DNA from: Bacteroidota bacterium
GTDB lineage: Bacteria; Bacteroidota; Ignavibacteria; OLB7
Direction: 5' to 3'
Assembly (NCBI GenBank): GCA_018266795.1
Contig: JAFDZV010000011.1
Location: 178,129-242,128 of the forward strand
DNA: 64,000 nt
The notes under the pieces are model-generated. The model ran no database searches, was not told where the DNA came from, and was given only the letters and a program-made list of their open reading frames with translations. Positions 1-64,000 of this stretch are shown piece after piece. Both the position numbers and the translations under genes were made by a program. Position 1 is the stretch's first letter. Every line of letters starts with the position of its first letter.

Positions 1-1099
1 ATTCCGGGCGCAGCTCCACCAGCGGAATCGGGAAGAACTCCGCTCCAACAACAAACCCCTGGGCCGTCGCGATCGGGCGCGCCGGGTTCTCCGTGGTTCC
101 ATGCTCGTACCTGCCGTTCAGCGTGAGCCACGGGTAGAGCTGGTAGCTTCCCATCACGCTGTAATTCCGGATTGTCCTGTTGTCCGCGTTGGAGGTCACC
201 ATCATCTCCCCCTGCAGCGAGGCACGGTCGTTCAGCCCCGCTCCTGCAAACACGTTCAGCATCCGGAAGCGGCCGTTCCCGTAGATGGATGCCCCCACCT
301 CGCCGTTCACCCCCTCCTCCAGCAATCGCGGCCAGAGCATCACGCGGGCCAGATAGGAGAGTTGCTTGGAGTCCACGGTGGGATCGGCCTGGGAGAGATT
401 GCGCGCCGAGAACGCGCCGAGATTCACCGTGAGCCACTGCTGCCCTTCATATGTAAGCTCCGCTCCAACCTCGTTGTAGTTCGGGGCGATGATCGGCGCA
501 GCAGACGAGGCAACATCGCGACGGATGAAGATCGTGTGATCGTCATATCGCAATCCGATACTCGGCTGGATGTATCCGGCCCTCAGCATCGGGGCCTCCA
601 TCGACGGCTGATACTGAACAACGGCATCGAACGCCGTCTGCCCCGGATAGCGCAGCGGCCCGGCATTGTACGCTCCGTACAGCGTAAGCCCATCCAGCGG
701 ATTGATTGCTATCGTGGGCGTGAGCTGCATCGGAATCACCATTCTCACGTCGTTTGGCGGGCGCCCAAGCTTCGCAACCTCGAAGCGCGTCTCGAGGCCG
801 AAGGAGACCAGTCCGTTCCAGTACGTGTTGCTCTCGTTCGCACGCAGCCACGGCAGCCCGAGCGAGTCCACGTTGAAGGCCCCGACCTCGTTCATCGTGC
901 TGTAGCCCAGGTCCGTGCGGATGGAACTTCCCTGCGGGTTGTAGTGGCATGCCGAACAGCGCGTGCCCGTGAGGAGCGCGAAGCGCGGGAGCGCCGTGGA
1001 GACGCTTGCCGAGCAGAGCAGCGCGGCAACCGTACAGAGCGCGACGGTACGTAGTACCGGACGATCGAAACGCGATGCCGCATGACGGCCGCCGGCCAC
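1..1099 (-). CDS. Haem c-motif (CxxCH) beta-barrel-like outer-membrane protein, C-terminus off the window
   Basis: The 3' end is cut by the window edge. I place the start at a GTG (1099) five bases after the stop of the Rieske gene, with AGGA just upstream. Residues 12-34 look like a signal peptide. CSACH at residues 48-52 is a single c-type haem motif. About 310 following residues have the alternating polar/aromatic pattern of a beta-barrel (for example LTLNGRYEHG). A haem motif near the N-terminus followed by a barrel resembles the layout of fused cytochrome-porins such as Cyc2, but homology was not tested. With the Rieske protein upstream, a role in electron transfer at the cell envelope is an inference. 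It could instead be a porin-like protein with a structural haem. Confidence 0.7.
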   Translation of the reverse strand, partial: MAGGRHAASRFDRPVLRTVALCTVAALLCSASVSTALPRFALLTGTRCSACHYNPQGSSIRTDLGYSTMNEVGAFNVDSLGLPWLRANESNTYWNGLVSFGLETRFEVAKLGRPPNDVRMVIPMQLTPTIAINPLDGLTLYGAYNAGPLRYPGQTAFDAVVQYQPSMEAPMLRAGYIQPSIGLRYDDHTIFIRRDVASSAAPIIAPNYNEVGAELTYEGQQWLTVNLGAFSARNLSQADPTVDSKQLSYLARVMLWPRLLEEGVNGEVGASIYGNGRFRMLNVFAGAGLNDRASLQGEMMVTSNADNRTIRNYSVMGSYQLYPWLTLNGRYEHGTTENPARPIATAQGFVVGAEFFPIPLVELRPE

Positions 1100-1103
1100 G
1101 TTC

Positions 1104-1595
1104 CTAACTGAAGTGGATGGTAACGGTTCCATTGGCGGCATTGTATGTGGTTGTATAGGAGGTGAGCGACCGAACCGCGGGACCGTTCTGAACGGTGCCG
1201 TTCAGGTCGAACCGGGAACCGTGACATGGGCAGGAGATAACGCCGCCGCTGGGTGTGTTGACGGTACATCCCTCGTGGGTGCAGCTCATCGAAACCGCCG
1301 CGTACTGGTCCGCCGCCTTTCGGACAACGAGAACCGGAGATCCTTCCGGTCCGTTCTCGGCCGTTGCAAGTGCCTGGCCGTCCGCGGTAAGCGTGGTCAC
1401 GTCCACAACGATCTCGCTCGGGCCGCCGGCGCTGCGCACGATCGAGACCTCGCATCCGCCGAGAAGCGGCGGCGCAAGCGCCAGCACCGCACCAATGCCA
1501 AGCATGCGCGTACAGGAGCATATGAACTCCCGACGTTCGTCGTTCACCGGCGACGGTCCGCGCAGGGTATCACCGCCTTCGCTCTGATAGTTCAT
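1104..1595 (-). CDS. Rieske [2Fe-2S] iron-sulfur protein, Tat-exported
   Basis: 163 residues. A twin-arginine stretch (R21-R22, RREFI) precedes a hydrophobic segment ending LGGC, so export by Tat and anchoring by helix or lipid are both possible. The cluster-binding signature is complete: CTHEGC (C105, H107, disulfide C110) and CPCHGS (C122, disulfide C124, H125). This is the classical bc1/arsenite-oxidase type rather than the dioxygenase ferredoxin type. No cytochrome b or cytochrome c1 gene sits beside it in the window. The next gene, 4 bp away, encodes a haem-motif barrel protein, so the two are probably co-transcribed and may pass electrons between periplasm and outer membrane (inference). 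Confidence 0.92.
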   Translation of the reverse strand: MNYQSEGGDTLRGPSPVNDERREFICSCTRMLGIGAVLALAPPLLGGCEVSIVRSAGGPSEIVVDVTTLTADGQALATAENGPEGSPVLVVRKAADQYAAVSMSCTHEGCTVNTPSGGVISCPCHGSRFDLNGTVQNGPAVRSLTSYTTTYNAANGTVTIHFS

Positions 1596-1930
1596 GCCTC
1601 TATGGTTGCCTGGTAGGTTCGCCCACTCGCTGCTTCACGCATACCTCATAACACCGCAGGTCGACAAATCATGACCGAGCCTCAGCAGCGCAATGCTGCG
1701 CCGGCCAGCGATGCAGACAGGGTGAAGCGGAAGATCCGTCGAGAGGATTCGTATGCGCCTGTTCGCCCAGTGCACACAGGCGATCGCGGCGCGATGGGGG
1801 ATACGTGTTGAAACATAAACACGGACACGGCGCATTTGTTTCCGTGTTGTGCTGCAGAAAGACAACAGCGATGGCGCAGATGTGACGGACGAATCGCGCA
1901 GACGGAACTTCGGGTCGCGAGGAACCGCCT
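1596..1930. other. Intergenic region upstream of the Rieske gene
   Basis: 335 bp without a supported gene. It must hold the promoter of the Rieske/haem-barrel pair and the end of the MFS transcript. The only structure I see is a hairpin at 1818-1848 (arms AACACGGA and TCCGTGTT, 15-nt loop). On the minus strand it is followed by a T-rich stretch, which suits a weak terminator for the MFS gene. Confidence 0.4.
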
Positions 1931-3253
1931 CTACCCCGGCACCGGCGCTGTGCGCCGCGGTTCCGGCAGGCGGGCGATGATCAGCAGACCAATGAATGCA
2001 ACGGTGCTCGCCAGACCGAACAGACCCTCGTACCCCACCAGGTCGCGCAGCGACGCGGCAACGCCGGCGGTTGCAAGAAGCACCAGCGCAATCACGGTGT
2101 TCATCAGACCGATATATGTCGGCCTGTCCAGCTCCGGAACGATCTCCAACGCATAGTTGATGCCGCCGTTGCCGATGCCTGAATCCACCGCGGCATTCAG
2201 AAAGAAGATGAGCCCGAACGCCCAGGACGGAAGCGAGAACCAGTGCGCGGCATAGCAGAGCGCAGTCGTCGAGCCGAGCAGCGCCAGACCGCAGGCGATC
2301 CTGAGCACGGTTCGATTCCCCACTCGATTGGAGAGCACGCCCCAGAAGAGATTCGCCACGATCAACCCGGCGAACTCCCAGCTGATGAACGTCCCCATCG
2401 TGGCGTCCGTGGCACCCAGATTATCCTTCGCGAAGAGCATGTAGAAGGGCATGCCGGCGAAGCAGAACATCAGAAGCGAACGGAAGAGCACGAAGCGCCG
2501 GAAGATGCGGTCGCGCCGGAGGATGGCGAGCGCGGTGCGCATCTGTTCGGCAACCGTGCGCCGCTGCGGGATCGACGTGGACGCCGGCTCCTTCACACGG
2601 CTCAGCAGAACGAAGCTCAGGCCGATCAGTATGGAGCCGCAGGTGAACGAAACAACGTAGCTGTAGGGATAGCCGAAGCCGGTGAAGATGGGAGCGATGA
2701 CACTCACGCCGAGAATCAGGCCGGCGATGCCGCTCGTGATGGAGCGCCAGCCGAAATACGTTCCGCGCCGTTCCTTCGGCGTGGTCTTTGCAACAAGCTC
2801 CAGGAACACGATGCCGGAGAAACCGCCGGCCATGGCAAAGAGCAGATAGCCGAGCACGAAGCAACCCAGTGCCGCCGGCACGGATTTCAGTGCAAGCCAT
2901 GCGGAGAGAATCGCAAGCAGCAACCCAACGAAGCGGATGAACGACGCGGCCCTGTAGAACGGCATCGTGCGCGGGCGATGCGCGATGTAGACCGCCGCGA
3001 GAAGCTGCGGCAGATGCCACCCCAACGTCTCGAAGTGCGCCGTGAGGCTGATCATCACGCTGGGCGCATTCAACGAGGCGAGGAATACCGGAATGATCGT
3101 GGTCTTGCTGAAGAACGAAAGCCCGGCATTGAAGAAGAGGCCGTTGGCGATGCCGAGAAGATAGTTGCGGCGGAAGTGAGGATAGCCCGTGGGTACATCC
3201 CGGATCAAGCCGGCCGCTGCTCGGGAGGAACGCGCGCGAATCCAGTGTACCAT
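1931..3253 (-). CDS. Major facilitator superfamily (MFS) transporter
   Basis: 440 residues when started at the ATG at 3253. The open frame continues upstream to 3454, but that part is repeat DNA and not protein-like. About 12 hydrophobic segments are visible, beginning with NYLLGIANGLFFNAGLSFFS, and a short basic loop after the second segment region (HRPRTMPF) is typical of MFS proteins. The substrate cannot be read from the sequence. It is a single gene: the Rieske gene is 336 bp downstream, and upstream lies a 278-bp leader with a strong hairpin and a duplicated motif that may regulate it. No clear Shine-Dalgarno sequence precedes the chosen ATG. Confidence 0.82.
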   Translation of the reverse strand: MVHWIRARSSRAAAGLIRDVPTGYPHFRRNYLLGIANGLFFNAGLSFFSKTTIIPVFLASLNAPSVMISLTAHFETLGWHLPQLLAAVYIAHRPRTMPFYRAASFIRFVGLLLAILSAWLALKSVPAALGCFVLGYLLFAMAGGFSGIVFLELVAKTTPKERRGTYFGWRSITSGIAGLILGVSVIAPIFTGFGYPYSYVVSFTCGSILIGLSFVLLSRVKEPASTSIPQRRTVAEQMRTALAILRRDRIFRRFVLFRSLLMFCFAGMPFYMLFAKDNLGATDATMGTFISWEFAGLIVANLFWGVLSNRVGNRTVLRIACGLALLGSTTALCYAAHWFSLPSWAFGLIFFLNAAVDSGIGNGGINYALEIVPELDRPTYIGLMNTVIALVLLATAGVAASLRDLVGYEGLFGLASTVAFIGLLIIARLPEPRRTAPVPG

Positions 3254-3309
3254 GCGCGAAACTACACGTTCGATACCGGAACGCAGGTTACGGGATGTGT
3301 CGCGGTGCG

Positions 3310-3477
3310 AAGAGAGGCAGAGGGTATCGGCAATGCATTGCGTCAGCCCCCCCAGTACAGAGGGAATTGATCCTTGACACTTCTTCGTGTGGTATCGCGT
3401 GTCGGGCCTGAATACAACTCGGGCCCGACACGTGAAAGAGAGCATCGGCAACAAGCTGCGTTCGGCCCCCTAGCACG
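3310..3477 (-). repeat. Imperfect direct repeat in the leader of the MFS gene
   Basis: Two copies of a roughly 40-bp motif lie about 125 bp apart (near 3310-3356 and 3437-3477). The shared core on the plus strand is ATCGGCAA, then a GCGT block, then a run of five or more C. Most core positions match. Both copies have the same orientation, upstream of the transporter ATG, with the hairpin at 3398-3432 between them. Confidence 0.55.
3398..3432. promoter_or_regulatory. Perfect 11-bp stem-loop in the MFS leader
   Basis: Arms CGTGTCGGGCC (3398-3408) and GGCCCGACACG (3422-3432) enclose a 13-nt loop. There is no T-run on either side, so it is not an ordinary intrinsic terminator. It could be an RNA control element or a protein-binding site in the transporter leader. 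I do not recognise a known riboswitch here. Confidence 0.5.
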
Positions 3478-3531
3478 CAGCATCACCATAGCATGTACCC
3501 CGAACGCACCTTCGAGCCGTGGACTCGCATC

Positions 3532-4554
3532 TTACGCTTTTCCGTCATCCTCGGAGGACGTTCCTCTGCGTGCGCTCCTGCGCTTCCGTCTCCGATGCCA
3601 GATCGGAAGGCCGATCAACGGTAGGCCGAGGCCGGCGATCAGCCACTGATTCGTGGAGTTGCCGAAGAACGATACCACGCGACGCCACGGCGTTACGGTA
3701 ACGACGATGGTCTTGTCGAACGATCGAATCAACTTGGGCTGATCCCCCCGAACAACCGTCGACACATTCAGATGCAGGCGCTTCTCGCGCCCCTCCTCCT
3801 TCGGTGTGATCGTCCAGCTCCACTTGCAGACAAAGCCTTGTTCCTTCAATTGAAATGGCTCGTTGCTTGATGCATGAACCACGAAATCGCGTTCGTCGGC
3901 AATCAACTCGGCCCCCACCTCTGCACCGACCCGAATCACCGTATCGACTCGAGCGCCGTGCCCCATGCTGTCAAGCCGCTTCATGGCAAGGCGCATCGTG
4001 TCGTCGTTCAATTCCGCAACGGCGTAGTACTCCTCTCCAACCTTCATTTCCTCGGGGCATTGAAATACGAACCGTGCACGGTTCAGACGATCGTACCAGT
4101 TCGACGCTGCGGCCGCCCCGCCGGACGTGTCGTGCCCGGCAGCCTTCACCGTGTCATGGGTCGTTGCTGCGCCGGATGCGATGGCCGGACGAGAGGAATC
4201 GGACATGCTCATACGAGATGAAGCATGCGCCGATGAATCCAGAGGGACCGAGGATGCATACGAGGCGGTGTCCGCCGGGCGCCGCCCGGTTATGGCTTCG
4301 TGGTTACCCGCGTCGGTACCGGACTTCCCGATCGAGCCCGACGTGTCTTTATGCATCGAATCAGCCAAGCCTTCAAACCCTTTGGATGTACCGGCTGCGG
4401 CATCGGAAGCCTTGTCGGCATAGGCGGCCGGAGTCGGCGCGGCAGCCGAGTCACCGCCCTTTATTTCTTCCACTGACTCCCTTTTCTTCCCACAACCGGT
4501 GCAGATACAGGCAAGACAGCATAACAGCATAATCAATTGCGCAACACGTTCCAT
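3532..4554 (-). CDS. Membrane-anchored protein with Ser/Ala/Thr-rich linker, unknown function
   Basis: 340 residues from the ATG at 4554, which has AGAGGG six bases upstream. The N-terminus is hydrophobic and Cys-rich (MLLCCLACICTGCGKK), like a lipoprotein or signal peptide. Residues about 25-150 are a low-complexity Ser/Ala/Thr/Asp linker. Residues about 155-285 form a compact beta-rich domain starting RFVFQCPEEMKVGEEYY. A transmembrane helix near 293-312 (WLIAGLGLPLIGLPIW) is followed by a strongly basic tail. The order suggests a periplasmic domain held at its C-terminus by an inner-membrane helix. I do not recognise the family. It is a single-gene unit; the 22-bp repeat array lies upstream. 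Confidence 0.65.
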   Translation of the reverse strand: MERVAQLIMLLCCLACICTGCGKKRESVEEIKGGDSAAAPTPAAYADKASDAAAGTSKGFEGLADSMHKDTSGSIGKSGTDAGNHEAITGRRPADTASYASSVPLDSSAHASSRMSMSDSSRPAIASGAATTHDTVKAAGHDTSGGAAAASNWYDRLNRARFVFQCPEEMKVGEEYYAVAELNDDTMRLAMKRLDSMGHGARVDTVIRVGAEVGAELIADERDFVVHASSNEPFQLKEQGFVCKWSWTITPKEEGREKRLHLNVSTVVRGDQPKLIRSFDKTIVVTVTPWRRVVSFFGNSTNQWLIAGLGLPLIGLPIWHRRRKRRSARRGTSSEDDGKA

Positions 4555-4869
4555 GGAATACCCTCTTACGAATTGAGTTGAACTGAGAGTTCCTGCCATT
4601 CGGCGCTGCAAGGCCCGCAGACTCTGAAGCACAGCGCGGTTTTGACAGGAACTGTACGTGAACACGAGTCGGGATGGCATCAACGAACATTCATGGCCAA
4701 TTGTGGCGCTCGCATGCGTACGGCGCATGACGAAACAATACGAACATGCACATCGCGATACGTGTAGATTTTTTTTCGCAGGGAGCAGTGCAACGCGTGG
4801 AGTGGCCGGCAACATAACCACGACGGAACACTGATGCAACCGCTCTCCACCTTCATGTTTATCATTGTT

Positions 4870-4979
4870 GTCGCGGAGTTCTCTCAATGCTGTCGCGGAG
4901 TTCTCTCAATGCTGTCGCGGAGTTCTCTCAATGCTGTCACGGAGTTCTCTCAATGCTGTCGCGGAGTTCTCTCCGCGAC
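4870..4979 (+). repeat. Tandem array of five 22-bp units ending in a palindrome
   Basis: Units start at 4870, 4892, 4914, 4936 and 4958. Each begins GTCGCGGAGTTCTCT. The first four continue CAATGCT (the fourth has one substitution), while the last continues CCGCGAC, so only the last unit can fold back (GTCGCGGAG with CTCCGCGAC). A single copy of this final palindromic unit, with one base changed, occurs at 34700-34721. Confidence 0.9.
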
Positions 4980-5002
4980 CATGCGCCGCCCGCTACCCCC
5001 GC

Positions 5003-5033
5003 TTGCATCATCCATACCTCCCCGCTATCTTCT
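5003..5033 (+). promoter_or_regulatory. Possible thrS promoter (Bacteroidota-like)
   Basis: CTTG at 5002-5005 is separated by 20 nt from TATCTTCT at 5026-5033, close to the Bacteroidota TTTG-N19-TAnnTTTG pattern. The implied leader before the thrS ATG is about 110 nt. The same CCGCTATCTTC string recurs before the GH105 gene at 21525-21535. Confidence 0.35.
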
Positions 5034-5152
5034 CTCCATCTAAACAAGCACGCCTGTTGTAGGGGCTACCCGATTCATTGTTGCACGAGACAGGGCAACG
5101 AGCGTGTACAGGCGTGCGCTCCGAGCCCTGTTTGCGTTATGGAACAAATCTG

Positions 5153-7162
5153 ATGATCACGATTACACTCCCTGACGGCTCCTCCCGCGAATACAACGCG
5201 GGGGTCACGGGTGCGGAGATCGCGGCCTCCATCTCCGGCGGTCTTGCCCGCGAAGCCGTAGGCATCCATGTCAACGGGCAACCGTACGATCTCAGCCGCC
5301 CGATCGAATCCGATGCTTCGATCCGCATCGTCACGTTCAACGATGATGACGGCAAGTCCATCTTCTGGCATTCCTCCGCCCACCTGATGGCGGAAGCGAT
5401 CGAGGCGCTCTATCCCGGCACGAAGTTCGGCATCGGCCCTCCCATCGAGAACGGCTTCTATTACGACATGGATATCGCCGGCGGGCACATGCTCTCGGTG
5501 GATGACCTGGATGCCGTGGAGAAGAAGATGAACGAGCTCGCGAAGCAGGACAACCGCTTCGAGCGCATCCCGATCTCCTGGGAGGAGGCCGTGGCCTACT
5601 TCCGCGAGAAGGGTGACGAGTACAAGCTGGAGCTGCTGGAGGACTTCAAGGACCGGGAGATCACGTTCTACCATCAGGGGAACTTCACGGATCTCTGCCG
5701 CGGCACGCACGTCCCCAGCACCGGGCGCATCAAGGCGATCAAGCTTCTCTCCGTCTCCTCCGCCTACTGGCGCGGCGACGTGAAGCGGAAGCAGCTTCAG
5801 CGCGTCTACGGCGTCACGTTCCCGAAGAAGTCCATGCTCGACGAGTATCTCGTGATGCTGGAGGAGGCGAAGAAGCGCGACCATCGCAAGCTTGGCCGCG
5901 AGCTGGAACTGTTCATGTTCACGCCGGAGATCGGCCAGGGGCTGCCGGTGTGGCTGCCGAAGGGAGCGGTGCTGCGCGAGACGCTGGTGGACCTTCTGCG
6001 GAGCGAGCAGCGCCGCCGCGGGTACGATCCCGTGGTGACGCCGCACATCGGCAATCTGGATCTGTACCGCACCAGCGGGCACTATCCCTATTACGCCGAG
6101 AGCCAGTTCACGCCGATCAAGCTGGAGGAGGATGAGGAGTATCTCCTGAAGCCGATGAACTGCCCGCACCATTGCCAGATCTACGCCTCGAAGCCGCGCA
6201 GCTACCGCGATCTCCCGGTGCGGCTGGCGGAGTTCGGCACGGTGTATCGCTACGAGAAGTCCGGGCAGTTGAACGGCCTTACGCGGGTGCGCGGGCTTAC
6301 ACAGGACGACGCGCATCTCTTCGTGCGCCCCGATCAGGTGCACGAGGAGCTGCATGGCGTGCTGGACCTCGTGCAGTTCGTTCTCTCGGTGGTGCACTTC
6401 CACAACTTCACGGTACGCCTCTCCTTCCGCGATCCCGAGAACAGCTCCAAGTACGTTGGCGACGACGCGCTCTGGGAGAATGCGGAGCGGGCTCTGCAGG
6501 AGGTTGCCGAGGCGCACGGCCTGAACTATACGATCGGCATCGGCGAGGCGGCGTTCTATGGGCCGAAGATCGACTTCATGGTGCGCGATGCGATCGGCCG
6601 TGAGTGGCAGATGGGAACGGTGCAGCTGGATTACAACCTGCCGAACCGTTTCAACCTGGAGTACACGGGGGCCGATGGCCAGAAGCATCGGCCGGTGATG
6701 ATTCACCGGGCGCCGTTCGGATCGCTGGAGCGGTTCATCGGCGTGCTGATCGAGCACTTCGCCGGCAACTTCCCGTTCTGGCTTACGCCGGTGCAGGCCG
6801 TTGTGCTGCCGCTATCGGAACACTATGTGGAGTACGCCCGAAGTGTACATGCACGCCTGCGGGCCGAGGGCTTCCGCGTGGATCTGGACGAGCGGAACGA
6901 GAAGATCGGCTACAAGATCCGCGAGGCGGAACTGCAGAAGATCCCGTACATGCTGATCGTTGGAGAGAAGGAACAAGCGGCAGGCGCCGCTGCCGTGCGC
7001 GTTCACGGCGAGGGGGACAAGGGACAGAAGACGATGGAGGAGATCATCGCCACGTTCGCCGAGCTGAGCGATCTGGAGAAGGTTGCCGAGGCCGGACGCG
7101 CGGATGCCGCCGCAGCGAAGGCGGAGGCGCAGAAGAAGGCGGAGATGTCTGACGCGGAGTAA
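5153..7162 (+). CDS. thrS: Threonyl-tRNA synthetase
   Basis: 669 residues from the ATG at 5153, where the TGS domain begins (ITITLPDGS). It charges tRNA-Thr in the cytoplasm. Domain order: TGS (1-65), editing/SAD domain with HSSAH and the CRGTH metal site, class II catalytic core with motif 2 region MNCPHH (zinc Cys near residue 336) and motif 3 RAPFGSLERFIGV, then the anticodon-binding domain (about 560-640). A 30-residue Ala/Lys/Glu-rich tail after residue 640 is longer than in most family members. No Shine-Dalgarno sequence is obvious. A perfect terminator follows at 7191-7241, so it is a single-gene unit. Confidence 0.97.
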   Translation: MITITLPDGSSREYNAGVTGAEIAASISGGLAREAVGIHVNGQPYDLSRPIESDASIRIVTFNDDDGKSIFWHSSAHLMAEAIEALYPGTKFGIGPPIENGFYYDMDIAGGHMLSVDDLDAVEKKMNELAKQDNRFERIPISWEEAVAYFREKGDEYKLELLEDFKDREITFYHQGNFTDLCRGTHVPSTGRIKAIKLLSVSSAYWRGDVKRKQLQRVYGVTFPKKSMLDEYLVMLEEAKKRDHRKLGRELELFMFTPEIGQGLPVWLPKGAVLRETLVDLLRSEQRRRGYDPVVTPHIGNLDLYRTSGHYPYYAESQFTPIKLEEDEEYLLKPMNCPHHCQIYASKPRSYRDLPVRLAEFGTVYRYEKSGQLNGLTRVRGLTQDDAHLFVRPDQVHEELHGVLDLVQFVLSVVHFHNFTVRLSFRDPENSSKYVGDDALWENAERALQEVAEAHGLNYTIGIGEAAFYGPKIDFMVRDAIGREWQMGTVQLDYNLPNRFNLEYTGADGQKHRPVMIHRAPFGSLERFIGVLIEHFAGNFPFWLTPVQAVVLPLSEHYVEYARSVHARLRAEGFRVDLDERNEKIGYKIREAELQKIPYMLIVGEKEQAAGAAAVRVHGEGDKGQKTMEEIIATFAELSDLEKVAEAGRADAAAAKAEAQKKAEMSDAE

Positions 7163-7190
7163 GCGCGGCGTCGGAGCAACGAACCTGCGC

Positions 7191-7241
7191 AAAACATCAG
7201 CGGGGCGATCCGGCACATCGGATCGCCCCGCTGATGTTTTT
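7191..7241 (+). terminator. Strong intrinsic terminator of thrS
   Basis: A perfect 22-bp stem: left arm 7191-7212, right arm 7219-7240, six-nt loop GCACAT, ending in TTTT. The arms also start with AAAA, so it can act in both directions. Confidence 0.9.
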
Positions 7242-7245
7242 AGGG

Positions 7246-7415
7246 GGTCAGTGGTCAGTGGTCAGTGGTCAGTGGTCAGTGGTCAGTGGTCAGTGGTCAG
7301 TGGTCAGTGGTCAGTGGTCAGTGGTCAGTGGTCAGTGGTCAGTGGTCAGTGGAAAATACAACCATCTTCAACTGACTACGAACAACTGACGACTGACTAC
7401 CAACCACTGACTTCC
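7246..7415. repeat. Heptanucleotide repeat (GGTCAGT)n plus degenerate heptads
   Basis: From 7246 to about 7352 there are roughly 15 near-perfect copies of GGTCAGT. From 7369 to about 7412 follow degenerate units in the opposite sense, still with a 7-bp period: AACTGAC, TACGAAC, AACTGAC, GACTGAC, TACCAAC, CACTGAC. This is family A of the intergenic heptad repeats in this window. Confidence 0.9.
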
Positions 7416-7421
7416 GGCCCC

Positions 7422-8204
7422 TCACCTGCTCTGGAAGAATCCGAAGAAGACGCCGAACTGAAGGCCGAAACCGTCGGAGCGAATCTCCGGGACATTCTTC
7501 ACCACCACGTCGTTGTCGTTGGTCCAGTCGCTGTAGGCGAAGGAGCCCTTGTAGCCTGCGCCGAGCCGAAGCATGAAGAACTGTGTGAAGGCGTACTCCA
7601 GATTCACCGCCGGATAGTAGAAGGCATGTGTATTGGAGATACGTGCGTTGTGGTCGCCCGCGCCCTGCGAGGAACTGAAGAGCGAGCCGAACGTGGGTCC
7701 GCCGGGGCCGGCCTGCGTCATCTCCACGCGGTACGTTTCCGGACCGAACATGATGCCGGGGAGGAGCGTGAGCGAATTGGTGACGCGCACGGCGTAATCG
7801 AGCTGGGCACCTGTTATCGAGGCGCTGAACCGGAGCGATCGCGTGGAGCTGTCCGCCGCGGTCTTCTGAACGATCTTCGATCCGCTCAACCCGAAGACGC
7901 CGAGGCGCAGATGCTGCACGAAGAAGAGGCTCACGAACGCGCCGCCGCCGTGCATGGTGACCGGCCCGGAGAAGTTGTCCAGGTTCAGACCGGCGGCAAC
8001 GTTGTTGAGTTCATCGTACTTCGGGAATGCCATCATCCCCAGGTAGCCGCCGCCAAGTGCAACGTAGTACTGCCGGGCATCATCCACGGGAATGTCGTCG
8101 AAGTTGAACTGCTCTCCACCCCCCTGTGCATGCAGCCGCAGGCAGGCGAGCAGGAGAAGTGCAACCAGCGCTGATGCGCGACGAACCGATATCTGAGCGT
8201 GCAT
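7422..8204 (-). CDS. Outer-membrane beta-barrel protein, unknown role
   Basis: 260 residues with a clear signal peptide (RRASALVALLLLACLRLHAQG). The mature part alternates polar and hydrophobic residues with repeated glycine/aromatic strands and ends in an aromatic-rich strand (FGVFFGFFQSR), as expected for a barrel of about 8-10 strands in the outer membrane. No catalytic motif is visible, and I cannot assign a specific family. It lies head-to-tail, in the same direction, with a second barrel protein 545 bp upstream, but the long gap makes a shared operon unlikely. Confidence 0.7.
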   Translation of the reverse strand: MHAQISVRRASALVALLLLACLRLHAQGGGEQFNFDDIPVDDARQYYVALGGGYLGMMAFPKYDELNNVAAGLNLDNFSGPVTMHGGGAFVSLFFVQHLRLGVFGLSGSKIVQKTAADSSTRSLRFSASITGAQLDYAVRVTNSLTLLPGIMFGPETYRVEMTQAGPGGPTFGSLFSSSQGAGDHNARISNTHAFYYPAVNLEYAFTQFFMLRLGAGYKGSFAYSDWTNDNDVVVKNVPEIRSDGFGLQFGVFFGFFQSR

Positions 8205-8749
8205 TGTTCTTCAAGTGTACTGATGTCCGCACGTCGCGCGCGAATGCGATCGGCAGGCGCACAAACGTACTAAGAGTTCCCAACACAACCGAAATGTTGT
8301 CCGGTTCCGCTCGATGTATTCGTGCCCCAGCCGGCTGTTCGCGTCAGGACCCTTCGCCGCGCGTTGCACGCGCAACTCAGGGTGACCACGTACTACAGCG
8401 AGCCTGGATCCGTCCATCGGACGGGATCCAAGCGAGCGTCCAAAGAACCAGGCGCCCGGTGACCAATGGCCATCGATGGCGTTCGAGGCCGTTCTGTTGG
8501 GAACTCCAAGAATTCCAGACGGAACGTCCTTTCGCTCCCGGCGGATACGCGGCGCGGTGCAGACGCGGCGCGCACCATCCAGGAGCAGGCGTGCATCCTC
8601 GGTTCCGGGTTGTCTGCGTACGGAGTCGCCGAAGGCCGCCGCCGCACGCGGGTGATCTGCACCATACAGACGCGAGCGGCCCTCCGATCGTACCATCGAA
8701 GGGCCGCCTGCTCGAAATGTTGTTCGCGTTCCCCTCTTCAACAAGCTCC
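8205..8749. other. Intergenic region with two hairpins
   Basis: 545 bp without a supported gene; overlapping open frames on both strands look random. Two structures stand out. At 8405-8430 TGGATCCGTCC faces GGACGGGATCCA across a three-base loop, with one bulge. At 8676-8707 GCGGCCCT faces AGGGCCGC with an inner CGAT/ATCG stem. The second lies just after the stop of the 8750-9448 gene and may end its transcript. Confidence 0.45.
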
Positions 8750-9448
8750 CTACTTGCGGAGCGTGCCGGGAATCGAGAATTGATACGTAACGCCAAGCTG
8801 GCCACAGACCATGTGGAAGTCACCATCCGAATCCGCGATCACCGTTCCGCGGTCCGTAATCTCCGACAGCGAATAACCGCCCATGATGGTGAGCGCAAGC
8901 CAACCGTTCCTGTTGTTCATCAACGGAATCACCGCGCCCAGCCTCGGCTCCACGAGTGTGTTCACCTTGGCGAACTCGGCATCGGTCATGGAACGTGCCT
9001 CCTCCGATGCGCCGGCCCCTCCCTTGGTGGTTATGGTTCCCCCCATTGGGAAGCCGAAATTCACGCCGATGAAGAAGCCGCTGAAGGAGAAGCCCGGGCA
9101 GACGGTGAAGTATCCAACGCGGGTTGTGGTGTACACCTCCGTGTTGTTGAAGTTCCGCATGCGTGTGCCTCGGCTGTCGAATCCAAGCCCGAGCGCAGCG
9201 GAGATGCTGGGCGTGAGCGGATAGTAGGCATCGGCCGCGATGCGGTAGCTCATGATCGGGACCACCTTGTAGCCGTCGGGAGGGGATGTTGTTAGCGAGG
9301 CGCCGCCTGCAATGCCCGGACCAACTGTCAGGAACGACGTTGCCTTATCGGACGAGAACTCCGACTGCGCCCGCAACGCGGAGGTCATCATGGTGCCGCA
9401 GGACGCGGCGATCAGCGCGACGAGTATCGTACGAGGGACTCGATTCAT
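8750..9448 (-). CDS. Outer-membrane beta-barrel protein, unknown role
   Basis: 232 residues. I chose the ATG at 9448 (MNRVPRTILVALIAASCG) because AGGAG lies 10 bases upstream; the ATG nine bases earlier is too close to it. A signal peptide ends near ALRAQ. The mature protein looks like a small barrel: glycine/aromatic strands such as GFSFSGFFIGVNFGFPMG and a final strand GVTYQFSIP. It resembles the general class of Bacteroidota outer-membrane beta-barrel proteins without a diagnostic motif. There is no close partner gene. Confidence 0.68.
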   Translation of the reverse strand: MNRVPRTILVALIAASCGTMMTSALRAQSEFSSDKATSFLTVGPGIAGGASLTTSPPDGYKVVPIMSYRIAADAYYPLTPSISAALGLGFDSRGTRMRNFNNTEVYTTTRVGYFTVCPGFSFSGFFIGVNFGFPMGGTITTKGGAGASEEARSMTDAEFAKVNTLVEPRLGAVIPLMNNRNGWLALTIMGGYSLSEITDRGTVIADSDGDFHMVCGQLGVTYQFSIPGTLRK

Positions 9449-9616
9449 CGATGTCATTCTCCTGTGTTCGTGATGTGCCGATGAATCGCATTGCGATGTG
9501 CCCGGTGTTGTGCCGGAGCGTTGCTCCGGCCCGCATGCAACCTCCGAACAAGCGTCGCCGCGGGATGGCTTCGCGGCAATATCGGGGGGCATGTCGTGCA
9601 TCATCAACCGAACGAT

Positions 9617-9796
9617 TCACCAGCCGGTGTACGTTATCAGTTTCAGGATGAGCTTGTTCTGTTCGCGGCTCCGCACCCGGCAGGTGACGCATCCGCCGCC
9701 ACGGCATCCGCCGCCACGGCATCCGCCGCCACGGCATCCGCCGCCACGGCATCCGCCGCCACGGCATCCGCCGCCACGGGTAGCAACCGCAGGCAC
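9617..9796 (-). CDS. Possible small Cys/Gly-rich peptide with (RGGGC)6 repeat
   Basis: A 59-codon frame directly follows the stop of the OppA-like gene in the same frame; a GTG at 9796 is the only start candidate and no Shine-Dalgarno sequence is clear. It reads a six-residue lead, six RGGGC pentads, then a non-repetitive tail of 23 residues ending ILKLITYTGW. The repeat DNA has a 15-bp period, so all frames stay open through it, which lowers confidence. The ordinary-looking tail is what makes this frame credible. If real it could be a metal-binding or modified peptide (inference); it could also be a decayed C-terminal extension of the upstream gene. Confidence 0.35.
   Translation of the reverse strand: MPAVATRGGGCRGGGCRGGGCRGGGCRGGGCRGGGCVTCRVRSREQNKLILKLITYTGW
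9690..9779. repeat. Six perfect tandem copies of a 15-bp unit
   Basis: The unit CATCCGCCGCCACGG is repeated six times with no visible mismatch, indicating recent expansion. The period is a multiple of three, so changes in copy number would keep any reading frame. Confidence 0.95.
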
Positions 9797-9811
9797 GGGC
9801 GCAGGGCCGGA

Positions 9812-11548
9812 TCAACGATCCAGCCACACGTACTTCATGTCCGGACGCGCCATCCCGTTCAGCGGGTAGTCGCGAACATCGGCCTGAAGCAGCCGGTAAT
9901 GCATTTCGTAGAAGAGCGGGATGAGGGGCGCATCGGCCATGGCTATCTGTTCGGCGGCAACATAGTGCTTCATCTGCGCAACGTGATCGATCGTGGCAAC
10001 GCCCTTCTTGAACTCCTCGTTGAAGGCGGGGTTGTTGTAACGCGAGCTGTTTGGATAGCTTGGCAGCCCCTCCTGCTTCGGCACCAGTTCGCCGAAGAGG
10101 AGCAGAAGGTAGGTTTCGGGATCGGGATAATCACCATACCAGCGCGTCCCCCAGAAGGAGAGCTTGCCACCCTCGGCCTGATCGATCAACTGAGGGAAGT
10201 CCACGATCTGAATCTTCATATCCACGTTCAATGCCGTGCGCACCATTTCCTGCACGGCCTGCGCAACCTGGTTCAGCCGCGGCTCCGGGTAGATGTACAG
10301 CGTCACCGGCGGCAGCCCCTTCCCCTCCGGATAGCCGGCCTTCGCAAGAAGGCGCTTGGCCTCGTCCGGATTGTACGCGTACCCCTTCACGGAGTCCACC
10401 GGATAGCCGGGGAACACCGGAGGCACCAGGCCGTGCACCGCGGGAGCGTACGGCGAGTTCTGCAGAACGAACTTCACAAGCTTCTCGCGATCGATCGCGT
10501 AGTTGAACGCGCGGCGCAGATCGGCGTTGTCGAACGGCGGTTTCTGATTGTTGAAATCCAGATACCACGTCAGCATCGCGGGCACCGCCTGCACCTGGTA
10601 CTTCGTGAACTCACCCTGCGGCTTCCGGTTCGCATCGAACACGCGGGCGAAGCTCTCCGTGGGGATGCCGTAGCACTCGTTCAGATTCCCTGCAAGAAAA
10701 TCGTTGAACTGGATCTTGTCGTCCTTCACGAACGTGAACCGCAGCTTGTCCAGGAAGGGAAGGCGGTTCCCCTTCTCGTCGCGCCCCCAGTAGTCCGGAT
10801 TGCGGGTCAGGATCAGATCCTGATCGGGCGTCCAGCTCACGAACGTGAACGGACCGGTGCCAACGGGATGGCGGAAGAAATCGCGGCCGTATTTCTCCAC
10901 GGCCTCGCGCGGAACGATGTTCCCCAGCGAGTTGATCAGGTAGAAGAGGAACGGAGCATACGGTTTCTCGAGTTCGATCCGGAAGGTGGAATCGTTCAAC
11001 ACCTTGAAGCCTTCGATCGGCGCCGGCTCCTGCGCGGATGCGCTCATCGCCAGCACCTGATCGTGGAAACGGGTGGCCCCCTTCACCTTGTCCTGAAAGG
11101 CCCAGTACGCAACGCTCGTGGTACGAGGGTCGCAGCAGCGCGTCAGCGAATAGCGCACATCCTCGGCAACGAATCGCCGCCCCTTCGCGCCGGGGAAGCA
11201 GGAGTCGTTCTGGAAGGATACATCGGTGCGGAGATGAAACGTATAGAGCGTGCCGGTGGCATCGATGTCCGGGAGCGCGAGCGCCAGTTCGGGAACCAGT
11301 TCCAGCTTGTCGTTCACGTCGATCAGCCGATCGAACACCTGCGATGCGATATCGTCCGCATGCTTGGAGTTGATCAATACCGGATCCAGCCCCTTCGGAT
11401 TTCCGCGAACGATGTTCATCGTGAACTCGCCACCGTACTTCTTTCCCCCCTGCCCCGCCGTCTGCGGCCGGTTGTCCGCGCCGCCGCCGCACGCGGCAAT
11501 CATTGCAGGGAATAGGACGAATGCGACGAGGCGGGCTGTAGAACGCAT
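9812..11548 (-). CDS. ABC transporter substrate-binding lipoprotein, family 5 (OppA/DppA type)
   Basis: 578 residues from the ATG at 11548, which opens a lipoprotein signal (LVAFVLFPAMIAAC, lipid Cys in IAAC). The protein shows family-5 solute-binding features: an early NIVRGNPKGLDPVLI segment, RHPVGTGPFTFVSW, NPDYWG, and a long two-lobed body. This family binds peptides, nickel or sugars for an ABC importer. No permease or ATPase gene is adjacent, so the ligand is not known and it must work with a transporter encoded elsewhere. The extra C-terminal length over classical OppA is small. Confidence 0.92.
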   Translation of the reverse strand: MRSTARLVAFVLFPAMIAACGGGADNRPQTAGQGGKKYGGEFTMNIVRGNPKGLDPVLINSKHADDIASQVFDRLIDVNDKLELVPELALALPDIDATGTLYTFHLRTDVSFQNDSCFPGAKGRRFVAEDVRYSLTRCCDPRTTSVAYWAFQDKVKGATRFHDQVLAMSASAQEPAPIEGFKVLNDSTFRIELEKPYAPFLFYLINSLGNIVPREAVEKYGRDFFRHPVGTGPFTFVSWTPDQDLILTRNPDYWGRDEKGNRLPFLDKLRFTFVKDDKIQFNDFLAGNLNECYGIPTESFARVFDANRKPQGEFTKYQVQAVPAMLTWYLDFNNQKPPFDNADLRRAFNYAIDREKLVKFVLQNSPYAPAVHGLVPPVFPGYPVDSVKGYAYNPDEAKRLLAKAGYPEGKGLPPVTLYIYPEPRLNQVAQAVQEMVRTALNVDMKIQIVDFPQLIDQAEGGKLSFWGTRWYGDYPDPETYLLLLFGELVPKQEGLPSYPNSSRYNNPAFNEEFKKGVATIDHVAQMKHYVAAEQIAMADAPLIPLFYEMHYRLLQADVRDYPLNGMARPDMKYVWLDR

Positions 11549-11736
11549 ATCGATAGCGATGGTTCCGAGTGAAAGTGCCTGAAGGAATTCGGTGCGCGCC
11601 GTTGCGCTGCACGCCATGCAGCGCCTGGTGCCCGGAGCTTCGAAGGATAGACACTGGAGCCCGGCGAACCGGGCGGATGGCGGAAACGGAAGCGCCCCGA
11701 CATATCCTAAACTATGCCGGGGCGCGTTCGATCGAG
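11549..11736. other. Spacer between tRNA-Pro and the OppA-like gene
   Basis: No gene is supported. It carries the promoter side of the OppA-like gene; no convincing promoter box was seen. Confidence 0.3.
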
Positions 11737-11810
11737 TCGGGGAGGCCGGATTTGAACCGACGACCTTCTGCTCCCAAAGCAGACGCGATACCGGGCTACG
11801 CTACTCCCCG
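11737..11810 (-). tRNA. tRNA-Pro (anticodon TGG)
   Basis: 74 nt on the minus strand. The acceptor arms CGGGGAG and CTCCCCG pair over seven bases with an A discriminator; the T-loop reads GGTTCAAATCC. The anticodon stem TCTGC/GCAGA encloses TTTGGGA, giving TGG for proline. CCA is not encoded. Confidence 0.93.
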
Positions 11811-11898
11811 TAACCGTTCCGAACTGCGAAGGTCGTAAATCCGCGCGGCGTGCGCAAGCCCTTGAAGGAAATCATTCGTGAGCACGGCGCGCAGCCCG

Positions 11899-12972
11899 CT
11901 ACGCGCGGCGCGCGAGCTGCTTCTTCAGATTTTCGATCACCGGAACAGGGCTGGGGTCGGTGCCGTTGAGCGTGGCCAGGTAGTAGCTTACCCAGTCGCC
12001 CAGACAGATCAGCGAGAAGAGCCGCGCGAGCAGCGTCTCCCCCTGCGAGCGCACCTCCAGCACGTTGCCGGCGCTCCTGCCGATGATCTTCTTCGTGATG
12101 TCGATACGAGCCGCGACGCGCGGATGATCATCACGATCGCGCAGATAGATGGTGATGAATCGCCCCGCGAGATCGGCCGGGTGCCCCCAGCCGTTGATCT
12201 CGTTGTGATTCATCTCCGGAAGCAGATTCCCGAACGCGAGATACTTCGCGTTCTCCTGAATCTGGCCGCGCCAGCGCACGTTCACGGTGTCCAGACGGTC
12301 GGACGCGGAGTAGACGACGGGAATGCTGCCGTTGATCTTCTCCGCAAGCGAGAAGGCCGTGTTCGAGGATGCAGGCCCGGCACCATACTTCTTCGCGAGC
12401 TTCTCGAGCATCGGGATCGTTTCCTCGATGCCCCGCTCGGTCTCCTGCCGAACGCCTGCGCCGAACAGCTCGGACTTCACGGCAAGAAGGTAGAGCAACG
12501 GAAAGAAGCTGTAGGCAAGCGCCGCGCGCGGCTGCAGGCCGCCGGGCAGAACCACCTTCCTGTGTCTGTTGGCATCGGCCCAGCCGCCAAGCGTTCCTCC
12601 GGTGGTCATCACCAACATCTGCCCTGCATTCCCGCGCAACGCCTCGTAGCTGGCAAGCGTTTCCTCCGTGTTGCCGCTGTAGGAGCTGGCGACCACCGTG
12701 GTCTTTGAATCCACTGCCGGCGGCTGGTAGCCGCGATAGACCTGAATTGAAACGCCGCCGTGGTCGTGAAATCCCTGAACATAGCTTCGCAGCAGATCGC
12801 CTCCGATGGCGGAGCCGCCGAGGCCGGTGATGAGGATGGAACGAGCCTTCGCCCTCGAGAGCGGAGGAGCGTTGCGCCCCAGCTCCACGCCTTCGCGGGC
12901 GTACGCGGCAAAGTTGCGAATGGCGGAGTACATGTCGGCGGGATCGTGAGAGCGGAGCGTGTCAAGTGTCAT
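11899..12972 (-). CDS. Bifunctional phosphoglucose/phosphomannose isomerase, SIS domain
   Basis: 357 residues. It interconverts fructose-6-phosphate with glucose-6-phosphate or mannose-6-phosphate in the cytoplasm. The N-terminal SIS domain shows ITGLGGSAIGGDLLRSY and the serine-rich sugar-phosphate loop ASSYSGNTEET; later come the catalytic region around NHNEINGW and the C-terminal KKQLARR. Its length fits the bacterial/archaeal bifunctional type (about 320-360) rather than classical Pgi (about 550). It stands alone on the minus strand, with tRNA-Pro downstream. It probably supplies glycolysis and nucleotide-sugar synthesis. Confidence 0.88.
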   Translation of the reverse strand: MTLDTLRSHDPADMYSAIRNFAAYAREGVELGRNAPPLSRAKARSILITGLGGSAIGGDLLRSYVQGFHDHGGVSIQVYRGYQPPAVDSKTTVVASSYSGNTEETLASYEALRGNAGQMLVMTTGGTLGGWADANRHRKVVLPGGLQPRAALAYSFFPLLYLLAVKSELFGAGVRQETERGIEETIPMLEKLAKKYGAGPASSNTAFSLAEKINGSIPVVYSASDRLDTVNVRWRGQIQENAKYLAFGNLLPEMNHNEINGWGHPADLAGRFITIYLRDRDDHPRVAARIDITKKIIGRSAGNVLEVRSQGETLLARLFSLICLGDWVSYYLATLNGTDPSPVPVIENLKKQLARRA

Positions 12973-13156
12973 ATCAAGTCCGTTGCAGATTCGTGATTGG
13001 CCGCCCGCCGTGCAGGCGGAGAAGCAAAGCCGGAAGGGGGGTGATCTTCAGGGCGGGCCGGGCCATGCAACGTTCGCAGCAACGTCGCGCGGACGGCACG
13101 GGCGAAGCAGATTCGTCGTACCACGATATGGCGATCCGAATGGCCGCGACGCTGGA

Positions 13157-13447
13157 TCAGTTCAGCGGCTTCGGTGCCGGCCGCCTGTAGCCGTACAGCC
13201 ATCGCGAGCCGCTCACCCCCAGCGTACGAACGGTGTGAACGGCTCCCGCAGGGATCAGGATCTCATCGCCGCGAACGGGTACGTGAACAACTCCGGCAAT
13301 CTCCAGCTCCATCCTTCCCTCCACGAGCATGAACAACTCGTCGGCATCGTGCACGTAGTCCTGCCACACCTGCCCGGGAGGATCCTGCCAGAGCCCGCAG
13401 GAGAAGCCGCGATCGGCCCACGCACGTGCCACCTCATCCTGATTCAT
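13157..13447 (-). CDS. Small cupin-domain protein
   Basis: 96 residues from the ATG at 13447, whose ATGA overlaps the stop of the upstream ArsC-like gene, implying translational coupling. A single cupin barrel is seen: DYVHDADELFMLVEGRMEL is the first motif and DEILIPAGAVHTVRTLG the second. The metal-binding pattern is incomplete in the first motif (H-D-A-D-E rather than HxH), so it may be a non-enzymatic binding protein. The partner gene suggests a redox or arsenate-related setting, but the role is unknown. Confidence 0.8.
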   Translation of the reverse strand: MNQDEVARAWADRGFSCGLWQDPPGQVWQDYVHDADELFMLVEGRMELEIAGVVHVPVRGDEILIPAGAVHTVRTLGVSGSRWLYGYRRPAPKPLN

Positions 13448-13815
13448 TCTGCCAACCCCCATGCCCGGAGCGCCTCGCTCACGCGTTCGGCGGGCCGTGC
13501 AAGAACGGCGCGGCGGCCGAACTCGATGATGGGACGCTGGATGAGGATGGGATGTTCCGCCATCGCATCGAGAATCTTCTCCCCCTGAAGGGCAGGATCA
13601 TCCAGACCAAGCTGCCGATACTCCGGTTCCTTCGTGCGAAGGAGATCGCGCGGAGTGATCCCCATCTTGCGCACGAGTTCGGCGAGCTTCGTGCGCGACG
13701 GCGGGTGGGTAACGTAGTTGATTGCATCGAACTCCACGCCCGCTTCACGAAGACGCATCATCACGTCGCGGCAGGTGGAGCAGGTCGGCTTCTGATAGAT
13801 CGTCAACGTAGGCAC
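13444..13815 (-). CDS. ArsC/Spx-family arsenate reductase-like protein
   Basis: 123 residues from the GTG at 13815 (PTLTIYQKPTCSTCRD), with AAGGGA eight bases upstream. An earlier ATG at 13845 would overlap the preceding gene's stop. It has the thioredoxin-like start with the CSTC active-site Cys and the C-terminal EFGRRAVLARPAERV, matching the glutaredoxin-coupled ArsC family. It may reduce arsenate with glutathione-like thiols, or act as a Spx/YffB-type redox protein. It is coupled to the cupin gene downstream and starts right at the end of the acidic protein gene, so all three probably form one operon. Confidence 0.87.
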   Translation of the reverse strand: MPTLTIYQKPTCSTCRDVMMRLREAGVEFDAINYVTHPPSRTKLAELVRKMGITPRDLLRTKEPEYRQLGLDDPALQGEKILDAMAEHPILIQRPIIEFGRRAVLARPAERVSEALRAWGLAE

Positions 13816-13834
13816 GACACCATTCCCTTTCGGA

Positions 13835-14632
13835 TCAGTTATCATCGTCGTCGCCGCCGCCGATCACGATCACGTCGCCGAAGTCGGCGGAGGCGATCAG
13901 GCGGTCGCACAGGGCGGGATTGGCCACAAGGCGGGCGAAGTCCTCATCGTGATACTCGGCGAACGGAGTATCGGAGGGATAGTTCTCCAGGATGTATGCG
14001 AGCGACGAGCGGATGGCGTTCACCAGATCCTCGTTGGCCAGGTCCTCCGGCTCCCAGACCAGACGCGCCCAATAGAACCGTTCACCGGCGATGCGCTCCT
14101 CCGGATAGTCGTACGCATAGCAATCCAGATCCTCGCGATCGAAAATGGACTCGGCCGGAATTACCGTGCTGTCCAGCAGGAACGTTCCCACCTGGTAAAA
14201 GGTTGCCTCCACGAGTTCGGAGTCGCCATCATCATCATCATCGGACTCCTCCGCCTCGGCGCCGGCCACGCTCTCGCCGGCCTCCTCCGCATGCTCCGCA
14301 TCCTCCTCCAGCACCTCCTCGAAGTCATCGGGCCCGATCTCCTCAACGGCGTCCCCCTCCTCGAGCGACTCCGATTCGGCGATGTGAAAGTTGATGAGCC
14401 ACCATTGTGCGGCCGTCACAACAATGTTGTTGTACTCGTGCGGGGTTGTGACAACGGTGGAGCGGCCAAGTCCGGGATTGACGGTGGGACCGTTCAACAG
14501 GGCTCGCAGCAGCCCAAACCCTGCGGAGGCATACTCGGGGGCGACGAACGCCTCGGCAACGCGATAGAGTGCAGCATACGAATTATCAAGCTCCGGGAAG
14601 GAGGCAGCGGGATCGGTGTGGTTGTTGTTCAT
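13835..14632 (-). CDS. Highly acidic protein of unknown function
   Basis: 265 residues from the ATG at 14632; nine extra codons are possible. A globular N-terminal half (PEYASAGFGLLRALLNG, AAQWWLINFHI) is followed by a very acidic linker (runs of Glu and Asp near residues 100-140), a second globular part (FYWARLVWEPEDL) and a tail ending GGGDDDDN. There is no signal peptide or membrane segment, so it is likely cytoplasmic. I do not recognise the family. Its stop overlaps the region where the ArsC-like gene starts, making it the first gene of a probable three-gene operon. Confidence 0.65.
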   Translation of the reverse strand: MNNNHTDPAASFPELDNSYAALYRVAEAFVAPEYASAGFGLLRALLNGPTVNPGLGRSTVVTTPHEYNNIVVTAAQWWLINFHIAESESLEEGDAVEEIGPDDFEEVLEEDAEHAEEAGESVAGAEAEESDDDDDGDSELVEATFYQVGTFLLDSTVIPAESIFDREDLDCYAYDYPEERIAGERFYWARLVWEPEDLANEDLVNAIRSSLAYILENYPSDTPFAEYHDEDFARLVANPALCDRLIASADFGDVIVIGGGDDDDN

Positions 14633-14730
14633 GAGAATGGACGAAGATGAACTGGCCACCGCACAACGCGGCGATGGCAGAATATACGAGGAAGCGACCT
14701 CTGAACGGCCAGAGGGAAGTGTATGAAATA

Positions 14731-14788
14731 TGAGTGATGGGTTATGGGTGCGCGAGGTACTGCCCGATCACTCATCACCCATCACTCA
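14731..14788. repeat. Family B heptad palindrome
   Basis: TGAGTGATGGGT (14731-14742) pairs exactly with ACCCATCACTCA (14777-14788). The right side continues in 7-bp steps of CATCACT/CATCACC. Related blocks lie near 14963, 21006, 21480, 44592 and 44682. Confidence 0.85.
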
Positions 14789-14888
14789 TCCTCTGCGCGG
14801 CCGGGAAGATGGGTACCCGCAACAACGAAGGAGGATGGCTCCCTGTACGCTCGACCGCAGCTCGCTGTGGTTCTTTGCACTGGCGCAC

Positions 14889-14928
14889 TCATATCTCATC
14901 GTTCATATTTCATATCTCAATTTCAAAC
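14889..14928. repeat. Family C heptad repeat (TCATATC type)
   Basis: Successive 7-bp units TCATATC, TCATCGT, TCATATT, TCATATC are read on the plus strand. The same order of units recurs at 29151-29179. Confidence 0.85.
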
Positions 14929-14994
14929 GGCTACGCGGTGCGATGAGCCGTCGGGACGGCACAACATCACCCATCACTCATTGTGCCGTCTTCC

Positions 14995-15639
14995 CTACTT
15001 CCGCACACTCCCTTCCTCGAAACTCCAGAAGAGAAGATCCAGCTCCTGCAGCGCAAGGCCCATCCGGTCGGCAAGAGCGGCGAAGCGTTCTTCGATCTCC
15101 GCATAACCACGGCGGGTCAACGCCTTGGGCATTGCGTCGATCGCACCGCATCGAAGGAGATGTTTGAGGATATGCCGATCGATGATGGCAAGGTTCTGCG
15201 CACCGATGTTCCGGAGAAAGTGTGAGGCCTCCTTCCATCCCAGCCCGTTCACATGCTCCACCAGCCATACCCGCCGCGCACGCCAATCCAGGGCACGATC
15301 GGTGAGCGCATCCATGATGGCGGCGCCGTTGGAGGCCGCGGCAACAAGACGGCGTGCCTTCTGATTGTGGAAGCGAATGTAGTGCGCGGGATCGCGGAGG
15401 TACGGAGTGGGATCGAACGGGCGCTCCAGAAATCCGCGCGCGCGCAGCGCGGCCATTACCTGCTCGGCGTGCGCGGCACGCGATCCTGGCGTGAGCAGGC
15501 AGAAGAGAAGTTCATTCAGGTACTCCGACTCCGGAATCTGCCTGAACTCGAGCAGCCGCGCGCGAATGGCCTCCGCGTGACGCCGGTAATGTTCCGCATA
15601 CTCCTCGGGAAGAGACGGGGCGATTGTACGATGCACCAT
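14995..15639 (-). CDS. ogg: 8-oxoguanine DNA glycosylase/AP lyase (Ogg2-like)
   Basis: 214 residues from the ATG at 15639. The frame is open further upstream through heptad-repeat DNA, which I exclude. The HhH-GPD fold is seen in LNELLFCLLTPGSRAAHAEQ and in the hairpin HVNGLGWKEASHFLRNIG, followed by AIIDRHILKHL. The Lys of the hairpin and the Asp of IIDRHIL are the expected catalytic pair of the Ogg2 family. It excises oxidised guanine and nicks the DNA. No repair genes are nearby; it appears to be a single gene. Confidence 0.87.
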   Translation of the reverse strand: MVHRTIAPSLPEEYAEHYRRHAEAIRARLLEFRQIPESEYLNELLFCLLTPGSRAAHAEQVMAALRARGFLERPFDPTPYLRDPAHYIRFHNQKARRLVAAASNGAAIMDALTDRALDWRARRVWLVEHVNGLGWKEASHFLRNIGAQNLAIIDRHILKHLLRCGAIDAMPKALTRRGYAEIEERFAALADRMGLALQELDLLFWSFEEGSVRK

Positions 15640-15667
15640 GCTCGGGCCTCTCTCACGATTCCGCCAG

Positions 15668-15747
15668 GCAGTCAGCGGCCAGTCGTCAACCGGATGATAT
15701 GGCACTGCCTCCTGACAAACGACAACTGACCACGAACTACCAACGCA
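15668..15747. repeat. Degenerate family A heptads
   Basis: Units such as CTGACAA, ACGACAA, CTGACCA, CGAACTA and CCAACGC follow each other with a 7-bp step after a looser AGTCAGC/GGCCAGT/CGTCAAC stretch. This lies between the glycosylase start and the terminator of the SBBP gene. Confidence 0.6.
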
Positions 15748-15781
15748 CAGGGCGCAAAGCCGTTGCCAGCCTTGCGCCCTG
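15748..15781 (-). terminator. Probable terminator of the first SBBP/T9SS gene
   Basis: CAGGGCGCAA (15748-15757) pairs with TTGCGCCCTG (15772-15781), 34 bp after the stop codon. There is no strong T-run. Confidence 0.55.
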
Positions 15782-15815
15782 GAATCCTCACGACGCCGGC
15801 CCGCTGGCCGGGGCG

Positions 15816-18185
15816 TTACTGCTTGACGATCTGGCCGGACCATTCCCTGTCGCCGCAGACGACACGCACGAAGTAGGCACCTGCAGGCTGACGGCTCAGG
15901 TCGATCTCACGACGGTACTGGTCCGAGGTTGCCTCCTCATCCAGACGGGTCACGCTCTGCCCAAGCGCATTGGAGATCGTGACGGTAACATGGCCGCCGT
16001 GCGTACCGGGCACCTCCACGGTGAAGATGCCGCTCGTAGGACGCGGGTACAGACTCACGCCCGTAAGCTGCCGCTCGAGCGGCACCGCGGCGAAGGTAAA
16101 GTTGAAGGGATCGGACGTCTGCGTGCAGCCGTTGGAGTCCGTGATCCTCACGGAGTACACTCCCTCCACGGTCGGCGTGTAGGTGCGATTGGTAGCACCG
16201 CTCAGCGGTTGCCCGGCCAGCAACCACAGATAGGTTATCGCCGGTGTGGATTCCAATGTCTGTCCCACGCGGCTGATCACAGGCTTCTGCGCCTGGCGTA
16301 TCACGACGCTCACCCGAGGCGAAGTGCCAAGGCAGCCCCGATCGTTGGAGACGGTTACCGCATACTCTCCGGCGGCTTTCACCAGCAACAGGCGACCCAC
16401 GTCTCCGCTGTTCCAACGATACGTAGTATAGCCGGGCCCTGCGTCGAGCAACACGCTGTCGCCATTGCAGATGAGGATCGGTCCGCCGGGCGTAACAACC
16501 GGCTTCGGCGTTTCGAAGATCTCGATGTCCGTGGGATCGGGATCGCTGTGGACCTCCGGCACGGTGGAGATAACACGAATGCGGTAATGCTTGCCGGGTA
16601 TCACGCTGTCCGGAAGCTTGGCAACGATCACGGTGCTGCCGATGCCGAACACGCGGCCGATCTCGAGCGGCGTTGCGAAGCTGCCGGAACTGTCGGAAAG
16701 CTGGGCCACGAAGTAGTTGCCGTTGCCGAAGACCCCCTTCACACTGAACGGCACCTGGAACTGGTCGCCGATGCAGTAGGAGTTCTCGGAGATCAATCCA
16801 AGGTTTACCTGGGGATCGCTTCCCAGCTTCGCGATGAAGACATCCAGATTGCCACCGCCGGCGGCGCTGATCGAACCGAACTGCGCCGGTCCGGTGAACT
16901 CACCGCCTACGCGAAGTTCCACGTTGCGATCCACGGCCACCGAATGCCCCTCGTCGCGTCCCGCTCCGCCGGCCGTACGAACCCACGAGAAGACGCCGGC
17001 GACATCGTACTTGGCAACGAATACTTCGGAGTTGTTCGGCAGAATGGGAAGAAGGGTGCCGCTGAAATCGGAGGAGTCGGCGACGGCCCCCGTCACGTAG
17101 ACATTCCCTGTTGCGTCCAGCGCAAGCCCGTATCCCTCATCGTTCAGATCGCTACCGGCACGCCGCACCCAGCGAACGGTACCGACACCGTCCACCTTCG
17201 CAACGAAGGCGTCCACGCCGCCGCGCGACGCGACCACGGTGGTATCGAAGTGCGTGGTGTCGCTGATTGCGCCGGTGATGTACGAATTGCCGAAGGCATC
17301 CACGGCGATCGCGTTCGCACGATCGTCCAGCGGGCCACCCATTGTCTCGATCCAGGTTGGTGCGCCGGTGGTGCTGAACTTCCAGACTGCGGCATCGGTG
17401 CCGCCGGCGGAAAGCACGGTATCCGTGGCGAAGAAGGTGGAGTCCGTGAAGCGGCCAGCGACGTAGACGTCCGCGCTGCCGTCGATGCCGGCGCCGTACG
17501 CCTCCTCGTTCCCCGGCCCGCCGCCGCTGTGGGCCCACTGAATCACACCGGCCGCATTGTACTTGGAGAGAAAGATGTCCGTGCCGCCGGCACCGGTTAC
17601 TGCGGATGTGTCGAACCTGGCACTGTCGGCAAAGTTGCCGGCCACATAGCACATCTGCGTGGTGTTGTCCAGCGTGATGCCGCGCGCCCATGCGTCAGAC
17701 GGCCCGGTGGCAATGCGCTTTCCCCAGCGCAGAATGCCGCCGCTGTTGAAACGCGCAAGGAAGGCATCCGTGCCTCCGGTGCTTACCAGAGTGTCGACAC
17801 CGAACCGAATGCTGCCGGTGAACGTGCCGGTGATGTACACCTCGCCGGCAGGCGAAACCGCGATGGCAGTGGAGAACACATTACCGGGCCCAACCCCGGC
17901 GACAGCCCACTGCTGAATTCCCAGTGCGTTGTACTTGACCAGAAACAGGCCGGTGGCCGGGCCATCGGTGAAGATGGTGGAGTTGAACGCGATGTTCGAG
18001 TGGAACGTTCCCACCGCGTACGCATTCCCCAGGCTGTCGAGCGCCATTCCCCCAATCAGGTCGTCCCCCGACCCGCTTCCATCCTGGAGCCACTGCCACG
18101 ATTGAGCGCGGAGTGCGGGGGAGGCCAGGAGAAGTAGTATCGTGAATGCGACGCTTGTCGCAAACGGACGGTATCGAGATGCCAT
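15816..18185 (-). CDS. Secreted SBBP beta-propeller protein with T9SS sorting tail (copy 1)
   Basis: 789 residues from the ATG at 18185, with AGAGGA nine bases upstream. A signal peptide ends ASPALRAQ. About nine repeats follow, each with a core like GNAYAVGTF or GEVYITGTFTGSIRFG, typical of SBBP beta-propeller units. Ig-like regions follow (CIGDQFQVPFSVKGVFGNG, then CNGDSVLLDAGPGYTTYRW). The last 80 residues form a T9SS sorting domain (SLYPRPTSGIFTVEV to the end IVKQ), so it should be exported to the cell surface. Binding partners are unknown. It is a close paralogue of the next gene upstream and probably arose by tandem duplication. Confidence 0.9.
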   Translation of the reverse strand: MASRYRPFATSVAFTILLLLASPALRAQSWQWLQDGSGSGDDLIGGMALDSLGNAYAVGTFHSNIAFNSTIFTDGPATGLFLVKYNALGIQQWAVAGVGPGNVFSTAIAVSPAGEVYITGTFTGSIRFGVDTLVSTGGTDAFLARFNSGGILRWGKRIATGPSDAWARGITLDNTTQMCYVAGNFADSARFDTSAVTGAGGTDIFLSKYNAAGVIQWAHSGGGPGNEEAYGAGIDGSADVYVAGRFTDSTFFATDTVLSAGGTDAAVWKFSTTGAPTWIETMGGPLDDRANAIAVDAFGNSYITGAISDTTHFDTTVVASRGGVDAFVAKVDGVGTVRWVRRAGSDLNDEGYGLALDATGNVYVTGAVADSSDFSGTLLPILPNNSEVFVAKYDVAGVFSWVRTAGGAGRDEGHSVAVDRNVELRVGGEFTGPAQFGSISAAGGGNLDVFIAKLGSDPQVNLGLISENSYCIGDQFQVPFSVKGVFGNGNYFVAQLSDSSGSFATPLEIGRVFGIGSTVIVAKLPDSVIPGKHYRIRVISTVPEVHSDPDPTDIEIFETPKPVVTPGGPILICNGDSVLLDAGPGYTTYRWNSGDVGRLLLVKAAGEYAVTVSNDRGCLGTSPRVSVVIRQAQKPVISRVGQTLESTPAITYLWLLAGQPLSGATNRTYTPTVEGVYSVRITDSNGCTQTSDPFNFTFAAVPLERQLTGVSLYPRPTSGIFTVEVPGTHGGHVTVTISNALGQSVTRLDEEATSDQYRREIDLSRQPAGAYFVRVVCGDREWSGQIVKQ

Positions 18186-18526
18186 TACACTGAGTCCTCT
18201 ATCTGTTGAAGGGATGTTCCAATTAGGACCGACTGCCGGAGACCAATGCACCGCACCCCCGAAGGAGAATGCGCGATGCGATTGGTAAACGCACAATATA
18301 CCGCTCGTATGTCGACCCGGAAACCGGCTAATGACTGCGATTCACATGCAGTTACCGGATCATATCGGGCAGATCACATACGGCGCAATGCATATCGCTC
18401 CGGTGCCGAGGTCTCCGAAATCGGCAATTGCCGCCTCCCGGCTGTCGCCCGGCATGCGGCGGCAACTCCCGGCGAACGCGTGCGGGGAAATGCGCGCAGC
18501 ATGACTCGCGCGGGCCATTCTGTGGA
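18186..18526. other. Spacer between the two SBBP genes
   Basis: 341 bp. No supported gene. Promoter of copy 1 and end of copy 2 must lie here; I see no strong terminator or heptad repeat. Confidence 0.4.
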
Positions 18527-20905
18527 TCAACGCTTCACGACGGCGCCAACCCAGGCACGTTCGCCGGCCCGGATGGAGACGAAGTACGCACCGGATGGAA
18601 GGGCAGAGATATCCACGCGCTTCGTGAACGCGCCCCCCTCGCTCCGATCGTTGAACGCGGAGACCACACCCCCCGCCGCATCGATCACCACTGTCTGAAC
18701 GTTTGCGGCGCGATCCAGCTGGAAGCTGACGGTGAACAGACCGGTTGTGGGCTGCGGGAAGAGCTCCACACCGCCCAGGATCCGCTCGGCGGGAACGCCG
18801 GCCGCAACCACCCACGGATCGGAGAGGGCCGTGCATCCGTTGGCGCTCGTCACCCTCACCGAATAGATGCCGGGGCCATCCGGCTGGTAACGCTGATTGG
18901 TGGCGTTGGGAACCGGCTCGCCGTTGAGCAGCCACTGATAGGTGTCCGCCGTGCTGCACTCCAGGTACACGCCGCTCTTGATGATGATCGGTTTCTCCGG
19001 CGAGGGAATCACCGTCACCGTTACGGGATCGGAGGTACCGGCGCAGCCGGCCTCGTTGGTTACCGTTACCCCATACGTCCCCGCATCGGTCACGATGATC
19101 GTTCTCCCGCCGGAACCGTTGCTCCACTGATAGGAGCTGTAGCCGGCGCCGGCATCGAGCGTCAGAGTCTGGCCGCTGCAGAGCTTCGCAGTTGGTCCCG
19201 GTGTGATAACGGGAATCGGCGGCGCGTAGATAGCGAGCGCAGGGCCTTCAGGCGTGCCGTCGACAGGCGGCACCGTCGAGACCACGCGAATGCGGTAGTG
19301 TGTTCCCGTTGAAAGATCCTTCGGCACTTGAACGGAGATCGCCGTCCCTTCGGTTCCGGAGACGGAACCGAGAATGATCGGCGAGGCGAAGGAGCCGGAG
19401 GAATCGGAGAGTTGAGCCGTAAAGATGTTCCCGCTCCCGAAGACACCGCTGGTTGTGAAGGAGACAACGACGGGCGCGCCGGTACAGAACGGATTGCCGG
19501 GAACCTCCTGTGTGGTAATGGTCGACGGCGCTCCAAGCCGCGCCAGCGCAACGTCGCTTTCGCCCGCTCCCTGCAATGCGATGTCTCCGAACGTTGCGGA
19601 GGTATCGTACGTGGCTGCAACGAACGCCTCGCCGGCGCTGTCCACAGCGATCCCATCTCCCTCGTCGGCATGGATGCCGCCCGCACGGCGCAGCCAGGCA
19701 ACGGAGCCGGACGCATCCAGCTTGGCAACGAACAGATCGGCGCCGCCGGCGGAAGTGACCCCGCCATCCGGGCCGGACATCGTGCCGCCGAACTGGCCGG
19801 TAACGTACGATGCACCATGCCGGTCCAGGCTGATCGCAAGCGCACGGTCATTCTGGTCGCCCCCCAGAGCGCGCGCCCAGAGCGTGGCGCCGGTGGGGTC
19901 CAGTCTGGCAACGAAGCCATCCTCCGCTCCGTGGTTCGTTACCGCAACGCCGCCGAACTGCACGGATGAGGAGGTGAACGCTCCCGTCACGTAGCTGTTG
20001 CCGGCTCCGTCCGCCGCGATCGCAATGCCGGAGTCACGCCCCGGACCGCCGAACCGCTCCGCCCACTCGGGCGAGCCGTCGGCGCCGAGACGTGCAACGA
20101 ACGCATCGGGACCGCCGTCGTGCGACGCGATCAACCTCGTTCCTCCAACAACCATCGTGTCGTTGAACCATCCGGTCACAAGCACGGCGCCGCCGCCTGC
20201 GGAGGCAAGGCCGCGCGCCGCATCGTTGCCGGAACCTCCCGCGCGTATCCCCCAGACAGGCTCGCCGGCGGTATCGTATCGGGCAACGAAGAGATCCTCC
20301 CCTCCCGCGCTCGCAAGGAGCACGCCGCCGATGGTCTCCGATCCACTGAACGATCCGGAGATCACCACTCCGCCGGCGCTGTCCACCGCGATCGCGGCGA
20401 CGCTCTCATCCCCCGTTCCTCCATATCTCCTGGCCCACTGCTGGATGCCGTAGGAATCGTAGCGTGCAATGAAGATGTCGCTCCCGCCCTGCGAGACAAG
20501 CTGCGTGCCGTTGAATCCAACCGTGCCGGTGAACGTGCCGGCCGCATAGCTGTTCCCGGCGCGGTCCACGGCGATCACGGCGCTCGTAAAGCCGCCGGTA
20601 CCGTTCCCCTGCGACGCCCATTGCAGGATGCCGAAGGAGCTGTACTTGGCGAGGAAGAACCCGACATGTGTTCCGTTGCTGAACGTGGTGGCATCGAAGG
20701 TGATCGATCCGGTATACGTGCCGGCAAGGTAGCTGTTGCCGAGACTGTCCAACCCGATCCCGCCGGCTCTGTCCAGATGCGGACCGCCGGGCGTCCGGGC
20801 CCAGGCCCACGATTGTGCGGAGGCCGGAGACGCCAGTGCGAGAAGTCCGAGAAGAACCCAAACGGCAGGAAGGGAACAGAAGCGTAGGATGAGTGCGTTA
20901 TGCAT
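18527..20905 (-). CDS. Secreted SBBP beta-propeller protein with T9SS sorting tail (copy 2)
   Basis: 792 residues from the ATG at 20905; an ATG three codons earlier is also possible. Signal peptide LLGLLALASPASAQS. It has the same layout as copy 1: SBBP repeats (GNSYAAGTFTGTVGFNGTQ, GNSYVTGAFTSSSVQFG), an Ig-like region with CTGAPVVVSFTTSGVFGSGN, the CSGQTLTLDAGAGYSSYQW module, and a T9SS tail (LFPQPTTGLFTVSFQ to AVVKR). The many repeats and shared modules show common origin with copy 1 while their sequences have clearly diverged. Likely surface-exposed; function unknown. Confidence 0.9.
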   Translation of the reverse strand: MHNALILRFCSLPAVWVLLGLLALASPASAQSWAWARTPGGPHLDRAGGIGLDSLGNSYLAGTYTGSITFDATTFSNGTHVGFFLAKYSSFGILQWASQGNGTGGFTSAVIAVDRAGNSYAAGTFTGTVGFNGTQLVSQGGSDIFIARYDSYGIQQWARRYGGTGDESVAAIAVDSAGGVVISGSFSGSETIGGVLLASAGGEDLFVARYDTAGEPVWGIRAGGSGNDAARGLASAGGGAVLVTGWFNDTMVVGGTRLIASHDGGPDAFVARLGADGSPEWAERFGGPGRDSGIAIAADGAGNSYVTGAFTSSSVQFGGVAVTNHGAEDGFVARLDPTGATLWARALGGDQNDRALAISLDRHGASYVTGQFGGTMSGPDGGVTSAGGADLFVAKLDASGSVAWLRRAGGIHADEGDGIAVDSAGEAFVAATYDTSATFGDIALQGAGESDVALARLGAPSTITTQEVPGNPFCTGAPVVVSFTTSGVFGSGNIFTAQLSDSSGSFASPIILGSVSGTEGTAISVQVPKDLSTGTHYRIRVVSTVPPVDGTPEGPALAIYAPPIPVITPGPTAKLCSGQTLTLDAGAGYSSYQWSNGSGGRTIIVTDAGTYGVTVTNEAGCAGTSDPVTVTVIPSPEKPIIIKSGVYLECSTADTYQWLLNGEPVPNATNQRYQPDGPGIYSVRVTSANGCTALSDPWVVAAGVPAERILGGVELFPQPTTGLFTVSFQLDRAANVQTVVIDAAGGVVSAFNDRSEGGAFTKRVDISALPSGAYFVSIRAGERAWVGAVVKR

Positions 20906-21005
20906 TGATGTCATGCATCAGTAGAAGCAATCGGCTCTGGGGTGCGCCGCTAGACCGGGGCAATATAGGGGTTGGTTCTTAGATCTTGGGGCTTAGTTCT
21001 TCAAA

Positions 21006-21040
21006 GGTGGGTGATGAGTGATGGGTTCTGCGTTATGGCA
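21006..21040. repeat. Family B heptads upstream of the four-helix-bundle gene
   Basis: GGTGGGTGATGAGTGATGGG, then TGCGTTATGG. The opposite-sense partner block (CATAACCCATAACTCATAT) is at 21482-21500, so the gene is flanked by inverted heptad blocks. Confidence 0.7.
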
Positions 21041-21107
21041 GGGATTGCCGTAATTGCGGGCACGAGTGCTCAATGTCGGGCAGCCCCCCGCAATGGAGCA
21101 GATCGAG

Positions 21108-21493
21108 ATGAATGACATTCCGCATGCCGAGGTCCGGATATCCAGCAGAGATCGTTTCAGTACGCAGTGCGCACCGTTCGTCTTCATGAGGTGATGGTTC
21201 GCCGCGGCGGTGCCGCGAGAACGGTAGCCGGGCCGCTTCTGCGCTCCGGAACGTCGATCGGTGCAAATGTTGCCGAGACCCAGCCCGCTCAGAGTCGTGC
21301 CGATTTCATTCACAAGATGACGATCGCTCAGAAGGAGGCACGAGAGTCCCACTACTGGCTTCGCCTGATGCTCGACGTCGGAATCTGCCGTGAAGATCAG
21401 GTATCGGATCTGATCAACGAGACTGATCGGATCATCGCCATCCTTGCGACCATCCTCATTCGGACACGCCGCAACCGCGATCATAACCCATAA
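21108..21493 (+). pseudogene. Four-helix-bundle protein (TIGR02436-like), apparently frameshifted
   Basis: The body from about 21158 reads FQYAVRTVRLHEV, then LLRSGTSIGANVAETQPAQS and KMTIAQKEARESHYWLR, the hallmark of the small four-helix-bundle family first seen as intervening sequences in 23S rRNA genes. The natural start is the ATG at 21108, with GGAG nine bases upstream (MNDIPHAEVRISSRDR). That frame must shift at the TTT of 21155-21157; one extra T would join the halves as DRFQYAVR. Either the gene is broken or the read has a one-base error. A GTG at 21167 could start a truncated product lacking part of helix 1. Heptad repeats flank it, and its stop lies in a repeat unit. Confidence 0.8.
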
Positions 21494-21500
21494 CTCATAT
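21482..21500. repeat. Family B heptads containing the stop codon of the four-helix-bundle gene
   Basis: CATAACC CATAACT CATATCG: the TAA at 21491-21493 that ends the upstream gene is part of the second unit. Confidence 0.6.
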
Positions 21501-21582
21501 CGGTATGTGCGCTCGCCAGGCATTCCGCTATCTTCCGCATTCGAACAACGGGATCGCTCTACCAACGCAATCAGACGAAGTC

Positions 21583-22611
21583 ATGGCGAAGCGGAACGCT
21601 ACACCGGTTGAACTGATGGACGCCGTCGCGGATTCCTGGTGCCGCCGCAACCGGCCCGAATCGATGAACACGGACTGGGGGCAGTCGCTCCTTGCCTACG
21701 GCCTGCTTGAAACCGTCCGGACCACCGGGAACGCAAACGCGCGCGAGTATCTGCGGCGCTGGCTTACCTACCATCTCGGCGCGGGCGTTCATGTTACCTA
21801 CTTCGTCGGCTCGTGGAGCATCGGGCTGCTCTATCCGCATGTGATCGATCTGTTCCCGGAGTTCGGCGAGCCCCTGCGCGCGCTTGCCGGGGAGATCGAC
21901 GCCTTCATCCGGATGAAGGCGATCCGCAACGGACGGGGAACCATCCTTCACAATGTGGACCTGCCCCACATCTACGTGGACACCGTCTACTACTCTGCGC
22001 CGATCCTGGCCAAGCTGGCGGCAACGCTGAATCGGCGCGACTGGCAGCGCGACGCGATCTTCCAACTCCGCGAACACCTGGCCGTGCTTCGCGATCCTGC
22101 AACGGGATTCTCCATTCACTGCCAGGAAAACCGCTCGGGACACCGCTCCGAGGGAGCATGGGGGCGCGGCAACGGATGGATTGCCATGACCTGTGCGGAG
22201 CTTCTTCCCTATCTCCGCCCACGCTCCGAGGAATGGCGGGTTGTGGCCACGACGCTCGATACACTGATGGCCGCGCTTCTTCCGCATCAGACATCGCGCG
22301 GCCTGTGGCGCACGATCATCGCGGACCGAAAGGCCTACGAGGAGACGTCGGCAACGGCGATGTATCTGTTCGCGATGGAACGCGCGATCGCCAACGGATG
22401 GCTTCCGAAGGGGTTCGGTGAATCCGCGGACCGTGCAACCCGGGGCCTTGCGCGATTCGTGGATGCAGACGGGCGGTTCACCGGCTGCTCCGAGGGGACA
22501 TGGCCGGGCACAGCTGCCTATTACAAGAGCCTCGATCGCGGCGAGTGGTGGTGGGGCACCGGTGCGCTGCTGCTTGCGCTCGCCGAACGTGCCCGCCGCA
22601 TCGATGCCTGA
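21583..22611 (+). CDS. Glycoside hydrolase family 105-like unsaturated glycuronyl hydrolase
   Basis: 342 residues from the ATG at 21583. The protein has the (alpha/alpha)6 barrel signatures of GH105/GH88: DWGQSLLAYGLLE near the start, VDLPHIYVDTVYYSAP, and the conserved SEGAWGRGNGWIAMT near residue 190. Such enzymes remove the 4,5-unsaturated uronic acid left by polysaccharide lyases, for example from rhamnogalacturonan. No signal peptide is seen, so it acts in the cytoplasm on imported oligosaccharides. A KDG-kinase-like gene and a GH38 gene follow on the same strand, fitting a glycan-degradation cluster. TATCTTC at 21529-21535 may be its promoter -7 box. Confidence 0.88.
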   Translation: MAKRNATPVELMDAVADSWCRRNRPESMNTDWGQSLLAYGLLETVRTTGNANAREYLRRWLTYHLGAGVHVTYFVGSWSIGLLYPHVIDLFPEFGEPLRALAGEIDAFIRMKAIRNGRGTILHNVDLPHIYVDTVYYSAPILAKLAATLNRRDWQRDAIFQLREHLAVLRDPATGFSIHCQENRSGHRSEGAWGRGNGWIAMTCAELLPYLRPRSEEWRVVATTLDTLMAALLPHQTSRGLWRTIIADRKAYEETSATAMYLFAMERAIANGWLPKGFGESADRATRGLARFVDADGRFTGCSEGTWPGTAAYYKSLDRGEWWWGTGALLLALAERARRIDA

Positions 22612-23017
22612 TCAACGGATAAACCGCAGGAGAAAATCCTCTTCCACGGAAACCTTTCCGTGCATGTCGGTTTATAGGACTGAATTCCCATGCACAGACG
22701 AGTTCACAACCTGATCGTACCCACATCTGCATGCGGTGGGGGGCCTGCGTGTGCATGCCACGCAGGTGATCGGGTTGTTTGATCGCGAGTGCTCCGCCCC
22801 ATAGCCTTCCTTTCTTTGCGCCCTCTGCGACAATTCTTCCGCCGCAGAGGGCGCAGAGCCCGTTGCACGCCGTTCCCGGAATGCAACCGGTTGCACGGCC
22901 GTACCATTTTCATCCTGCATACACTCATCAGCACCGCCTCGCGGGCACATGCGGACGGATCGGTAAGAGAATCTTGTTCTATCTTGAGCGGAACGGAACG
23001 CTCTCCTCTGCACGCAC
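22612..23017. other. Intergenic region with a 12-bp stem-loop
   Basis: 406 bp between the GH105 and PfkB genes. GCGCCCTCTGCG (22818-22829) pairs exactly with CGCAGAGGGCGC (22843-22854) across a 13-nt loop, without a downstream T-run. TATCTTG at 22980-22986, about 30 bases before the PfkB ATG, could be a -7 promoter box. No gene seen. Confidence 0.45.
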
Positions 23018-23947
23018 ATGCCCGACTCGCAATCTCCACATCTGGTCTCGCTGGGTGAATGCCTTGCCGAACTCCGCCGCCGTACCGATGGCGCGTTCGC
23101 GACGGGATATGCGGGAGATGCATTCAACGCACTCTTCTACGCGTCGCGGCTGGGGCTGCGCACGCGGTTCATCTCCGCGCTCGGGAACGATCTCTTCACG
23201 CCGATGATCGCCGGTGGGATCGAGCGCGAGGGTATCTGCACGCGATGGCTGGCGCGGGTGGCCGATCGCCGCAACGGCATCTACTTCATCGAAACGGCCC
23301 CGGACGGAGAGTACACGTTCCACTTCTGGCGGGCCGGCTCCGCTGCAACCCGGACACTGCGCATCTTCCGGCCGGATGAGCTTCTGGAGGCCGTTGCCGG
23401 AGCGCGTTTCTTCCTCGTCACCGGAATCGCGGTTGCGGTGATGGAGGATCGCGAACGGCTGATCGATCTGCTTCGCGCCGCACGCGGCCGCACCACCATC
23501 GTCTTCGATACCAACTACCGCCCCGCACTCTGGCGTGGCCCGGAGGAGTACCGTGAATGGTTGAACCGCATTCTGCCGGAGGTGGATCTGCTGCTTGCAG
23601 GGGGAGGCGATCTGCGTGCGGCGTTCGGCGGCGATCAACCGGAAGCGCTCTGCGCCGGCTTCGCGCAGGCAGGCCCGAAACGGATCGTGCTGAAGGATGG
23701 CGCGCGCGGCGCGGCGCTGATAGCGAACGGCGGAACGGAGTGGTTCCCAGCGCTGCAGGCGACAGTGGTGGACACCACGGGAGCCGGCGACGCGTTCAAC
23801 GCCGGCTATCTGGCCGCCGCCGCCGCCGGACTGCCGGATGCGGAGTGTGTTGCACTGGGCCTGCGTGTTTCCGCACGCGTTCTCGGCGTGCAGGGGGCAA
23901 TCGATCAGGCGTTCAACATCACGTGGGAGCATTCTCCATTCGAATGA
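23018..23947 (+). CDS. PfkB-family sugar kinase, 2-keto-3-deoxygluconate kinase-like
   Basis: 309 residues. The ribokinase/PfkB fold is shown by the N-terminal VSLGECLAELR and glycine motif GYAGDAFNALFYASRLG, and by the C-terminal ATP/anion-hole motif DTTGAGDAFNAGYL, whose Asp is the catalytic base. Segments such as FDTNYRPALWRG and the early GRY/FYASRLG order resemble KDG kinases, which phosphorylate 2-keto-3-deoxygluconate from uronate breakdown. That matches the GH105 gene upstream. The start sits eight bases before the next gene's ATG region at its other end: only 10 bp separate its stop from the GH38 start, so these two are co-transcribed. Confidence 0.87.
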   Translation: MPDSQSPHLVSLGECLAELRRRTDGAFATGYAGDAFNALFYASRLGLRTRFISALGNDLFTPMIAGGIEREGICTRWLARVADRRNGIYFIETAPDGEYTFHFWRAGSAATRTLRIFRPDELLEAVAGARFFLVTGIAVAVMEDRERLIDLLRAARGRTTIVFDTNYRPALWRGPEEYREWLNRILPEVDLLLAGGGDLRAAFGGDQPEALCAGFAQAGPKRIVLKDGARGAALIANGGTEWFPALQATVVDTTGAGDAFNAGYLAAAAAGLPDAECVALGLRVSARVLGVQGAIDQAFNITWEHSPFE

Positions 23948-23957
23948 ATCGATCAGC

Positions 23958-26504
23958 ATGAACCAACCGGACACCTCGCGCGGCAACGGCCTTCCAACGA
24001 TCCACATGATCGGCAACGCGCATCTCGATCCTGCATGGATGTGGACCTGGGATGAAGGGATGGAGGCGTTCATCGCCACGTGCCGCTCCGCTCTGGACCG
24101 CATGGAGGAAACGCCGGGGTTCATCTTCTCCTGCAGCTCCGCCGCGCACTATGCGTGGATCGAGGAGGCGGAGCCGGAGATCTTCCAACGAATCCGCGAG
24201 CGCGTTCGCGAGGGGCGCTGGAACATCGTTGGCGGGTGGTGGGTGCAGGCCGATTGCAACATCCCCTCCGGCGAAGGCTTCGTGCGCCAGGCGCTGCTGG
24301 GACAACGGTATTTCGCCGAACGCTTCGGCAGGACTGCCACCGTTGGCTACAGCCCGGACGCGTTCGGCCATACCGCCGGGCTTCCGCAGTTGCTGGCGCG
24401 CGCCGGCATGGGCGCCTACATCTTCTGCCGTCCCGATCCCACGGAGCTGCCGCTCCCCTCCCCGCTCGTTCGATGGCATTCGCCGGACGGCTCCTCCCTG
24501 CTCGCCTACCGCGTCCCGTACCACTACAACATGTACGAGACAACGGTGGCGCGAAAGGTGAGCGACCTTCTCGATGCATACAACGATGCCTCCAACCTCA
24601 CCGCCGGGGAAGCACCGCTCCGCGCGTTCGGGCGGGAGTGGATGCTTTTCTACGGCGTGGGGAATCACGGCGGCGGCCCGACGCGCGAACAGATCGCCGC
24701 TATCGAAGGGATCGCGGCGGATGCCGATGCTCCCGGTATTCTCTTCGGCACGCCGGACGGATTCTTCCGGAGCATCGAACGCGAGCCTGACCGCTTCGAG
24801 ATACCGGAGTGGCATACCGATCTGCAGTTCAATGCGCCCGGTTGCTATGCCGCACATTCGGAGATCAAGCGGCTCAACCGCCTGTGCGAGGGCGCGCTCG
24901 CGGCGGCGGAGCGGCTCTGTTCCGTTGCCGCGATCACGGCGGGCGCTCCGTATCCGCATGCCCCGCTTGCGGAGGCATGGCGCAGCGTCTGCTTCAATCA
25001 CTTCCACGACATCCTCTGCGGCGTTGCCATCCGCGAGGCACTGGAGGATGCGATTGCCCTGTACGGCAGCGCGCTCGCAGCTGCGCGCACGGCGATGCGA
25101 TTCGCGGTACAGCGCATTGCGCGCGGCATGGACACCACCGGCAACGGACAGACGCTTGTGATCGTCAACCCGCACGCATGGCCGCTCGATGAACATGTCA
25201 CGTTCGAGCTGTGGCACGATATCGACAAGAGCCTCTGGCTGCAGCCGGTGTTGCTGACGGTGACGGATGACGATGGCGCGGAGATCCCATGCCAGACCGG
25301 CTTTACTTCGGGAAAGATCGGCAAGGACCGCGTTGCCGGGACGTTCCGGGCGCAGGTGCCGGCGCTGGGCTGGCGCGCTTACAGGGTACACTACGGGCGA
25401 CAGCAGACCGCACGGAGCTGGGAGGCGATCGGTGTGGAGGATACCGTGCTCGAGAACGAGTTGCTCCGCGTGGAGATCGATCCGGCCACCGGCACCATCT
25501 CGCGCATGCTCCACCGGCCCACGGGACGGGAGATGCTGGCCGGGCCGGGAATGCAGGTGCTGGCCATCGATGACCGGAGCGATACCTGGGGGCACGGCGC
25601 TTCGCGTTTCGACGGCGTGGCCGGGCGGTTCGAAGGCGGAGGCGCGAGGCTGGTGGAGAACGGCGCAACGCATGCAACGATCCGCTCGCTCCTGCGCTGG
25701 GGCGCCTCGTGGCTGCAGCTCGACTACCGGCTGTATCGCGGGGCCGAAGCGCTCTCTGTCGCGGCCAGGCTGTTCCTGTGCGAGCCGCGCCGCATCGTGA
25801 AGCTGGCGTTCACGCACGGCGCACCGGATGCGGAGATGATCTGCGAGGGAGCGTACGGCGTTACGGCGAAGCCGTGCGATGGAATCGAACGGCCCGGTGG
25901 AACCTGGTGCGCGGTGCGCGCCGCCGATGCCGACGGCCGTCCCGGGCTTGCGATCGTGAACGACTCCAAGCACTCCTACAGCGCGGCAGAGGATGCTCAC
26001 GCGCCGACTGCAACGTTGACGATGACGGTGGCTCGCTCCGCACCGTACGCCATGCACGATCCGCATCCGCACAACGAGAGTGAGGACATGGAATATCTGG
26101 ACATGGGATCGCAGCGCTTCCGCTTCGAACTGCATCCGGTTCAGGGGGACTGCTGGCAGGCCGGCCTGAGCAGGCGCGGCGCGGGGATCGTTCTTCCGCC
26201 GCTGGCGCACTTCGAATCCGCGCACGATGCAGGCGCACCCGGAACCGAGCGGCGGCATCAGGGAATCGCGGTTCATCCGGAGACGGTGCTGGCGACGGTG
26301 TTGAAGCGAAGTGAAGATGGAACGGGCTGGATTGTGCGGCTGTACGAGGCCTCCGGCGCGAACGCCGCGGCGAGCGTGCACCTGCACGGGTGTACATTCA
26401 CCATCCGGCTTGCCCCGCACGAAGTGGCCACCGTGCTGGTGCGTGATGGAGAGATCCTGCGCACCGATCTTGCCGAGCTCTCCGCATCGCCGCTCGGGGC
26501 TTGA
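23958..26504 (+). CDS. Glycoside hydrolase family 38 alpha-mannosidase
   Basis: 848 residues from the ATG at 23958, 10 bp after the sugar kinase. The GH38 N-terminal catalytic domain is clear: IGNAHLDPAWMWTWDEG carries the metal-binding HLD, and GYSPDAFGHTAGLPQLL carries the nucleophile Asp. NHFHDILCG and the middle helical bundle follow, then a long beta-sandwich C-terminal half. The family hydrolyses alpha-mannosides and uses zinc. No signal peptide is present, so it probably trims imported oligosaccharides. Together with GH105 and the PfkB kinase it suggests use of a glycan containing both uronate and mannose, or two unrelated substrates. No SusC/SusD genes are beside it. Confidence 0.92.
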   Translation: MNQPDTSRGNGLPTIHMIGNAHLDPAWMWTWDEGMEAFIATCRSALDRMEETPGFIFSCSSAAHYAWIEEAEPEIFQRIRERVREGRWNIVGGWWVQADCNIPSGEGFVRQALLGQRYFAERFGRTATVGYSPDAFGHTAGLPQLLARAGMGAYIFCRPDPTELPLPSPLVRWHSPDGSSLLAYRVPYHYNMYETTVARKVSDLLDAYNDASNLTAGEAPLRAFGREWMLFYGVGNHGGGPTREQIAAIEGIAADADAPGILFGTPDGFFRSIEREPDRFEIPEWHTDLQFNAPGCYAAHSEIKRLNRLCEGALAAAERLCSVAAITAGAPYPHAPLAEAWRSVCFNHFHDILCGVAIREALEDAIALYGSALAAARTAMRFAVQRIARGMDTTGNGQTLVIVNPHAWPLDEHVTFELWHDIDKSLWLQPVLLTVTDDDGAEIPCQTGFTSGKIGKDRVAGTFRAQVPALGWRAYRVHYGRQQTARSWEAIGVEDTVLENELLRVEIDPATGTISRMLHRPTGREMLAGPGMQVLAIDDRSDTWGHGASRFDGVAGRFEGGGARLVENGATHATIRSLLRWGASWLQLDYRLYRGAEALSVAARLFLCEPRRIVKLAFTHGAPDAEMICEGAYGVTAKPCDGIERPGGTWCAVRAADADGRPGLAIVNDSKHSYSAAEDAHAPTATLTMTVARSAPYAMHDPHPHNESEDMEYLDMGSQRFRFELHPVQGDCWQAGLSRRGAGIVLPPLAHFESAHDAGAPGTERRHQGIAVHPETVLATVLKRSEDGTGWIVRLYEASGANAAASVHLHGCTFTIRLAPHEVATVLVRDGEILRTDLAELSASPLGA

Positions 26505-27219
26505 TGCCGATGCCAAGACCGGCCGTCCGCGTGTGCCCCCTCCTCGCCTCGAATCGCATAAGCGGCGGGCTCGCGATTATTCACCGCATCTCGTTTCCCG
26601 GGTCCTGCGATCCCGGCATCGTACACAAGGATATTTCTCGGAAAATGTTGCGTCGTACACTCACGCCCGCTGGATTATTTTCGGGATTATTTCAACGGGA
26701 CTCAGGACAATTGATGCGTGCAGATGATTCTGCCGGCAACCTGGGCGCGTTTCCTCTGCATGCGGACGCACGCACCCGGAAGCATGGCGGATGCGGTCGC
26801 ACGGGATGGCGGCTCCGGAAGTGAATTATCGAATAAATATTCTGTTGAGCGCATATCCTGTTCCGGCCGGACGGCCGGCGGCCGCGGTTGGCTCACGGCC
26901 GCCATGCCGGGAGTGCGCTCGCGCAACGGAGGCCCCCCCGGGCAGACCGGTGAGGGGCGCCCGCCCGCCGCTCGATTCGTGATCGCATGGCAGGAACGCA
27001 GCGGCAGGTGAGCGACCCACGTGTCCACGCAGGCCGCGGCAGCAGCGCGCCACGGGGCCCGGCCCTCTGTTTGCTCCCCGAACAGGGCCTCGGAAGGCTG
27101 CCTCAGGACCGCCCCGCACCACGCGGGACGGTGCCCGGAATTCTGATCGAGTGCTGCAAGGTTAATGGCGGATTGCGCCGTTCATATCGTAGTTTTGCAC
27201 CGCGTGCGTCGGCATTGCG
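26505..27219. other. Long GC-rich intergenic region, no supported gene
   Basis: 715 bp. The first 370 bp are moderately AT-rich near 26640-26700 and 26825-26850. From 26860 to 27150 the sequence is very GC-rich with many short inverted repeats (for example CGGCCG around 26880-26910). I looked for RNase P, tmRNA and SRP RNA signatures on both strands and did not find convincing ones. A perfect TAnnTTTG box (TAGTTTTG, 27190-27197) faces the plus strand without a sense gene after it. Confidence 0.4.
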
Positions 27220-27474
27220 TCACGATGGCGGATCGCCGGCCTCCCGCGGCGGTGCATCGGGAGGGCTCTGCGCTCGGGCCGTATCGAATTTCCGTACCAT
27301 GGCTCGCCGTTCCTCTATCTTCTCCGCGACGCGGCGCAGGATTCGCGGATTGCCGGCCCGTGCGGCCTGTTGAACGGCCTGGCGCGAGACCCCGTCCTCT
27401 CGCGCGATTTCAGTGAAGATCCCGCGAAACGGATAATGACTGAGATCCGCGGACTCCGGATAGGTTGTTTTCAT
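27220..27474 (-). CDS. Small helix-turn-helix-like protein, divergent from the CI-like gene
   Basis: 84 residues. The core FTEIAREDGVSRQAVQQAARA reads as a helix-turn-helix (recognition helix around SRQAVQQA), followed by a basic, Glu/Arg-rich helix and a disordered Pro/Asp tail. It may bind DNA and be the partner of the divergent CI-like repressor 123 bp away, in the manner of a lambda cI/cro pair. No phage structural genes are present. The family was not recognised beyond the HTH pattern. Confidence 0.6.
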   Translation of the reverse strand: MKTTYPESADLSHYPFRGIFTEIAREDGVSRQAVQQAARAGNPRILRRVAEKIEERRAMVRKFDTARAQSPPDAPPREAGDPPS

Positions 27475-27597
27475 TTCTCCGTTCGTTTACCTATTCTTGC
27501 CGCTTGACAAATACTTGTCGACAGGCAGATTATTATTGTATCGTCGAGGTATACAACAAGATACAACAGTACACGCTAAGAGTCAAGACGAGGTTAC
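27475..27597. promoter_or_regulatory. Divergent promoter/operator region between two HTH genes
   Basis: It contains TTGTAT (27536-27541) and ATACAACA twice (27551-27558 and 27561-27568). The first two form an inverted repeat with a 9-bp spacer; the last two are direct copies exactly 10 bp apart, one helical turn. A separate palindrome TGTCGACA lies near 27515. The arrangement suits repressor half-sites controlling both divergent genes. Confidence 0.5.
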
Positions 27598-27984
27598 ATG
27601 AGCAAAGCACCAACGACAACCGGCGGACGGATGCGCACGTTCGGTGAGACCGTGTACAACTCCGTGAAGGAGTTCGCCGAGGCTGTCAAGATGGCACCAC
27701 CCAATCTTCAGAAGTATATGAATGACGACCGCGAGCCTGGCTCAGGCGTACTGCGCAAGCTGTACGCTCTCGGCTGCAACGTCAACTGGCTTCTGACTGG
27801 GCAGGGCGACATGTTCGCCGATAACGATCCGGGCAGGGCCCTGTTGAATCATCCGCGCGTACGTGGCATGGTGACGGAGCCGGGACATCTCTATGTGTCC
27901 GGACGTGCCGAGGATGGAGAGTACGAGTTTACGCTCCGCATCAAGATCAAGGGGAAGAAGATCAGCGTGAGTGAGGTGAAGTAG
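27598..27984 (+). CDS. CI-like helix-turn-helix repressor
   Basis: 128 residues, with GAGG five bases before the ATG. The N-terminal 65 residues form a lambda-repressor-like HTH: FAEAVKMAPPNLQKYMNDDR, then LRKLYALGCNVNWLLTGQGDMF, a sequence style typical of phage CI/Bro-type repressors. The C-terminal half is a short beta-rich part (YEFTLRIKIKGKKISVSE) without a visible LexA/CI Ser-Lys protease dyad, so cleavage-based induction is unlikely. It probably represses its own promoter and that of the divergent small gene. Confidence 0.8.
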   Translation: MSKAPTTTGGRMRTFGETVYNSVKEFAEAVKMAPPNLQKYMNDDREPGSGVLRKLYALGCNVNWLLTGQGDMFADNDPGRALLNHPRVRGMVTEPGHLYVSGRAEDGEYEFTLRIKIKGKKISVSEVK

Positions 27985-28372
27985 GGCGGCATTGGAAACT
28001 GGTCCCTTCATTCGGGATCGATGAGTGATCTGCGGTGGTGGCCCGCAGTCACACGCGACGGAAAAAGGAACCTGGGCGTGCCGGCAGCGGCTCCGGCAAT
28101 ACCCGAAGCGGACGTAGAACATCGCCATTCAGTATCGGACCCTCGGCTTTTTCGATCGCACGGCTGCGCATCGATGCGCGGACATCGCCATGTCCGGCGC
28201 CGCGCCATTGGCCATCACATCGTCACGGTCATCACACCGCTGTTCGAGCGGCAGGAGGCTGTTCCCCTGCCGGCACCGGCACGGATGGCCGCGCATTGCC
28301 GGTACTACAATACGACATTCGCCCGGACTTCGCGACAGCATGGGTCCCCCCATGCGCGTTTATTGAAGGGGC
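27985..28372. other. Intergenic region downstream of the CI-like gene
   Basis: 388 bp without a supported gene. Two small hairpins: CGGCAGG/CCTGCCG near 28239-28268, and GCATGGG/CCCATGC at 28338-28354, the latter just past the DUF421 stop and possibly ending that transcript. Confidence 0.4.
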
Positions 28373-29071
28373 TTATGCATGGGCGGCGCCAGATGACCCA
28401 GCGCCGGACTCGGAGGCCAGGCGGCCGGGGGCGGCGCTGTCCGCGGCGCTGTCCGCGGGGCCGTCCCCGGCGCTGTCCGCGGGGCCGTCCGCGGGGCCGT
28501 CCGCGGGGCCGAGCCGTGCAAGCTGTGCCTCGATCGCAGCCAGGCGCTCGATAATTTCCCGCTGGCGGGCGCCGTGTGTCGCCTCGGGTTTCACGATGAA
28601 GCCGATGCCTCCCCCCGGCTCCAGGACGGCGCGCTCGATGTCGCGAAGCGATCCGTGCCCCTCCTTGCGAGCGGCCATCTCCAGATCCCCCTCGGAGATG
28701 TTCTCGCGGTCCAGATTGCGCGTCACCAGGTGCCCGTGGTCCATCAACACCGTTTCGGTCCCCTGGGCAAGGCGGCGCAGGGCGTCGTGCCGGAAAACGA
28801 ATCGCACGACGAGTGCGTTGAGCAGCAACAGCGCGGCCGCGCCGATCAGGCCGCCCGTCACGGAGTTGTCGTTCCCGATGATGGCGTTCTGCACCGTGTT
28901 GGAGAGCATCAGCAGAACCACGAGATCGAATGTGTTCATCTGCGCCAGCTCCCTCTTCCCTGCCAGACGCAATCCAACGATGAGGAACAGGTAGACGATG
29001 ACCGGCCGGGCAACCTTCTCCAGGATTGTCGGGTCGAAGTGGAGCATGTTGTTCAGGGTGGTACTGTCCAT
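28373..29071 (-). CDS. DUF421/YetF-like membrane protein
   Basis: 232 residues from the ATG at 29071; codons further upstream are repeat DNA. Three hydrophobic segments (VIVYLFLIVGLRLAGKREL, FDLVVLLMLSNTVQNAIIG, LIGAAALLLLNALVVRF) lead into the conserved cytoplasmic YetF domain (ETVLMDHGHLVTRNLDREN, ISEGDLEMAARKEG). Function of the family is not firmly known; links to spore coats and envelope exist in other bacteria. The C-terminal 35 residues are a low-complexity run of GPAD/SAAD units encoded by a GC-rich 12/24-bp repeat, absent from typical members. Confidence 0.85.
   Translation of the reverse strand: MDSTTLNNMLHFDPTILEKVARPVIVYLFLIVGLRLAGKRELAQMNTFDLVVLLMLSNTVQNAIIGNDNSVTGGLIGAAALLLLNALVVRFVFRHDALRRLAQGTETVLMDHGHLVTRNLDRENISEGDLEMAARKEGHGSLRDIERAVLEPGGGIGFIVKPEATHGARQREIIERLAAIEAQLARLGPADGPADGPADSAGDGPADSAADSAAPGRLASESGAGSSGAAHA
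28438..28505. repeat. GC-rich internal repeat at the 3' end of the DUF421 gene
   Basis: Alternating GGGGCCGTCCGC and GGCGCTGTCCGC 12-bp units, read as Pro-Ala-Asp-rich codons on the minus strand. The period is a multiple of three, so length changes would keep the frame. Confidence 0.8.
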
Positions 29072-29106
29072 GATGGATGGTTCTGTTGTTCGATTGAACC
29101 GCCGGG

Positions 29107-29180
29107 TTGAGATACGAGATATGAAACAGGAGATATGAAATATGAATGGCTCATATCTCATCGTTCATATTTCATATCTG
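29107..29180. repeat. Family C heptad palindrome between DUF421 and subtilase genes
   Basis: AGATATGAAATATGAA (29131-29146) pairs exactly with TTCATATTTCATATCT (29164-29179), a 16-bp perfect stem. Additional GATATGA units extend it on the left. It abuts the subtilase stop at 29184. Confidence 0.9.
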
Positions 29181-29183
29181 ACC

Positions 29184-30812
29184 TTACTCGCTGACCCGCT
29201 GCATACCCGGCTCCAGGCCTCCTGCGCCGGGGAGCGAGAGCACCATGCGAACGGCGGCGGCGGCATCCGCAACGCCGTATCCCTGAACCTCCTGCGGAAC
29301 GTTCGCAATCGGCATGGCAGTCGCGCAGAGGATCCGCTTCACCTGCTCCGGAGTGAGATCCGGCCGAGCCTCCAGCATCTGCGCAACCACTGAGCTTACG
29401 ATCGGGGCGGCGAACGACGTGCCGTCCACATGCTTGTAGTCGGCCGTGATCATCTTCTCCGCGGCAATGCGCGCAAGCACGATGCCGCGCGCTGCAAGGG
29501 GATCGGACGCGGCGCGCAGTTCCTTCGCGACGGCGGTGGCACCGGCAAGCGGCGGTATCAGCGCCATCAGTTCCGCATCGCCGGAGCCGGCAAGCCTGAA
29601 CAGCGCATCCGCCTCACGCTTCACCGCCGTGCGGGGAAGGATGGGCGCTGCAACCCAGATGGCCGGGGCCAGAAGCTCCGGCTTCCGCACGTGTCCGGGG
29701 GTGTTCCCGTACGAGGAATGCCACACTTCGCGGCGCATCCACTCCGTGGAGTTGTGATCGTTGTAGCCGCCGACAGTGATGGCCGATGGAGCCGCGCCGG
29801 GGGGCTTGATCGGATTGGCGGGATTGTTCCCGGAGGCGGCGACCATCACCACCCCCATTGCGGAGAGCTCCTCCACCAGCGCGATCACCGGATGGTGCAT
29901 GGAGTCCGTGGTCTCATCCACTCCGAGCGACATGTTCACCACACGGATATCGAAGCGCTCGCGATTCTCGCGCACCCATTCGAGCGCGCGGAGCACCTGC
30001 GGCGTACGGATCCGGTAGCGGCGCGTCATCGCCTTCACCAGCACCAGCCGCGACTCGCAGGCAATGCCGTGATACTCGCCGCCGGAGGCCATTCCGCTTC
30101 CCGCAGCCGTGGCGGCGGCCATGGTTCCATGCCATGCCTCCACGGGAGGATCGTTGGCCGCCATCCGTTCGATGCTCCTGACCTCGCGGCCGCGAACCGC
30201 ATCGTAGATGGCCAGCAGCCGGTGCGAGGGGTGTGTGAGATCGGTGTGCGGATAGAAGCCGCTGTCGATGAATGCGATCGTGACGCCGCGGCCGGTGAAG
30301 CGAAGGTCCGCGTTCATGCGCATCGGCGTGGGAAGGATCGGCGTGCGGCCAAGGGAGAGATCGACGAAGAAGAGCACGCCGTTCTCGCGCCGCAGTTGCG
30401 CCCCCTGCATGCGGCGCTCCGCCTCCTGCAGACATTGGCGGTGACACCGAGCGGCGCCATCGAATCCCTGCATCTCCATCGCGATCCAGCGAAGCAGCAG
30501 CTCACGCTGCGGGCTGCGATACTCATCCGGGCGCACGCACTCCTCCGCCGCAACCTGGCGGCCGCAGAGCGCGCAGACTCCGGCCTCCGCGGCAGCATCC
30601 GGCATTTCGCTCCCGATCGCGGCGCCGGAAGCAGCGCCCCGCGAGGCCGCCGCTTCCGAGCCGCGGGCGCCCTGTTCAGCTCGGCACTCCAGACGCTCCG
30701 CGAGCACGCGGCCGGCGCGCTCGGCGAACTCTGATCGTACCTCGCTGTTCCCGGAGTGTTTCTCGCCCGCCTGTATCCCGGCGGCCTCGATATCTTTGGG
30801 TGTCGGTTTCAT
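29184..30812 (-). CDS. Subtilisin-like serine protease (S8) with Cys-rich N-terminal part
   Basis: 542 residues from the ATG at 30812. The catalytic triad is complete: D183 in IAFIDSGFY, H228 in EAWHGTMAAA, S466 in DGTSFAAPIVSS, with oxyanion N329 in VAASGNN. No signal peptide is seen. Instead residues 75-130 hold CALCGRQ, EEC and CHRQC, possibly a zinc-binding module, after an Ala-rich low-complexity stretch. A cytoplasmic or non-classically exported protease is therefore likely (inference), unlike most secreted subtilases. It is divergent from the ThpR gene, 69 bp away. Confidence 0.9.
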   Translation of the reverse strand: MKPTPKDIEAAGIQAGEKHSGNSEVRSEFAERAGRVLAERLECRAEQGARGSEAAASRGAASGAAIGSEMPDAAAEAGVCALCGRQVAAEECVRPDEYRSPQRELLLRWIAMEMQGFDGAARCHRQCLQEAERRMQGAQLRRENGVLFFVDLSLGRTPILPTPMRMNADLRFTGRGVTIAFIDSGFYPHTDLTHPSHRLLAIYDAVRGREVRSIERMAANDPPVEAWHGTMAAATAAGSGMASGGEYHGIACESRLVLVKAMTRRYRIRTPQVLRALEWVRENRERFDIRVVNMSLGVDETTDSMHHPVIALVEELSAMGVVMVAASGNNPANPIKPPGAAPSAITVGGYNDHNSTEWMRREVWHSSYGNTPGHVRKPELLAPAIWVAAPILPRTAVKREADALFRLAGSGDAELMALIPPLAGATAVAKELRAASDPLAARGIVLARIAAEKMITADYKHVDGTSFAAPIVSSVVAQMLEARPDLTPEQVKRILCATAMPIANVPQEVQGYGVADAAAAVRMVLSLPGAGGLEPGMQRVSE

Positions 30813-30881
30813 CGATAGGGGGATATCCGGACGCCGCACGGCGCCTGCAACGCGCGCATGACGCGCACAGGTTTACTGCAT

Positions 30882-31505
30882 ATGAGAGATCAAAAGTACA
30901 CACAGGACCCGAGACATGCGGCAGCAAATGATCTGCATCGCTGCTTCTACGCGGTGAAGTTCGACGCCGGCGTTACCGCGGCGCTCGCGGCGGAGATCGC
31001 CGCGCTCGCGCGGCACGGCGCCGACGTGCGATGGAGCGGCACGGGCAATCTTCATCTCACGCTCCGCTTTCTGGGGGAGATCGGAAGCGGTGCGCTTGCA
31101 GAAGCAGCCCGGCTGCTGGATTCCGGCCGCGGGCTGCATCCGTTCACGCTCCGCGCGCGCGGGCTGGGCGCCTTCCCCTCGCTCCGCGCGCCGCGCGTGA
31201 TCTGGGCGGGCGTGGAGGCAGAGGCGCGAACCGATCATGACCACCTGCTCGCGCTGCAGAAGGAGACGGAGAGCTGGGCCCGCGCGATTGGTCTGCCGGC
31301 GGAACAACGGCCGTACTCGCCGCACATCACGCTGGGCCGCGTTGCCCGCCCCTCTCCCGGCCTGCAGGAGCTGATGAACGAGGTGATCACCCGCACGTTC
31401 GAGTCCGGCTTCTGCCGCATCGATTCCGTTGCGTTGATGCGGAGCGAGCTGCGCCCGGAAGGCCCGCGCTATACCACGATTGCCGCTGCAAATCTTGCGG
31501 CGTAG
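30882..31505 (+). CDS. thpR: RNA 2',3'-cyclic phosphodiesterase (2H family)
   Basis: 207 residues from the ATG at 30882. Both 2H-phosphoesterase motifs are present: NLHLTLRFLGE near residue 55 and SPHITLGRVAR near residue 150, which together form the active site. The family hydrolyses 2',3'-cyclic phosphate ends of RNA and was first described as a 2'-5' RNA ligase. It is likely cytoplasmic. It runs divergently from the subtilase; the next gene, nnr, is 162 bp downstream with a hairpin (GCAAAGGG/CCCTTTGC, 31608-31632) between them. Confidence 0.92.
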   Translation: MRDQKYTQDPRHAAANDLHRCFYAVKFDAGVTAALAAEIAALARHGADVRWSGTGNLHLTLRFLGEIGSGALAEAARLLDSGRGLHPFTLRARGLGAFPSLRAPRVIWAGVEAEARTDHDHLLALQKETESWARAIGLPAEQRPYSPHITLGRVARPSPGLQELMNEVITRTFESGFCRIDSVALMRSELRPEGPRYTTIAAANLAA

Positions 31506-31607
31506 GGTTGGAAGGAATTCGCCGCAACGCGCATGGAGGAACACAGCAGACTGGATCTCCGTTGCGGCGTATCCTCCGGAGGTGCCGACTGCTGAGGACG
31601 CAGAGCA

Positions 31608-31632
31608 ACGCAAAGGGAGTATCGCCCCTTTG
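31608..31632 (+). terminator. Possible weak terminator after thpR
   Basis: GCAAAGGG pairs with CCCTTTGC across AGTATCGC. It lies 100 bp after thpR and 36 bp before nnr. No T-run follows, so it may equally be a leader hairpin of nnr. Confidence 0.35.
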
Positions 31633-31667
31633 CTGTGCATCCTCCCCCCGTTCGTATGTTCGCCACG

Positions 31668-33227
31668 ATGACTCCCATTCTTACCTCCGAACAGATGCGC
31701 GCGGCGGACCGTGCCGCCATCGAGGAGCATGGCATCCCGGGCCTTGTGCTGATGGAGAACGCCTCGCGCGGCGCATGCGACGTTCTGGCCTCGCTGCTCG
31801 ATGGCCTGGAGGGCCGCGAGCTGCTTGTTCTCTGCGGCCGTGGGAACAACGGCGGCGACGGGTTGGCGCTGGCGCGGCACGCAGCCATTGCGGGCGCAGA
31901 GGTTCGGTGCATTCTGCTGGCGGAGCCGGAGGAGCTTTCCGGCGATGCCGCCGCACAGCTCCGCATGCTGCAAGGCTTCGAGGGAGTGGAGATATCAGGC
32001 TGGGCCGGCGCGCAGAACGGGACGCAGAATGCTGCGCAGGCATACGATGCCGTTATCGACGCGGTGCTCGGCACGGGTGCACGCGGAGAACTTTCCGGCA
32101 GCTATGCCGGGGCGATCGCATGGTGCAATGCGCTCGGCGGGCTGAAGTACGCTCTGGACGTTCCCACCGGCGTGGATGCGGACACGGGGCATGCCGGAAC
32201 GGTTGCCTTCGCAGCGGACGCAACCGCCACCATGGCGGCGCTGAAGCCGGGGCTGCTTCTCGGCCCGGGAGCGCAGTTGAGCGGCGATCTCTATGTAGTG
32301 AGCATCGGCTCCCCTCCCGCACTCTATCGCGGTTCCGCGCTGGAGTTGCTGGAGGGGGCGAGTTCCTCGCTGTGGGAGGGGCTGGCGCTGGTGGATCCCG
32401 GCCGGAACAAGTACGATCGCGGCAAGGCGCTGGTGATTGCCGGCTCGCGCGGGATGACCGGCGCGGGCGCGATGGCGGCCGAGGCCGCGCTTCACGCGGG
32501 CGCAGGGCTTACGGTGCTTGCCCTTCCGGACGATGTCCCCGCAGCGATACCGCACACGCTGGCTCACGAGATCATGACGCTGGCCCTGCCGGCAACGGAG
32601 GCGGGCTCATTTGCGGAGCATGCGTTCGACGATATCGACCTGCATGCATACGCCGCGCTGGCAGTCGGGCCGGGGCTCTCCCGCTCCGATGAAACCGCAG
32701 CCGCCGTTCGCCGGTTGCTTGGGAACGCATCGCTTCCGGTGGTTCTGGATGCGGACGGCATCAATGCGTTTGCCGGACGTGCGGACGAGCTGCGCGAACG
32801 GACCTGCCCGCTGGTGATCACCCCGCACCACGGCGAGATGGCACGCCTGCTGGGGGTGGCGCGCACGGAGGTGAGCGGCACTCCGCTCCGGGTTGCGCGC
32901 GATGCGGCGGCGCGATTCAACTGCATCGTGGTGCTCAAAGGGGCGCCCACCGTGATCGCCGCTCCGGACGGCCGGGCGTGGATCAACAGCGCAGGCAATC
33001 CCGGCATGGCAACGGGTGGCACCGGCGACGTGCTCACCGGCGTGATCGCGGCTCTCCTTGCCGGCTTCCCGGATTGGCTGGCGGCTACGCTCGCAGCTGT
33101 CTATCTTCACAGCCGCGCGGCCGATATCGCATCCGATCGAACAACAGTGCACGCGCTTACGGCCTCGGATATCATCCGTCATCTTCATGACGCCTATCGG
33201 GCAATCCTCACGCAGGATGAAGAGTAG
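31668..33227 (+). CDS. nnr: Bifunctional NAD(P)H-hydrate repair enzyme (epimerase + ADP/ATP-dependent dehydratase)
   Basis: 519 residues from the ATG at 31668. The YjeF N-terminal epimerase domain (1-215) shows GLVLMENASRG, VLCGRGNNGGDGLALARH and YALDVPTGVDADTG. The C-terminal ribokinase-like dehydratase domain (225-510) shows NKYDRGKALVIAGSRGMTGA, LVITPHHGEMARLLG and the signature GMATGGTGDVLTGVI. Together they restore NAD(P)H damaged by hydration. Its stop (33225-33227) is immediately followed by the VanZ gene, so the two are probably co-transcribed. Confidence 0.96.
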   Translation: MTPILTSEQMRAADRAAIEEHGIPGLVLMENASRGACDVLASLLDGLEGRELLVLCGRGNNGGDGLALARHAAIAGAEVRCILLAEPEELSGDAAAQLRMLQGFEGVEISGWAGAQNGTQNAAQAYDAVIDAVLGTGARGELSGSYAGAIAWCNALGGLKYALDVPTGVDADTGHAGTVAFAADATATMAALKPGLLLGPGAQLSGDLYVVSIGSPPALYRGSALELLEGASSSLWEGLALVDPGRNKYDRGKALVIAGSRGMTGAGAMAAEAALHAGAGLTVLALPDDVPAAIPHTLAHEIMTLALPATEAGSFAEHAFDDIDLHAYAALAVGPGLSRSDETAAAVRRLLGNASLPVVLDADGINAFAGRADELRERTCPLVITPHHGEMARLLGVARTEVSGTPLRVARDAAARFNCIVVLKGAPTVIAAPDGRAWINSAGNPGMATGGTGDVLTGVIAALLAGFPDWLAATLAAVYLHSRAADIASDRTTVHALTASDIIRHLHDAYRAILTQDEE

Positions 33228-33228
33228 C

Positions 33229-33684
33229 ATGAACAACCGTACGGTTCGCGGGTTCGCAGCCTGCGTGCTCCCGGCCATCCTCTATGCGTGCTTCATCTTC
33301 TTCATGAGTTCACTCTCCGCGCCGCCGACGCCGAAGTTCGGACTGGAGTGGGGCGACAAGGTGACACATGCCGGGGCATTCGGTCTGATGGCGCTCTTCA
33401 CGTTCCGTGCTGTGCGGTGGCTTTTCCCCTCGCGATCGTTCGCCGCGCATGTTATCATGACACTCGCCTTCACCGTGACATTCGGCGCGAGCGACGAGAT
33501 CCATCAGGCATTCGTGCCGAACCGCGAGTGCGATATCTTCGACTGGTTCGCCGACAGCACGGGAGGAGTGCTCGCATCCTGCTTTATCATGATCACACGG
33601 CGCACGCGCCTTGCCCGCCTGCTCTTCGGGCACGAGCACCGCACATCGGATCCGGACCAGGCCTCGGAAACTGCCACGGCTTGA
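33229..33684 (+). CDS. VanZ-like membrane protein
   Basis: 151 residues from the ATG at 33229, two bases after nnr; an ATG at 33217 overlapping nnr is an alternative. Four hydrophobic segments are seen: LPAILYACFIFFMSSL, a second around THAGAFGLMALFTFRAVRWL, VIMTLAFTVTFGASDEIHQAF and STGGVLASCFIMI. The DEIHQ-F-P-R pattern after the third segment is the VanZ-family signature (named for teicoplanin resistance in enterococci, but mostly of unknown function). It sits in the inner membrane. Confidence 0.87.
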   Translation: MNNRTVRGFAACVLPAILYACFIFFMSSLSAPPTPKFGLEWGDKVTHAGAFGLMALFTFRAVRWLFPSRSFAAHVIMTLAFTVTFGASDEIHQAFVPNRECDIFDWFADSTGGVLASCFIMITRRTRLARLLFGHEHRTSDPDQASETATA

Positions 33685-33744
33685 GGCTCGGAACAGAGGG
33701 CAATCCTGCCGGACATCGGGCAGACACTTTCCGTACGCATATCA

Positions 33745-34689
33745 ATGCTCCCTTCGCCAATCGTTCGATATATCCTTCTCCTTGTCGCAGCGTCGGGGAT
33801 CGCCGGCCCGTTCGCCGGGTCCGTTCGCGCCCAGAGCGACAGCGCGGGACCGACGGGCGTTCTCGCCCTGGATCTGCGCGCCGAACGGCTTCGGGTTTCT
33901 CCTCCCGGCATCAACGGGATCACCGCTGAGGGAGAAACGCGGCACCCGAAGTCCATTGCGCTCGCAGGCGTGCTCTCCGGCCTGCTTCCGGGTGCAGGCC
34001 AGGTCTATGCGGAAGCGCCGCTCTGGCGCACGATACTCTACGGCGGCATCGAGGCAACCGGCCTCACGCTCTACTTCGTCTTCGCTCAGAAGGGTGTGAA
34101 CGCCACGAACAGCTTTCAGAATTATGCGGATGCCCACTGGGACGTGACGCGCTATGTGGACTGGATCGCGGAACACTACCAGAGCTGGGATAATCAGGAC
34201 GTGGACAAGGCCGCGGCGTCACAGGCGCTCGCGGCGATCTACCTCTCGCACGATCCCTCGCTCCCACCGTGGCAGCGTATCGATTTCACGCAGTTGAACA
34301 AGCTGGAACGAGCGGTGAACGGAGGGTTCTCACATACGCTTCCCGTACATGGCGATCAACAGTACTACGAGGAGCTCGGGAAGTACTTCCAGTACCGCGC
34401 CGGCTGGGACGATCACGAACCGCATACCGACACGTTGATCTTCGATCCCTCGCGCGTGACGCCGCACAACCTGGACTACGTTTCGCAGCGGGAACATGCG
34501 AACGCGCTCGGGAGCTATGCATACACGTCGCTCGGCGTTGTGGTGATCAATCACGTCGTCAGCCTGATCGATGCCGTGCTCACCGCGCGCGGCTACAACG
34601 TCTCGCTGCACTCGGAGACTCACGGAATGCTGATGCCGAACGGCACCATCGAGATCGTGCCGGCGATCACGATGAGCTATCGGTTCTAA
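33745..34689 (+). CDS. DUF5683-like membrane/envelope protein
   Basis: 314 residues with a signal peptide (VRYILLLVAASGIAGPFAGSVRAQ). The region HPKSIALAGVLSGLLPGAGQVYA followed by ILYGGIEATGLTLYFVFAQK is the conserved start of DUF5683-type proteins common in Bacteroidota. The rest has a hydrophobic segment (LGVVVINHVVSLIDAVLTAR) and a barrel-like end (ITMSYRF). Function is unknown; envelope location is likely. A 22-nt palindrome ten bases after the stop may end the transcript. Confidence 0.75.
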   Translation: MLPSPIVRYILLLVAASGIAGPFAGSVRAQSDSAGPTGVLALDLRAERLRVSPPGINGITAEGETRHPKSIALAGVLSGLLPGAGQVYAEAPLWRTILYGGIEATGLTLYFVFAQKGVNATNSFQNYADAHWDVTRYVDWIAEHYQSWDNQDVDKAAASQALAAIYLSHDPSLPPWQRIDFTQLNKLERAVNGGFSHTLPVHGDQQYYEELGKYFQYRAGWDDHEPHTDTLIFDPSRVTPHNLDYVSQREHANALGSYAYTSLGVVVINHVVSLIDAVLTARGYNVSLHSETHGMLMPNGTIEIVPAITMSYRF

Positions 34690-35223
34690 ACGCTTCGTTG
34701 TCGCGGCGTTCTCTCCGCGACGAACCCGGGAACGCATGGGTCGCTCCCTGCGGGGAGCTGAATGATGGTGGGGAGATGGTGCAGGCAACAGAGAGATTGG
34801 AACGAACTCCTCTCGCCGGCATCTCGATGCCATCGTGCACCGGGCCGATCGGGAGAGCGCACGAGCAGTCGGAGGCGGACTTCCCGGATGCCATCAGCAG
34901 GCACCAGCCGCGAGGCGGATGCCGGCGTGGCAACCTGTGCCGGCCGGCATCACGGTCCGCCGGGCGGAACGATGCGCCGTGCGGGAGCGATGGCCTTCGG
35001 CGCTGCCTCGCGGTACCACGCCCCCGCTTCGCGCGGGCTCGCGATAACCACCGATGGGCCATTGCGGAGGGACACCTTGGCGCAGTCGAGGCTGATGTTC
35101 TCGCAAGAACCACGGAGTGGATGCTCGATCAGTCGTCGCAAGACCCGCGCAGCGGGGCCCGCAGCAGGGCGCGCCCTCCGTCCACGATGCCGGTACACGT
35201 CATCGATAGATCTCGCCGCACCG
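34690..35223. other. Convergent intergenic region
   Basis: 534 bp between convergent genes. Apart from the palindrome at 34700-34721 I see only GC-rich sequence with short inverted repeats; overlapping open frames on both strands look random. No gene is supported. Confidence 0.45.
34700..34721 (+). repeat. Dispersed 22-nt palindrome, second locus
   Basis: GTCGCGG and CCGCGAC arms enclose CGTTCTCT. It differs by one base from the last unit of the array at 4958-4979, 30 kb away. Here it follows the DUF5683-like stop by 10 nt and may act as a terminator. Confidence 0.8.
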
Positions 35224-35979
35224 CTACAGCCGCGTTACGGCCCCGAGGAAGGCCTCCTTGCGCCGCACGGAAACCTCCACCTCCGCCCCATCGGCCATCT
35301 CCAGTATTCCACCACGCCCCTTTGTGTACCTGCGCACGTGGTTCAGGTTGATGAGATGCGAGTGATGTACGCGCATGAACCCGCATTCCAGCAGCACGGC
35401 CTCGAACTCTCCCAACGTCCTGGAGCTGAGGAGCCTTCGTCCGTCCGAGAGGAAGATCCGCGTGTAATTCCCCTCCGCCTTGCAACGTATCAGATCGCGG
35501 ATCGTCACGAACTCGAAACCGGCTTCGGTGGGAACGGCGATCCGATCCAGTTGGTGCGCAACGGCGGGTTGGGCCATGTTGTTCCTCCGGGGCACCATCC
35601 CCCGGGCGGCACGCTGCAGCGCCGACTTCCGCACTGCCCGCTCCAGCTCCTGCGGGTCCACCGGCTTGAGAATGTAGTCCAGCGCAGAGAGCTTGATCGC
35701 ACGCAGTGCATAGTGATCGTAGGCGGAAACGAACACCACATCGAAGTCGATCCGCGGCAGCGAGCCGAGAAGATCGAATCCGTTCCCGCCGGGCATCTCC
35801 ACATCGAGAAACAACAGGTCCGGACGATGTACGGCTATCGCCTCCTTCGCCTGATCCAGCGTTGCAGCCTCGGCAACCACTTCTATATCGTTGCAGTACT
35901 CCGCAATCATTCCGATCAGAGTCTCGCGTACGTGGCGTTCATCATCCACCACCACCGTTCGCGTAATTCGCTCGTCCAT
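35224..35979 (-). CDS. LytTR-type response regulator
   Basis: 251 residues from the ATG at 35979, with AGGGAG nine bases upstream. The receiver domain has the acidic pair D12/D13, the phospho-acceptor D59 (LLFLDVEMPGGNG), and the conserved Ser/Lys positions (FVSAYD, YILKPVD). The C-terminal LytTR DNA-binding domain (about 150-250) shows LIRCKAEGNYTRIFLSDGR and MRVHHSHLINLNHVRRYTKG. It should be phosphorylated by the sensor kinase encoded 115 bp upstream on the same strand and then bind promoters. Target genes cannot be read from the window. Confidence 0.95.
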   Translation of the reverse strand: MDERITRTVVVDDERHVRETLIGMIAEYCNDIEVVAEAATLDQAKEAIAVHRPDLLFLDVEMPGGNGFDLLGSLPRIDFDVVFVSAYDHYALRAIKLSALDYILKPVDPQELERAVRKSALQRAARGMVPRRNNMAQPAVAHQLDRIAVPTEAGFEFVTIRDLIRCKAEGNYTRIFLSDGRRLLSSRTLGEFEAVLLECGFMRVHHSHLINLNHVRRYTKGRGGILEMADGAEVEVSVRRKEAFLGAVTRL

Positions 35980-36021
35980 ATTTCTCGCTCCCTGAATTGT
36001 TGGGACTCGCACACCGCCCAC

Positions 36022-36069
36022 GCCCGGGAGGCCGCCCGGGAGGCAGCCCGGGAGGCCGCACGGCAGGCC
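36022..36069. repeat. Four 12-bp tandem units between kinase and regulator genes
   Basis: Copies of GCCCGGGAGGCC, the last more diverged. The first contains the palindrome CCCGGG. They lie in the 115-bp gap within the sensor/regulator operon. Confidence 0.85.
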
Positions 36070-36094
36070 GCCTGGATGTCGAGTCCACTGCCGG

Positions 36095-39000
36095 TCAATC
36101 CCGGCGCTCCGGCGGCTCCAGGCACATCTTCTCCATCGGCAACTCGAGTTCAACGCGAGTGCCCACGGGCATTCCATGTTCGTTGTGCAGATCGATGACA
36201 CACATCGAGAGATTGTGATGCGTAAGGGCACGCAGCATATCCAGACGTTCGCGCGTAACGGATAAACCCAGCGATGTTCTCTTAGTTGCAGCATGCTCGC
36301 GCAGCCGCGATGCGTGCCGGCGGCCAACGCCGTCGTCTTCGATTGCACAGTGGAGCGTTCTTCCGCGGGCGCGGAGCGTGATGGAGACGTTGCCACCATC
36401 CGGGCGATTCAGCAGCCCGTGCTTGATCGCGTTCTCCACGAGCGGCTGCAGCAGCATGGTGGGAATGCAGGTCTGCTCCAGATCGATTTCCGGATCGATC
36501 TGGATCTGATAGGCAAAGCGCTCGTCGAACCGAAGCGACTCCAGCGCGAGGTAGTTCCGCAGATTCTCCATCTCGTCCGCAATCGGCACGGAGGTCTGTC
36601 GCGAACTCTCGAGGATGGCGCGCACGAGGCGCGCGAACCGGGTCAGATACTGCATCGCACGCCGCCCCTCGTTGCGGATCATGAGATGCTGAATCGAGGA
36701 GAGTGCGTTGAAGATGAAGTGGGGATTCATCTGCAGCCGGAGCGTCTGCAACTCGGACTCCACCTGGCGCCGTTCCAGGCGTTCCTTCAGGCGGACACGT
36801 TTCAGATGCAGGCGCAATGCCGCGATGCCGGCCGCGGCAAGGACAAGCGCAATCAGCGAGCGGAACCACCAGGCCATCCAGAACGGCGGCACCACGCGGA
36901 TCACCAGCGTGAACGGATGCGCGGCCCAGAGCCCATCGTTGTTGGTTCCGGCAATGCGAAGCCGGTACGTTCCGGGATCGAGCCCCGAGAAACTCAGCGT
37001 GTGGCGCGTGCCGCAGTGGATCCATGCATCGCCGAATCCATCGAGCATGTAGGCGTAGCGGTTGGCCGGAGAGTTTGCGTAGTCCAGCGCCGCGAAGTCG
37101 AATGTCAGATAGCTCTCGGAGTAATTCACCGAGACGGTGTCGCCGTCGCCAAGGCCGGTGGCACGCACCGAATCGAAGACACGGAACGCCGTAACGGCCA
37201 CGGTCGGCGCCACGTCGTTGTCGCGAATGCGCTCCGGACGGAATCGTGTTACGCCGTTGGCGCCCCCGAACAGCAGTTCGCCGTCCGGTGATGCACAGTA
37301 TGCGCTGAAGGAGAACTCGTTCCCCTGAATGCCGTCGCCGGTTGTGTATGTGCGGCATGTCCGCCGCCGCGGATCGAACAGCATCAGCCCCTGGTTGGAG
37401 CTAACCCAGAGTCTTCCGGTGTTGTCCGGCAGCGCAGCATAGACGGAGTTCGCGGCCATGCCGTTCCCCGTGTTGAAGCTCTCGAAGGAATCGGCTGCCC
37501 GGTTGTAGCGGGCCACTCCACCTCCATGCAACGCTATCCAGAGATCGCCGTTGCGGTCCTCCGTGATTGCGCAGGCATTGTCCGAACATCCCGCCGGCCC
37601 CCGGCTTTCGCTGATGCAGCAACTGCGGAAAACGGAGTGCTCCGGATCCCATCGGCATATTCCGGACACGGTGCCAAACCAGATGGTCCCGGCGCGATCC
37701 TGATGTATGGACCAGATCAATCCTGCGGGGAGGCTGGCCGCATCGTCCGGAATGTTCATGAAGTGGCGCACCGGCCGATTCATGCGATCGTACAGGTAAA
37801 GTCCCCGCTCGCGTGTCCCTACCCACAGCATGCCGTCGTTATCCCGCAGTATGGAGCGCGTGGCGATGGGTTCGTCGCGCCCGGCGTCCTGCGCGGAGCC
37901 CGGGAAGGGGGCAAAGCGAGGAGCAGCGGAGTTCCAGGATCGCGATCGGAAGATTCGTCCGTTGGTTCCGATGATGACGCTCGAATCACGGTCCATGTAG
38001 ATGACATTGACGGTGGCCTCGTCATGGTTGCAGCCGGCCATCGGTTCGATGCGGACACGAAAGGCATTCCGCCGCTCATCGAAGATATTGAGACCGTAAT
38101 CGGTTCCAACCCAGAGCCTGCCGCCGGGATCGAATGCAACGGAACGAACCCGCGGGCAGCTGAGCCCTCCGCGGGCGCCTGCACGATAGGTTTGGAATCG
38201 CTCGCCGACCGCAGCTACGCGATACAGTCCGTCGGTGGTTCCGGCCCACACCACGCCCGAGCGATCGGCCAGCAATGAGAGCACATGCACACGGGGTATC
38301 ACCTGCCACTGATGCAACCGCTCCCACAGCCTGTGCGAGGCGAGAAGCGTGTCGAACGGAATCGCGTACAGGCCTGCATTCACACTGTCTCCATCGCTGG
38401 CGGAGATCGAAAGCCAGAGATACCCCGAGGCATCGACACAGTACGGCCGGATTTCGTTGCGCAGCGCCCACGCTCGCGATGGAGAGATCGCCGGAAGCTC
38501 TTCCACCGCATGCGTTGCAGGATCGAAGCGGAGGAACCGTTCCGGGGTGCCCAATTCGCTCCCGGCGCCGATAACCAGCCGGCCCCGTTCGTCTTCACGG
38601 AGAACGCGTGCGGCGTTGTGCCGTTTCCACCATATGCGATAGCCACGGGCACTCTGCGTTGCAGCATCGCACTGGTAAATGGAATCGCCGGCATGCAACG
38701 CCCAGATGCGTCCGCTTCCATCCTCGTGCACTGCAGTGACCGCACTCGCAACGCCCCCTCGTTCCACCTGCCTGACCTGGGAGAAGAGCGAGTACGAGCG
38801 GCGCACGGTGTCGAACAGAACAAGCCCTTCCTCCGACGTAATCCATATCCTGCCCGAGCGGTCGCACAGCATCGAGCGGAGCATGCGATCCTGCATGACA
38901 CACCGGGCATCGGCCGGCCACGGATACTTCTGCACCCGCCCGCTGCGGCGATCCACGCGATTCAACATCAGCGACCACACCCAGATGTTCCCAAGCGAGT

Positions 39001-39274
39001 CGCTTACGCATGGCCCGGTACCGATATCCGATAGCGAGGTGGAAACGGTGGGGTCGTGGCGGAAGATTGTGAACTGATAGCCGTCGTAGCGGTTCAGCCC
39101 GTCGCGCGTGCAGATCCAGATGAAGCCGGGCCCGTCCTGCATGATGTTGTAGACATAGCTCTGCGACAGCCCCTGTTCCGGTGTCAGATGCTCAACGCGA
39201 AAGCGTTCCTGACCGTACGCGGGCCATGCACAGGCTGCAAGCAGAACCGCCATCACGAATCCCAGTCGAGTCAT
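36095..39274 (-). CDS. Two-component sensor kinase with periplasmic propellers and Y_Y_Y domain (LytS-type)
   Basis: 1059 residues with a signal peptide (VLLAACAWPAYGQ). The N-terminal 680 residues form two-component-regulator propeller repeats such as GFIWICTRDGLNRYDGYQF and GLLWVGTRERGLYLY. A Y_Y_Y domain follows (YMLDGFGDAWIHCG, LDPGTYRLRIAGTNNDG), then one membrane helix near residues 800-825 (WWFRSLIALVLAAAGIAAL). The cytoplasmic part is a His_kinase domain with QMNPHFIFNALSSIQ (phospho-His near residue 850) and a HATPase domain (PLVENAIKHGLLN, IEDDGVG). This layout is common among polysaccharide-sensing systems of Bacteroidota. It pairs with the LytTR regulator downstream. Confidence 0.95.
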   Translation of the reverse strand: MTRLGFVMAVLLAACAWPAYGQERFRVEHLTPEQGLSQSYVYNIMQDGPGFIWICTRDGLNRYDGYQFTIFRHDPTVSTSLSDIGTGPCVSDSLGNIWVWSLMLNRVDRRSGRVQKYPWPADARCVMQDRMLRSMLCDRSGRIWITSEEGLVLFDTVRRSYSLFSQVRQVERGGVASAVTAVHEDGSGRIWALHAGDSIYQCDAATQSARGYRIWWKRHNAARVLREDERGRLVIGAGSELGTPERFLRFDPATHAVEELPAISPSRAWALRNEIRPYCVDASGYLWLSISASDGDSVNAGLYAIPFDTLLASHRLWERLHQWQVIPRVHVLSLLADRSGVVWAGTTDGLYRVAAVGERFQTYRAGARGGLSCPRVRSVAFDPGGRLWVGTDYGLNIFDERRNAFRVRIEPMAGCNHDEATVNVIYMDRDSSVIIGTNGRIFRSRSWNSAAPRFAPFPGSAQDAGRDEPIATRSILRDNDGMLWVGTRERGLYLYDRMNRPVRHFMNIPDDAASLPAGLIWSIHQDRAGTIWFGTVSGICRWDPEHSVFRSCCISESRGPAGCSDNACAITEDRNGDLWIALHGGGVARYNRAADSFESFNTGNGMAANSVYAALPDNTGRLWVSSNQGLMLFDPRRRTCRTYTTGDGIQGNEFSFSAYCASPDGELLFGGANGVTRFRPERIRDNDVAPTVAVTAFRVFDSVRATGLGDGDTVSVNYSESYLTFDFAALDYANSPANRYAYMLDGFGDAWIHCGTRHTLSFSGLDPGTYRLRIAGTNNDGLWAAHPFTLVIRVVPPFWMAWWFRSLIALVLAAAGIAALRLHLKRVRLKERLERRQVESELQTLRLQMNPHFIFNALSSIQHLMIRNEGRRAMQYLTRFARLVRAILESSRQTSVPIADEMENLRNYLALESLRFDERFAYQIQIDPEIDLEQTCIPTMLLQPLVENAIKHGLLNRPDGGNVSITLRARGRTLHCAIEDDGVGRRHASRLREHAATKRTSLGLSVTRERLDMLRALTHHNLSMCVIDLHNEHGMPVGTRVELELPMEKMCLEPPERRD

Positions 39275-40203
39275 ACAGTCCGGCAGATTGAATCAGGGCA
39301 ATGCATGGAGATGATGAACGGCGCGAGAAGCGGATCGCGGTGGATGAACGATGACGCTCCACGGTGCGCAATGCACTGCGGGGCCTCCACTCCGAAGCAT
39401 CGTGAGCAGGTACGCGTTGTACGCTCGGCGTTGTACGCTCGCTGGCAATGTGTGGGGGGATGACCGGCTGGACCGTGACCTGCGTCCGGTGCGATAATAG
39501 ACCCGCCCCGGCACATTGGCAAGTGCCCCGGATGTCCCCGACACGGCGCGCAACCGGACCGTGCCGCACGCTGTGGGACGGTCCAGGGCGTCATGATGCA
39601 CGAGCCGGAAGCGGATGGATGCCGCGCGATGCACCGTGAGGCCGTCGGCCGGACACCAAATAAAACGCCCCTGACATATGCATCAGGGGCGCCCTCTCTG
39701 ATCTCACAAGTGGGTGACCACTTGCCTCTCTGTCCACTCGACTTCTCGATACTCCTTTCCTTCCACTACGAACCATTCACTTGCATGAATGGCACGTTCC
39801 TCTCATGAAATACTGCAGTGAACTTTGACCTTCCGGCAACTCATACACATACCTCGTGGACCGAGCAACCTGGAAGCTCAATACGTTGAATTCTTCAGAT
39901 AGTTTGAACACGTACGAAGAGTTCACGTCCCGGCGAGCGGGGGGCACAACGAGCCGCGCGCGGCGGCGGACGTGCATTGAGGTAAGATATTCAAGCAACA
40001 CGGAGCGTCTCGCGAGCACATGCAATCGAGCCCCTGGAGTGCCGGCCGTGTTGAACTGGTACGAACTTACTTCGACGGCGCGGCGCTTATCAGTACATCT
40101 TTGTGTACCCCCGTTCGGTGGGCACCTTTGAAGAAACAACGAGTTGTCGTGGCGGGAAACAATGTCCGGGGATGCGGTGCGCGGCCGCCTGCAACGGTGG
40201 CGG
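39275..40203. other. 930-bp intergenic region with a lower-GC segment and hairpins
   Basis: No gene is supported with confidence. The stretch 39650-40140 is visibly less GC-rich than its surroundings. It has three hairpins: the terminator-like one at 39666-39691, CAAGTGG/CCACTTG near 39709-39726, and CCATTCA/TGAATGG near 39772-39791. A minus-strand open frame over 39777-40100 lacks convincing start and coding character. Confidence 0.45.
39658..39691 (-). terminator. Intrinsic terminator on the minus strand
   Basis: CGCCCCTGA (39666-39674) pairs with TCAGGGGCG (39683-39691). On the minus strand the stem is followed by TTTTATTT (39665-39658). The nearest minus-strand gene upstream (NamZ) ends 510 bp away. 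Confidence 0.65.
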
Positions 40204-41433
40204 CTACTCGTAGAGCAGATAGTCCTCCCGCCTTGAAATATAGGCGCCAAGCGGCCGGCGCCATGCTGCGGCCAGCGCATCGGGAGTATCCCCGCGAAGC
40301 AGCCCAAGCCTGATCTGGTCCGTGCCACAGACCTTGTCGAAGGTTTTCCACTTCTCGTCGGCAATCGATCCCAGCAGGTTGCGCTCCGGGTAAAGATCGC
40401 GCAACGTTGCAAGGATGGCGATGCATGCCTTGAACGGCGCGGCGTTCTCGCCGATGCGCATCAGATGAACGCCGTAGCAGGTGGTGCCGGAGGACATTGC
40501 ATAGAACGGCTTGTAGGCAGTGCGTCGGAAATAGAGACCGGTCAGACGGGCGCGGTTCAGGCGGCGCGCAAGCGAGTCTCCGTCGATCCACGGCGCACCC
40601 ACAAGCTGAAACGGAAGCGTGTACCCCACACCGATGTTGACGATCCCCAGCTCTCCGATCGCTCCGGTGATTGCAAGGGCGAACGCTGCCTCCTGCGTGG
40701 GAACGTGCGGCGACGTCGGCACCCACGTAAGCCCGGTCTCCCCCCACGTCATCGAGCGGTGCCAGCCGCGCATCCTGACAACTCTCAGCCGGCATCGCAG
40801 ACCGTTGGCCAGCCATCCCTCGCCGTTTGCCATCGTTGCAAGCTCACCCGGCGTGAGACCGTAGACATACGGAATCGGAACGATCCCCACGAACGAACGA
40901 TAGTTGATGTCGAGCACCGGGCCATCGACAACGTCGCCGCCGATCGGATCGGGCCGGTCCAGAACGATCAACGGAATTCCGGCCTCGGCGCATGCCTCCA
41001 TCACGTTGATCAGCGTGGAGATATAGGTGTAGCTCCGAACGCCGATATCCTGGATGTCGTAGACCATCACGTCGACGTTGCGAAGCATCGCGGGCGTGGG
41101 CTTGCGCGTGGCGCCGTAGAGCGAATAGACGGGCAGACCGGTGCGACGGTCGGTCTGGTCGTTCACGGCATCGCCGGCAGCCTCCGATGCGTCGATGCCG
41201 TGCTCCGGCCCGAAGAGCGCCGTGACATGGCAGACGTTCGTTGCAAGAAAGGCCTCGAGCGTGCTCTGGCGTATATCGCGCCGAAGAGAGGTCTGGTTGA
41301 TCACCAGCCCCACCCGCTTCCCCTCCAGCCCATCGAACCCGCGGCGCACCAGCACATCGATGCCGGGAAGAACCTGCGCGCCTGCAACGGCCGGAAGCAC
41401 GAGGAGGAGAAGTGCGAGCGAACAACGTTTCAT
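40204..41433 (-). CDS. namZ: Exo-beta-N-acetylmuramidase NamZ-like protein (DUF1343)
   Basis: 409 residues from the ATG at 41433, with signal peptide LALLLLVLPAVAGAQ. DUF1343 features are plain: GKRVGLVINQTS, ALFGPEHGIDASEAAGD, MVYDIQDIGVRSYTYISTL, LDRPDPIGGDVVDGP, and GTTCYGVHL near the end. In Bacteroidota the family member NamZ removes N-acetylmuramic acid from the ends of peptidoglycan fragments. It probably acts in the periplasm in cell-wall turnover. No other murein recycling genes are adjacent. Confidence 0.93.
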   Translation of the reverse strand: MKRCSLALLLLVLPAVAGAQVLPGIDVLVRRGFDGLEGKRVGLVINQTSLRRDIRQSTLEAFLATNVCHVTALFGPEHGIDASEAAGDAVNDQTDRRTGLPVYSLYGATRKPTPAMLRNVDVMVYDIQDIGVRSYTYISTLINVMEACAEAGIPLIVLDRPDPIGGDVVDGPVLDINYRSFVGIVPIPYVYGLTPGELATMANGEGWLANGLRCRLRVVRMRGWHRSMTWGETGLTWVPTSPHVPTQEAAFALAITGAIGELGIVNIGVGYTLPFQLVGAPWIDGDSLARRLNRARLTGLYFRRTAYKPFYAMSSGTTCYGVHLMRIGENAAPFKACIAILATLRDLYPERNLLGSIADEKWKTFDKVCGTDQIRLGLLRGDTPDALAAAWRRPLGAYISRREDYLLYE

Positions 41434-41673
41434 GCGGAATGGAAGGATGATCGGGGACGCGGATCGGAACGGAGCGAGCGCGGAAGCCTGTCCCGTCTCC
41501 CTCTCCCGATGATGTGCACTGCCTCTGCAAGGATCGCCACGGCTCCGCTCCGCTCGCCTTGCCACGACTGCGAGAGGTCATACCGTGACGCAGCCGGGAT
41601 TGAGTTTCTCGCGATGATAACACGGCGCATCGCGCGCAGAAGCAATCGAAGATACGGAGCGCGCCGATGGCGC

Positions 41674-42363
41674 CTACGCGTGCTCGATCCAGTTCAGGAT
41701 CCCCTCCGTGTCCGCGAGCGACGGCCAGACCACATCGGGCTCATGCCGCAGCAGTTCATCGACGGTGAGCGAACCGGTTGCAACCGCAAGCGACCGAATG
41801 CCCCAGGCGCGTGCGCAACTGATGTCGCGATGGGAGTCGCCGATGATGACCGTGGCCTGATAGGTGAACCGATGCGCTGCGTGCATGTGCGCCCGCTCCA
41901 GCGCGATGGGCGGAAGGTCGTTGCGGTTCACGGCGTCGGAGCCATAGGCACCGAACGGAAAGAAGCCGTTGAGTTCGTGCGGGGCGAGTTTCATCCGCGC
42001 GGCCGGCTCCAGATTCCCGGTGAGAAGCGCGAGGCAGATGCCGGGCCTCCGCGCAAGCATCTCCACGAGTTCGCGGACACCCGGAAGCAGTTCCACCGTC
42101 TCCGCGTTGAGATGCATCTCCCACTGTTCCAGAAGCGCGCGTTCCATGCGGCTGCACCGAAGCGCCGCGTCATCACCGGCGATCCCGGCCCGCGAGCAGA
42201 GCTCCAGCATGATCAGCCGATCGGTCTTGCCATGCAGTTCCATGTTATCCGCGTAGCCCGCATCACCCAACGTATCGCGGCAGATGGAGCCCAGCACGCC
42301 GGCAAGTACATCGTGCCGGACGCGAACAAGCGTTCCATCGATATCGAACAGAAGAAGCTTCAT
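41674..42363 (-). CDS. HAD-superfamily phosphatase (phosphoglycolate phosphatase-like)
   Basis: 229 residues from the ATG at 42363. HAD motif I is LLFDIDGTLV, motif II is ALLTGNLE, motif III the Lys region around MKLAPHELNGFFPFGAYGSD, and motif IV IIGDSHRDISCARAWG. The cap is helical, as in subfamily I enzymes. This group dephosphorylates small molecules such as phosphoglycolate; the true substrate is not evident. It is divergent from the lipoprotein gene 163 bp away. Confidence 0.88.
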   Translation of the reverse strand: MKLLLFDIDGTLVRVRHDVLAGVLGSICRDTLGDAGYADNMELHGKTDRLIMLELCSRAGIAGDDAALRCSRMERALLEQWEMHLNAETVELLPGVRELVEMLARRPGICLALLTGNLEPAARMKLAPHELNGFFPFGAYGSDAVNRNDLPPIALERAHMHAAHRFTYQATVIIGDSHRDISCARAWGIRSLAVATGSLTVDELLRHEPDVVWPSLADTEGILNWIEHA

Positions 42364-42526
42364 GATGATCCAGGATACCAGTCGATCGCACACCGCACGT
42401 TCCCGCCGCGAAGCCACAATGTGCGGGAGGTGCGGATCGCTACGTTCGCACGGGGAGATTTACGATCTTTGCACCGGCTGCCGGCAGATCACGAGCACAC
42501 AATCCGAACACGTACCCATTGCGGCT

Positions 42527-43186
42527 ATGGTCCAACCCACATCCCTCATCCGCATCATCCCCGTTTCCGCCTGGACGTTCCAACTCATCGCGGCATTCAT
42601 CGCCTTCGCCGGCATCACCTCCTGCGCGGAGAGGAAGTCCGGCCCGGTTGCAACGCCGCGCATGGATACGGGAGCAGCCACAACACCGGGAACCGTCACG
42701 TCGCATTCCGACACACCGGCCGCCGGAATCGGGGGGCGGGCCGATACCGCATCCGCACCGGCAAACGGAACGAACGGCATCGCCGCCAGCACGCCGCATG
42801 CACAGACAGGGCCGGCGTGGAATCGTGCCGAACTGGTGAACGGCGTTCAACAATTCGTGACCGCGATCGACTCGAACAATCAGGCGGCCTTCTGGCTCTC
42901 GCTCTCACGGCGCAGCCTGCGGTTGATCGATGGCGGGCATCTGGCTTCACGCGATCAGATCTGGAAGGATGCCCGCGAGACACTCTCCGACATTCGCGAC
43001 CGGCACATCACCGTTATCGGCGGCTCGCGCGACAGCGTCGCGCTTCAGATCGACGGGAAGCGATTGATCGACGGCGAGCGCGAAAGCGATCCCATCATCA
43101 TTCAATTGCTGCGGGAACAGAATCAGTGGAAGGTGGTCTATCCGGGCCTGCTCTATCCCGAACACGACCTGCGGAAGAGTCAGTAG
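42527..43186 (+). CDS. Lipoprotein with low-complexity linker and small C-terminal domain
   Basis: 219 residues from the ATG at 42527. A lipoprotein signal (FQLIAAFIAFAGITSC) puts the lipidated Cys near residue 30. Residues 35-100 are an Ala/Thr/Gly/Ser-rich linker. Residues 105-215 form a compact domain (GVQQFVTAIDSNNQAAFWLS, QWKVVYPGLLYPEHD) reminiscent of small NTF2-like or DUF4878-like folds, but without a firm match. Its linker style resembles that of the 3532-4554 protein. The stop codon TAG lies inside a family A heptad repeat, so the last residues may have been reshaped by it. Confidence 0.7.
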   Translation: MVQPTSLIRIIPVSAWTFQLIAAFIAFAGITSCAERKSGPVATPRMDTGAATTPGTVTSHSDTPAAGIGGRADTASAPANGTNGIAASTPHAQTGPAWNRAELVNGVQQFVTAIDSNNQAAFWLSLSRRSLRLIDGGHLASRDQIWKDARETLSDIRDRHITVIGGSRDSVALQIDGKRLIDGERESDPIIIQLLREQNQWKVVYPGLLYPEHDLRKSQ

Positions 43187-43303
43187 TTAGTAGTCAGTTG
43201 ACACAGCACCATGATGTGCTACCGACCAACGGCTACTGACTACTGACCACCAACTACTGACTACTGACCACCAACTACTGACTACTGACCACCAACTACT
43301 GAC
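43178..43303. repeat. Family A heptad repeat at the end of the lipoprotein gene
   Basis: Left part: AGTCAGT AGTTAGT AGTCAGT. Right part from 43232, on the opposite sense: CTACTGA CTACTGA CCACCAA repeated almost perfectly. AGCAC/GTGCT (43205-43220) marks the centre of the inverted arrangement. The TAG at 43184-43186 ends the lipoprotein gene. Confidence 0.9.
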
Positions 43304-43307
43304 GCCC

Positions 43308-44402
43308 CTACACGTTGAAGCGGAAGAACATGACATCCCCATCCTTCACCAGATAGTCCTTCCCCTCCACGCGATACAGGCCGGCCTCCTTCATCGCCTG
43401 TTCGCTTCCAAGGCGACGAAGATCGTCGTAGCCCTGAACCTCGGCGCGGATGAAGCCGCGTTCGAAGTCGCTGTGAATCACTCCAGCCGCCTCCGGCGCC
43501 GCAGCCCCCTTGCGTACGGTCCAGGCGCGGCACTCCTTCTCGCCGGCCGTGAAGAAGGTGAGCAGGCCCAGCAGCTTGTAGCCGGTGCGGATGATGGCGT
43601 TCAACCCCGGTTCCTTCAGGCCGATGGATTCCAGGAACGCGGCGCGGTCCGCCTCGTCCAGCTCCGCGATCTCGGACTCGATCTTGGCGCAGACCGGCAC
43701 CACCTCGAATCCGCGCGGCCCGGCGAACGCCCGCACCCGATCCAGATACGTGTTGCCGTGCAGCACGCCATCCTCATCCGTATTGGCGATGTACATCACC
43801 TTCTTGTCCGTCAGCAGATGGAACTCGCGGATCAGCTTCGCCTCCTCCTCCGCGCGCTGGAACGTGATTGCCAGATTGCCCGCCAGCAGATGGTCGCGCA
43901 GCCGCTCGGCCAGCTCCTGCTCCGCCTTCGCCTCCTTGTCGCCGGTCTTGCCGCGCCGCGCAGCGTTGTCGATCCGCTTCTCCACCGATTCCACATCGCG
44001 CAGAATCAGCTCGGTCTCGATCGTCTCGATATCGCGAATGGGATCAACCGCGCCATCCACATGCACCACGTTTTCGTCTTCGAAGCATCGCACCACGTGG
44101 GCGATCGCATCAACCGTACGGATGTGGCCCAGGAACTGGTTCCCAAGCCCCTCCCCCTTCGAAGCGCCGCGAACCAGTCCGGCGATGTCGACGAACTCGA
44201 TCGTGGTTGGAACCTCCTTCCGCGTCTTGAACGTTGCGGAGAGCCACGCCAGACGCTCGTCAGGCACGGCCACCACGCCGGTGTTCGGCTCGATGGTGCA
44301 GAACGGATAGTTCTCCGCGGGAATGCCCGCGGCCGTGATGGCGTTGAAGAGTGTGGACTTGCCCACGTTGGGGAGCCCGACGATTCCACATGCGAAGCCC
44401 AT
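43308..44402 (-). CDS. ychF: Redox-regulated ATPase YchF
   Basis: 364 residues, the usual length. The Obg-like P-loop GLPNVGKSTLFNAI, switch region IEFVDIAGLVRGASKGEGLGNQFL, and the NxxE-type base motif (YIANTDED in place of NKxD, explaining ATP preference) are all present. A coiled-coil insertion (residues 130-200) and a C-terminal TGS domain with HSDFERGFIRAEV follow. The protein binds ribosomes and is linked to stress and redox responses. Transcribed away from the aldo/keto reductase gene; its stop is 5 bp from the heptad repeat. Confidence 0.97.
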   Translation of the reverse strand: MGFACGIVGLPNVGKSTLFNAITAAGIPAENYPFCTIEPNTGVVAVPDERLAWLSATFKTRKEVPTTIEFVDIAGLVRGASKGEGLGNQFLGHIRTVDAIAHVVRCFEDENVVHVDGAVDPIRDIETIETELILRDVESVEKRIDNAARRGKTGDKEAKAEQELAERLRDHLLAGNLAITFQRAEEEAKLIREFHLLTDKKVMYIANTDEDGVLHGNTYLDRVRAFAGPRGFEVVPVCAKIESEIAELDEADRAAFLESIGLKEPGLNAIIRTGYKLLGLLTFFTAGEKECRAWTVRKGAAAPEAAGVIHSDFERGFIRAEVQGYDDLRRLGSEQAMKEAGLYRVEGKDYLVKDGDVMFFRFNV

Positions 44403-44731
44403 GATCGATTCCGTCGATGGTATGAGATGACAGTTCCTGTCGAAACCGGATGCGCTCGGGAGCCTGCAGGCCTTGCAGCGCCGAATGCGAGGAACCCTGA
44501 ACGGTTCAGGTCAGCACCAAAGATACGAGGAGCGGCATCACCGGCAGCCGCGGCGATATCCTTCGTAACAACTCAGGTGGGCGTTGAGTTATCGGTGATG
44601 AGTGCCGCTCGGATGGCTTGCAACGCGTAACTTAACCTGCCGAAGAGTGATGGATCGTGCGTGCCGATCGGAGCTTCTGTGACACCCATCACTCATAACC
44701 CACGAACCCATAACCTCTCCGGATTCACTCC
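44403..44731. other. Divergent intergenic region with family B heptads
   Basis: 329 bp between ychF and the aldo/keto reductase gene. GGTGATGAGTG near 44594 and CACCCATCACTCATAACCCA at 44684-44703 are opposite-sense family B blocks. The right block continues with CGAACCCATAACC and ends about 20 bases before the reductase ATG. No gene seen. Confidence 0.65.
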
Positions 44732-45595
44732 ATGCGAACACGAATACTCGGCACTACCGGCGTCGCGGTCAACGAGATCGGCTACGGCGCAATGCACCTT
44801 TCAATCGATCGCGAGAAGCGCCCAACGGAGACTGACTCCGTTGCATTCCTTCAGCGGATCGTGGACGAGCTCGGGATCAATTTCATCGACACCGCCGATG
44901 CCTACTGCACGGAGAGCGGCGAGACCGGCCACAATGAGCGGCTGATCGCAAAGGCGCTCAACCCCGCACGGCGCCAGCATGTGCTGGTGGCAACCAAGGG
45001 CGGGTGCGTACGCCCCGAAGGGCGCTGGGAGCGCGACGGCAGGCCGGAGCATCTGCGCGCCGCATGCGACGCCAGCCTGAAGGCGCTCGGCTGCGAGCGG
45101 ATCGACCTGTACCAGCTTCACGCGCCGGACCCTCTGGTCCCGGTGGAGGAGAGCGTGGGAACGCTTGCGGACCTTCAGCGCGACGGTAAGATCCGCTTCG
45201 TAGGCGTCTCCAACTTCTCGCTTCCGCTGCTCGAGCAGGCAATGAAGGAGACGCAGATCGTCTCGCTGCAGAATCAGTTCTCCGTGATCAACCAGCGCGA
45301 GGAGGATGCGCTGCTGGCGTTCTGCGAGGCGAACGGCATCACCTACATCCCGTGGAACCCGATCGGCGGCCGCGGCAAGGCGCCCGAGCTCGCGGCACAC
45401 TCCGCAGCCCTGGAACATATCGCGGCGCGACACGGCGCCTCGCCGCATGCGGTTGCCCTTGCGTGGCTGCTGAAGCGTTCTCCGGCAATGCTTCCCATCC
45501 CCGGCACGAGGCACTTCGACCACATGGCGCAGAACGTCCAGGCGGAGCACATCGGGTTGAGCGATGACGAGATGAAGGAACTGGGCGGGAATTGA
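44732..45595 (+). CDS. Aldo/keto reductase
   Basis: 287 residues. The NADP-dependent aldo/keto reductase barrel is shown by the start LGTTGVAVNEIGYGAMHL and the catalytic residues: Asp and Tyr in FIDTADAY, Lys in VATKGG, His in YQLHAPD. Cofactor-binding segments VGVSNFSL and IPGTRHFDHMAQN follow. The natural substrate is not predictable from sequence. It is alone in its unit; heptad repeats lie directly upstream and 35 bp downstream. Confidence 0.94.
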   Translation: MRTRILGTTGVAVNEIGYGAMHLSIDREKRPTETDSVAFLQRIVDELGINFIDTADAYCTESGETGHNERLIAKALNPARRQHVLVATKGGCVRPEGRWERDGRPEHLRAACDASLKALGCERIDLYQLHAPDPLVPVEESVGTLADLQRDGKIRFVGVSNFSLPLLEQAMKETQIVSLQNQFSVINQREEDALLAFCEANGITYIPWNPIGGRGKAPELAAHSAALEHIAARHGASPHAVALAWLLKRSPAMLPIPGTRHFDHMAQNVQAEHIGLSDDEMKELGGN

Positions 45596-45626
45596 TCCGG
45601 GGAAGCACGACGCGTGCCGGCGGGAG

Positions 45627-45684
45627 AGATATGAACGATGAAACATGATATGAGCTGCGCCATTCATATTTCATATCTCGTCGC
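45627..45684. repeat. Family C heptad palindrome
   Basis: GAGATATGAACGATGAAACATGATATGAG on the left (split here: GAGATATGAA, CGATGAAACA) faces CATTCATATTTCATATCTCG on the right. It joins directly to the dedA fragment at 45685. Confidence 0.8.
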
Positions 45685-45753
45685 TCGCCAACGAGTTCTG
45701 CGTGAGGAACGGAAAGCCTCCGGAGGCAGCCCGGTTGCGGCCGTAGCGCCTGC
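45685..45753 (-). pseudogene. 69-bp displaced fragment of a dedA-like gene
   Basis: On the minus strand these 69 bases match the intact DedA gene at 48846-48914 at 62 positions, with no gap. The same reading frame gives RRYGRNRAASGG, then FPFLTQNSLAS, against RRYGRSWVASGR and FPFLTQNSLAK in the intact gene. The fragment ends in a family C heptad repeat, as does the 3' end of the intact gene. Confidence 0.8.
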
Positions 45754-45804
45754 GGGAAGAAACGCCGGAACGGCCATGCGGCTGCGGGCCGAACGGCACG
45801 GGGC

Positions 45805-47136
45805 TCAGAGGCGGGCCAGGAAGCCGATGAAGATGGAGCGGAGGCGATTGAACACGTTCCACTCCAGCGTGGCCGGCGTGTCGTTGATGTGATGATACGG
45901 CTGCAGGCCGGTGAACGGATAGACGTAGAAGCCGCGCACGCCGGCGCGCACCAGCGGATAGTGGTCGCTGTTCGGAGCGTTCTCCCGCTTGCGGACATCG
46001 TGAACGCCCAGCGAGTCCGCAACGTGCGCGAGCATGGAGAACTCCGGCGCGAACTCCACGCCGCCAACGGCCGTGATCCCGTCGGCGCCGGAGGCGGTCA
46101 TGTCCATGTTGAGCAGAAAGCGGACGCGTGAGAGATCCACCGGGGAATTCCCGGCGAAGTATCGCGAGCCGACCAGCCCGGCCTCCTCCCCAGAGAAGGC
46201 AACGTAGAGAACGGAGTAGCGGAGCGGATGCTGCTTCAGATAGCGGGCGATGCTGAGCATCATCACCACGCCGCTTGCGTTGTCGTTCGCGCCGGGGAAG
46301 TAGAGATCGTTTCCGAGCGCGCCCAGGTGATCGTAGTGCGCGCAGAGAATCACCAGCGAATCGGGATGCACGGTTCCGCGCTGTATCGCCATCACGTTCG
46401 CGGCTATCACATCCCCCACCGAATCGCGCGCCGAGAAGGAGGCGCTGCGGGCGTCCATGTGCCACACGGCACGTCGGGCTTCGAACACCGGGATGCCGTA
46501 GGCGGTGTCGGAGACATCCATCACGAGACGGTCCACCAGCACCACCACACATGCCGCGCCGCGATCGGCCGCAGCACGGATGCGTGCCGGAAGCCCGGCG
46601 CTCCATGGATCGGCGCCCGCCTTCTGCAGCAATGCCTTCACGGAGTCCGGCACGTTCTCATCCATCACCACGATCCTCCCGCGCACGTTCCGGCCGGCGT
46701 AGGCATCCGCGCCGATCTCGTGTGCCACCAGCCCGCTCTCCACATTCTGCACACCGGCATCCCGCCCCAATCCTGTACCGCAGCCTGCATCGGGAATGAA
46801 ATCCAGCCCGGGGAACAGCCCGGTGCCGTCAACCGCCAGAGCAGGCTCCACCGGGAACAGGTTCACGCGAAGGGGAAACGGCTGCGCGTAGCCGATGGAA
46901 AGGGTATCGAATCCCAGACGCGACCACTCCTTGACGATGTAGACCGCTGCATTCACATGGCCATCCCGCAGATATCCGCGCCCCGCCATCTCGCTGGAGG
47001 TGAGCGCCTGGATGTCCGCCAGGACGGACGGGTCATCCGGGCGCGCCTGCTGTGAGGAAGGGCCGGCCGGCTGCGCCTCCGCCGCACGGAACATGCAGAG
47101 GAAGAGAAGCAACGGAATATGGAGTCGAGCGACCAT
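45805..47136 (-). CDS. M28-family zinc aminopeptidase, secreted
   Basis: 443 residues from the ATG at 47136, with signal peptide LHIPLLLFLCMFRAAEAQ. A PA-like insert precedes the M28 catalytic domain, whose zinc ligands and catalytic acid are seen in AHYDHLG, PGANDNASG, SGEEAGLVGS, LNMDM and the late PYHHINDTP. Such enzymes release N-terminal amino acids in the periplasm or outside the cell. It is the only peptidase in this stretch. A dedA fragment lies just after its stop codon; TsaC is 32 bp upstream on the same strand and possibly co-transcribed. Confidence 0.93.
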   Translation of the reverse strand: MVARLHIPLLLFLCMFRAAEAQPAGPSSQQARPDDPSVLADIQALTSSEMAGRGYLRDGHVNAAVYIVKEWSRLGFDTLSIGYAQPFPLRVNLFPVEPALAVDGTGLFPGLDFIPDAGCGTGLGRDAGVQNVESGLVAHEIGADAYAGRNVRGRIVVMDENVPDSVKALLQKAGADPWSAGLPARIRAAADRGAACVVVLVDRLVMDVSDTAYGIPVFEARRAVWHMDARSASFSARDSVGDVIAANVMAIQRGTVHPDSLVILCAHYDHLGALGNDLYFPGANDNASGVVMMLSIARYLKQHPLRYSVLYVAFSGEEAGLVGSRYFAGNSPVDLSRVRFLLNMDMTASGADGITAVGGVEFAPEFSMLAHVADSLGVHDVRKRENAPNSDHYPLVRAGVRGFYVYPFTGLQPYHHINDTPATLEWNVFNRLRSIFIGFLARL

Positions 47137-47168
47137 GGACATTGCTGGCTTGAGGATCGGACGGCTTG

Positions 47169-48125
47169 TCAACCGGCAGCGGCCTTCGTGATGCGATCCA
47201 GCAGCCCGGCATCCAGTTCGCCCGGCTCCGCATAGATCAACACTTCGGCAACGCCCTGCCGGTCCGCCTCGCGGAACAGCGCGTAGAGCGTCCGCTCCGA
47301 GAGAAGTTCCACGGCATGACCGGGAAAGAGCCCGGCATGTCGAGCCGTGGTGAGAATCATGCAGCCACCCGCAGCGCCGGGAACCGGCGGCGCCGGGGCG
47401 ATCACCAGGCGCACCGGAACGGTTGGCGCGTAGTGCCGATACTTCATGCCGGGAGCTCGCGGCGCCTCCTCCCCGTGGCCGGCGGAACGCAGGGGCCTCC
47501 CCAGAACCGCCTCCAGTGCTGCGGCCGGGATCGTTCCCGGGCGCAGGATTGCCGGCAGGTCATCCGTAAGATCCACGACGGTGGACTCGATGCCGATAGT
47601 ACATGGGCCGCCGTCGAGCACCGCAGCGATCGCCCCCTCCAGGTCGGCCATCACATGCGCCGCGGTTGTGGGGCTGGGGCGCCCGGAACGATTTGCCGAC
47701 GGAGCCACCAGCGGACCCGTGAGCGCAATCAACGCCGCGGCCACCGGATGTGCCGGCATGCGGAGCGCAACGCCGGGAAGGCCGGCGCGGGCGATCGGCG
47801 GCACGGCGGGATGCGATGGAACAACGAGCGTGAGCGGGCCGGGCATGAACGCGGCGGCAAGGAGGAGCGCATCGGCGCCCAGGCTGCCGCATCGCAGCAT
47901 GGACTCGACATCGGCAACGTGGACGATCAGCGGGTTGTCCGCCGGGCGCCCCTTGGCGCGGAACACCTTCGCGATGGCGGCGGGGTTGAACGCATCCGCA
48001 CCAAGCCCGTACACCGTCTCCGTCGGGAACGCCACCACCTCCGCACCGGCGATCAGTTCGGCGGCCCGCCCAACCGCATCGTTCAACGTCTCGGCGTTCG
48101 TGGCTTCCAGGAATTCCGTGCGCAT
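47169..48125 (-). CDS. tsaC: L-threonylcarbamoyladenylate synthase (Sua5/TsaC type)
   Basis: 318 residues from the ATG at 48125 (a GTG three codons earlier is possible). The YrdC domain (residues about 10-200) has FPTETVYGLGADAF, KGRPADNPLIVHV, PGPLTLVV, PSANRSGRPSPTTAAHV and the STVVDL loop. A C-terminal Sua5 domain (about 215-318) begins after the linker PGMKYRHYAPTVP. It makes threonylcarbamoyl-AMP for the universal t6A37 tRNA modification. The longer Sua5 form is used here rather than short TsaC. Confidence 0.94.
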   Translation of the reverse strand: MRTEFLEATNAETLNDAVGRAAELIAGAEVVAFPTETVYGLGADAFNPAAIAKVFRAKGRPADNPLIVHVADVESMLRCGSLGADALLLAAAFMPGPLTLVVPSHPAVPPIARAGLPGVALRMPAHPVAAALIALTGPLVAPSANRSGRPSPTTAAHVMADLEGAIAAVLDGGPCTIGIESTVVDLTDDLPAILRPGTIPAAALEAVLGRPLRSAGHGEEAPRAPGMKYRHYAPTVPVRLVIAPAPPVPGAAGGCMILTTARHAGLFPGHAVELLSERTLYALFREADRQGVAEVLIYAEPGELDAGLLDRITKAAAG

Positions 48126-48173
48126 CGGCTGCACAGCTTGTTAAGATTTGGCACCGGAAGACCCCAACTTTCG

Positions 48174-48205
48174 TTTGGCCACATGGGCGGCCCTTCATAA
48201 CTTGG
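48174..48205 (+). promoter_or_regulatory. Bacteroidota-type promoter of rpmB
   Basis: TTTG (48174-48177), a 20-nt gap, then TAACTTGG (48198-48205), close to TTTG-N19-TAnnTTTG. The implied leader to the rpmB ATG is about 45-50 nt. Confidence 0.5.
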
Positions 48206-48258
48206 GGTTCTTTGATAGAAACGATATCAACTTACGCATAGACAAGGAGAACGAACAG

Positions 48259-48489
48259 ATGGCACGTCGCTGCGAACTGACTGGGCTGGGGCCGACCTAC
48301 GGCGGCAACATCTCCCATGCTCACAACGTAACGAACCGCCGGTTCCTTCCGAACCTTCAGAAGAAGCGGATCTGGCTCGAGGACGAGAAGCGTTGGATTA
48401 CCGTGAAGGCAACAGCCAAGGCACTGAAGACCCTGGACAAGCGTGGGTATCGTGCGATGATGGCTGACTTGGCGAAGAAGGCCAAGTAG
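48259..48489 (+). CDS. rpmB: 50S ribosomal protein L28
   Basis: 76 residues from the ATG at 48259, with AAGGAG nine bases upstream. The sequence is a typical L28: [20 protein letters not shown], then [20 protein letters not shown], with a basic C-terminus. It is part of the large ribosomal subunit. The gene stands alone, with its own promoter and a terminator at 48518-48552. It keeps one Cys and lacks the four-Cys zinc pattern, the C-minus form. Confidence 0.97.
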
Positions 48490-48517
48490 TACGCTCGCAC
48501 GTTGTTGCAACCAGAGT

Positions 48518-48552
48518 CGCCCGGTGTCGTGAAACAACGAACCGGGCGTTTT
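48518..48552 (+). terminator. Intrinsic terminator of rpmB
   Basis: CGCCCGGT (48518-48525) pairs with ACCGGGCG (48541-48548), followed by TTTT. Confidence 0.8.
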
Positions 48553-48613
48553 CGTTGATAGCCAGCATCCGGCGTATCCGCACATACGCGGATGTCACGA
48601 ACAACAAGAACCG

Positions 48614-49240
48614 ATGCCGACCCTCGAATCCATCGTGGAATGGCTCCGCAGTCTCCCGCCCGCGGGCCTCTATGCGGCGATATTCCTCACCAGCTACATC
48701 GAGAACATCTTCCCGCCGTCGCCAAGCGATGCCATCCTTCTCTTCATCGCGACGCTGATCGGCATCGGGACCATCGGCCATGTGGAGTCCATCCTGATCG
48801 CAACGGCCGGCAGCACGCTCGGGTTCATGACGGCGTTCATCCTCGGCAGGCGCTACGGCCGCAGCTGGGTTGCGTCCGGACGCTTTCCGTTCCTCACGCA
48901 GAATTCATTGGCGAAGGTGGATGGCTGGTTCGACAAGTACGGATACGGCGTCATCGTCGCGAACAGATTCCTTGCCGGCACACGCGCGGTGATCAGCTTC
49001 TTCGCCGGCATGTCCAACCTGGCGATGTTGCGCACCACGCTCCTCTGCACGCTCAGCGCGCTCGCCTGGAACACGATACTCATCGAGCTCGGCGCGTTCC
49101 TCGGAAAGAACTGGCGCGACGGCGAAGTGATCCTGGACCGCTACGGTCTGGTGGTCTCCATTCTGCTTGCGCTGGTGGGGATATACTTCCTGGTGCGATG
49201 GCTGATCAGGCGACGGAAGGGAACGGCGGAAAAGATATGA
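48614..49240 (+). CDS. DedA-family inner-membrane protein
   Basis: 208 residues. The DedA/SNARE-associated fold shows YIENIFPPSPSDAILLFIATL near the start, RRYGRSWVASGR, KYGYGVIVANRFLAGTRAVI (conserved F/Y-x-R-F-x-P/A-G-x-R motif) and several transmembrane segments, ending in a basic tail. Members are lipid flippases for undecaprenyl or phospholipid carriers and support membrane homeostasis. The stop codon TGA is contained in a family C heptad (GATATGAGATATGA). A 69-bp copy of residues about 78-101 lies at 45685-45753. Confidence 0.93.
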   Translation: MPTLESIVEWLRSLPPAGLYAAIFLTSYIENIFPPSPSDAILLFIATLIGIGTIGHVESILIATAGSTLGFMTAFILGRRYGRSWVASGRFPFLTQNSLAKVDGWFDKYGYGVIVANRFLAGTRAVISFFAGMSNLAMLRTTLLCTLSALAWNTILIELGAFLGKNWRDGEVILDRYGLVVSILLALVGIYFLVRWLIRRRKGTAEKI

Positions 49241-49250
49241 GATATGAACT
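49234..49250. repeat. Short family C heptad block at the dedA stop
   Basis: AAGATATGAGATATGAAC: two adjacent GATATGA-type units, the first of which supplies the dedA stop codon. Confidence 0.65.
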
Positions 49251-49434
49251 ATCCAGGTCGGCCAACAGCAATCATTGACTGATAACGAGCTTGATTTCGA
49301 GCGGATTTTGATGCTTTTCCGATAGCTGGCTGTCATTCGTTACCGTGCCCGCGACGGTTTTTGTTGCTCACGTGTTGCTGGAAACGAGTATCTTGCTCGT
49401 GCCAACGGACAATCAACCCAGATCCAGCAACACC

Positions 49435-50487
49435 ATGAGCGTAAAACTTCGCACCCGTTCTCTGCGCGACGGTCGCCAGAGTCTCTACCTCGACATCTAT
49501 CACAACGGTGCCCGGTACTACGAGTACCTTAACCTCTATCTCACCAAAGATAACAGGGGCGGCCATAACAAGGGGATCAAGGCGCTCGCCGAGAAGATCG
49601 CCGCCGACCGCCAGTTGAAGCTCGATCAGAACGACCACGGCTTCGCTGTTGAGAACCATCGCCGGACAAGCTTCATCGACTATTTCGAGGCGCAGGCCGC
49701 GCGGCGTGCCAGCGCAACGCGTGCATCCTGGACCTGCACGCTGAATGCCATCAAGGCATGCGCCGGTGAGCAGAACCTGACGTTTGCCCAGGTTACTCCG
49801 TCGTGGCTTGAAGGATTCAAGGCGTATCTGCTCGAACGATATGCCCGGGGCACCGCATACCTCCGCTACAACATGGTCAAGACCGCCTTGCGGCAGGCGG
49901 TGCACGATGAGATCATCACCTCCAGTCCGGCGACGAAGATCAAGGGAGTACGGAAGGCGGAGACACAGCGGGCCTACCTTGACGAAGGGGAACTTCGGAA
50001 GCTGGCCGCAACACCGTGCCGCCAGGCCGACGTCAAGCGTGCGTTCCTCTTCTCATGCGTGACGGGGCTTCGCATCTCCGATGTCCGCAAGCTGCGCTGG
50101 CGGAACATCACGGGTGACCGGATCGTGTTCTCGCAGAAGAAGACCGGGGGTGCGGAGTACATCGATCTGAGCGATGCGATTCGTTCGGTGCTCGGCGAGC
50201 GCGGCGAGCCTGATGCTCAGGTCTTCGAGCTTCCGGCCGGCACAACGATCGGCAATGTTCTTCGGACATGGTGTGCTGCAGCGGGTGTGACGAAGCACGT
50301 CACGTTTCACGTTGCGCGGCACACGTTCGCGACGCGGCTCCTGACACTGGGCGCGGATATCTACACGGTGAGCAAACTGCTTGGTCACACGACGCTTGCG
50401 CATACACAGGTCTATGCGAAGATCGTGGATCAGAAGAAGCGCGATGCCCTGAACCTGCTTCCGGTGCTGCCGTCCGGAAATTCATAG
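49435..50487 (+). CDS. Tyrosine site-specific integrase
   Basis: 350 residues from the ATG at 49435. The N-terminal arm-binding domain (SVKLRTRSLRDGRQSLYLDI) and SAM-like core-binding domain (about 75-170) precede the catalytic domain with R213 (GLRISDVRKL), Lys near 235, H292-x-x-R295 (FHVARHTFAT), H318 and nucleophile Y327 (LAHTQVYAKI). This architecture is typical of Bacteroidota integrative elements. It lies 195 bp after dedA, at the left edge of a block of mobile-element-type genes. The nearby att site could not be determined. Confidence 0.94.
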   Translation: MSVKLRTRSLRDGRQSLYLDIYHNGARYYEYLNLYLTKDNRGGHNKGIKALAEKIAADRQLKLDQNDHGFAVENHRRTSFIDYFEAQAARRASATRASWTCTLNAIKACAGEQNLTFAQVTPSWLEGFKAYLLERYARGTAYLRYNMVKTALRQAVHDEIITSSPATKIKGVRKAETQRAYLDEGELRKLAATPCRQADVKRAFLFSCVTGLRISDVRKLRWRNITGDRIVFSQKKTGGAEYIDLSDAIRSVLGERGEPDAQVFELPAGTTIGNVLRTWCAAAGVTKHVTFHVARHTFATRLLTLGADIYTVSKLLGHTTLAHTQVYAKIVDQKKRDALNLLPVLPSGNS

Positions 50488-50667
50488 GCGCCCGACTGGT
50501 TACGTTGATGGCCCGTCCGCATTGTGGGCGGGCCATCATTCCAAATGGTCCGCCGCTCTGCGCCGGCGCTGTCTCGCAATTGGCACCGGTTGATGGATTG
50601 CGCCGTTTTGTGCCTGCGCGTAACCTCCGCGTTCTTCCTTCCTTTCTCACATCAATCAACGACTGCG
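50488..50667. other. Spacer after the integrase
   Basis: 180 bp. ATGGCCCGTCCGC and GCGGGCCAT (50507-50535) form a hairpin just after the integrase stop (ATGGCCCG with CGGGCCAT), probably its terminator. Confidence 0.5.
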
Positions 50668-51366
50668 ATGGGACAACAGTACCGTCACTTCCGGCTGGCC
50701 AACATCACCCTTTCGAGTGAACGGGAGGCCGCATGGAACGAGTCAAACAGTACCGTGAGTAATCCGGTCTTTGACGCGCCATGGCTTCTCGCCGTTCCGG
50801 ACGAGTACGAGGAACGCCTGCGGGACCTCTACCACACGTCGCCGAACGCCCGCGATCGCTGGGAGATCCTTGAAGACTGGCTTCTCCATCTGCATACGGT
50901 GAAGACCGGGCTGGGCATGACGGAGCAGGAGTTGTACGCGCAGCGGGTCGAGGCATTGATTGCGGTCGCGCAGGCGGCGATTGACCGCGAGATGCGCCGT
51001 GCACGCTTCGAGGCCGATGAAGATGCCATTGCGTCCCGGACATCGGTGCCGAAGCTGCACATCAATGCGTGGAGCGATGATCTGACGCGGATCTTCGAGA
51101 CGTGCGTTGATATAGGGATGATATCCTCGACGGCCGAACCATCGAAGATCGTGGCAATGTTCACGACCGAACGGGTTGCAAAGGATCTTGCCGCGAACTA
51201 CCGCACGAGCCGCGACCGCATCAACGGCAGGCATCCGGTCACCCCGTCGATGACGCTGACGAAACTTGTCAAGGGACTCCTGGACCGGTTGTCGGCGGCG
51301 CGCATCGAGGAGATCATGGAGCACGCCGAGAAGGTGCTGGCCGTGCGCAGCAGATCACCACGATAG
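50668..51366 (+). CDS. Mobile-element protein of unknown function
   Basis: 232 residues from the ATG at 50668 (GQQYRHFRLANITLSSER). It is all-helical looking, with segments EILEDWLLHLHTVKTGLGMT and a C-terminal domain SDDLTRIFETCVDIGMISS...TKLVKGLLDRL that resembles the short C-terminal modules of Bacteroidota element proteins. No catalytic motif or membrane segment is visible. Position between the integrase and an excisionase-like HTH gene suggests an accessory or regulatory role. Confidence 0.65.
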   Translation: MGQQYRHFRLANITLSSEREAAWNESNSTVSNPVFDAPWLLAVPDEYEERLRDLYHTSPNARDRWEILEDWLLHLHTVKTGLGMTEQELYAQRVEALIAVAQAAIDREMRRARFEADEDAIASRTSVPKLHINAWSDDLTRIFETCVDIGMISSTAEPSKIVAMFTTERVAKDLAANYRTSRDRINGRHPVTPSMTLTKLVKGLLDRLSAARIEEIMEHAEKVLAVRSRSPR

Positions 51367-51702
51367 CCTTTGTCCGGGCACGGGCCTCGTTCCCCGCATG
51401 TAACGGCATGTGCCGGACCTGCCCGGTACCCTCTGCCTGCAACCACCCGCACGGCATCCACCGCAGCGTATCGGTATCAGCCACAGCCCTGCAATCACCG
51501 GCATTCGGGCAGAGAACGCGGCCGCTGATGACCGGCACGAGAACCAGCCGCCGCCACCGCTGATTGCATCCTTCGGCCAACCACAACCATCGCAAAAAAC
51601 AGTACGTACGGTTCATACTCTTTTTCGCGTCCCCGCCACACGAGCTTTGTTCCAGCCGCGCATGAACAGATCAATGAATGTTCGTTGTTGGAGAAACGCC
51701 CT
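51367..51702. other. Spacer upstream of the excisionase-like gene
   Basis: 336 bp without a supported gene. It is Pro/His-codon-like on one strand only by composition. An AT-rich stretch near 51595-51620 (TTCATACTCTTTTTCGC) is the likeliest promoter area for the genes that follow. Confidence 0.35.
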
Positions 51703-52284
51703 ATGGGAACACGTGAATTGCTGGAGAAGATCCTTGACGTTGTCAACCGTCTGGAACGGCTTGTCAGTGATCAGAAGGACCGTGTCGTTGATGCACGCAC
51801 CGCATGCAGGCTTACCGGCCTGTCGAAGGCGTCGCTGTACTCGAAGACCTGCTCCAAGAATGGAGAGCCGCCGTTGCTGCCACACTTCAAGACCGGTAAG
51901 CGGATCTACTTCCGGGAGTCGGATCTGGTGGCGTGGATGACCTCGCACCGTGTGAAGGATCGTGACGGGATTGAACGGGACGCAGAGGAGTATGTCCGGA
52001 CGCACCCGTCCAGAATCGACGGAATGCCGCGCGAGCGTTCGGGACGCACGGCCGCTCAACCGATACGCAACAATGCCTCCGTAAGAGGCAGCGATGCCCG
52101 CGCCAGAGGCAACGATGGACGCACTGAGTGGAGCGACCGGGCCGCAGGGCGAGACGGGTATCCGGGAGCCCGCGACGACCGGCGGGGATGGCCGGATGAT
52201 CGCCTGCCGTACGATGATGATCGTGGTGGCGATGATGATACCGGTGATGACGATGGAGCGTACGATGATGATGCGGAGGTCTAG
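51703..52284 (+). CDS. Excisionase-like helix-turn-helix protein with acidic/arginine tail
   Basis: 193 residues from the ATG at 51703, with GGAG nine bases upstream. After a short N-terminal coiled region (LLEKILDVVNRLERLVSDQK) comes a MerR/excisionase-type winged HTH: DARTACRLTGLSKASLYSKT, then PHFKTGKRIYFRESDLVAWM. The C-terminal 90 residues are Arg/Gly/Asp-rich and end in a long run of acidic residues, unusual for this family. It is probably a directionality factor or replication regulator of the element. The primase gene starts one base after its stop, so they are coupled. Confidence 0.82.
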   Translation: MGTRELLEKILDVVNRLERLVSDQKDRVVDARTACRLTGLSKASLYSKTCSKNGEPPLLPHFKTGKRIYFRESDLVAWMTSHRVKDRDGIERDAEEYVRTHPSRIDGMPRERSGRTAAQPIRNNASVRGSDARARGNDGRTEWSDRAAGRDGYPGARDDRRGWPDDRLPYDDDRGGDDDTGDDDGAYDDDAEV

Positions 52285-52285
52285 C

Positions 52286-55200
52286 ATGAAGGAGCGCAGC
52301 TACAACATTGAAGAGATCAAGCGGCGCCTTGACATGGTCTCCTACGCCGCCGCTCACTTCGGCGGCACACCGGAGCGCAGCGGAGCGGAAGTGCACCTTG
52401 TCGGCGCGAAGCTGGGAGGCTTCCGCATGAACACGGCGAAGGGAGTCTTCCGGCATGAGACCGAGGACGTTGGCGGCGATGTGCTGGACCTTGTCGGCTA
52501 CGTGCTGTTCGGCAAGGCATACTTCGCGAGCCGGTCGCGGTACTTCGCGGACGTGCTTGCCGAAGCCGGACGGTTGACGGACGTCGAGCCAGCCGAACGC
52601 GAGCGTCCTCACGGGCCTCAGCTCCCCGCGTCGCCGCGTGCCGCATCACCGGCCGGAGCAGTGAACGGAGCATCGAGCGGCATTGCGAACAGCCGGACTC
52701 CGGACCCTGGTGCTGCCGAACACGACGCAACTGCAACACCGGTACTGGAGAACGCACACGATGCTCTGGAAGCGGCCCCCTCTTCCAACGGTGCCGTGTG
52801 CAACGATGGAATGCCGGACAGCGACGCATCCGGACGGGACGCATGGGAGAATCAGGCACATGAGCGCGAGACTCGCGAGCTAGAGGCTCACAAGGGGGAG
52901 CCGCGCGAGCGGGAGCACCGTGAGCGGGAGCGGCGCGTGCTTGTCGCCGTCTACACCTATCGGGCGGCCGATGGATCATTCCTCTACGAAGCGCGCAAGT
53001 ACCGGCCGCGAGGCTACTCCTATCGCCGCTACGCGGCTGACCGCACCCCCATCCTCGGCATCGATGCCGACGACTACGTGCTGGCCAACGGCGTGTATGT
53101 CCGCACCTACGGACGTCCTGCCGGCGGCGCGCAACGCTTCGAGGCGTCGGACCGGGTGCTGTACCGCCTGCCGGAACTCCGGCGGGCGGTTGCCGGCGGC
53201 CACACCATCTTCCTCGTCGAGGGTGAGAAGGATGTCGAGACGCTTGCGGCACTCGGCATCCCGGCGACAACGAACCCGATGGGAGCGGGCAAGTGGCTCG
53301 ATCAGTTCTCCGCCGAACTCGCCGGGGCAGACGTGGTGGTCATTCCCGACAACGATGAACCGGGACGCCGCCATGCGGCCCGTGTCACGCGCAGCCTGAC
53401 CGGCGTTGCCGCCAGTGTCCGCGTGCTCGAACTGCCCGGACTTCCCCCGCGTGGTGACGTCACCGACTGGATCGAGAATGGCGGAACGGCGGATGAACTG
53501 CTGACCATGGCCGATGCCTCGGCCTACCCGGCGGAGGACCCGGCGCTGTACGATGACTACGCCGCCGTTGAGGATGTCACCGGGCCGGAGCCTGCGGGCG
53601 CCGATGCACACCAGCGCAACGAACGGAGCGCCTATCCTCTTCTGCCGCGTGACCCCTTCACCGATCTGAGCGAGGAGGATGAACGCGGGCTCGTGATTCC
53701 GGAGGATGTCTACGAGCATCTTCCCTCGATGCTGAAGGAACTGGCATCGTTCTTCGCACCCGGCTATGAACGGGACGTGTTCCTGACGGGCGCGCTTCCG
53801 GTGATCGGCGGTGCGGCGGTGAACACCGTCGGTGATCATGGCGACGGCCCCGGGCCGCTCGCGCTCTACACGGCGGTGGTGGCGCTGACCGGATCGGGCA
53901 AGGGGGTGCTCCATCATGCCTACAACCTGGGCCGCGCGATCAACCGGCGGCTTATCGAGCAATCGAAGGACGCCCGCGCCGACTGGCAGGCACGCGTCAA
54001 GAGCAAGGATGGTGACCCGGGACCGGAGCCACCGGAACGCTCGTTCTATCTGGCCGGGAACGCATCGAAGCGCGCGTTGATCGACAACCTTGCAGCGAAC
54101 AACGGTGTGGGGGTGATCTTCGAGACGGAGATCGTGACGATTGTCAACACAATCGGCCAGGAGTGGGGCGACGTCTACGACATCTTCCTGCGGGCGCTGC
54201 ATGGTGAGCCCCTTTCGATCAGCCGCAAGTCCGACGGGCGGATGTACGTGGAGAATCCGGCACTCTTCATCACGCTCTCCGGGACGCCGGCGGCGTTCGC
54301 CCGTCTGGTCCCGACAACGGAGGACGGACTGTTCAGCCGCTTTGCGCTCTATCGCTTCGAGAGCCACGCACAATGGGAGTCGAAGGAACCGGGCACACGG
54401 CACCGGCAGCGGACGGCGGCATTCGAGCAGGCAGCCGATCGGCTCGATCTGCTGCACCGGACGCTGACGCGCCGGAGTGATCCGCTGATCGTCGGCTGGA
54501 CGCACGAACAATGGAGCTGGCTCAACGAGACGTTCAGCACGGCGCTCGCGAACCTCGTGGCGTCGCGTGCGGACGTGACGCTGGAGGCAACGATAAAGCG
54601 TCTGGGGCTGATGGCCTTCCGGATCGGCTGCATCCTCTCGGCGCTCCGCGCCTTCGGTGATGATGTCAACATCGAGCGGGCGCGTTCGTTGACGGTGTAC
54701 GATGCGGATGCACGCACCGGGATCGTGCTCGCGATGCTCTACTATCGCCACGCACTCCGCTTTGCTGCAACGATGCCACGGGCGGGCGGTCCGCGCCTGC
54801 GGGGCCGGATCGTATCGTTCCTCGATACCCTTCCGGGCGGTGTATTCGGGCGTGCGGAGTACCGTGCGGCAGCGGAGCGGAACGGAATCAGCGAACGTTC
54901 GGCGCAGCGGTACCTGACGCGGCTCATGGCAAGCGGCATCGTTGCCGATCAGGGATACGGGCGGTATCGGAAGAATGCCCACGCACACCCCCACGCAACG
55001 GACTCCGGGCGCGATCACGATACGGATGAACCGGGGGCGGAGGAATCCAGGAGAAGCAATTCTGCCGGGACGCACGCTGCTGCGGCGGTGAACGATTCTC
55101 CGGCGGTGATGGCGCTTCACGGAGCCGTGAAATCAGATACGCCCGATGGCAAAGTGTCCAAGTGTCAAACCTCCCAGGAGGACGGGGTGAAGTTTGACCG

Positions 55201-55444
55201 TTTCGACAACTCGCCACCTGGTGCATCTGGTTTCAACGCCCCTCCCGATGCCTCGAACACTGGCGAACCTCGCCCGGAGGGTACGGAGATGCCTGCACAA
55301 CCACCATGGAACGCACGCGGGAGCGCTCCGCACCCGTACGATGATCCTGCAGGCCTCGGGGATGACGGCCGAAGCGCCACGGCGAGGAACAACGAAGAGA
55401 ACGGCAGCCGTGATGGTACACCGTTCGAGGAGTGGGAGCTGTGA
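52286..55444 (+). CDS. Toprim primase / DUF3987 helicase-like replication protein of the element
   Basis: 1052 residues. An N-terminal domain (1-100, GVFRHETEDVGGDVLDLVGY) resembles primase-type zinc-binding regions without the zinc residues. A low-complexity linker follows (110-220). The Toprim domain has IFLVEGEKD near residue 310 and VVIPDNDEPGRRHA near 353. The DUF3987 domain (about 470-800) contains the P-loop-like ALTGSGKG near 537 and FETEIVTIVNTIGQEWGD. A C-terminal winged helix is suggested by RAEYRAAAERNGISERSAQR near 860. Such proteins usually start DNA replication or act as primase-helicases on mobile elements. The next gene overlaps its stop (GTGA). Confidence 0.9.
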   Translation: MKERSYNIEEIKRRLDMVSYAAAHFGGTPERSGAEVHLVGAKLGGFRMNTAKGVFRHETEDVGGDVLDLVGYVLFGKAYFASRSRYFADVLAEAGRLTDVEPAERERPHGPQLPASPRAASPAGAVNGASSGIANSRTPDPGAAEHDATATPVLENAHDALEAAPSSNGAVCNDGMPDSDASGRDAWENQAHERETRELEAHKGEPREREHRERERRVLVAVYTYRAADGSFLYEARKYRPRGYSYRRYAADRTPILGIDADDYVLANGVYVRTYGRPAGGAQRFEASDRVLYRLPELRRAVAGGHTIFLVEGEKDVETLAALGIPATTNPMGAGKWLDQFSAELAGADVVVIPDNDEPGRRHAARVTRSLTGVAASVRVLELPGLPPRGDVTDWIENGGTADELLTMADASAYPAEDPALYDDYAAVEDVTGPEPAGADAHQRNERSAYPLLPRDPFTDLSEEDERGLVIPEDVYEHLPSMLKELASFFAPGYERDVFLTGALPVIGGAAVNTVGDHGDGPGPLALYTAVVALTGSGKGVLHHAYNLGRAINRRLIEQSKDARADWQARVKSKDGDPGPEPPERSFYLAGNASKRALIDNLAANNGVGVIFETEIVTIVNTIGQEWGDVYDIFLRALHGEPLSISRKSDGRMYVENPALFITLSGTPAAFARLVPTTEDGLFSRFALYRFESHAQWESKEPGTRHRQRTAAFEQAADRLDLLHRTLTRRSDPLIVGWTHEQWSWLNETFSTALANLVASRADVTLEATIKRLGLMAFRIGCILSALRAFGDDVNIERARSLTVYDADARTGIVLAMLYYRHALRFAATMPRAGGPRLRGRIVSFLDTLPGGVFGRAEYRAAAERNGISERSAQRYLTRLMASGIVADQGYGRYRKNAHAHPHATDSGRDHDTDEPGAEESRRSNSAGTHAAAAVNDSPAVMALHGAVKSDTPDGKVSKCQTSQEDGVKFDRFDNSPPGASGFNAPPDASNTGEPRPEGTEMPAQPPWNARGSAPHPYDDPAGLGDDGRSATARNNEENGSRDGTPFEEWEL

Positions 55445-55698
55445 CGTTCAGCGAACTCGTGAGCGAACTGGTGCGACGCGGCATCGTGTTCGACCGCCAT
55501 GCGGGCGATGCCGCCCCTACCGGCGGAAGGCTGAAGGCCACCGGGCCGCGCGGAGCAATGACTGGGGAACTCCGGCGGGAGATTCAGCGGCACCGCGAGA
55601 CGTTGATCGCGTTTCTCGGTCCCTCACGCCTTCCGGAGACTCCGCCGGAGCCTGAAGGAGCCCGATCGCGACGCGGTACGGGAAAACCGGGTACGTAA
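55441..55698 (+). CDS. TubC-docking-like small protein
   Basis: 85 residues from a GTG whose GTGA overlaps the primase stop. The sequence VTFSELVSELVRRGIVFDRH, then LKATGPRGAMTGELRREIQ and HRETLIAFL, follows the TubC N-terminal docking domain pattern (a small helical/beta fold normally at the ends of NRPS/PKS proteins). Stand-alone copies also occur in mobile elements. Its coupling to the primase suggests it docks or pairs with that protein (inference). A disordered Pro/Arg tail follows. Confidence 0.72.
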   Translation: MTFSELVSELVRRGIVFDRHAGDAAPTGGRLKATGPRGAMTGELRREIQRHRETLIAFLGPSRLPETPPEPEGARSRRGTGKPGT

Positions 55699-55991
55699 CC
55701 AGCCGTTTGTACGTGCTGAAGCGGGAATGAACTGGTGAAATTCATTGAAATCCGGCGATTCGATACGGCATTGAGCGGGGTCGGCCGGAGGAGAGGGATT
55801 TCAGGCTGCGCCAATTCACCCCTCAACCAGCACCGGATGAGGAAGATTTCTACACCAATTCAACACCATGGGTACGCAGATCGAGCACCAAGGGAGTGCC
55901 GCATCTCCACCACATGAACGGAGAGTGGTCTCTGAAGGCGCGTGCTCAGGTGGCATCCATGGACACCGTAACTGGACAGGAAGAATCAGGA
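55699..55991. other. Spacer before the small HTH-like gene
   Basis: 293 bp; open frames here are short and unsupported. AGGAAG at 55978-55983 is the ribosome-binding site of the next gene. Confidence 0.4.
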
Positions 55992-56354
55992 ATGGAACGC
56001 ATGCGACGGAATGAGAAGCAAGACACCCCGCGCCAGGCACGCGCGGCCACGCTGCTGAACGTGCGCGGGCGCGACCTCCTCTACGTCCGCGAGGAGGCGG
56101 GATACTCCCGCGCCAGGCTCTCGCAGCGCATGAGGAGGGATGATGACCATGACGCGATACCATCGAGCCCGAACACCCTGCTGCGCTACGAGAGCACGAT
56201 CGGGGAAGTGAAGCCGCTGGTGGCGGCGGCCTATCGCCGGGCGATCGGCGAGGAACTGTTTGATGCTCTGCTGGAACGGCTGCGACTACGCGAGGAGGAG
56301 TACCGGAAGGAGCACGAGCGGCTGTACGCGCAGTCGCAGCGGAGCAGGCAGTAA
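55992..56354 (+). CDS. Small basic protein with a possible HTH
   Basis: 120 residues from the ATG at 55992, with AGGAAG eight bases upstream. The core RGRDLLYVREEAGYSRARLS, then SPNTLLRYESTIGEVKP, has the rhythm of an XRE/Cro-like HTH (two helices around YSRARLSQRM, then the NTLLRYE helix that reads DNA). The C-terminus is a charged helix (LRLREEEYRKEHERLYAQ). It lies between the primase and two unknown element genes and is probably an element regulator. Confidence 0.62.
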   Translation: MERMRRNEKQDTPRQARAATLLNVRGRDLLYVREEAGYSRARLSQRMRRDDDHDAIPSSPNTLLRYESTIGEVKPLVAAAYRRAIGEELFDALLERLRLREEEYRKEHERLYAQSQRSRQ

Positions 56355-56403
56355 GCCGGCGGAAAGGACCTCAACAATCACTGACAGGCAAGGAGCAATG
56401 CAT

Positions 56404-57039
56404 ATGACCGTGACAAGAATGGCGAAGCGGAACATGCGGGAGTGGTACCGGCGGCTGCGGCAATACTGCGCAAGCCGTCTGCATGTCGCCAATGCGCTCG
56501 ATGATATCGCCGAGGCAATCACCGGCGCTCCGCGCATCCGAAGGCAGGAGAAGAGCACCGTAATGCTGTGCTCCGTCCGGGACCTCCAGAGTGATCAGGA
56601 GATCCGGGAGCGCTGGCACATGAACCCGGATCGGTACCGGGGCATGATGTTTGCCTCGGCGTTGAACGATCTGAAGCGGGCGGCGATCACCTACGGGCAC
56701 ACACAGAACCGGCTGCTGGATGCAACCCTTCGGCAGGATATCGGGCTCATGGTGGAGATCGAAGTGACCCCGGGAGTGCCATGGCACATCCTGGAGTGGC
56801 TGCGGACCCGGAAGCCATCACTGAAGGAGATGATCCGGGAGATCGAGGAGGAGATACAGGCGGCGCTGGAACTGCTGCAGGCCGTCGGAGTGCATACCGA
56901 ACGCACCATCGCCCTGCGCGACCAGCTTGCGGAGTGCCTCACCCTGATCGCGTGCGAGGTGGCGTATGCCCGCCTCGTTCTCGACCGGGATGATTTCGAG
57001 AACGAACCAGATTTCAGGGATGAGTACGATGAGAAGTAA
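56404..57039 (+). CDS. Element protein of unknown function
   Basis: 211 residues from the ATG at 56404, chosen because AAGGAG lies eight bases upstream. It is helical and charged, with segments MREWYRRLRQYCASRLHVAN and MIREIEEEIQAALELLQAVG that look like coiled coils. No motif is recognised. Its last codons overlap the start of the next gene by 11 bases, so the pair is translationally coupled. Confidence 0.65.
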   Translation: MTVTRMAKRNMREWYRRLRQYCASRLHVANALDDIAEAITGAPRIRRQEKSTVMLCSVRDLQSDQEIRERWHMNPDRYRGMMFASALNDLKRAAITYGHTQNRLLDATLRQDIGLMVEIEVTPGVPWHILEWLRTRKPSLKEMIREIEEEIQAALELLQAVGVHTERTIALRDQLAECLTLIACEVAYARLVLDRDDFENEPDFRDEYDEK

Positions 57040-57628
57040 CGAACAGGATGCGGCCGCGAGCGCGGCCGCTCGTATTCTCGGAGAATTCGACCGATGCATG
57101 GCCGGTCTTCGCGAGACGGCGCGGGCGGTGCTGACTCCACTGCACGCCTTCCTTGCAGCAGATCTTCCCATGCGCACGGCGCTGAAGGAGGCCATCCGGT
57201 CACAAAGCACGAGTGACCGGGAGTATCTGAAGGCGGCCGACGCGACCTTCGCGGCGGCGCTTCGCGAGCCGCTCACGACCCTGCTCGACGCGATCACCGA
57301 ACACGAACCGGCATTCCTGCGATCGTGTGGTGCCGTGCTCGACTGCTATGACGGGTTGTGGAGCGAGCGGCGCCCGGTGGGTGCGCTCGCCGGGCTCCGG
57401 AAGGCGGAACTGCTGAACCGGGGCAAGGCCATCCGCACGGTGCTGCGGAACGTTGAGCAGATCCCGGGAGTGGTGCTCCGGTCCCTCGGCCTGCCGAAGT
57501 CTCCAGGCCATCCGGTGCCGCCCTGCATTGCGGTGGTCTACACGGTACTCTGTGGTTTGCGTGGTGAGATCACCCGGGCACGCTCACGGCTGCGGGCGAC
57601 CATGGACCGCACATTCGCGGCACGATGA
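57029..57628 (+). CDS. Element protein of unknown function
   Basis: 199 residues from the ATG at 57029, which overlaps the previous stop and has AGGG nine bases upstream. The protein is Ala/Arg/Leu-rich and helical throughout (SAAARILGEFDRCMAGLRET, LRKAELLNRGKAIRTVLRNV). No family is recognised. It is the last gene of the plus-strand element block; a strong bidirectional terminator follows at 57657-57696. Confidence 0.65.
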   Translation: MRSNEQDAAASAAARILGEFDRCMAGLRETARAVLTPLHAFLAADLPMRTALKEAIRSQSTSDREYLKAADATFAAALREPLTTLLDAITEHEPAFLRSCGAVLDCYDGLWSERRPVGALAGLRKAELLNRGKAIRTVLRNVEQIPGVVLRSLGLPKSPGHPVPPCIAVVYTVLCGLRGEITRARSRLRATMDRTFAAR

Positions 57629-57656
57629 ATCTTTACGACACGCCCGGATGCAACGA

Positions 57657-57696
57657 ACAACGCCGGTGTGATCGCTTCCGATCGCACCGGCGTTGT
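57657..57696. terminator. Bidirectional terminator after the element genes
   Basis: An 18-bp stem with one G-T wobble: left arm 57657-57674, right arm 57679-57696, loop CTTC. It lies between convergent genes. Confidence 0.85.
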
Positions 57697-57781
57697 CATA
57701 TTCTGCTCTGCCGCATTCCACGACGTTGCGTTCCGGGCCATGGCGTTCCGCATCAGGACGTTCTTCTCTGCCCATCCGCCG

Positions 57782-57982
57782 TCAGCGCTTCCCCTCCTCA
57801 TCGATCGGCTCCGCGCCATTATTTGCATTCATCCCCGAACGTCGCGCAAGGATACGTCCGGCGGTCTTCAGTGCCGCTTCATTCGCCAGCGCCTCGCCCG
57901 CGTCAATCGCGGCAAGGAGCGTGCGCGCTTCCTCACCCGTGACCGGCTTGTCTGTCCGTTGCTCTGGTGTTGGATACTGCAT
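57782..57982 (-). CDS. Small acidic protein of unknown function
   Basis: 66 residues (QYPTPEQRTDKPVTGEEART, then LLAAIDAGEALANEAALKTA). It is a helical, charged small protein without a recognised family. It is 47 bp downstream of the next gene on the same strand and probably shares its transcript; the terminator at 57657-57696 follows. Confidence 0.5.
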   Translation of the reverse strand: MQYPTPEQRTDKPVTGEEARTLLAAIDAGEALANEAALKTAGRILARRSGMNANNGAEPIDEEGKR

Positions 57983-58029
57983 GGGTTCGCTTCGTTCAAA
58001 CAGTGCTCGTTGAACCGTCCGGCGGCCCC

Positions 58030-58338
58030 TCAGTTACTGGCCGCTTCATCCTCCTCACGATGCTGCCGCAGCTTCATTGCGATCTCCTCCGGCGTGCCGA
58101 TCAACACCACCCACGACCGTTCATCTCGGCGCGTGGTCAGTGTATCGAATGTTCCGCACACCGTCTCAAAGGCATGAACATACATGCGGTATAGGTGATT
58201 GCGGGGAGGACCCGATTGCGCCAGCTCCATCCGGCACTCCGCGACGGCCTTGTCGGCGATCTCCTGAATCTCGTCGCCGGTGAGCAATGTGCGGGCGGTT
58301 CCGCTGACAACCAGTTCAATGTCGTTCGACTGGGACAT
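58030..58338 (-). CDS. Small protein of unknown function
   Basis: 102 residues. Mixed alpha/beta pattern: IELVVSGTARTLLTGDEIQE, a middle HLYRMYVHAFETVCGTFDTL, and an end SWVVLIGTPEEIAMKLRQH. No signal peptide or known motif. First gene of a likely two-gene minus-strand unit with 57782-57982. Confidence 0.55.
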   Translation of the reverse strand: MSQSNDIELVVSGTARTLLTGDEIQEIADKAVAECRMELAQSGPPRNHLYRMYVHAFETVCGTFDTLTTRRDERSWVVLIGTPEEIAMKLRQHREEDEAASN

Positions 58339-58460
58339 GCTGCATCTCGGTAACGTTCATGGGGGAATGGTGAACGCCGGGGAGCACAAGATCGTAACGG
58401 CTGTGCACACCACCAACGTCGGTGGCTGTTCGATTGATGAGCGGATCATGGATCGGTGTA

Positions 58461-58740
58461 CTACCGCACGACCAGGAACTTCCCGTTCGTTTCGGTAACG
58501 CCGTCATCGATGCGATAGATATACATGCCCATCGGAAGTGCCGCAACACTGATGCAGACCACCTCCATCCCCGACGAAACGTCACGGTCCACTTGTGGTG
58601 CCACACAGTTGCCGGTTGGATCGTAGAGCCGTATTCGTACATGCCGTCCCGGCGATGCTGTAAGCCTGATTTCCACGATGCCGGTGGCAGGATCGGGACC
58701 GCGCGAGAGAATGTACCTCTGCCAGTTGCATCATCACGAT
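58461..58740 (-). pseudogene. Orphan T9SS C-terminal sorting-domain fragment
   Basis: The open frame (stop codons at 58741 and 58461) encodes only a sorting-domain-like tail: RGPDPATGIVEIRL, then HVRIRLYDPTGNCV, ending YIYRIDDG...GKFLVVR, like the end of a secreted T9SS protein. There is no N-terminal domain, signal peptide or clear start. It is probably the remnant of a deleted or rearranged gene. An intact T9SS gene starts 120 bp away on the opposite strand. Confidence 0.65.
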
Positions 58741-58859
58741 CAGCTCTAACAATTCACCACCTGTCGGGTTACACGTGCAGAGCTGCATATCCATGTCGTT
58801 GATCCACATCGATTGCGTCATCGCTCCCATACCGTACGCTTCAATCAACCACACGATCG

Positions 58860-61562
58860 ATGCTTCATTCGCGGGACTTCCGGATTCGCACCGAACGCCG
58901 TATCAGTCATCTCACAGCTATCCTCTGGGTTGTTGCCTCGTATTCGTTGCTGGCACAACCGGCGGACGTGAAACTCAGCATCGAACCACGTCAGCCATTC
59001 TGTCCACGCGAGGCACGCATCCAGGCGGCTGCAGGCACGCACGGTATAACGCTCGTTGCCTGGGGAAGCAGCGCTAGCGATGGCGACACCATCCGCCCCG
59101 TGCTGTATGTCCAGATTGTGCGCGATACCATCCCGCAGGGAATGCCAGCGCTTCTTACCACACCTGATGCGCGACCTTCAGGATATGTTGCTGTCGTTCC
59201 GCTGCGGGATCGCTTCGTCGTTGTCTGGCAGGACGAGCGCGAACCGGGCGGAGTGCTCTACTGCCGCACGGTGGACACGACCGGACGTCTTGGTGCCTAC
59301 GAGGAATTCCTCGATACGGCGCTCACGATTCCGCCGGGCGTTACAGCCATTACGACCACCACCGGCTACAGGCTGATCTGGCCGACACGTCGTGCAGATG
59401 CAAGAGCGCATGCGCGCGATCTCGATTCGATGGGCCATGTTCGCGGAACTGCATTTGCGACGATGCTTCACAACGTCCTTCGCATTGTGCCGCTCGCCGC
59501 GCATCCGGGCACGGCGATCGCAGACTGCGGCCGCGACGGCCTGATAGTTCTTGACAGTACCGGAGGAATCAGGGATACCATCGAGACATTCAACAGGGTT
59601 ATCTCGATTCGCGATGATGGGGCAATGCTGGAATGCCATGGCAGCCTGGTCCGCATGTATGCCTCGCCGATCGACAGCGTTGCAATCCGTGTGCTGCGAC
59701 AACCGCCGCCGATACAACCGGGACACCAGGGCACCGTTGCCATGTGGGACTCCTCGGCTCATGCGAGGATCTTCGACCTGCGGCATGTCGCACGCCAGAA
59801 TTTCTTTGGTGAAAGCGAGATTGGCGTTGAGGTTACTGCCGTCGTTGAAACCAGTCTCGATACGTTCAAGGATCTGGGGGTGATTGTCTTTGCCTTGGAA
59901 ATGCAGTTGCCACACGGGTTCCTCGGAGATTTCTCGCTTGGCGATCCAACGCTGACCCGTCCCTGTGCTGAAGTCATCAGGTTCGCACTGCCGGTGAAGC
60001 TGGAGTCGCAGAATCCGGACGACCCGGCACATACGGTTCATTCATCGCAGAGCGTGAACACAATCTATCTGGGACCGAACGGTGTGGTTCAGAACGCCGA
60101 GTGTTCCGGCGTCGCTGCGCAATCACCCGCTGTCCGCCGCTTGGAAAATCCTCTGTATAGTGAAGTCATGCTTGGGCAGGGAGCACCCGTTGTTCATCTG
60201 AAAGCGCCTCTGGGAATGGCGCGTGTCAATGTCCCGCAAACCTCGCCGGTCATTGCACAGGAGGGGAACGAACTCCTTGTTGGCTGGACGTCGCAGGGGA
60301 TCGACTCTGTTGCCGCTCTTGGCCGATGGACTGTCTCCGGTGCATCGCGCTGCGATATGGTCGATGCCTACCATGCATCACAGGATGGTTCGGACTCCGC
60401 GCCTGCGCCCCATCACACCCTGTTCACTACAACCTATGGCGGGGGTACTTGTGCTCTGTTGACTGCTGCGGCGGTTTCCGGGGAGCAGGTGGCTCAGGTT
60501 ATTCGCGGAACGGCGCAGGGCTGGCGCAGCGTGCAGGTGGTGGAAACGCCGACTTCCGCAGTGCCTGGGGAGCCTGTGTTGACCGGGTCCGGCCTGCAGC
60601 GAGATCCCAATACCGGAACGCTCGTTTCGGCCATCGGATTGACAGGTCAATCCGGCGCTCCGGAGGACCGGCAGTACCGTACTCTCTGGCTCGCAGGTCT
60701 GGATGCGTCAGGCAACCGTTCATGGGTGATCGACAGCATGACGATTCTTCCCGGATTGTATGTCTCCGCCATCCCTTGTGCCGATCACAGTTTTGCAGCA
60801 GGCTCCTCGAGCGACGCGACACGCTACAACGACACGGCGCGAACCAGCAGTCGCCATATCGCCGACTGGAGCGAGCCAGCACGTTATCGGAGGCTTCTCG
60901 GACCATGGTTGTTGCGATGGATAACCACCGGCAATGAACTCTACGTTGCTCGCTACGACACGGTGCTTGCCGATGCCGGGTCCGTGCATATTCCGTTGCC
61001 GGGTGCCGTGACGAATGTGAATGTGGATGATGCAACAGTAGTACAGAACCCACGGGACTCCGGATTTGCGTTCGTCACCGCGGGCACCAGCGGTGTCTGG
61101 GTGTGCACATTCGACCGGGAGTTACGGCTGTTGCGTGACAGCATTCCGGTCAGTCTGTATCGCGGGCCGACTGCGCGACCGGCCGGTGTGATCCGGAACG
61201 ATACGCTCTTCGTTGTCTGGGAGGATTACCGGAACAATCAGGCCGATATCTACGGAGCCATGATTCCGCTTCACAGGAGAACCGGCAGCATCGCGACCGA
61301 ATCGTTGAATACCGATAACGCCAATACGGCGACTGTGTTCCCGAACCCTGCGAACGATGTTGCGACGCTACGATTCTCCCATCCATTGCTGCACCCGGCA
61401 ACCCTTCGGCTTGTAGACCTGCTGGGTCGGGTTGTGATGGAGATTTCATCCGACGCAGGCACGTCCGTTGTCAGCATCACGACCGGGGAGCTTTCCACCG
61501 GCCAGTATCTCGTCATCGGAGGGAGCAGCGGTCCCGTAGCCCGGCTGTTCGTTGCACATTGA
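58860..61562 (+). CDS. Large secreted protein with T9SS sorting tail
   Basis: 900 residues with signal peptide HLTAILWVVASYSLLAQ. The body is beta-rich with repeated Trp/Asp motifs (FVVVWQDEREPGGVLYC, DTLFVVWEDYRNNQADIYG) typical of propeller-like extracellular domains. The last 85 residues form a T9SS sorting domain (FPNPANDVATLRFSH to RLFVAH). Surface location is likely; function unknown. It lies within the element region but has no coupling to the replication genes. A terminator follows at 61585-61622. Confidence 0.85.
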   Translation: MLHSRDFRIRTERRISHLTAILWVVASYSLLAQPADVKLSIEPRQPFCPREARIQAAAGTHGITLVAWGSSASDGDTIRPVLYVQIVRDTIPQGMPALLTTPDARPSGYVAVVPLRDRFVVVWQDEREPGGVLYCRTVDTTGRLGAYEEFLDTALTIPPGVTAITTTTGYRLIWPTRRADARAHARDLDSMGHVRGTAFATMLHNVLRIVPLAAHPGTAIADCGRDGLIVLDSTGGIRDTIETFNRVISIRDDGAMLECHGSLVRMYASPIDSVAIRVLRQPPPIQPGHQGTVAMWDSSAHARIFDLRHVARQNFFGESEIGVEVTAVVETSLDTFKDLGVIVFALEMQLPHGFLGDFSLGDPTLTRPCAEVIRFALPVKLESQNPDDPAHTVHSSQSVNTIYLGPNGVVQNAECSGVAAQSPAVRRLENPLYSEVMLGQGAPVVHLKAPLGMARVNVPQTSPVIAQEGNELLVGWTSQGIDSVAALGRWTVSGASRCDMVDAYHASQDGSDSAPAPHHTLFTTTYGGGTCALLTAAAVSGEQVAQVIRGTAQGWRSVQVVETPTSAVPGEPVLTGSGLQRDPNTGTLVSAIGLTGQSGAPEDRQYRTLWLAGLDASGNRSWVIDSMTILPGLYVSAIPCADHSFAAGSSSDATRYNDTARTSSRHIADWSEPARYRRLLGPWLLRWITTGNELYVARYDTVLADAGSVHIPLPGAVTNVNVDDATVVQNPRDSGFAFVTAGTSGVWVCTFDRELRLLRDSIPVSLYRGPTARPAGVIRNDTLFVVWEDYRNNQADIYGAMIPLHRRTGSIATESLNTDNANTATVFPNPANDVATLRFSHPLLHPATLRLVDLLGRVVMEISSDAGTSVVSITTGELSTGQYLVIGGSSGPVARLFVAH

Positions 61563-61584
61563 TCGAAGAGGTTGCCGCAGAACA

Positions 61585-61622
61585 AGAACGGGTACTCCCG
61601 CAACCGCAGGAGTACCCGTTCT
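61585..61622. terminator. Terminator after the T9SS gene, usable in both directions
   Basis: A perfect 14-bp stem: AGAACGGGTACTCC (61585-61598) with GGAGTACCCGTTCT (61609-61622), 10-nt loop. The neighbouring genes are convergent. Confidence 0.88.
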
Positions 61623-61660
61623 GTCTGTCTGAACGATGGCAGCCTGAAGCGCGGGAATCG

Positions 61661-61924
61661 TCAGCCGGCCGTCCGGTTGTCCGGCTCGGGGCTTCCCGAC
61701 ACCACAAGAATGATATCCTCCCCAAGCGTCATGTGGCCGCCTGCACGCGAGCGTGCGGCCACGCTCGCATACTCCGGGCGCTTGCGGAGGGTGAACTCGC
61801 AAGCGATGTCGTAGTCGATGATCCCCACCTGTACGCAGAGTTGCGCCAGGCCGCTCGCGAACCGCCGGAGTTTCTGTGTCGGTATCGGCAGTTCATCACG
61901 CCGTGTGTTGCGTTGAAGTTGCAT
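61661..61924 (-). CDS. Small protein of unknown function
   Basis: 87 residues from the ATG at 61924, eight bases after the stop of the upstream gene, with a G-run as ribosome-binding site. Sequence features: basic start (QLQRNTRRDELPIPTQKL), a helical middle and an end SGSPEPDNRTAG. No family recognised. Second gene of a two-gene unit. Confidence 0.55.
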   Translation of the reverse strand: MQLQRNTRRDELPIPTQKLRRFASGLAQLCVQVGIIDYDIACEFTLRKRPEYASVAARSRAGGHMTLGEDIILVVSGSPEPDNRTAG

Positions 61925-61932
61925 GGCGCCCC

Positions 61933-62244
61933 CTACAATGCCGGCCGGTGCCACACCGAACGATCCGATGCCGGGGCATTGAATGCCGAAGCATCGAATG
62001 ATGTGCGTTGAAGCAGCCGTGCGTTGTTGAGAGTGTGGTAGAGACGGAAGAATGCCGCGACGGTCCCAAAGGTGATAATGGTGACTTCAATCCCCTCTGG
62101 CACTTCGTCGGTGATGATGGTCAGCCCGGCTTCAATCAGCCCGTAGAGGGCCGCGAGAGATTCGTCCAGTTGCTGGACAACCGAGAAGGGCACGAAGACG
62201 CCGGGCATCGGCACGAAGGCCATGGCGCTGGATTCCGCTGTCAT
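61933..62244 (-). CDS. Small partly hydrophobic protein of unknown function
   Basis: 103 residues from the ATG at 62244 (a start 12 codons earlier is possible). It has hydrophobic stretches (MAFVPMPGVFVPFSVVQQL, IEVTIITFGTVAAFFRLYH) that could form one or two membrane helices. No motif is recognised. It is coupled to the 61661-61924 gene. A 12-bp inverted repeat with a 45-base gap lies at 62257-62325 just upstream. Confidence 0.55.
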   Translation of the reverse strand: MTAESSAMAFVPMPGVFVPFSVVQQLDESLAALYGLIEAGLTIITDEVPEGIEVTIITFGTVAAFFRLYHTLNNARLLQRTSFDASAFNAPASDRSVWHRPAL

Positions 62245-62572
62245 GTTTCTTGCAGAAAATGCCGGGAGGTGCAAGCGCACATGACTGCGCCCCGCGCCTT
62301 ACGGACATCGGGACTCCCGGCATTTGTTTGTCGAAGAACAGACACCCGTGTTACGGCACGGGTTCCGGTCATGTGGCTTGCGCAAGCAATATAGCCACGT
62401 GCCGGGAATAACGGCGATAGCCTGAAATGCCTATTTAGATAGAGTTTCAGGCTATTCGAGGGCGCAATTTGTGCCAAAGCGGCAATCGGGGTTTCCCGGC
62501 CAGCCCGCGCTGCAATCCGGAGATCCGGCACGAACATACATGCCTGCGAGCGTTCCCAGAGACTTCTCCGGT
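62245..62572. other. Region between hsdR and the small-gene pair, with inverted repeats
   Basis: 328 bp. AAATGCCGGGAG (62257-62268) pairs with CTCCCGGCATTT (62314-62325). ATAGCCTGAAA (62417-62427) pairs with TTTCAGGCTAT (62445-62455). The second is AT-richer with an inner CTAT/ATAG stem and likely ends the hsdR transcript; the first, followed by T's on the minus strand, could be a second terminator or leader element. Confidence 0.55.
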
Positions 62573-64000
62573 TCAGCCCGCCGTGCCGGGCGGACGCTGC
62601 GAACCGTACGTGAGACGGAACACCGTGTCGGCGAACCACCGCCGGAACGACTCGTTGTCGCTGAACTGTTTGAAGAGTTCTGTGTCCTCCTTCATGCCGT
62701 CGATCATCACCCGCAGCAGCGCCTTGTCCAACTCGATGCGCGCGTTCTGCATGTCAGAGTTCTGCTTGGCGTTCTGATAGGCGGTATCGAGATTCACCTT
62801 CGCCGGAATGTCCACAAACAGACGTTGCTGCAGACGGTCATGGTCACCCCATTGGATGTTGCCGAACTGCTGATTGAAGGTTGAGAGAATATTCGAGAGC
62901 CGGTCAAGCTCCGGCTCCGGTGCATGGCCATCGCCGGCAACAGGAACCGGATCGATCTCCGCATCGGCATCGGGCAGTTCCACCGCGACCGTCGCCTGCT
63001 TCTCCACACGGTAGCTGTCCATATCGATCGCCTCCAGAATCCCGCGCGACAAGTCCTCCTCTACGGGCGCCGGCAGTTTCGGCACGAGGAAGTTCAGGAA
63101 GATGGAAAGCTTCTCCCAGCCCGCGTTCGTGTAGGGGAGAATGGAAGCAAGGAAGCCATAGGCTCGCAGAAACGCCTTTGCCTTTCCCTTGAAACTCACC
63201 TGGCCATCCTCATCCAACTGTTCCAGGTACACCGCAACACATCCGTCGAGAATCGGATCAAGCCGGTCGCGGTCCGCACCGCCCAGGTACAGCTCCACGA
63301 ACCGGCCGATCTCCGATTCGCTGTAGACCTCGTGGCCGTCCAGCGCCGCCTTCAGATCGTGCAACATGTTCGGGTCCGTCTCCGCGCTCAGGATCGTTGT
63401 CCGATAGTAGTCGGCGAAGGACTTCTCGATCACGTCCGCGCTGTTCATGAAGTCCAGTACGAACACGTCGTGCTTCTTCGGATGCGCGCGGTTCAGGCGT
63501 GATAGCGTCTGCACCGCCTTGATGCCGGAGAGCATCTTGTCCACGTACATCGTATGCAGCAACGGTTCATCGTAGCCGGTCTGGAACTTGTCCGCGCAGA
63601 TCAGGAAGCGGTACGGGTCCTCCTGAATCCTCTCCGCGATCGCGCCGGATGCGAAGCCGTTCAGCGACGCCTCGGTAACCGGCACGCCGCCATATTCGTG
63701 CTCGCCGGAAAAGGCCACGATTGCCCGATACGGGCTCTTGCGCTCGGTGAGGTAATCGCGGATAGCATGATAGTACTGCACCGCCCGCTCGATGCCGCTC
63801 GTCACCACCATCGCGCGTGCCTCGCCGCCGACCTTCCGAACCGCCAGCACCTGCTCGTGGAAGTGATCCACCATGATCTCCGCCTTCAACCGGATCGCGT
63901 GGTCGTGGCTCTCCACATAGCGGCGCAGCTTCTTCCGCGCGCGCTTCGTGTCGAACTCGGGATCGTCCTCGATCCTCTTGATCAACCGGTAGTAGCTCTC
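62573..64000 (-). CDS. hsdR: Type I restriction enzyme R subunit (HsdR), C-terminal part
   Basis: The 5' end is beyond the window; at least 475 codons remain. The helicase C-terminal lobe is visible: VVTSGIERAVQYYHAI, ICADKFQTGYDEPLLHTMYVD and the motif VI region LSRLNRAHPKKHDVFVLDFM. The C-terminal half is the coupling/specificity-binding domain. HsdR cuts unmethylated DNA after ATP-driven translocation, together with HsdM and HsdS. Neither partner gene lies in the window, so they should lie upstream (to the right). Probably cargo of the integrated element, but its boundary is unknown. Confidence 0.93.
   Translation of the reverse strand, partial: ESYYRLIKRIEDDPEFDTKRARKKLRRYVESHDHAIRLKAEIMVDHFHEQVLAVRKVGGEARAMVVTSGIERAVQYYHAIRDYLTERKSPYRAIVAFSGEHEYGGVPVTEASLNGFASGAIAERIQEDPYRFLICADKFQTGYDEPLLHTMYVDKMLSGIKAVQTLSRLNRAHPKKHDVFVLDFMNSADVIEKSFADYYRTTILSAETDPNMLHDLKAALDGHEVYSESEIGRFVELYLGGADRDRLDPILDGCVAVYLEQLDEDGQVSFKGKAKAFLRAYGFLASILPYTNAGWEKLSIFLNFLVPKLPAPVEEDLSRGILEAIDMDSYRVEKQATVAVELPDADAEIDPVPVAGDGHAPEPELDRLSNILSTFNQQFGNIQWGDHDRLQQRLFVDIPAKVNLDTAYQNAKQNSDMQNARIELDKALLRVMIDGMKEDTELFKQFSDNESFRRWFADTVFRLTYGSQRPPGTAG

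Follow-up and report, generated by a model that had tools for sequence, protein, structure and literature searches.

A probable integrative element with a PICMI-like core and no detectable relaxase, inserted downstream of dedA in an Ignavibacteria genome

Here we have analysed a window of 64,000 nucleotides (positions 178,129 to 242,128 of contig C2 in the 5.97 Mb, 71-contig assembly G000), whose right-hand part carries a block of mobile-type genes inserted beside dedA. On balance, we favour reading this block as an integrative element that has a PICMI-like core and lacks a relaxase, lying between dedA and a HEAT gene, probably dependent on a helper and transferred by phage, with a restriction system that may protect the host. 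New here are the empty site in relatives, the completeness of the type I system, the failure to detect any relaxase, and the finding of related loci across the class, one of which is a bounded minimal unit closely matching PICMI.

The insertion is evident from comparison with relatives. The left chromosomal flank is dedA (48,614 to 49,240, plus strand), which has 57-63% identity to dedA of the four family relatives G001-G004; its neighbours Sua5 and rpmB are also conserved in family relatives, and an M28 peptidase gene in G001 only. In both G001, of the same genus, and G002, of the same family, the gene immediately facing dedA is HEAT/transglutaminase-like and has a LOG-family gene after it. 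The gap to dedA is 0 bp (overlapping or abutting) in G001 and 83 bp in G002, and the empty site expected of an integrative element, which the initial annotation had proposed to look for after dedA, is thus present in both. In G004 the interval between dedA and the HEAT gene holds some 6 kb of genes for secreted proteins and sigma factors, and the dedA-adjacent genes of G003 belong to the same set. In G000 the HEAT gene is found 1.2 kb from the end of another contig, C57, so that at least 21.0 kb of C2 and 1.2 kb of C57 come between it and dedA. The block is absent downstream of dedA in all four family relatives, as is DUF3987 from their genomes. Comparison of these loci indicates that the dedA-HEAT site is variable and that the block is not core chromosome. 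That it is an integrated element, as first suggested for the genes from the integrase rightwards, is well supported, because the site is vacant in two relatives, the block is missing from the relatives checked, and class relatives at tRNA genes are bounded by repeats (described below); the mobile-type domains were confirmed as well.

The core of this block is a plus-strand operon of 8.4 kb (49.25 to ~57.7 kb). Its first gene encodes a tyrosine integrase of the Bacteroidota type (49,435 to 50,487; Pfam Phage_integrase 3e-22, with SAM_5 and Arm-DNA-bind_5), in which the catalytic R-H-R-H-Y residues are present by reading and which has no close relative in the family genomes. There follows a 234-aa ORFan (50,662 to 51,366, plus strand) between int and the HTH_17 gene, the position of iolg/icg in PICMI; it gave no match in Pfam, PHROG or PADLOC, none among viral contigs in a single-sequence scan, and no detectable homology to the int-adjacent ORFs of relatives, which counts against our preferred explanation. 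The HTH_17 protein (51,700 to 52,284, plus strand; PF12728 6.6e-7, phrog_66 8.7e-7) is of the AlpA/excisionase type, matches the PHROG category 'excisionase and transcriptional regulator' and ends in an acidic low-complexity tail. A tRNA-Val called by ARAGORN at 52,025-52,113 is probably spurious, because it sits within the HTH_17 coding frame; Rfam gave no match.

Two bases further on begins the gene for a 1052-aa primase-helicase (52,286 to 55,444, plus strand; DUF3987 1.5e-45, with a TOPRIM region and a PHROG DNA primase match at 2e-24). Its layout comprises an N-terminus that by eye is degenerate CHC2-like, TOPRIM at ~286-420, a DUF3987 ATPase at 495-826 and a winged-helix-like region at the C-terminus, with the motifs of TOPRIM (VEGEKD / DNDEPGR) and the DUF3987 Walker A (GSGKG) kept. 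An 88-aa TubC_N-like protein (55,432 to 55,698, plus strand; PF18563 8.4e-9) is encoded with a 13-base overlap with the primase gene, and the next gene (55,896 to 56,354, plus strand) encodes a 152-aa HTH-like protein in the same position as a small HTH gene of class relatives, whose family it matches by hhalign at E 0.0016 with a probability of only 16%. The operon ends with two overlapping genes on the plus strand, for a 213-aa helical ORFan (56,398 to 57,039), absent from the 390 other class genomes, and a 220-aa ORFan (56,966 to 57,628) with no match in Pfam, PHROG or PADLOC; AlphaFold2 models of two ORFans, the 213-aa one included, had a pLDDT of about 40 and were not usable. Codon-use scores of 0.10-0.15 for the four genes at 50,662-51,366, 55,896-56,354, 56,398-57,039 and 56,966-57,628 lie around the training-gene mean of 0.11, which supports them weakly because some reverse-frame ORFs score equally high. 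A hairpin with a 16-bp stem, read from the sequence at 57,659 to 57,694, closes the operon, and GC content is 62.9% up to 57.64 kb and 59-60% beyond.

To the right of the core, two minus-strand ORFs of 66 aa (57,782 to 57,982; codon score 0.18) and 102 aa (58,030 to 58,338; codon score 0.16) have no Pfam match, and a stray T9SS tail (58,461-58,676) and a 900-aa T9SS-sorted secreted protein (58,860 to 61,562, plus strand; PF18962 2.7e-7) precede the restriction genes. The latter protein belongs to a multi-copy host family with many paralogues at ~27-36% in the family genomes and is either cargo or a host gene; its host-type character, between core and restriction genes, is a further point against our preferred explanation. 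Protein and tail, like the start near 49,250, are additions to the initial annotation. After a minus-strand 115-aa ORF (61,933 to 62,280) with no family above cut-off comes hsdR (62,573 to 64,000 and on to 65,590, minus strand; HSDR_N, SWI2_SNF2; PADLOC REase_I 2.6e-45). Extension to the right, proposed at the outset along with a search for hsdM and hsdS, revealed both beyond the window: on the minus strand, hsdS (65,587-67,146; PADLOC Specificity_I 8.5e-117), a GIY-YIG/DUF4357 gene (67,086-67,958; PADLOC PDC-S14 2.3e-99) and hsdM (67,955-69,937; PADLOC MTase_I 6e-243) complete a type I restriction system 5 kb past the core, and the contig ends beyond hsdM. The original calls of an excisionase-type HTH, a Toprim/DUF3987 protein, a TubC-like protein and HsdR are all borne out by Pfam, PHROG or PADLOC matches.

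The restriction system may travel with the core as a single element, although the right end was not found. The suggestion of defence cargo holds insofar as a complete type I system lies near the core in the same insertion and defence genes follow the core in many relatives. It is quite possible, although we lean the other way, that the dedA site is a composite hotspot in which the mobile element is the core only and the secreted protein and type I system accreted separately. The drop in GC at 57.64 kb, the operon-closing hairpin, the host-family origin of the T9SS protein and the filling of the G004 interval by an unrelated 6-kb secreted-protein gene set all speak for such accretion; against it, defence genes, often type I, lie within 10 kb of the core in many class relatives. 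A composite hotspot is compatible with our preferred explanation of the core itself.

The same core recurs in the class, whose relatives L070 and L123 belong to Ignavibacteria / Candidatus Kapaibacterium. An aligned-query search with the primase returned 160 loci, among which, at the sensitivity used, only class relatives combine TOPRIM and DUF3987 within one ORF; five of the other loci, when checked, had D5_N/DUF5906, DUF927 or AAA_25 instead. Single-sequence primase scans of genome and viral collections returned nothing, and the phage and plasmid collections gave partial matches only, below 60% identity. DUF3987 is present in 20 of 391 class genomes, and neighbourhoods of up to 20 kb around the matches, read for gene order, contain a co-oriented series of int, ORFan, HTH_17, a small gene in some cases and DUF3987 at 10 class loci (the window copy, L060, L123/L261, L255, L256, L257, L258, L267, L270 and L271; L255, L257 and L258 gave no resolvable ORF in the gap from int to HTH_17), with partial series in several more; L254 has a Prim-Pol + DUF3987 form. 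Two of the ten are bounded. At L256 (genome G070), perfect 20-bp direct repeats stand 5,703 bp apart at a tRNA-Leu and enclose only int, a 357-aa ORF, HTH_17 (97 aa), ORFs of 69 aa and 100 aa, and DUF3987 (501 aa); the L256 core, which has neither mobilisation nor structural genes, therefore integrates as a unit by itself. At L060 (genome G046), the 3' end of a tRNA-Arg and a site 13.6 kb from it carry related sequences, with 12 bp exact and 57% identity over 90 bp, whereas none of 5000 random pairs exceeded 41%.

Defence genes lie near these cores. Of about 17 core-type loci, at least 9 have PADLOC-recognised defence genes in the vicinity of DUF3987, a count over the neighbours scanned rather than an enrichment test, and in many class relatives they fall within 10 kb of the same core and are often type I restriction genes. 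PADLOC places the latter at the window copy, L260, L262, L266, L270 and L271, and further detects Avs2 in L262, a PDC-S06 candidate in L270, a type IIG enzyme in L259, an AriA/Old-like ATPase with PDC-S73 in L061, and a C5 methyltransferase in L254, beside which a Vsr-like gene is visible by eye.

With Pfam and PHROG profiles, no phage capsid, terminase or tail gene rose above noise in the window and its extension to the contig end, which speaks against a prophage. No relaxase or conjugation gene was found in the assembled part of the element either, so the initial observation that conjugation and phage structural genes are missing stands and extends to relaxase domains. The PF03432 relaxase is absent from the whole assembly and from all 19 DUF3987-bearing genomes tested (G000 and 18 others), in a search whose positive control rang in one genome only, so that other relaxase types are possible; Mob_Pre was likewise absent from the DUF3987-bearing genomes in a search in which no control genome rang.

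From its domain content and by analogy with PICMI genetics, the integrase would recombine the element in and out of the chromosome, aided by the HTH_17 protein in an AlpA/Xis role and probably also by the int-adjacent ORF, and the TOPRIM-DUF3987 primase-helicase would copy the circle once excised. Because neither structural nor mobilisation genes are present, transfer would depend on a helper, most likely a phage packaging the element; we prefer a phage because the lack of structural and relaxase genes is joined by defence cargo that fits phage competition, and the nearby type I system, with its GIY-YIG/DUF4357 partner, may shield the host from competing phages. No helper phage is known, which weighs against this scheme. 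The earlier idea of a mobilisable element finds no relaxase to sustain it, and the main alternative to phage transfer, mobilisation through an oriT alone with the relaxase and mating pore supplied by a conjugative element, is, in our estimation, unlikely. Elements without a relaxase of their own are generally known to exist. Prevotella mobilisable transposons do have integrase, excisionase-type and primase genes (PMC4755523); these transposons mostly encode a relaxase, however, and with neither PF03432 nor Mob_Pre detected in the searches above, a conjugative helper is not visible either.

Our preferred helper-dependent element has a left end that is good to a few bases, starting at ~49,250, immediately past the dedA stop codon. 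The junction region (49,241 to 49,434) begins with a host intergenic repeat (AGATATGAGATATGAA), after which element sequence follows. This 16-bp sequence, common to the dedA end and the far flank, was considered as an attachment site and set aside, because it has 6 copies in the genome and is inverted at the other flank; direct repeats matching this region, which the initial annotation had hoped for, did not turn up. No repeat of at least 13 bp joins the sequence around dedA and the integrase start (48.2-49.6 kb) to the stretch at 50.5-70.3 kb, and no attachment repeats were found for the window copy within C2 or against C57, the assembly stopping before the right end (C2 stops at window coordinate 70,288, 6.3 kb past the window end). 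The missing repeat, the contig end and an insertion at neither a tRNA gene nor fis all count against our explanation. The missing repeats, the stray T9SS tail and, at the far flank, an XRE-like stretch in a degenerate state would suit a stranded island that has lost excision, its integrase, HTH and primase being decaying remnants; we doubt this, since the core genes are all open and codon-consistent and keep their active-site motifs. A place in the core chromosome, with which the host-like GC of the core would agree, is refuted by the dedA loci of the four family relatives and is scarcely credible; the presence of DUF3987 in only 20 of 391 class genomes also speaks against it.

Beyond this locus, the Ignavibacteria/Kapaibacteria class may harbour a widespread and so far undescribed group of PICMI-like satellites, the window copy being one member, that lack a relaxase, carry interchangeable anti-phage systems and are spread by phage, a proposal that we put forward tentatively. 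Members would be 5.7 kb at minimum and larger with cargo, built on int, a fast-evolving ORF, HTH_17 and a DUF3987 primase-helicase. Complete PICMI satellites have been reported from Vibrio only, and the PICMI-like variants reported outside it are incomplete (PMC10803314). The same minimal order with attachment repeats in a distant, mostly uncultured class suggests that int-ORF-AlpA-DUF3987 is a widely used hitch-hiker core, which may transport defences such as restriction systems, Avs2 and type IIG enzymes.

Among known systems, PICMI satellites are the closest in gene order. They comprise int, a gene that abuts or overlaps it, AlpA, a primase with DUF3987 or DUF5906, and accessory genes, defence genes among them; PICMI115 holds six genes, among them int, iolg, alpA and prim, in 6,110 bp between 17-bp repeats, and excision of the prototype requires int, iolg and alpA (PMC10803314). 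The detection model takes PF05930 or PF12728 as alpA and PF13148 or PF19263 as prim; the complete elements its authors found were only in Vibrio and always at fis, their stated hallmark, and 68 of 135 matches to a looser model lay outside Vibrionaceae (PMC10803314). The window element has the integrase (PF00589, 3e-22), AlpA (PF12728, 6.6e-7, above cut-off) and a co-located primase (PF13148, 1.5e-45), but its flank is dedA instead of fis, and with three of four markers we call it PICMI-like rather than file it as a PICMI. The original satellite-like label is a good lead because the gene order matches that of PICMI satellites. Shared are int, an unidentified int-neighbour gene, AlpA, a DUF3987-type primase and then accessory or defence genes, with no structural genes; against a PICMI size of ~6-7 kb between short direct repeats, the window core measures 8.4 kb with no repeat found, whereas the minimal class relative L256 fits in size and gene number. 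The window element differs, too, in its bacterial class, in a large restriction system as the nearby defence, in the TOPRIM of its primase, and in its extra HTH-like and TubC_N genes.

The NBU/MTn mobilisable transposons of Bacteroidota share a tyrosine integrase, an excisionase-type HTH and a primase family protein with the window element, which also tells against our preferred explanation; they differ from it in that it has no relaxase. The integration site of NBU1, a tRNA gene at its 3' end, resembles those of L060 and L256, whereas no tRNA gene marks the insertion of the window copy. In mobile-element primases of the AEP type, DUF3987 is the fused module predicted to act as the helicase (PMC5862659); the window protein shares this module, but its primase half is TOPRIM, not AEP. 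Finally, the restriction genes have the same hsdM, GIY-YIG/DUF4357, hsdS and hsdR content as type I systems with an inserted GIY-YIG/DUF4357 gene (PDC-S14), and nothing unusual was seen in them.

At two loci from another genus of the same family (L023 and L024), the gap between dedA and the HEAT/transglutaminase-like gene that neighbours it in family relatives is filled by approximately 6 kb of secreted-protein genes together with a sigma factor, and the site is therefore variable. In the genome studied here the HEAT/transglutaminase-like gene lies on another contig. On this far flank, L048:14340-14946 holds an XRE-type HTH gene that is intact and, adjacent to it, a degenerate XRE-like stretch recognized by eye; this is likely where the insertion ends on its other side.

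An intergenic repeat resembling AGATATGAGATATGAA, with inverted copies included, is dispersed at several gene ends in the host genome (29117-29180, 45627-45680 and 49233-49248). Close to where the M28 peptidase gene ends, adjoining host repeats of the GATATGAA type, an 84-bp piece (45685-45767, minus strand) has 86% identity to the interior of dedA (48831-48914); this is either a stray gene fragment or a portion of a dispersed repeat. Separately, a T9SS C-terminal sorting tail stands on its own, without its protein, at 58461-58676 (minus strand), and is probably a gene remnant.

Among class relatives carrying DUF3987, L262 encodes a 1565-aa Avs2 homologue (L262:2263-7575; PADLOC E=0). Immediately adjoining it on one side are DUF3987 and a small HTH gene, and on the opposite side lies a fragment of hsdR. 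A second kind of DUF3987 element also occurs within the class (L263, L265, L268, L269 and L272). It has two integrases, its DUF3987 is short (~455 aa) and has a distinct ~380-aa protein encoded upstream, and a tRNA-Thr gene lies nearby. Another class relative has a 5.7-kb minimal island (L256:3971-9693), bounded by 20-bp direct repeats at tRNA-Leu, that holds int, an ORF, HTH_17, a pair of small ORFs and DUF3987 and serves well as a model of the minimal element.
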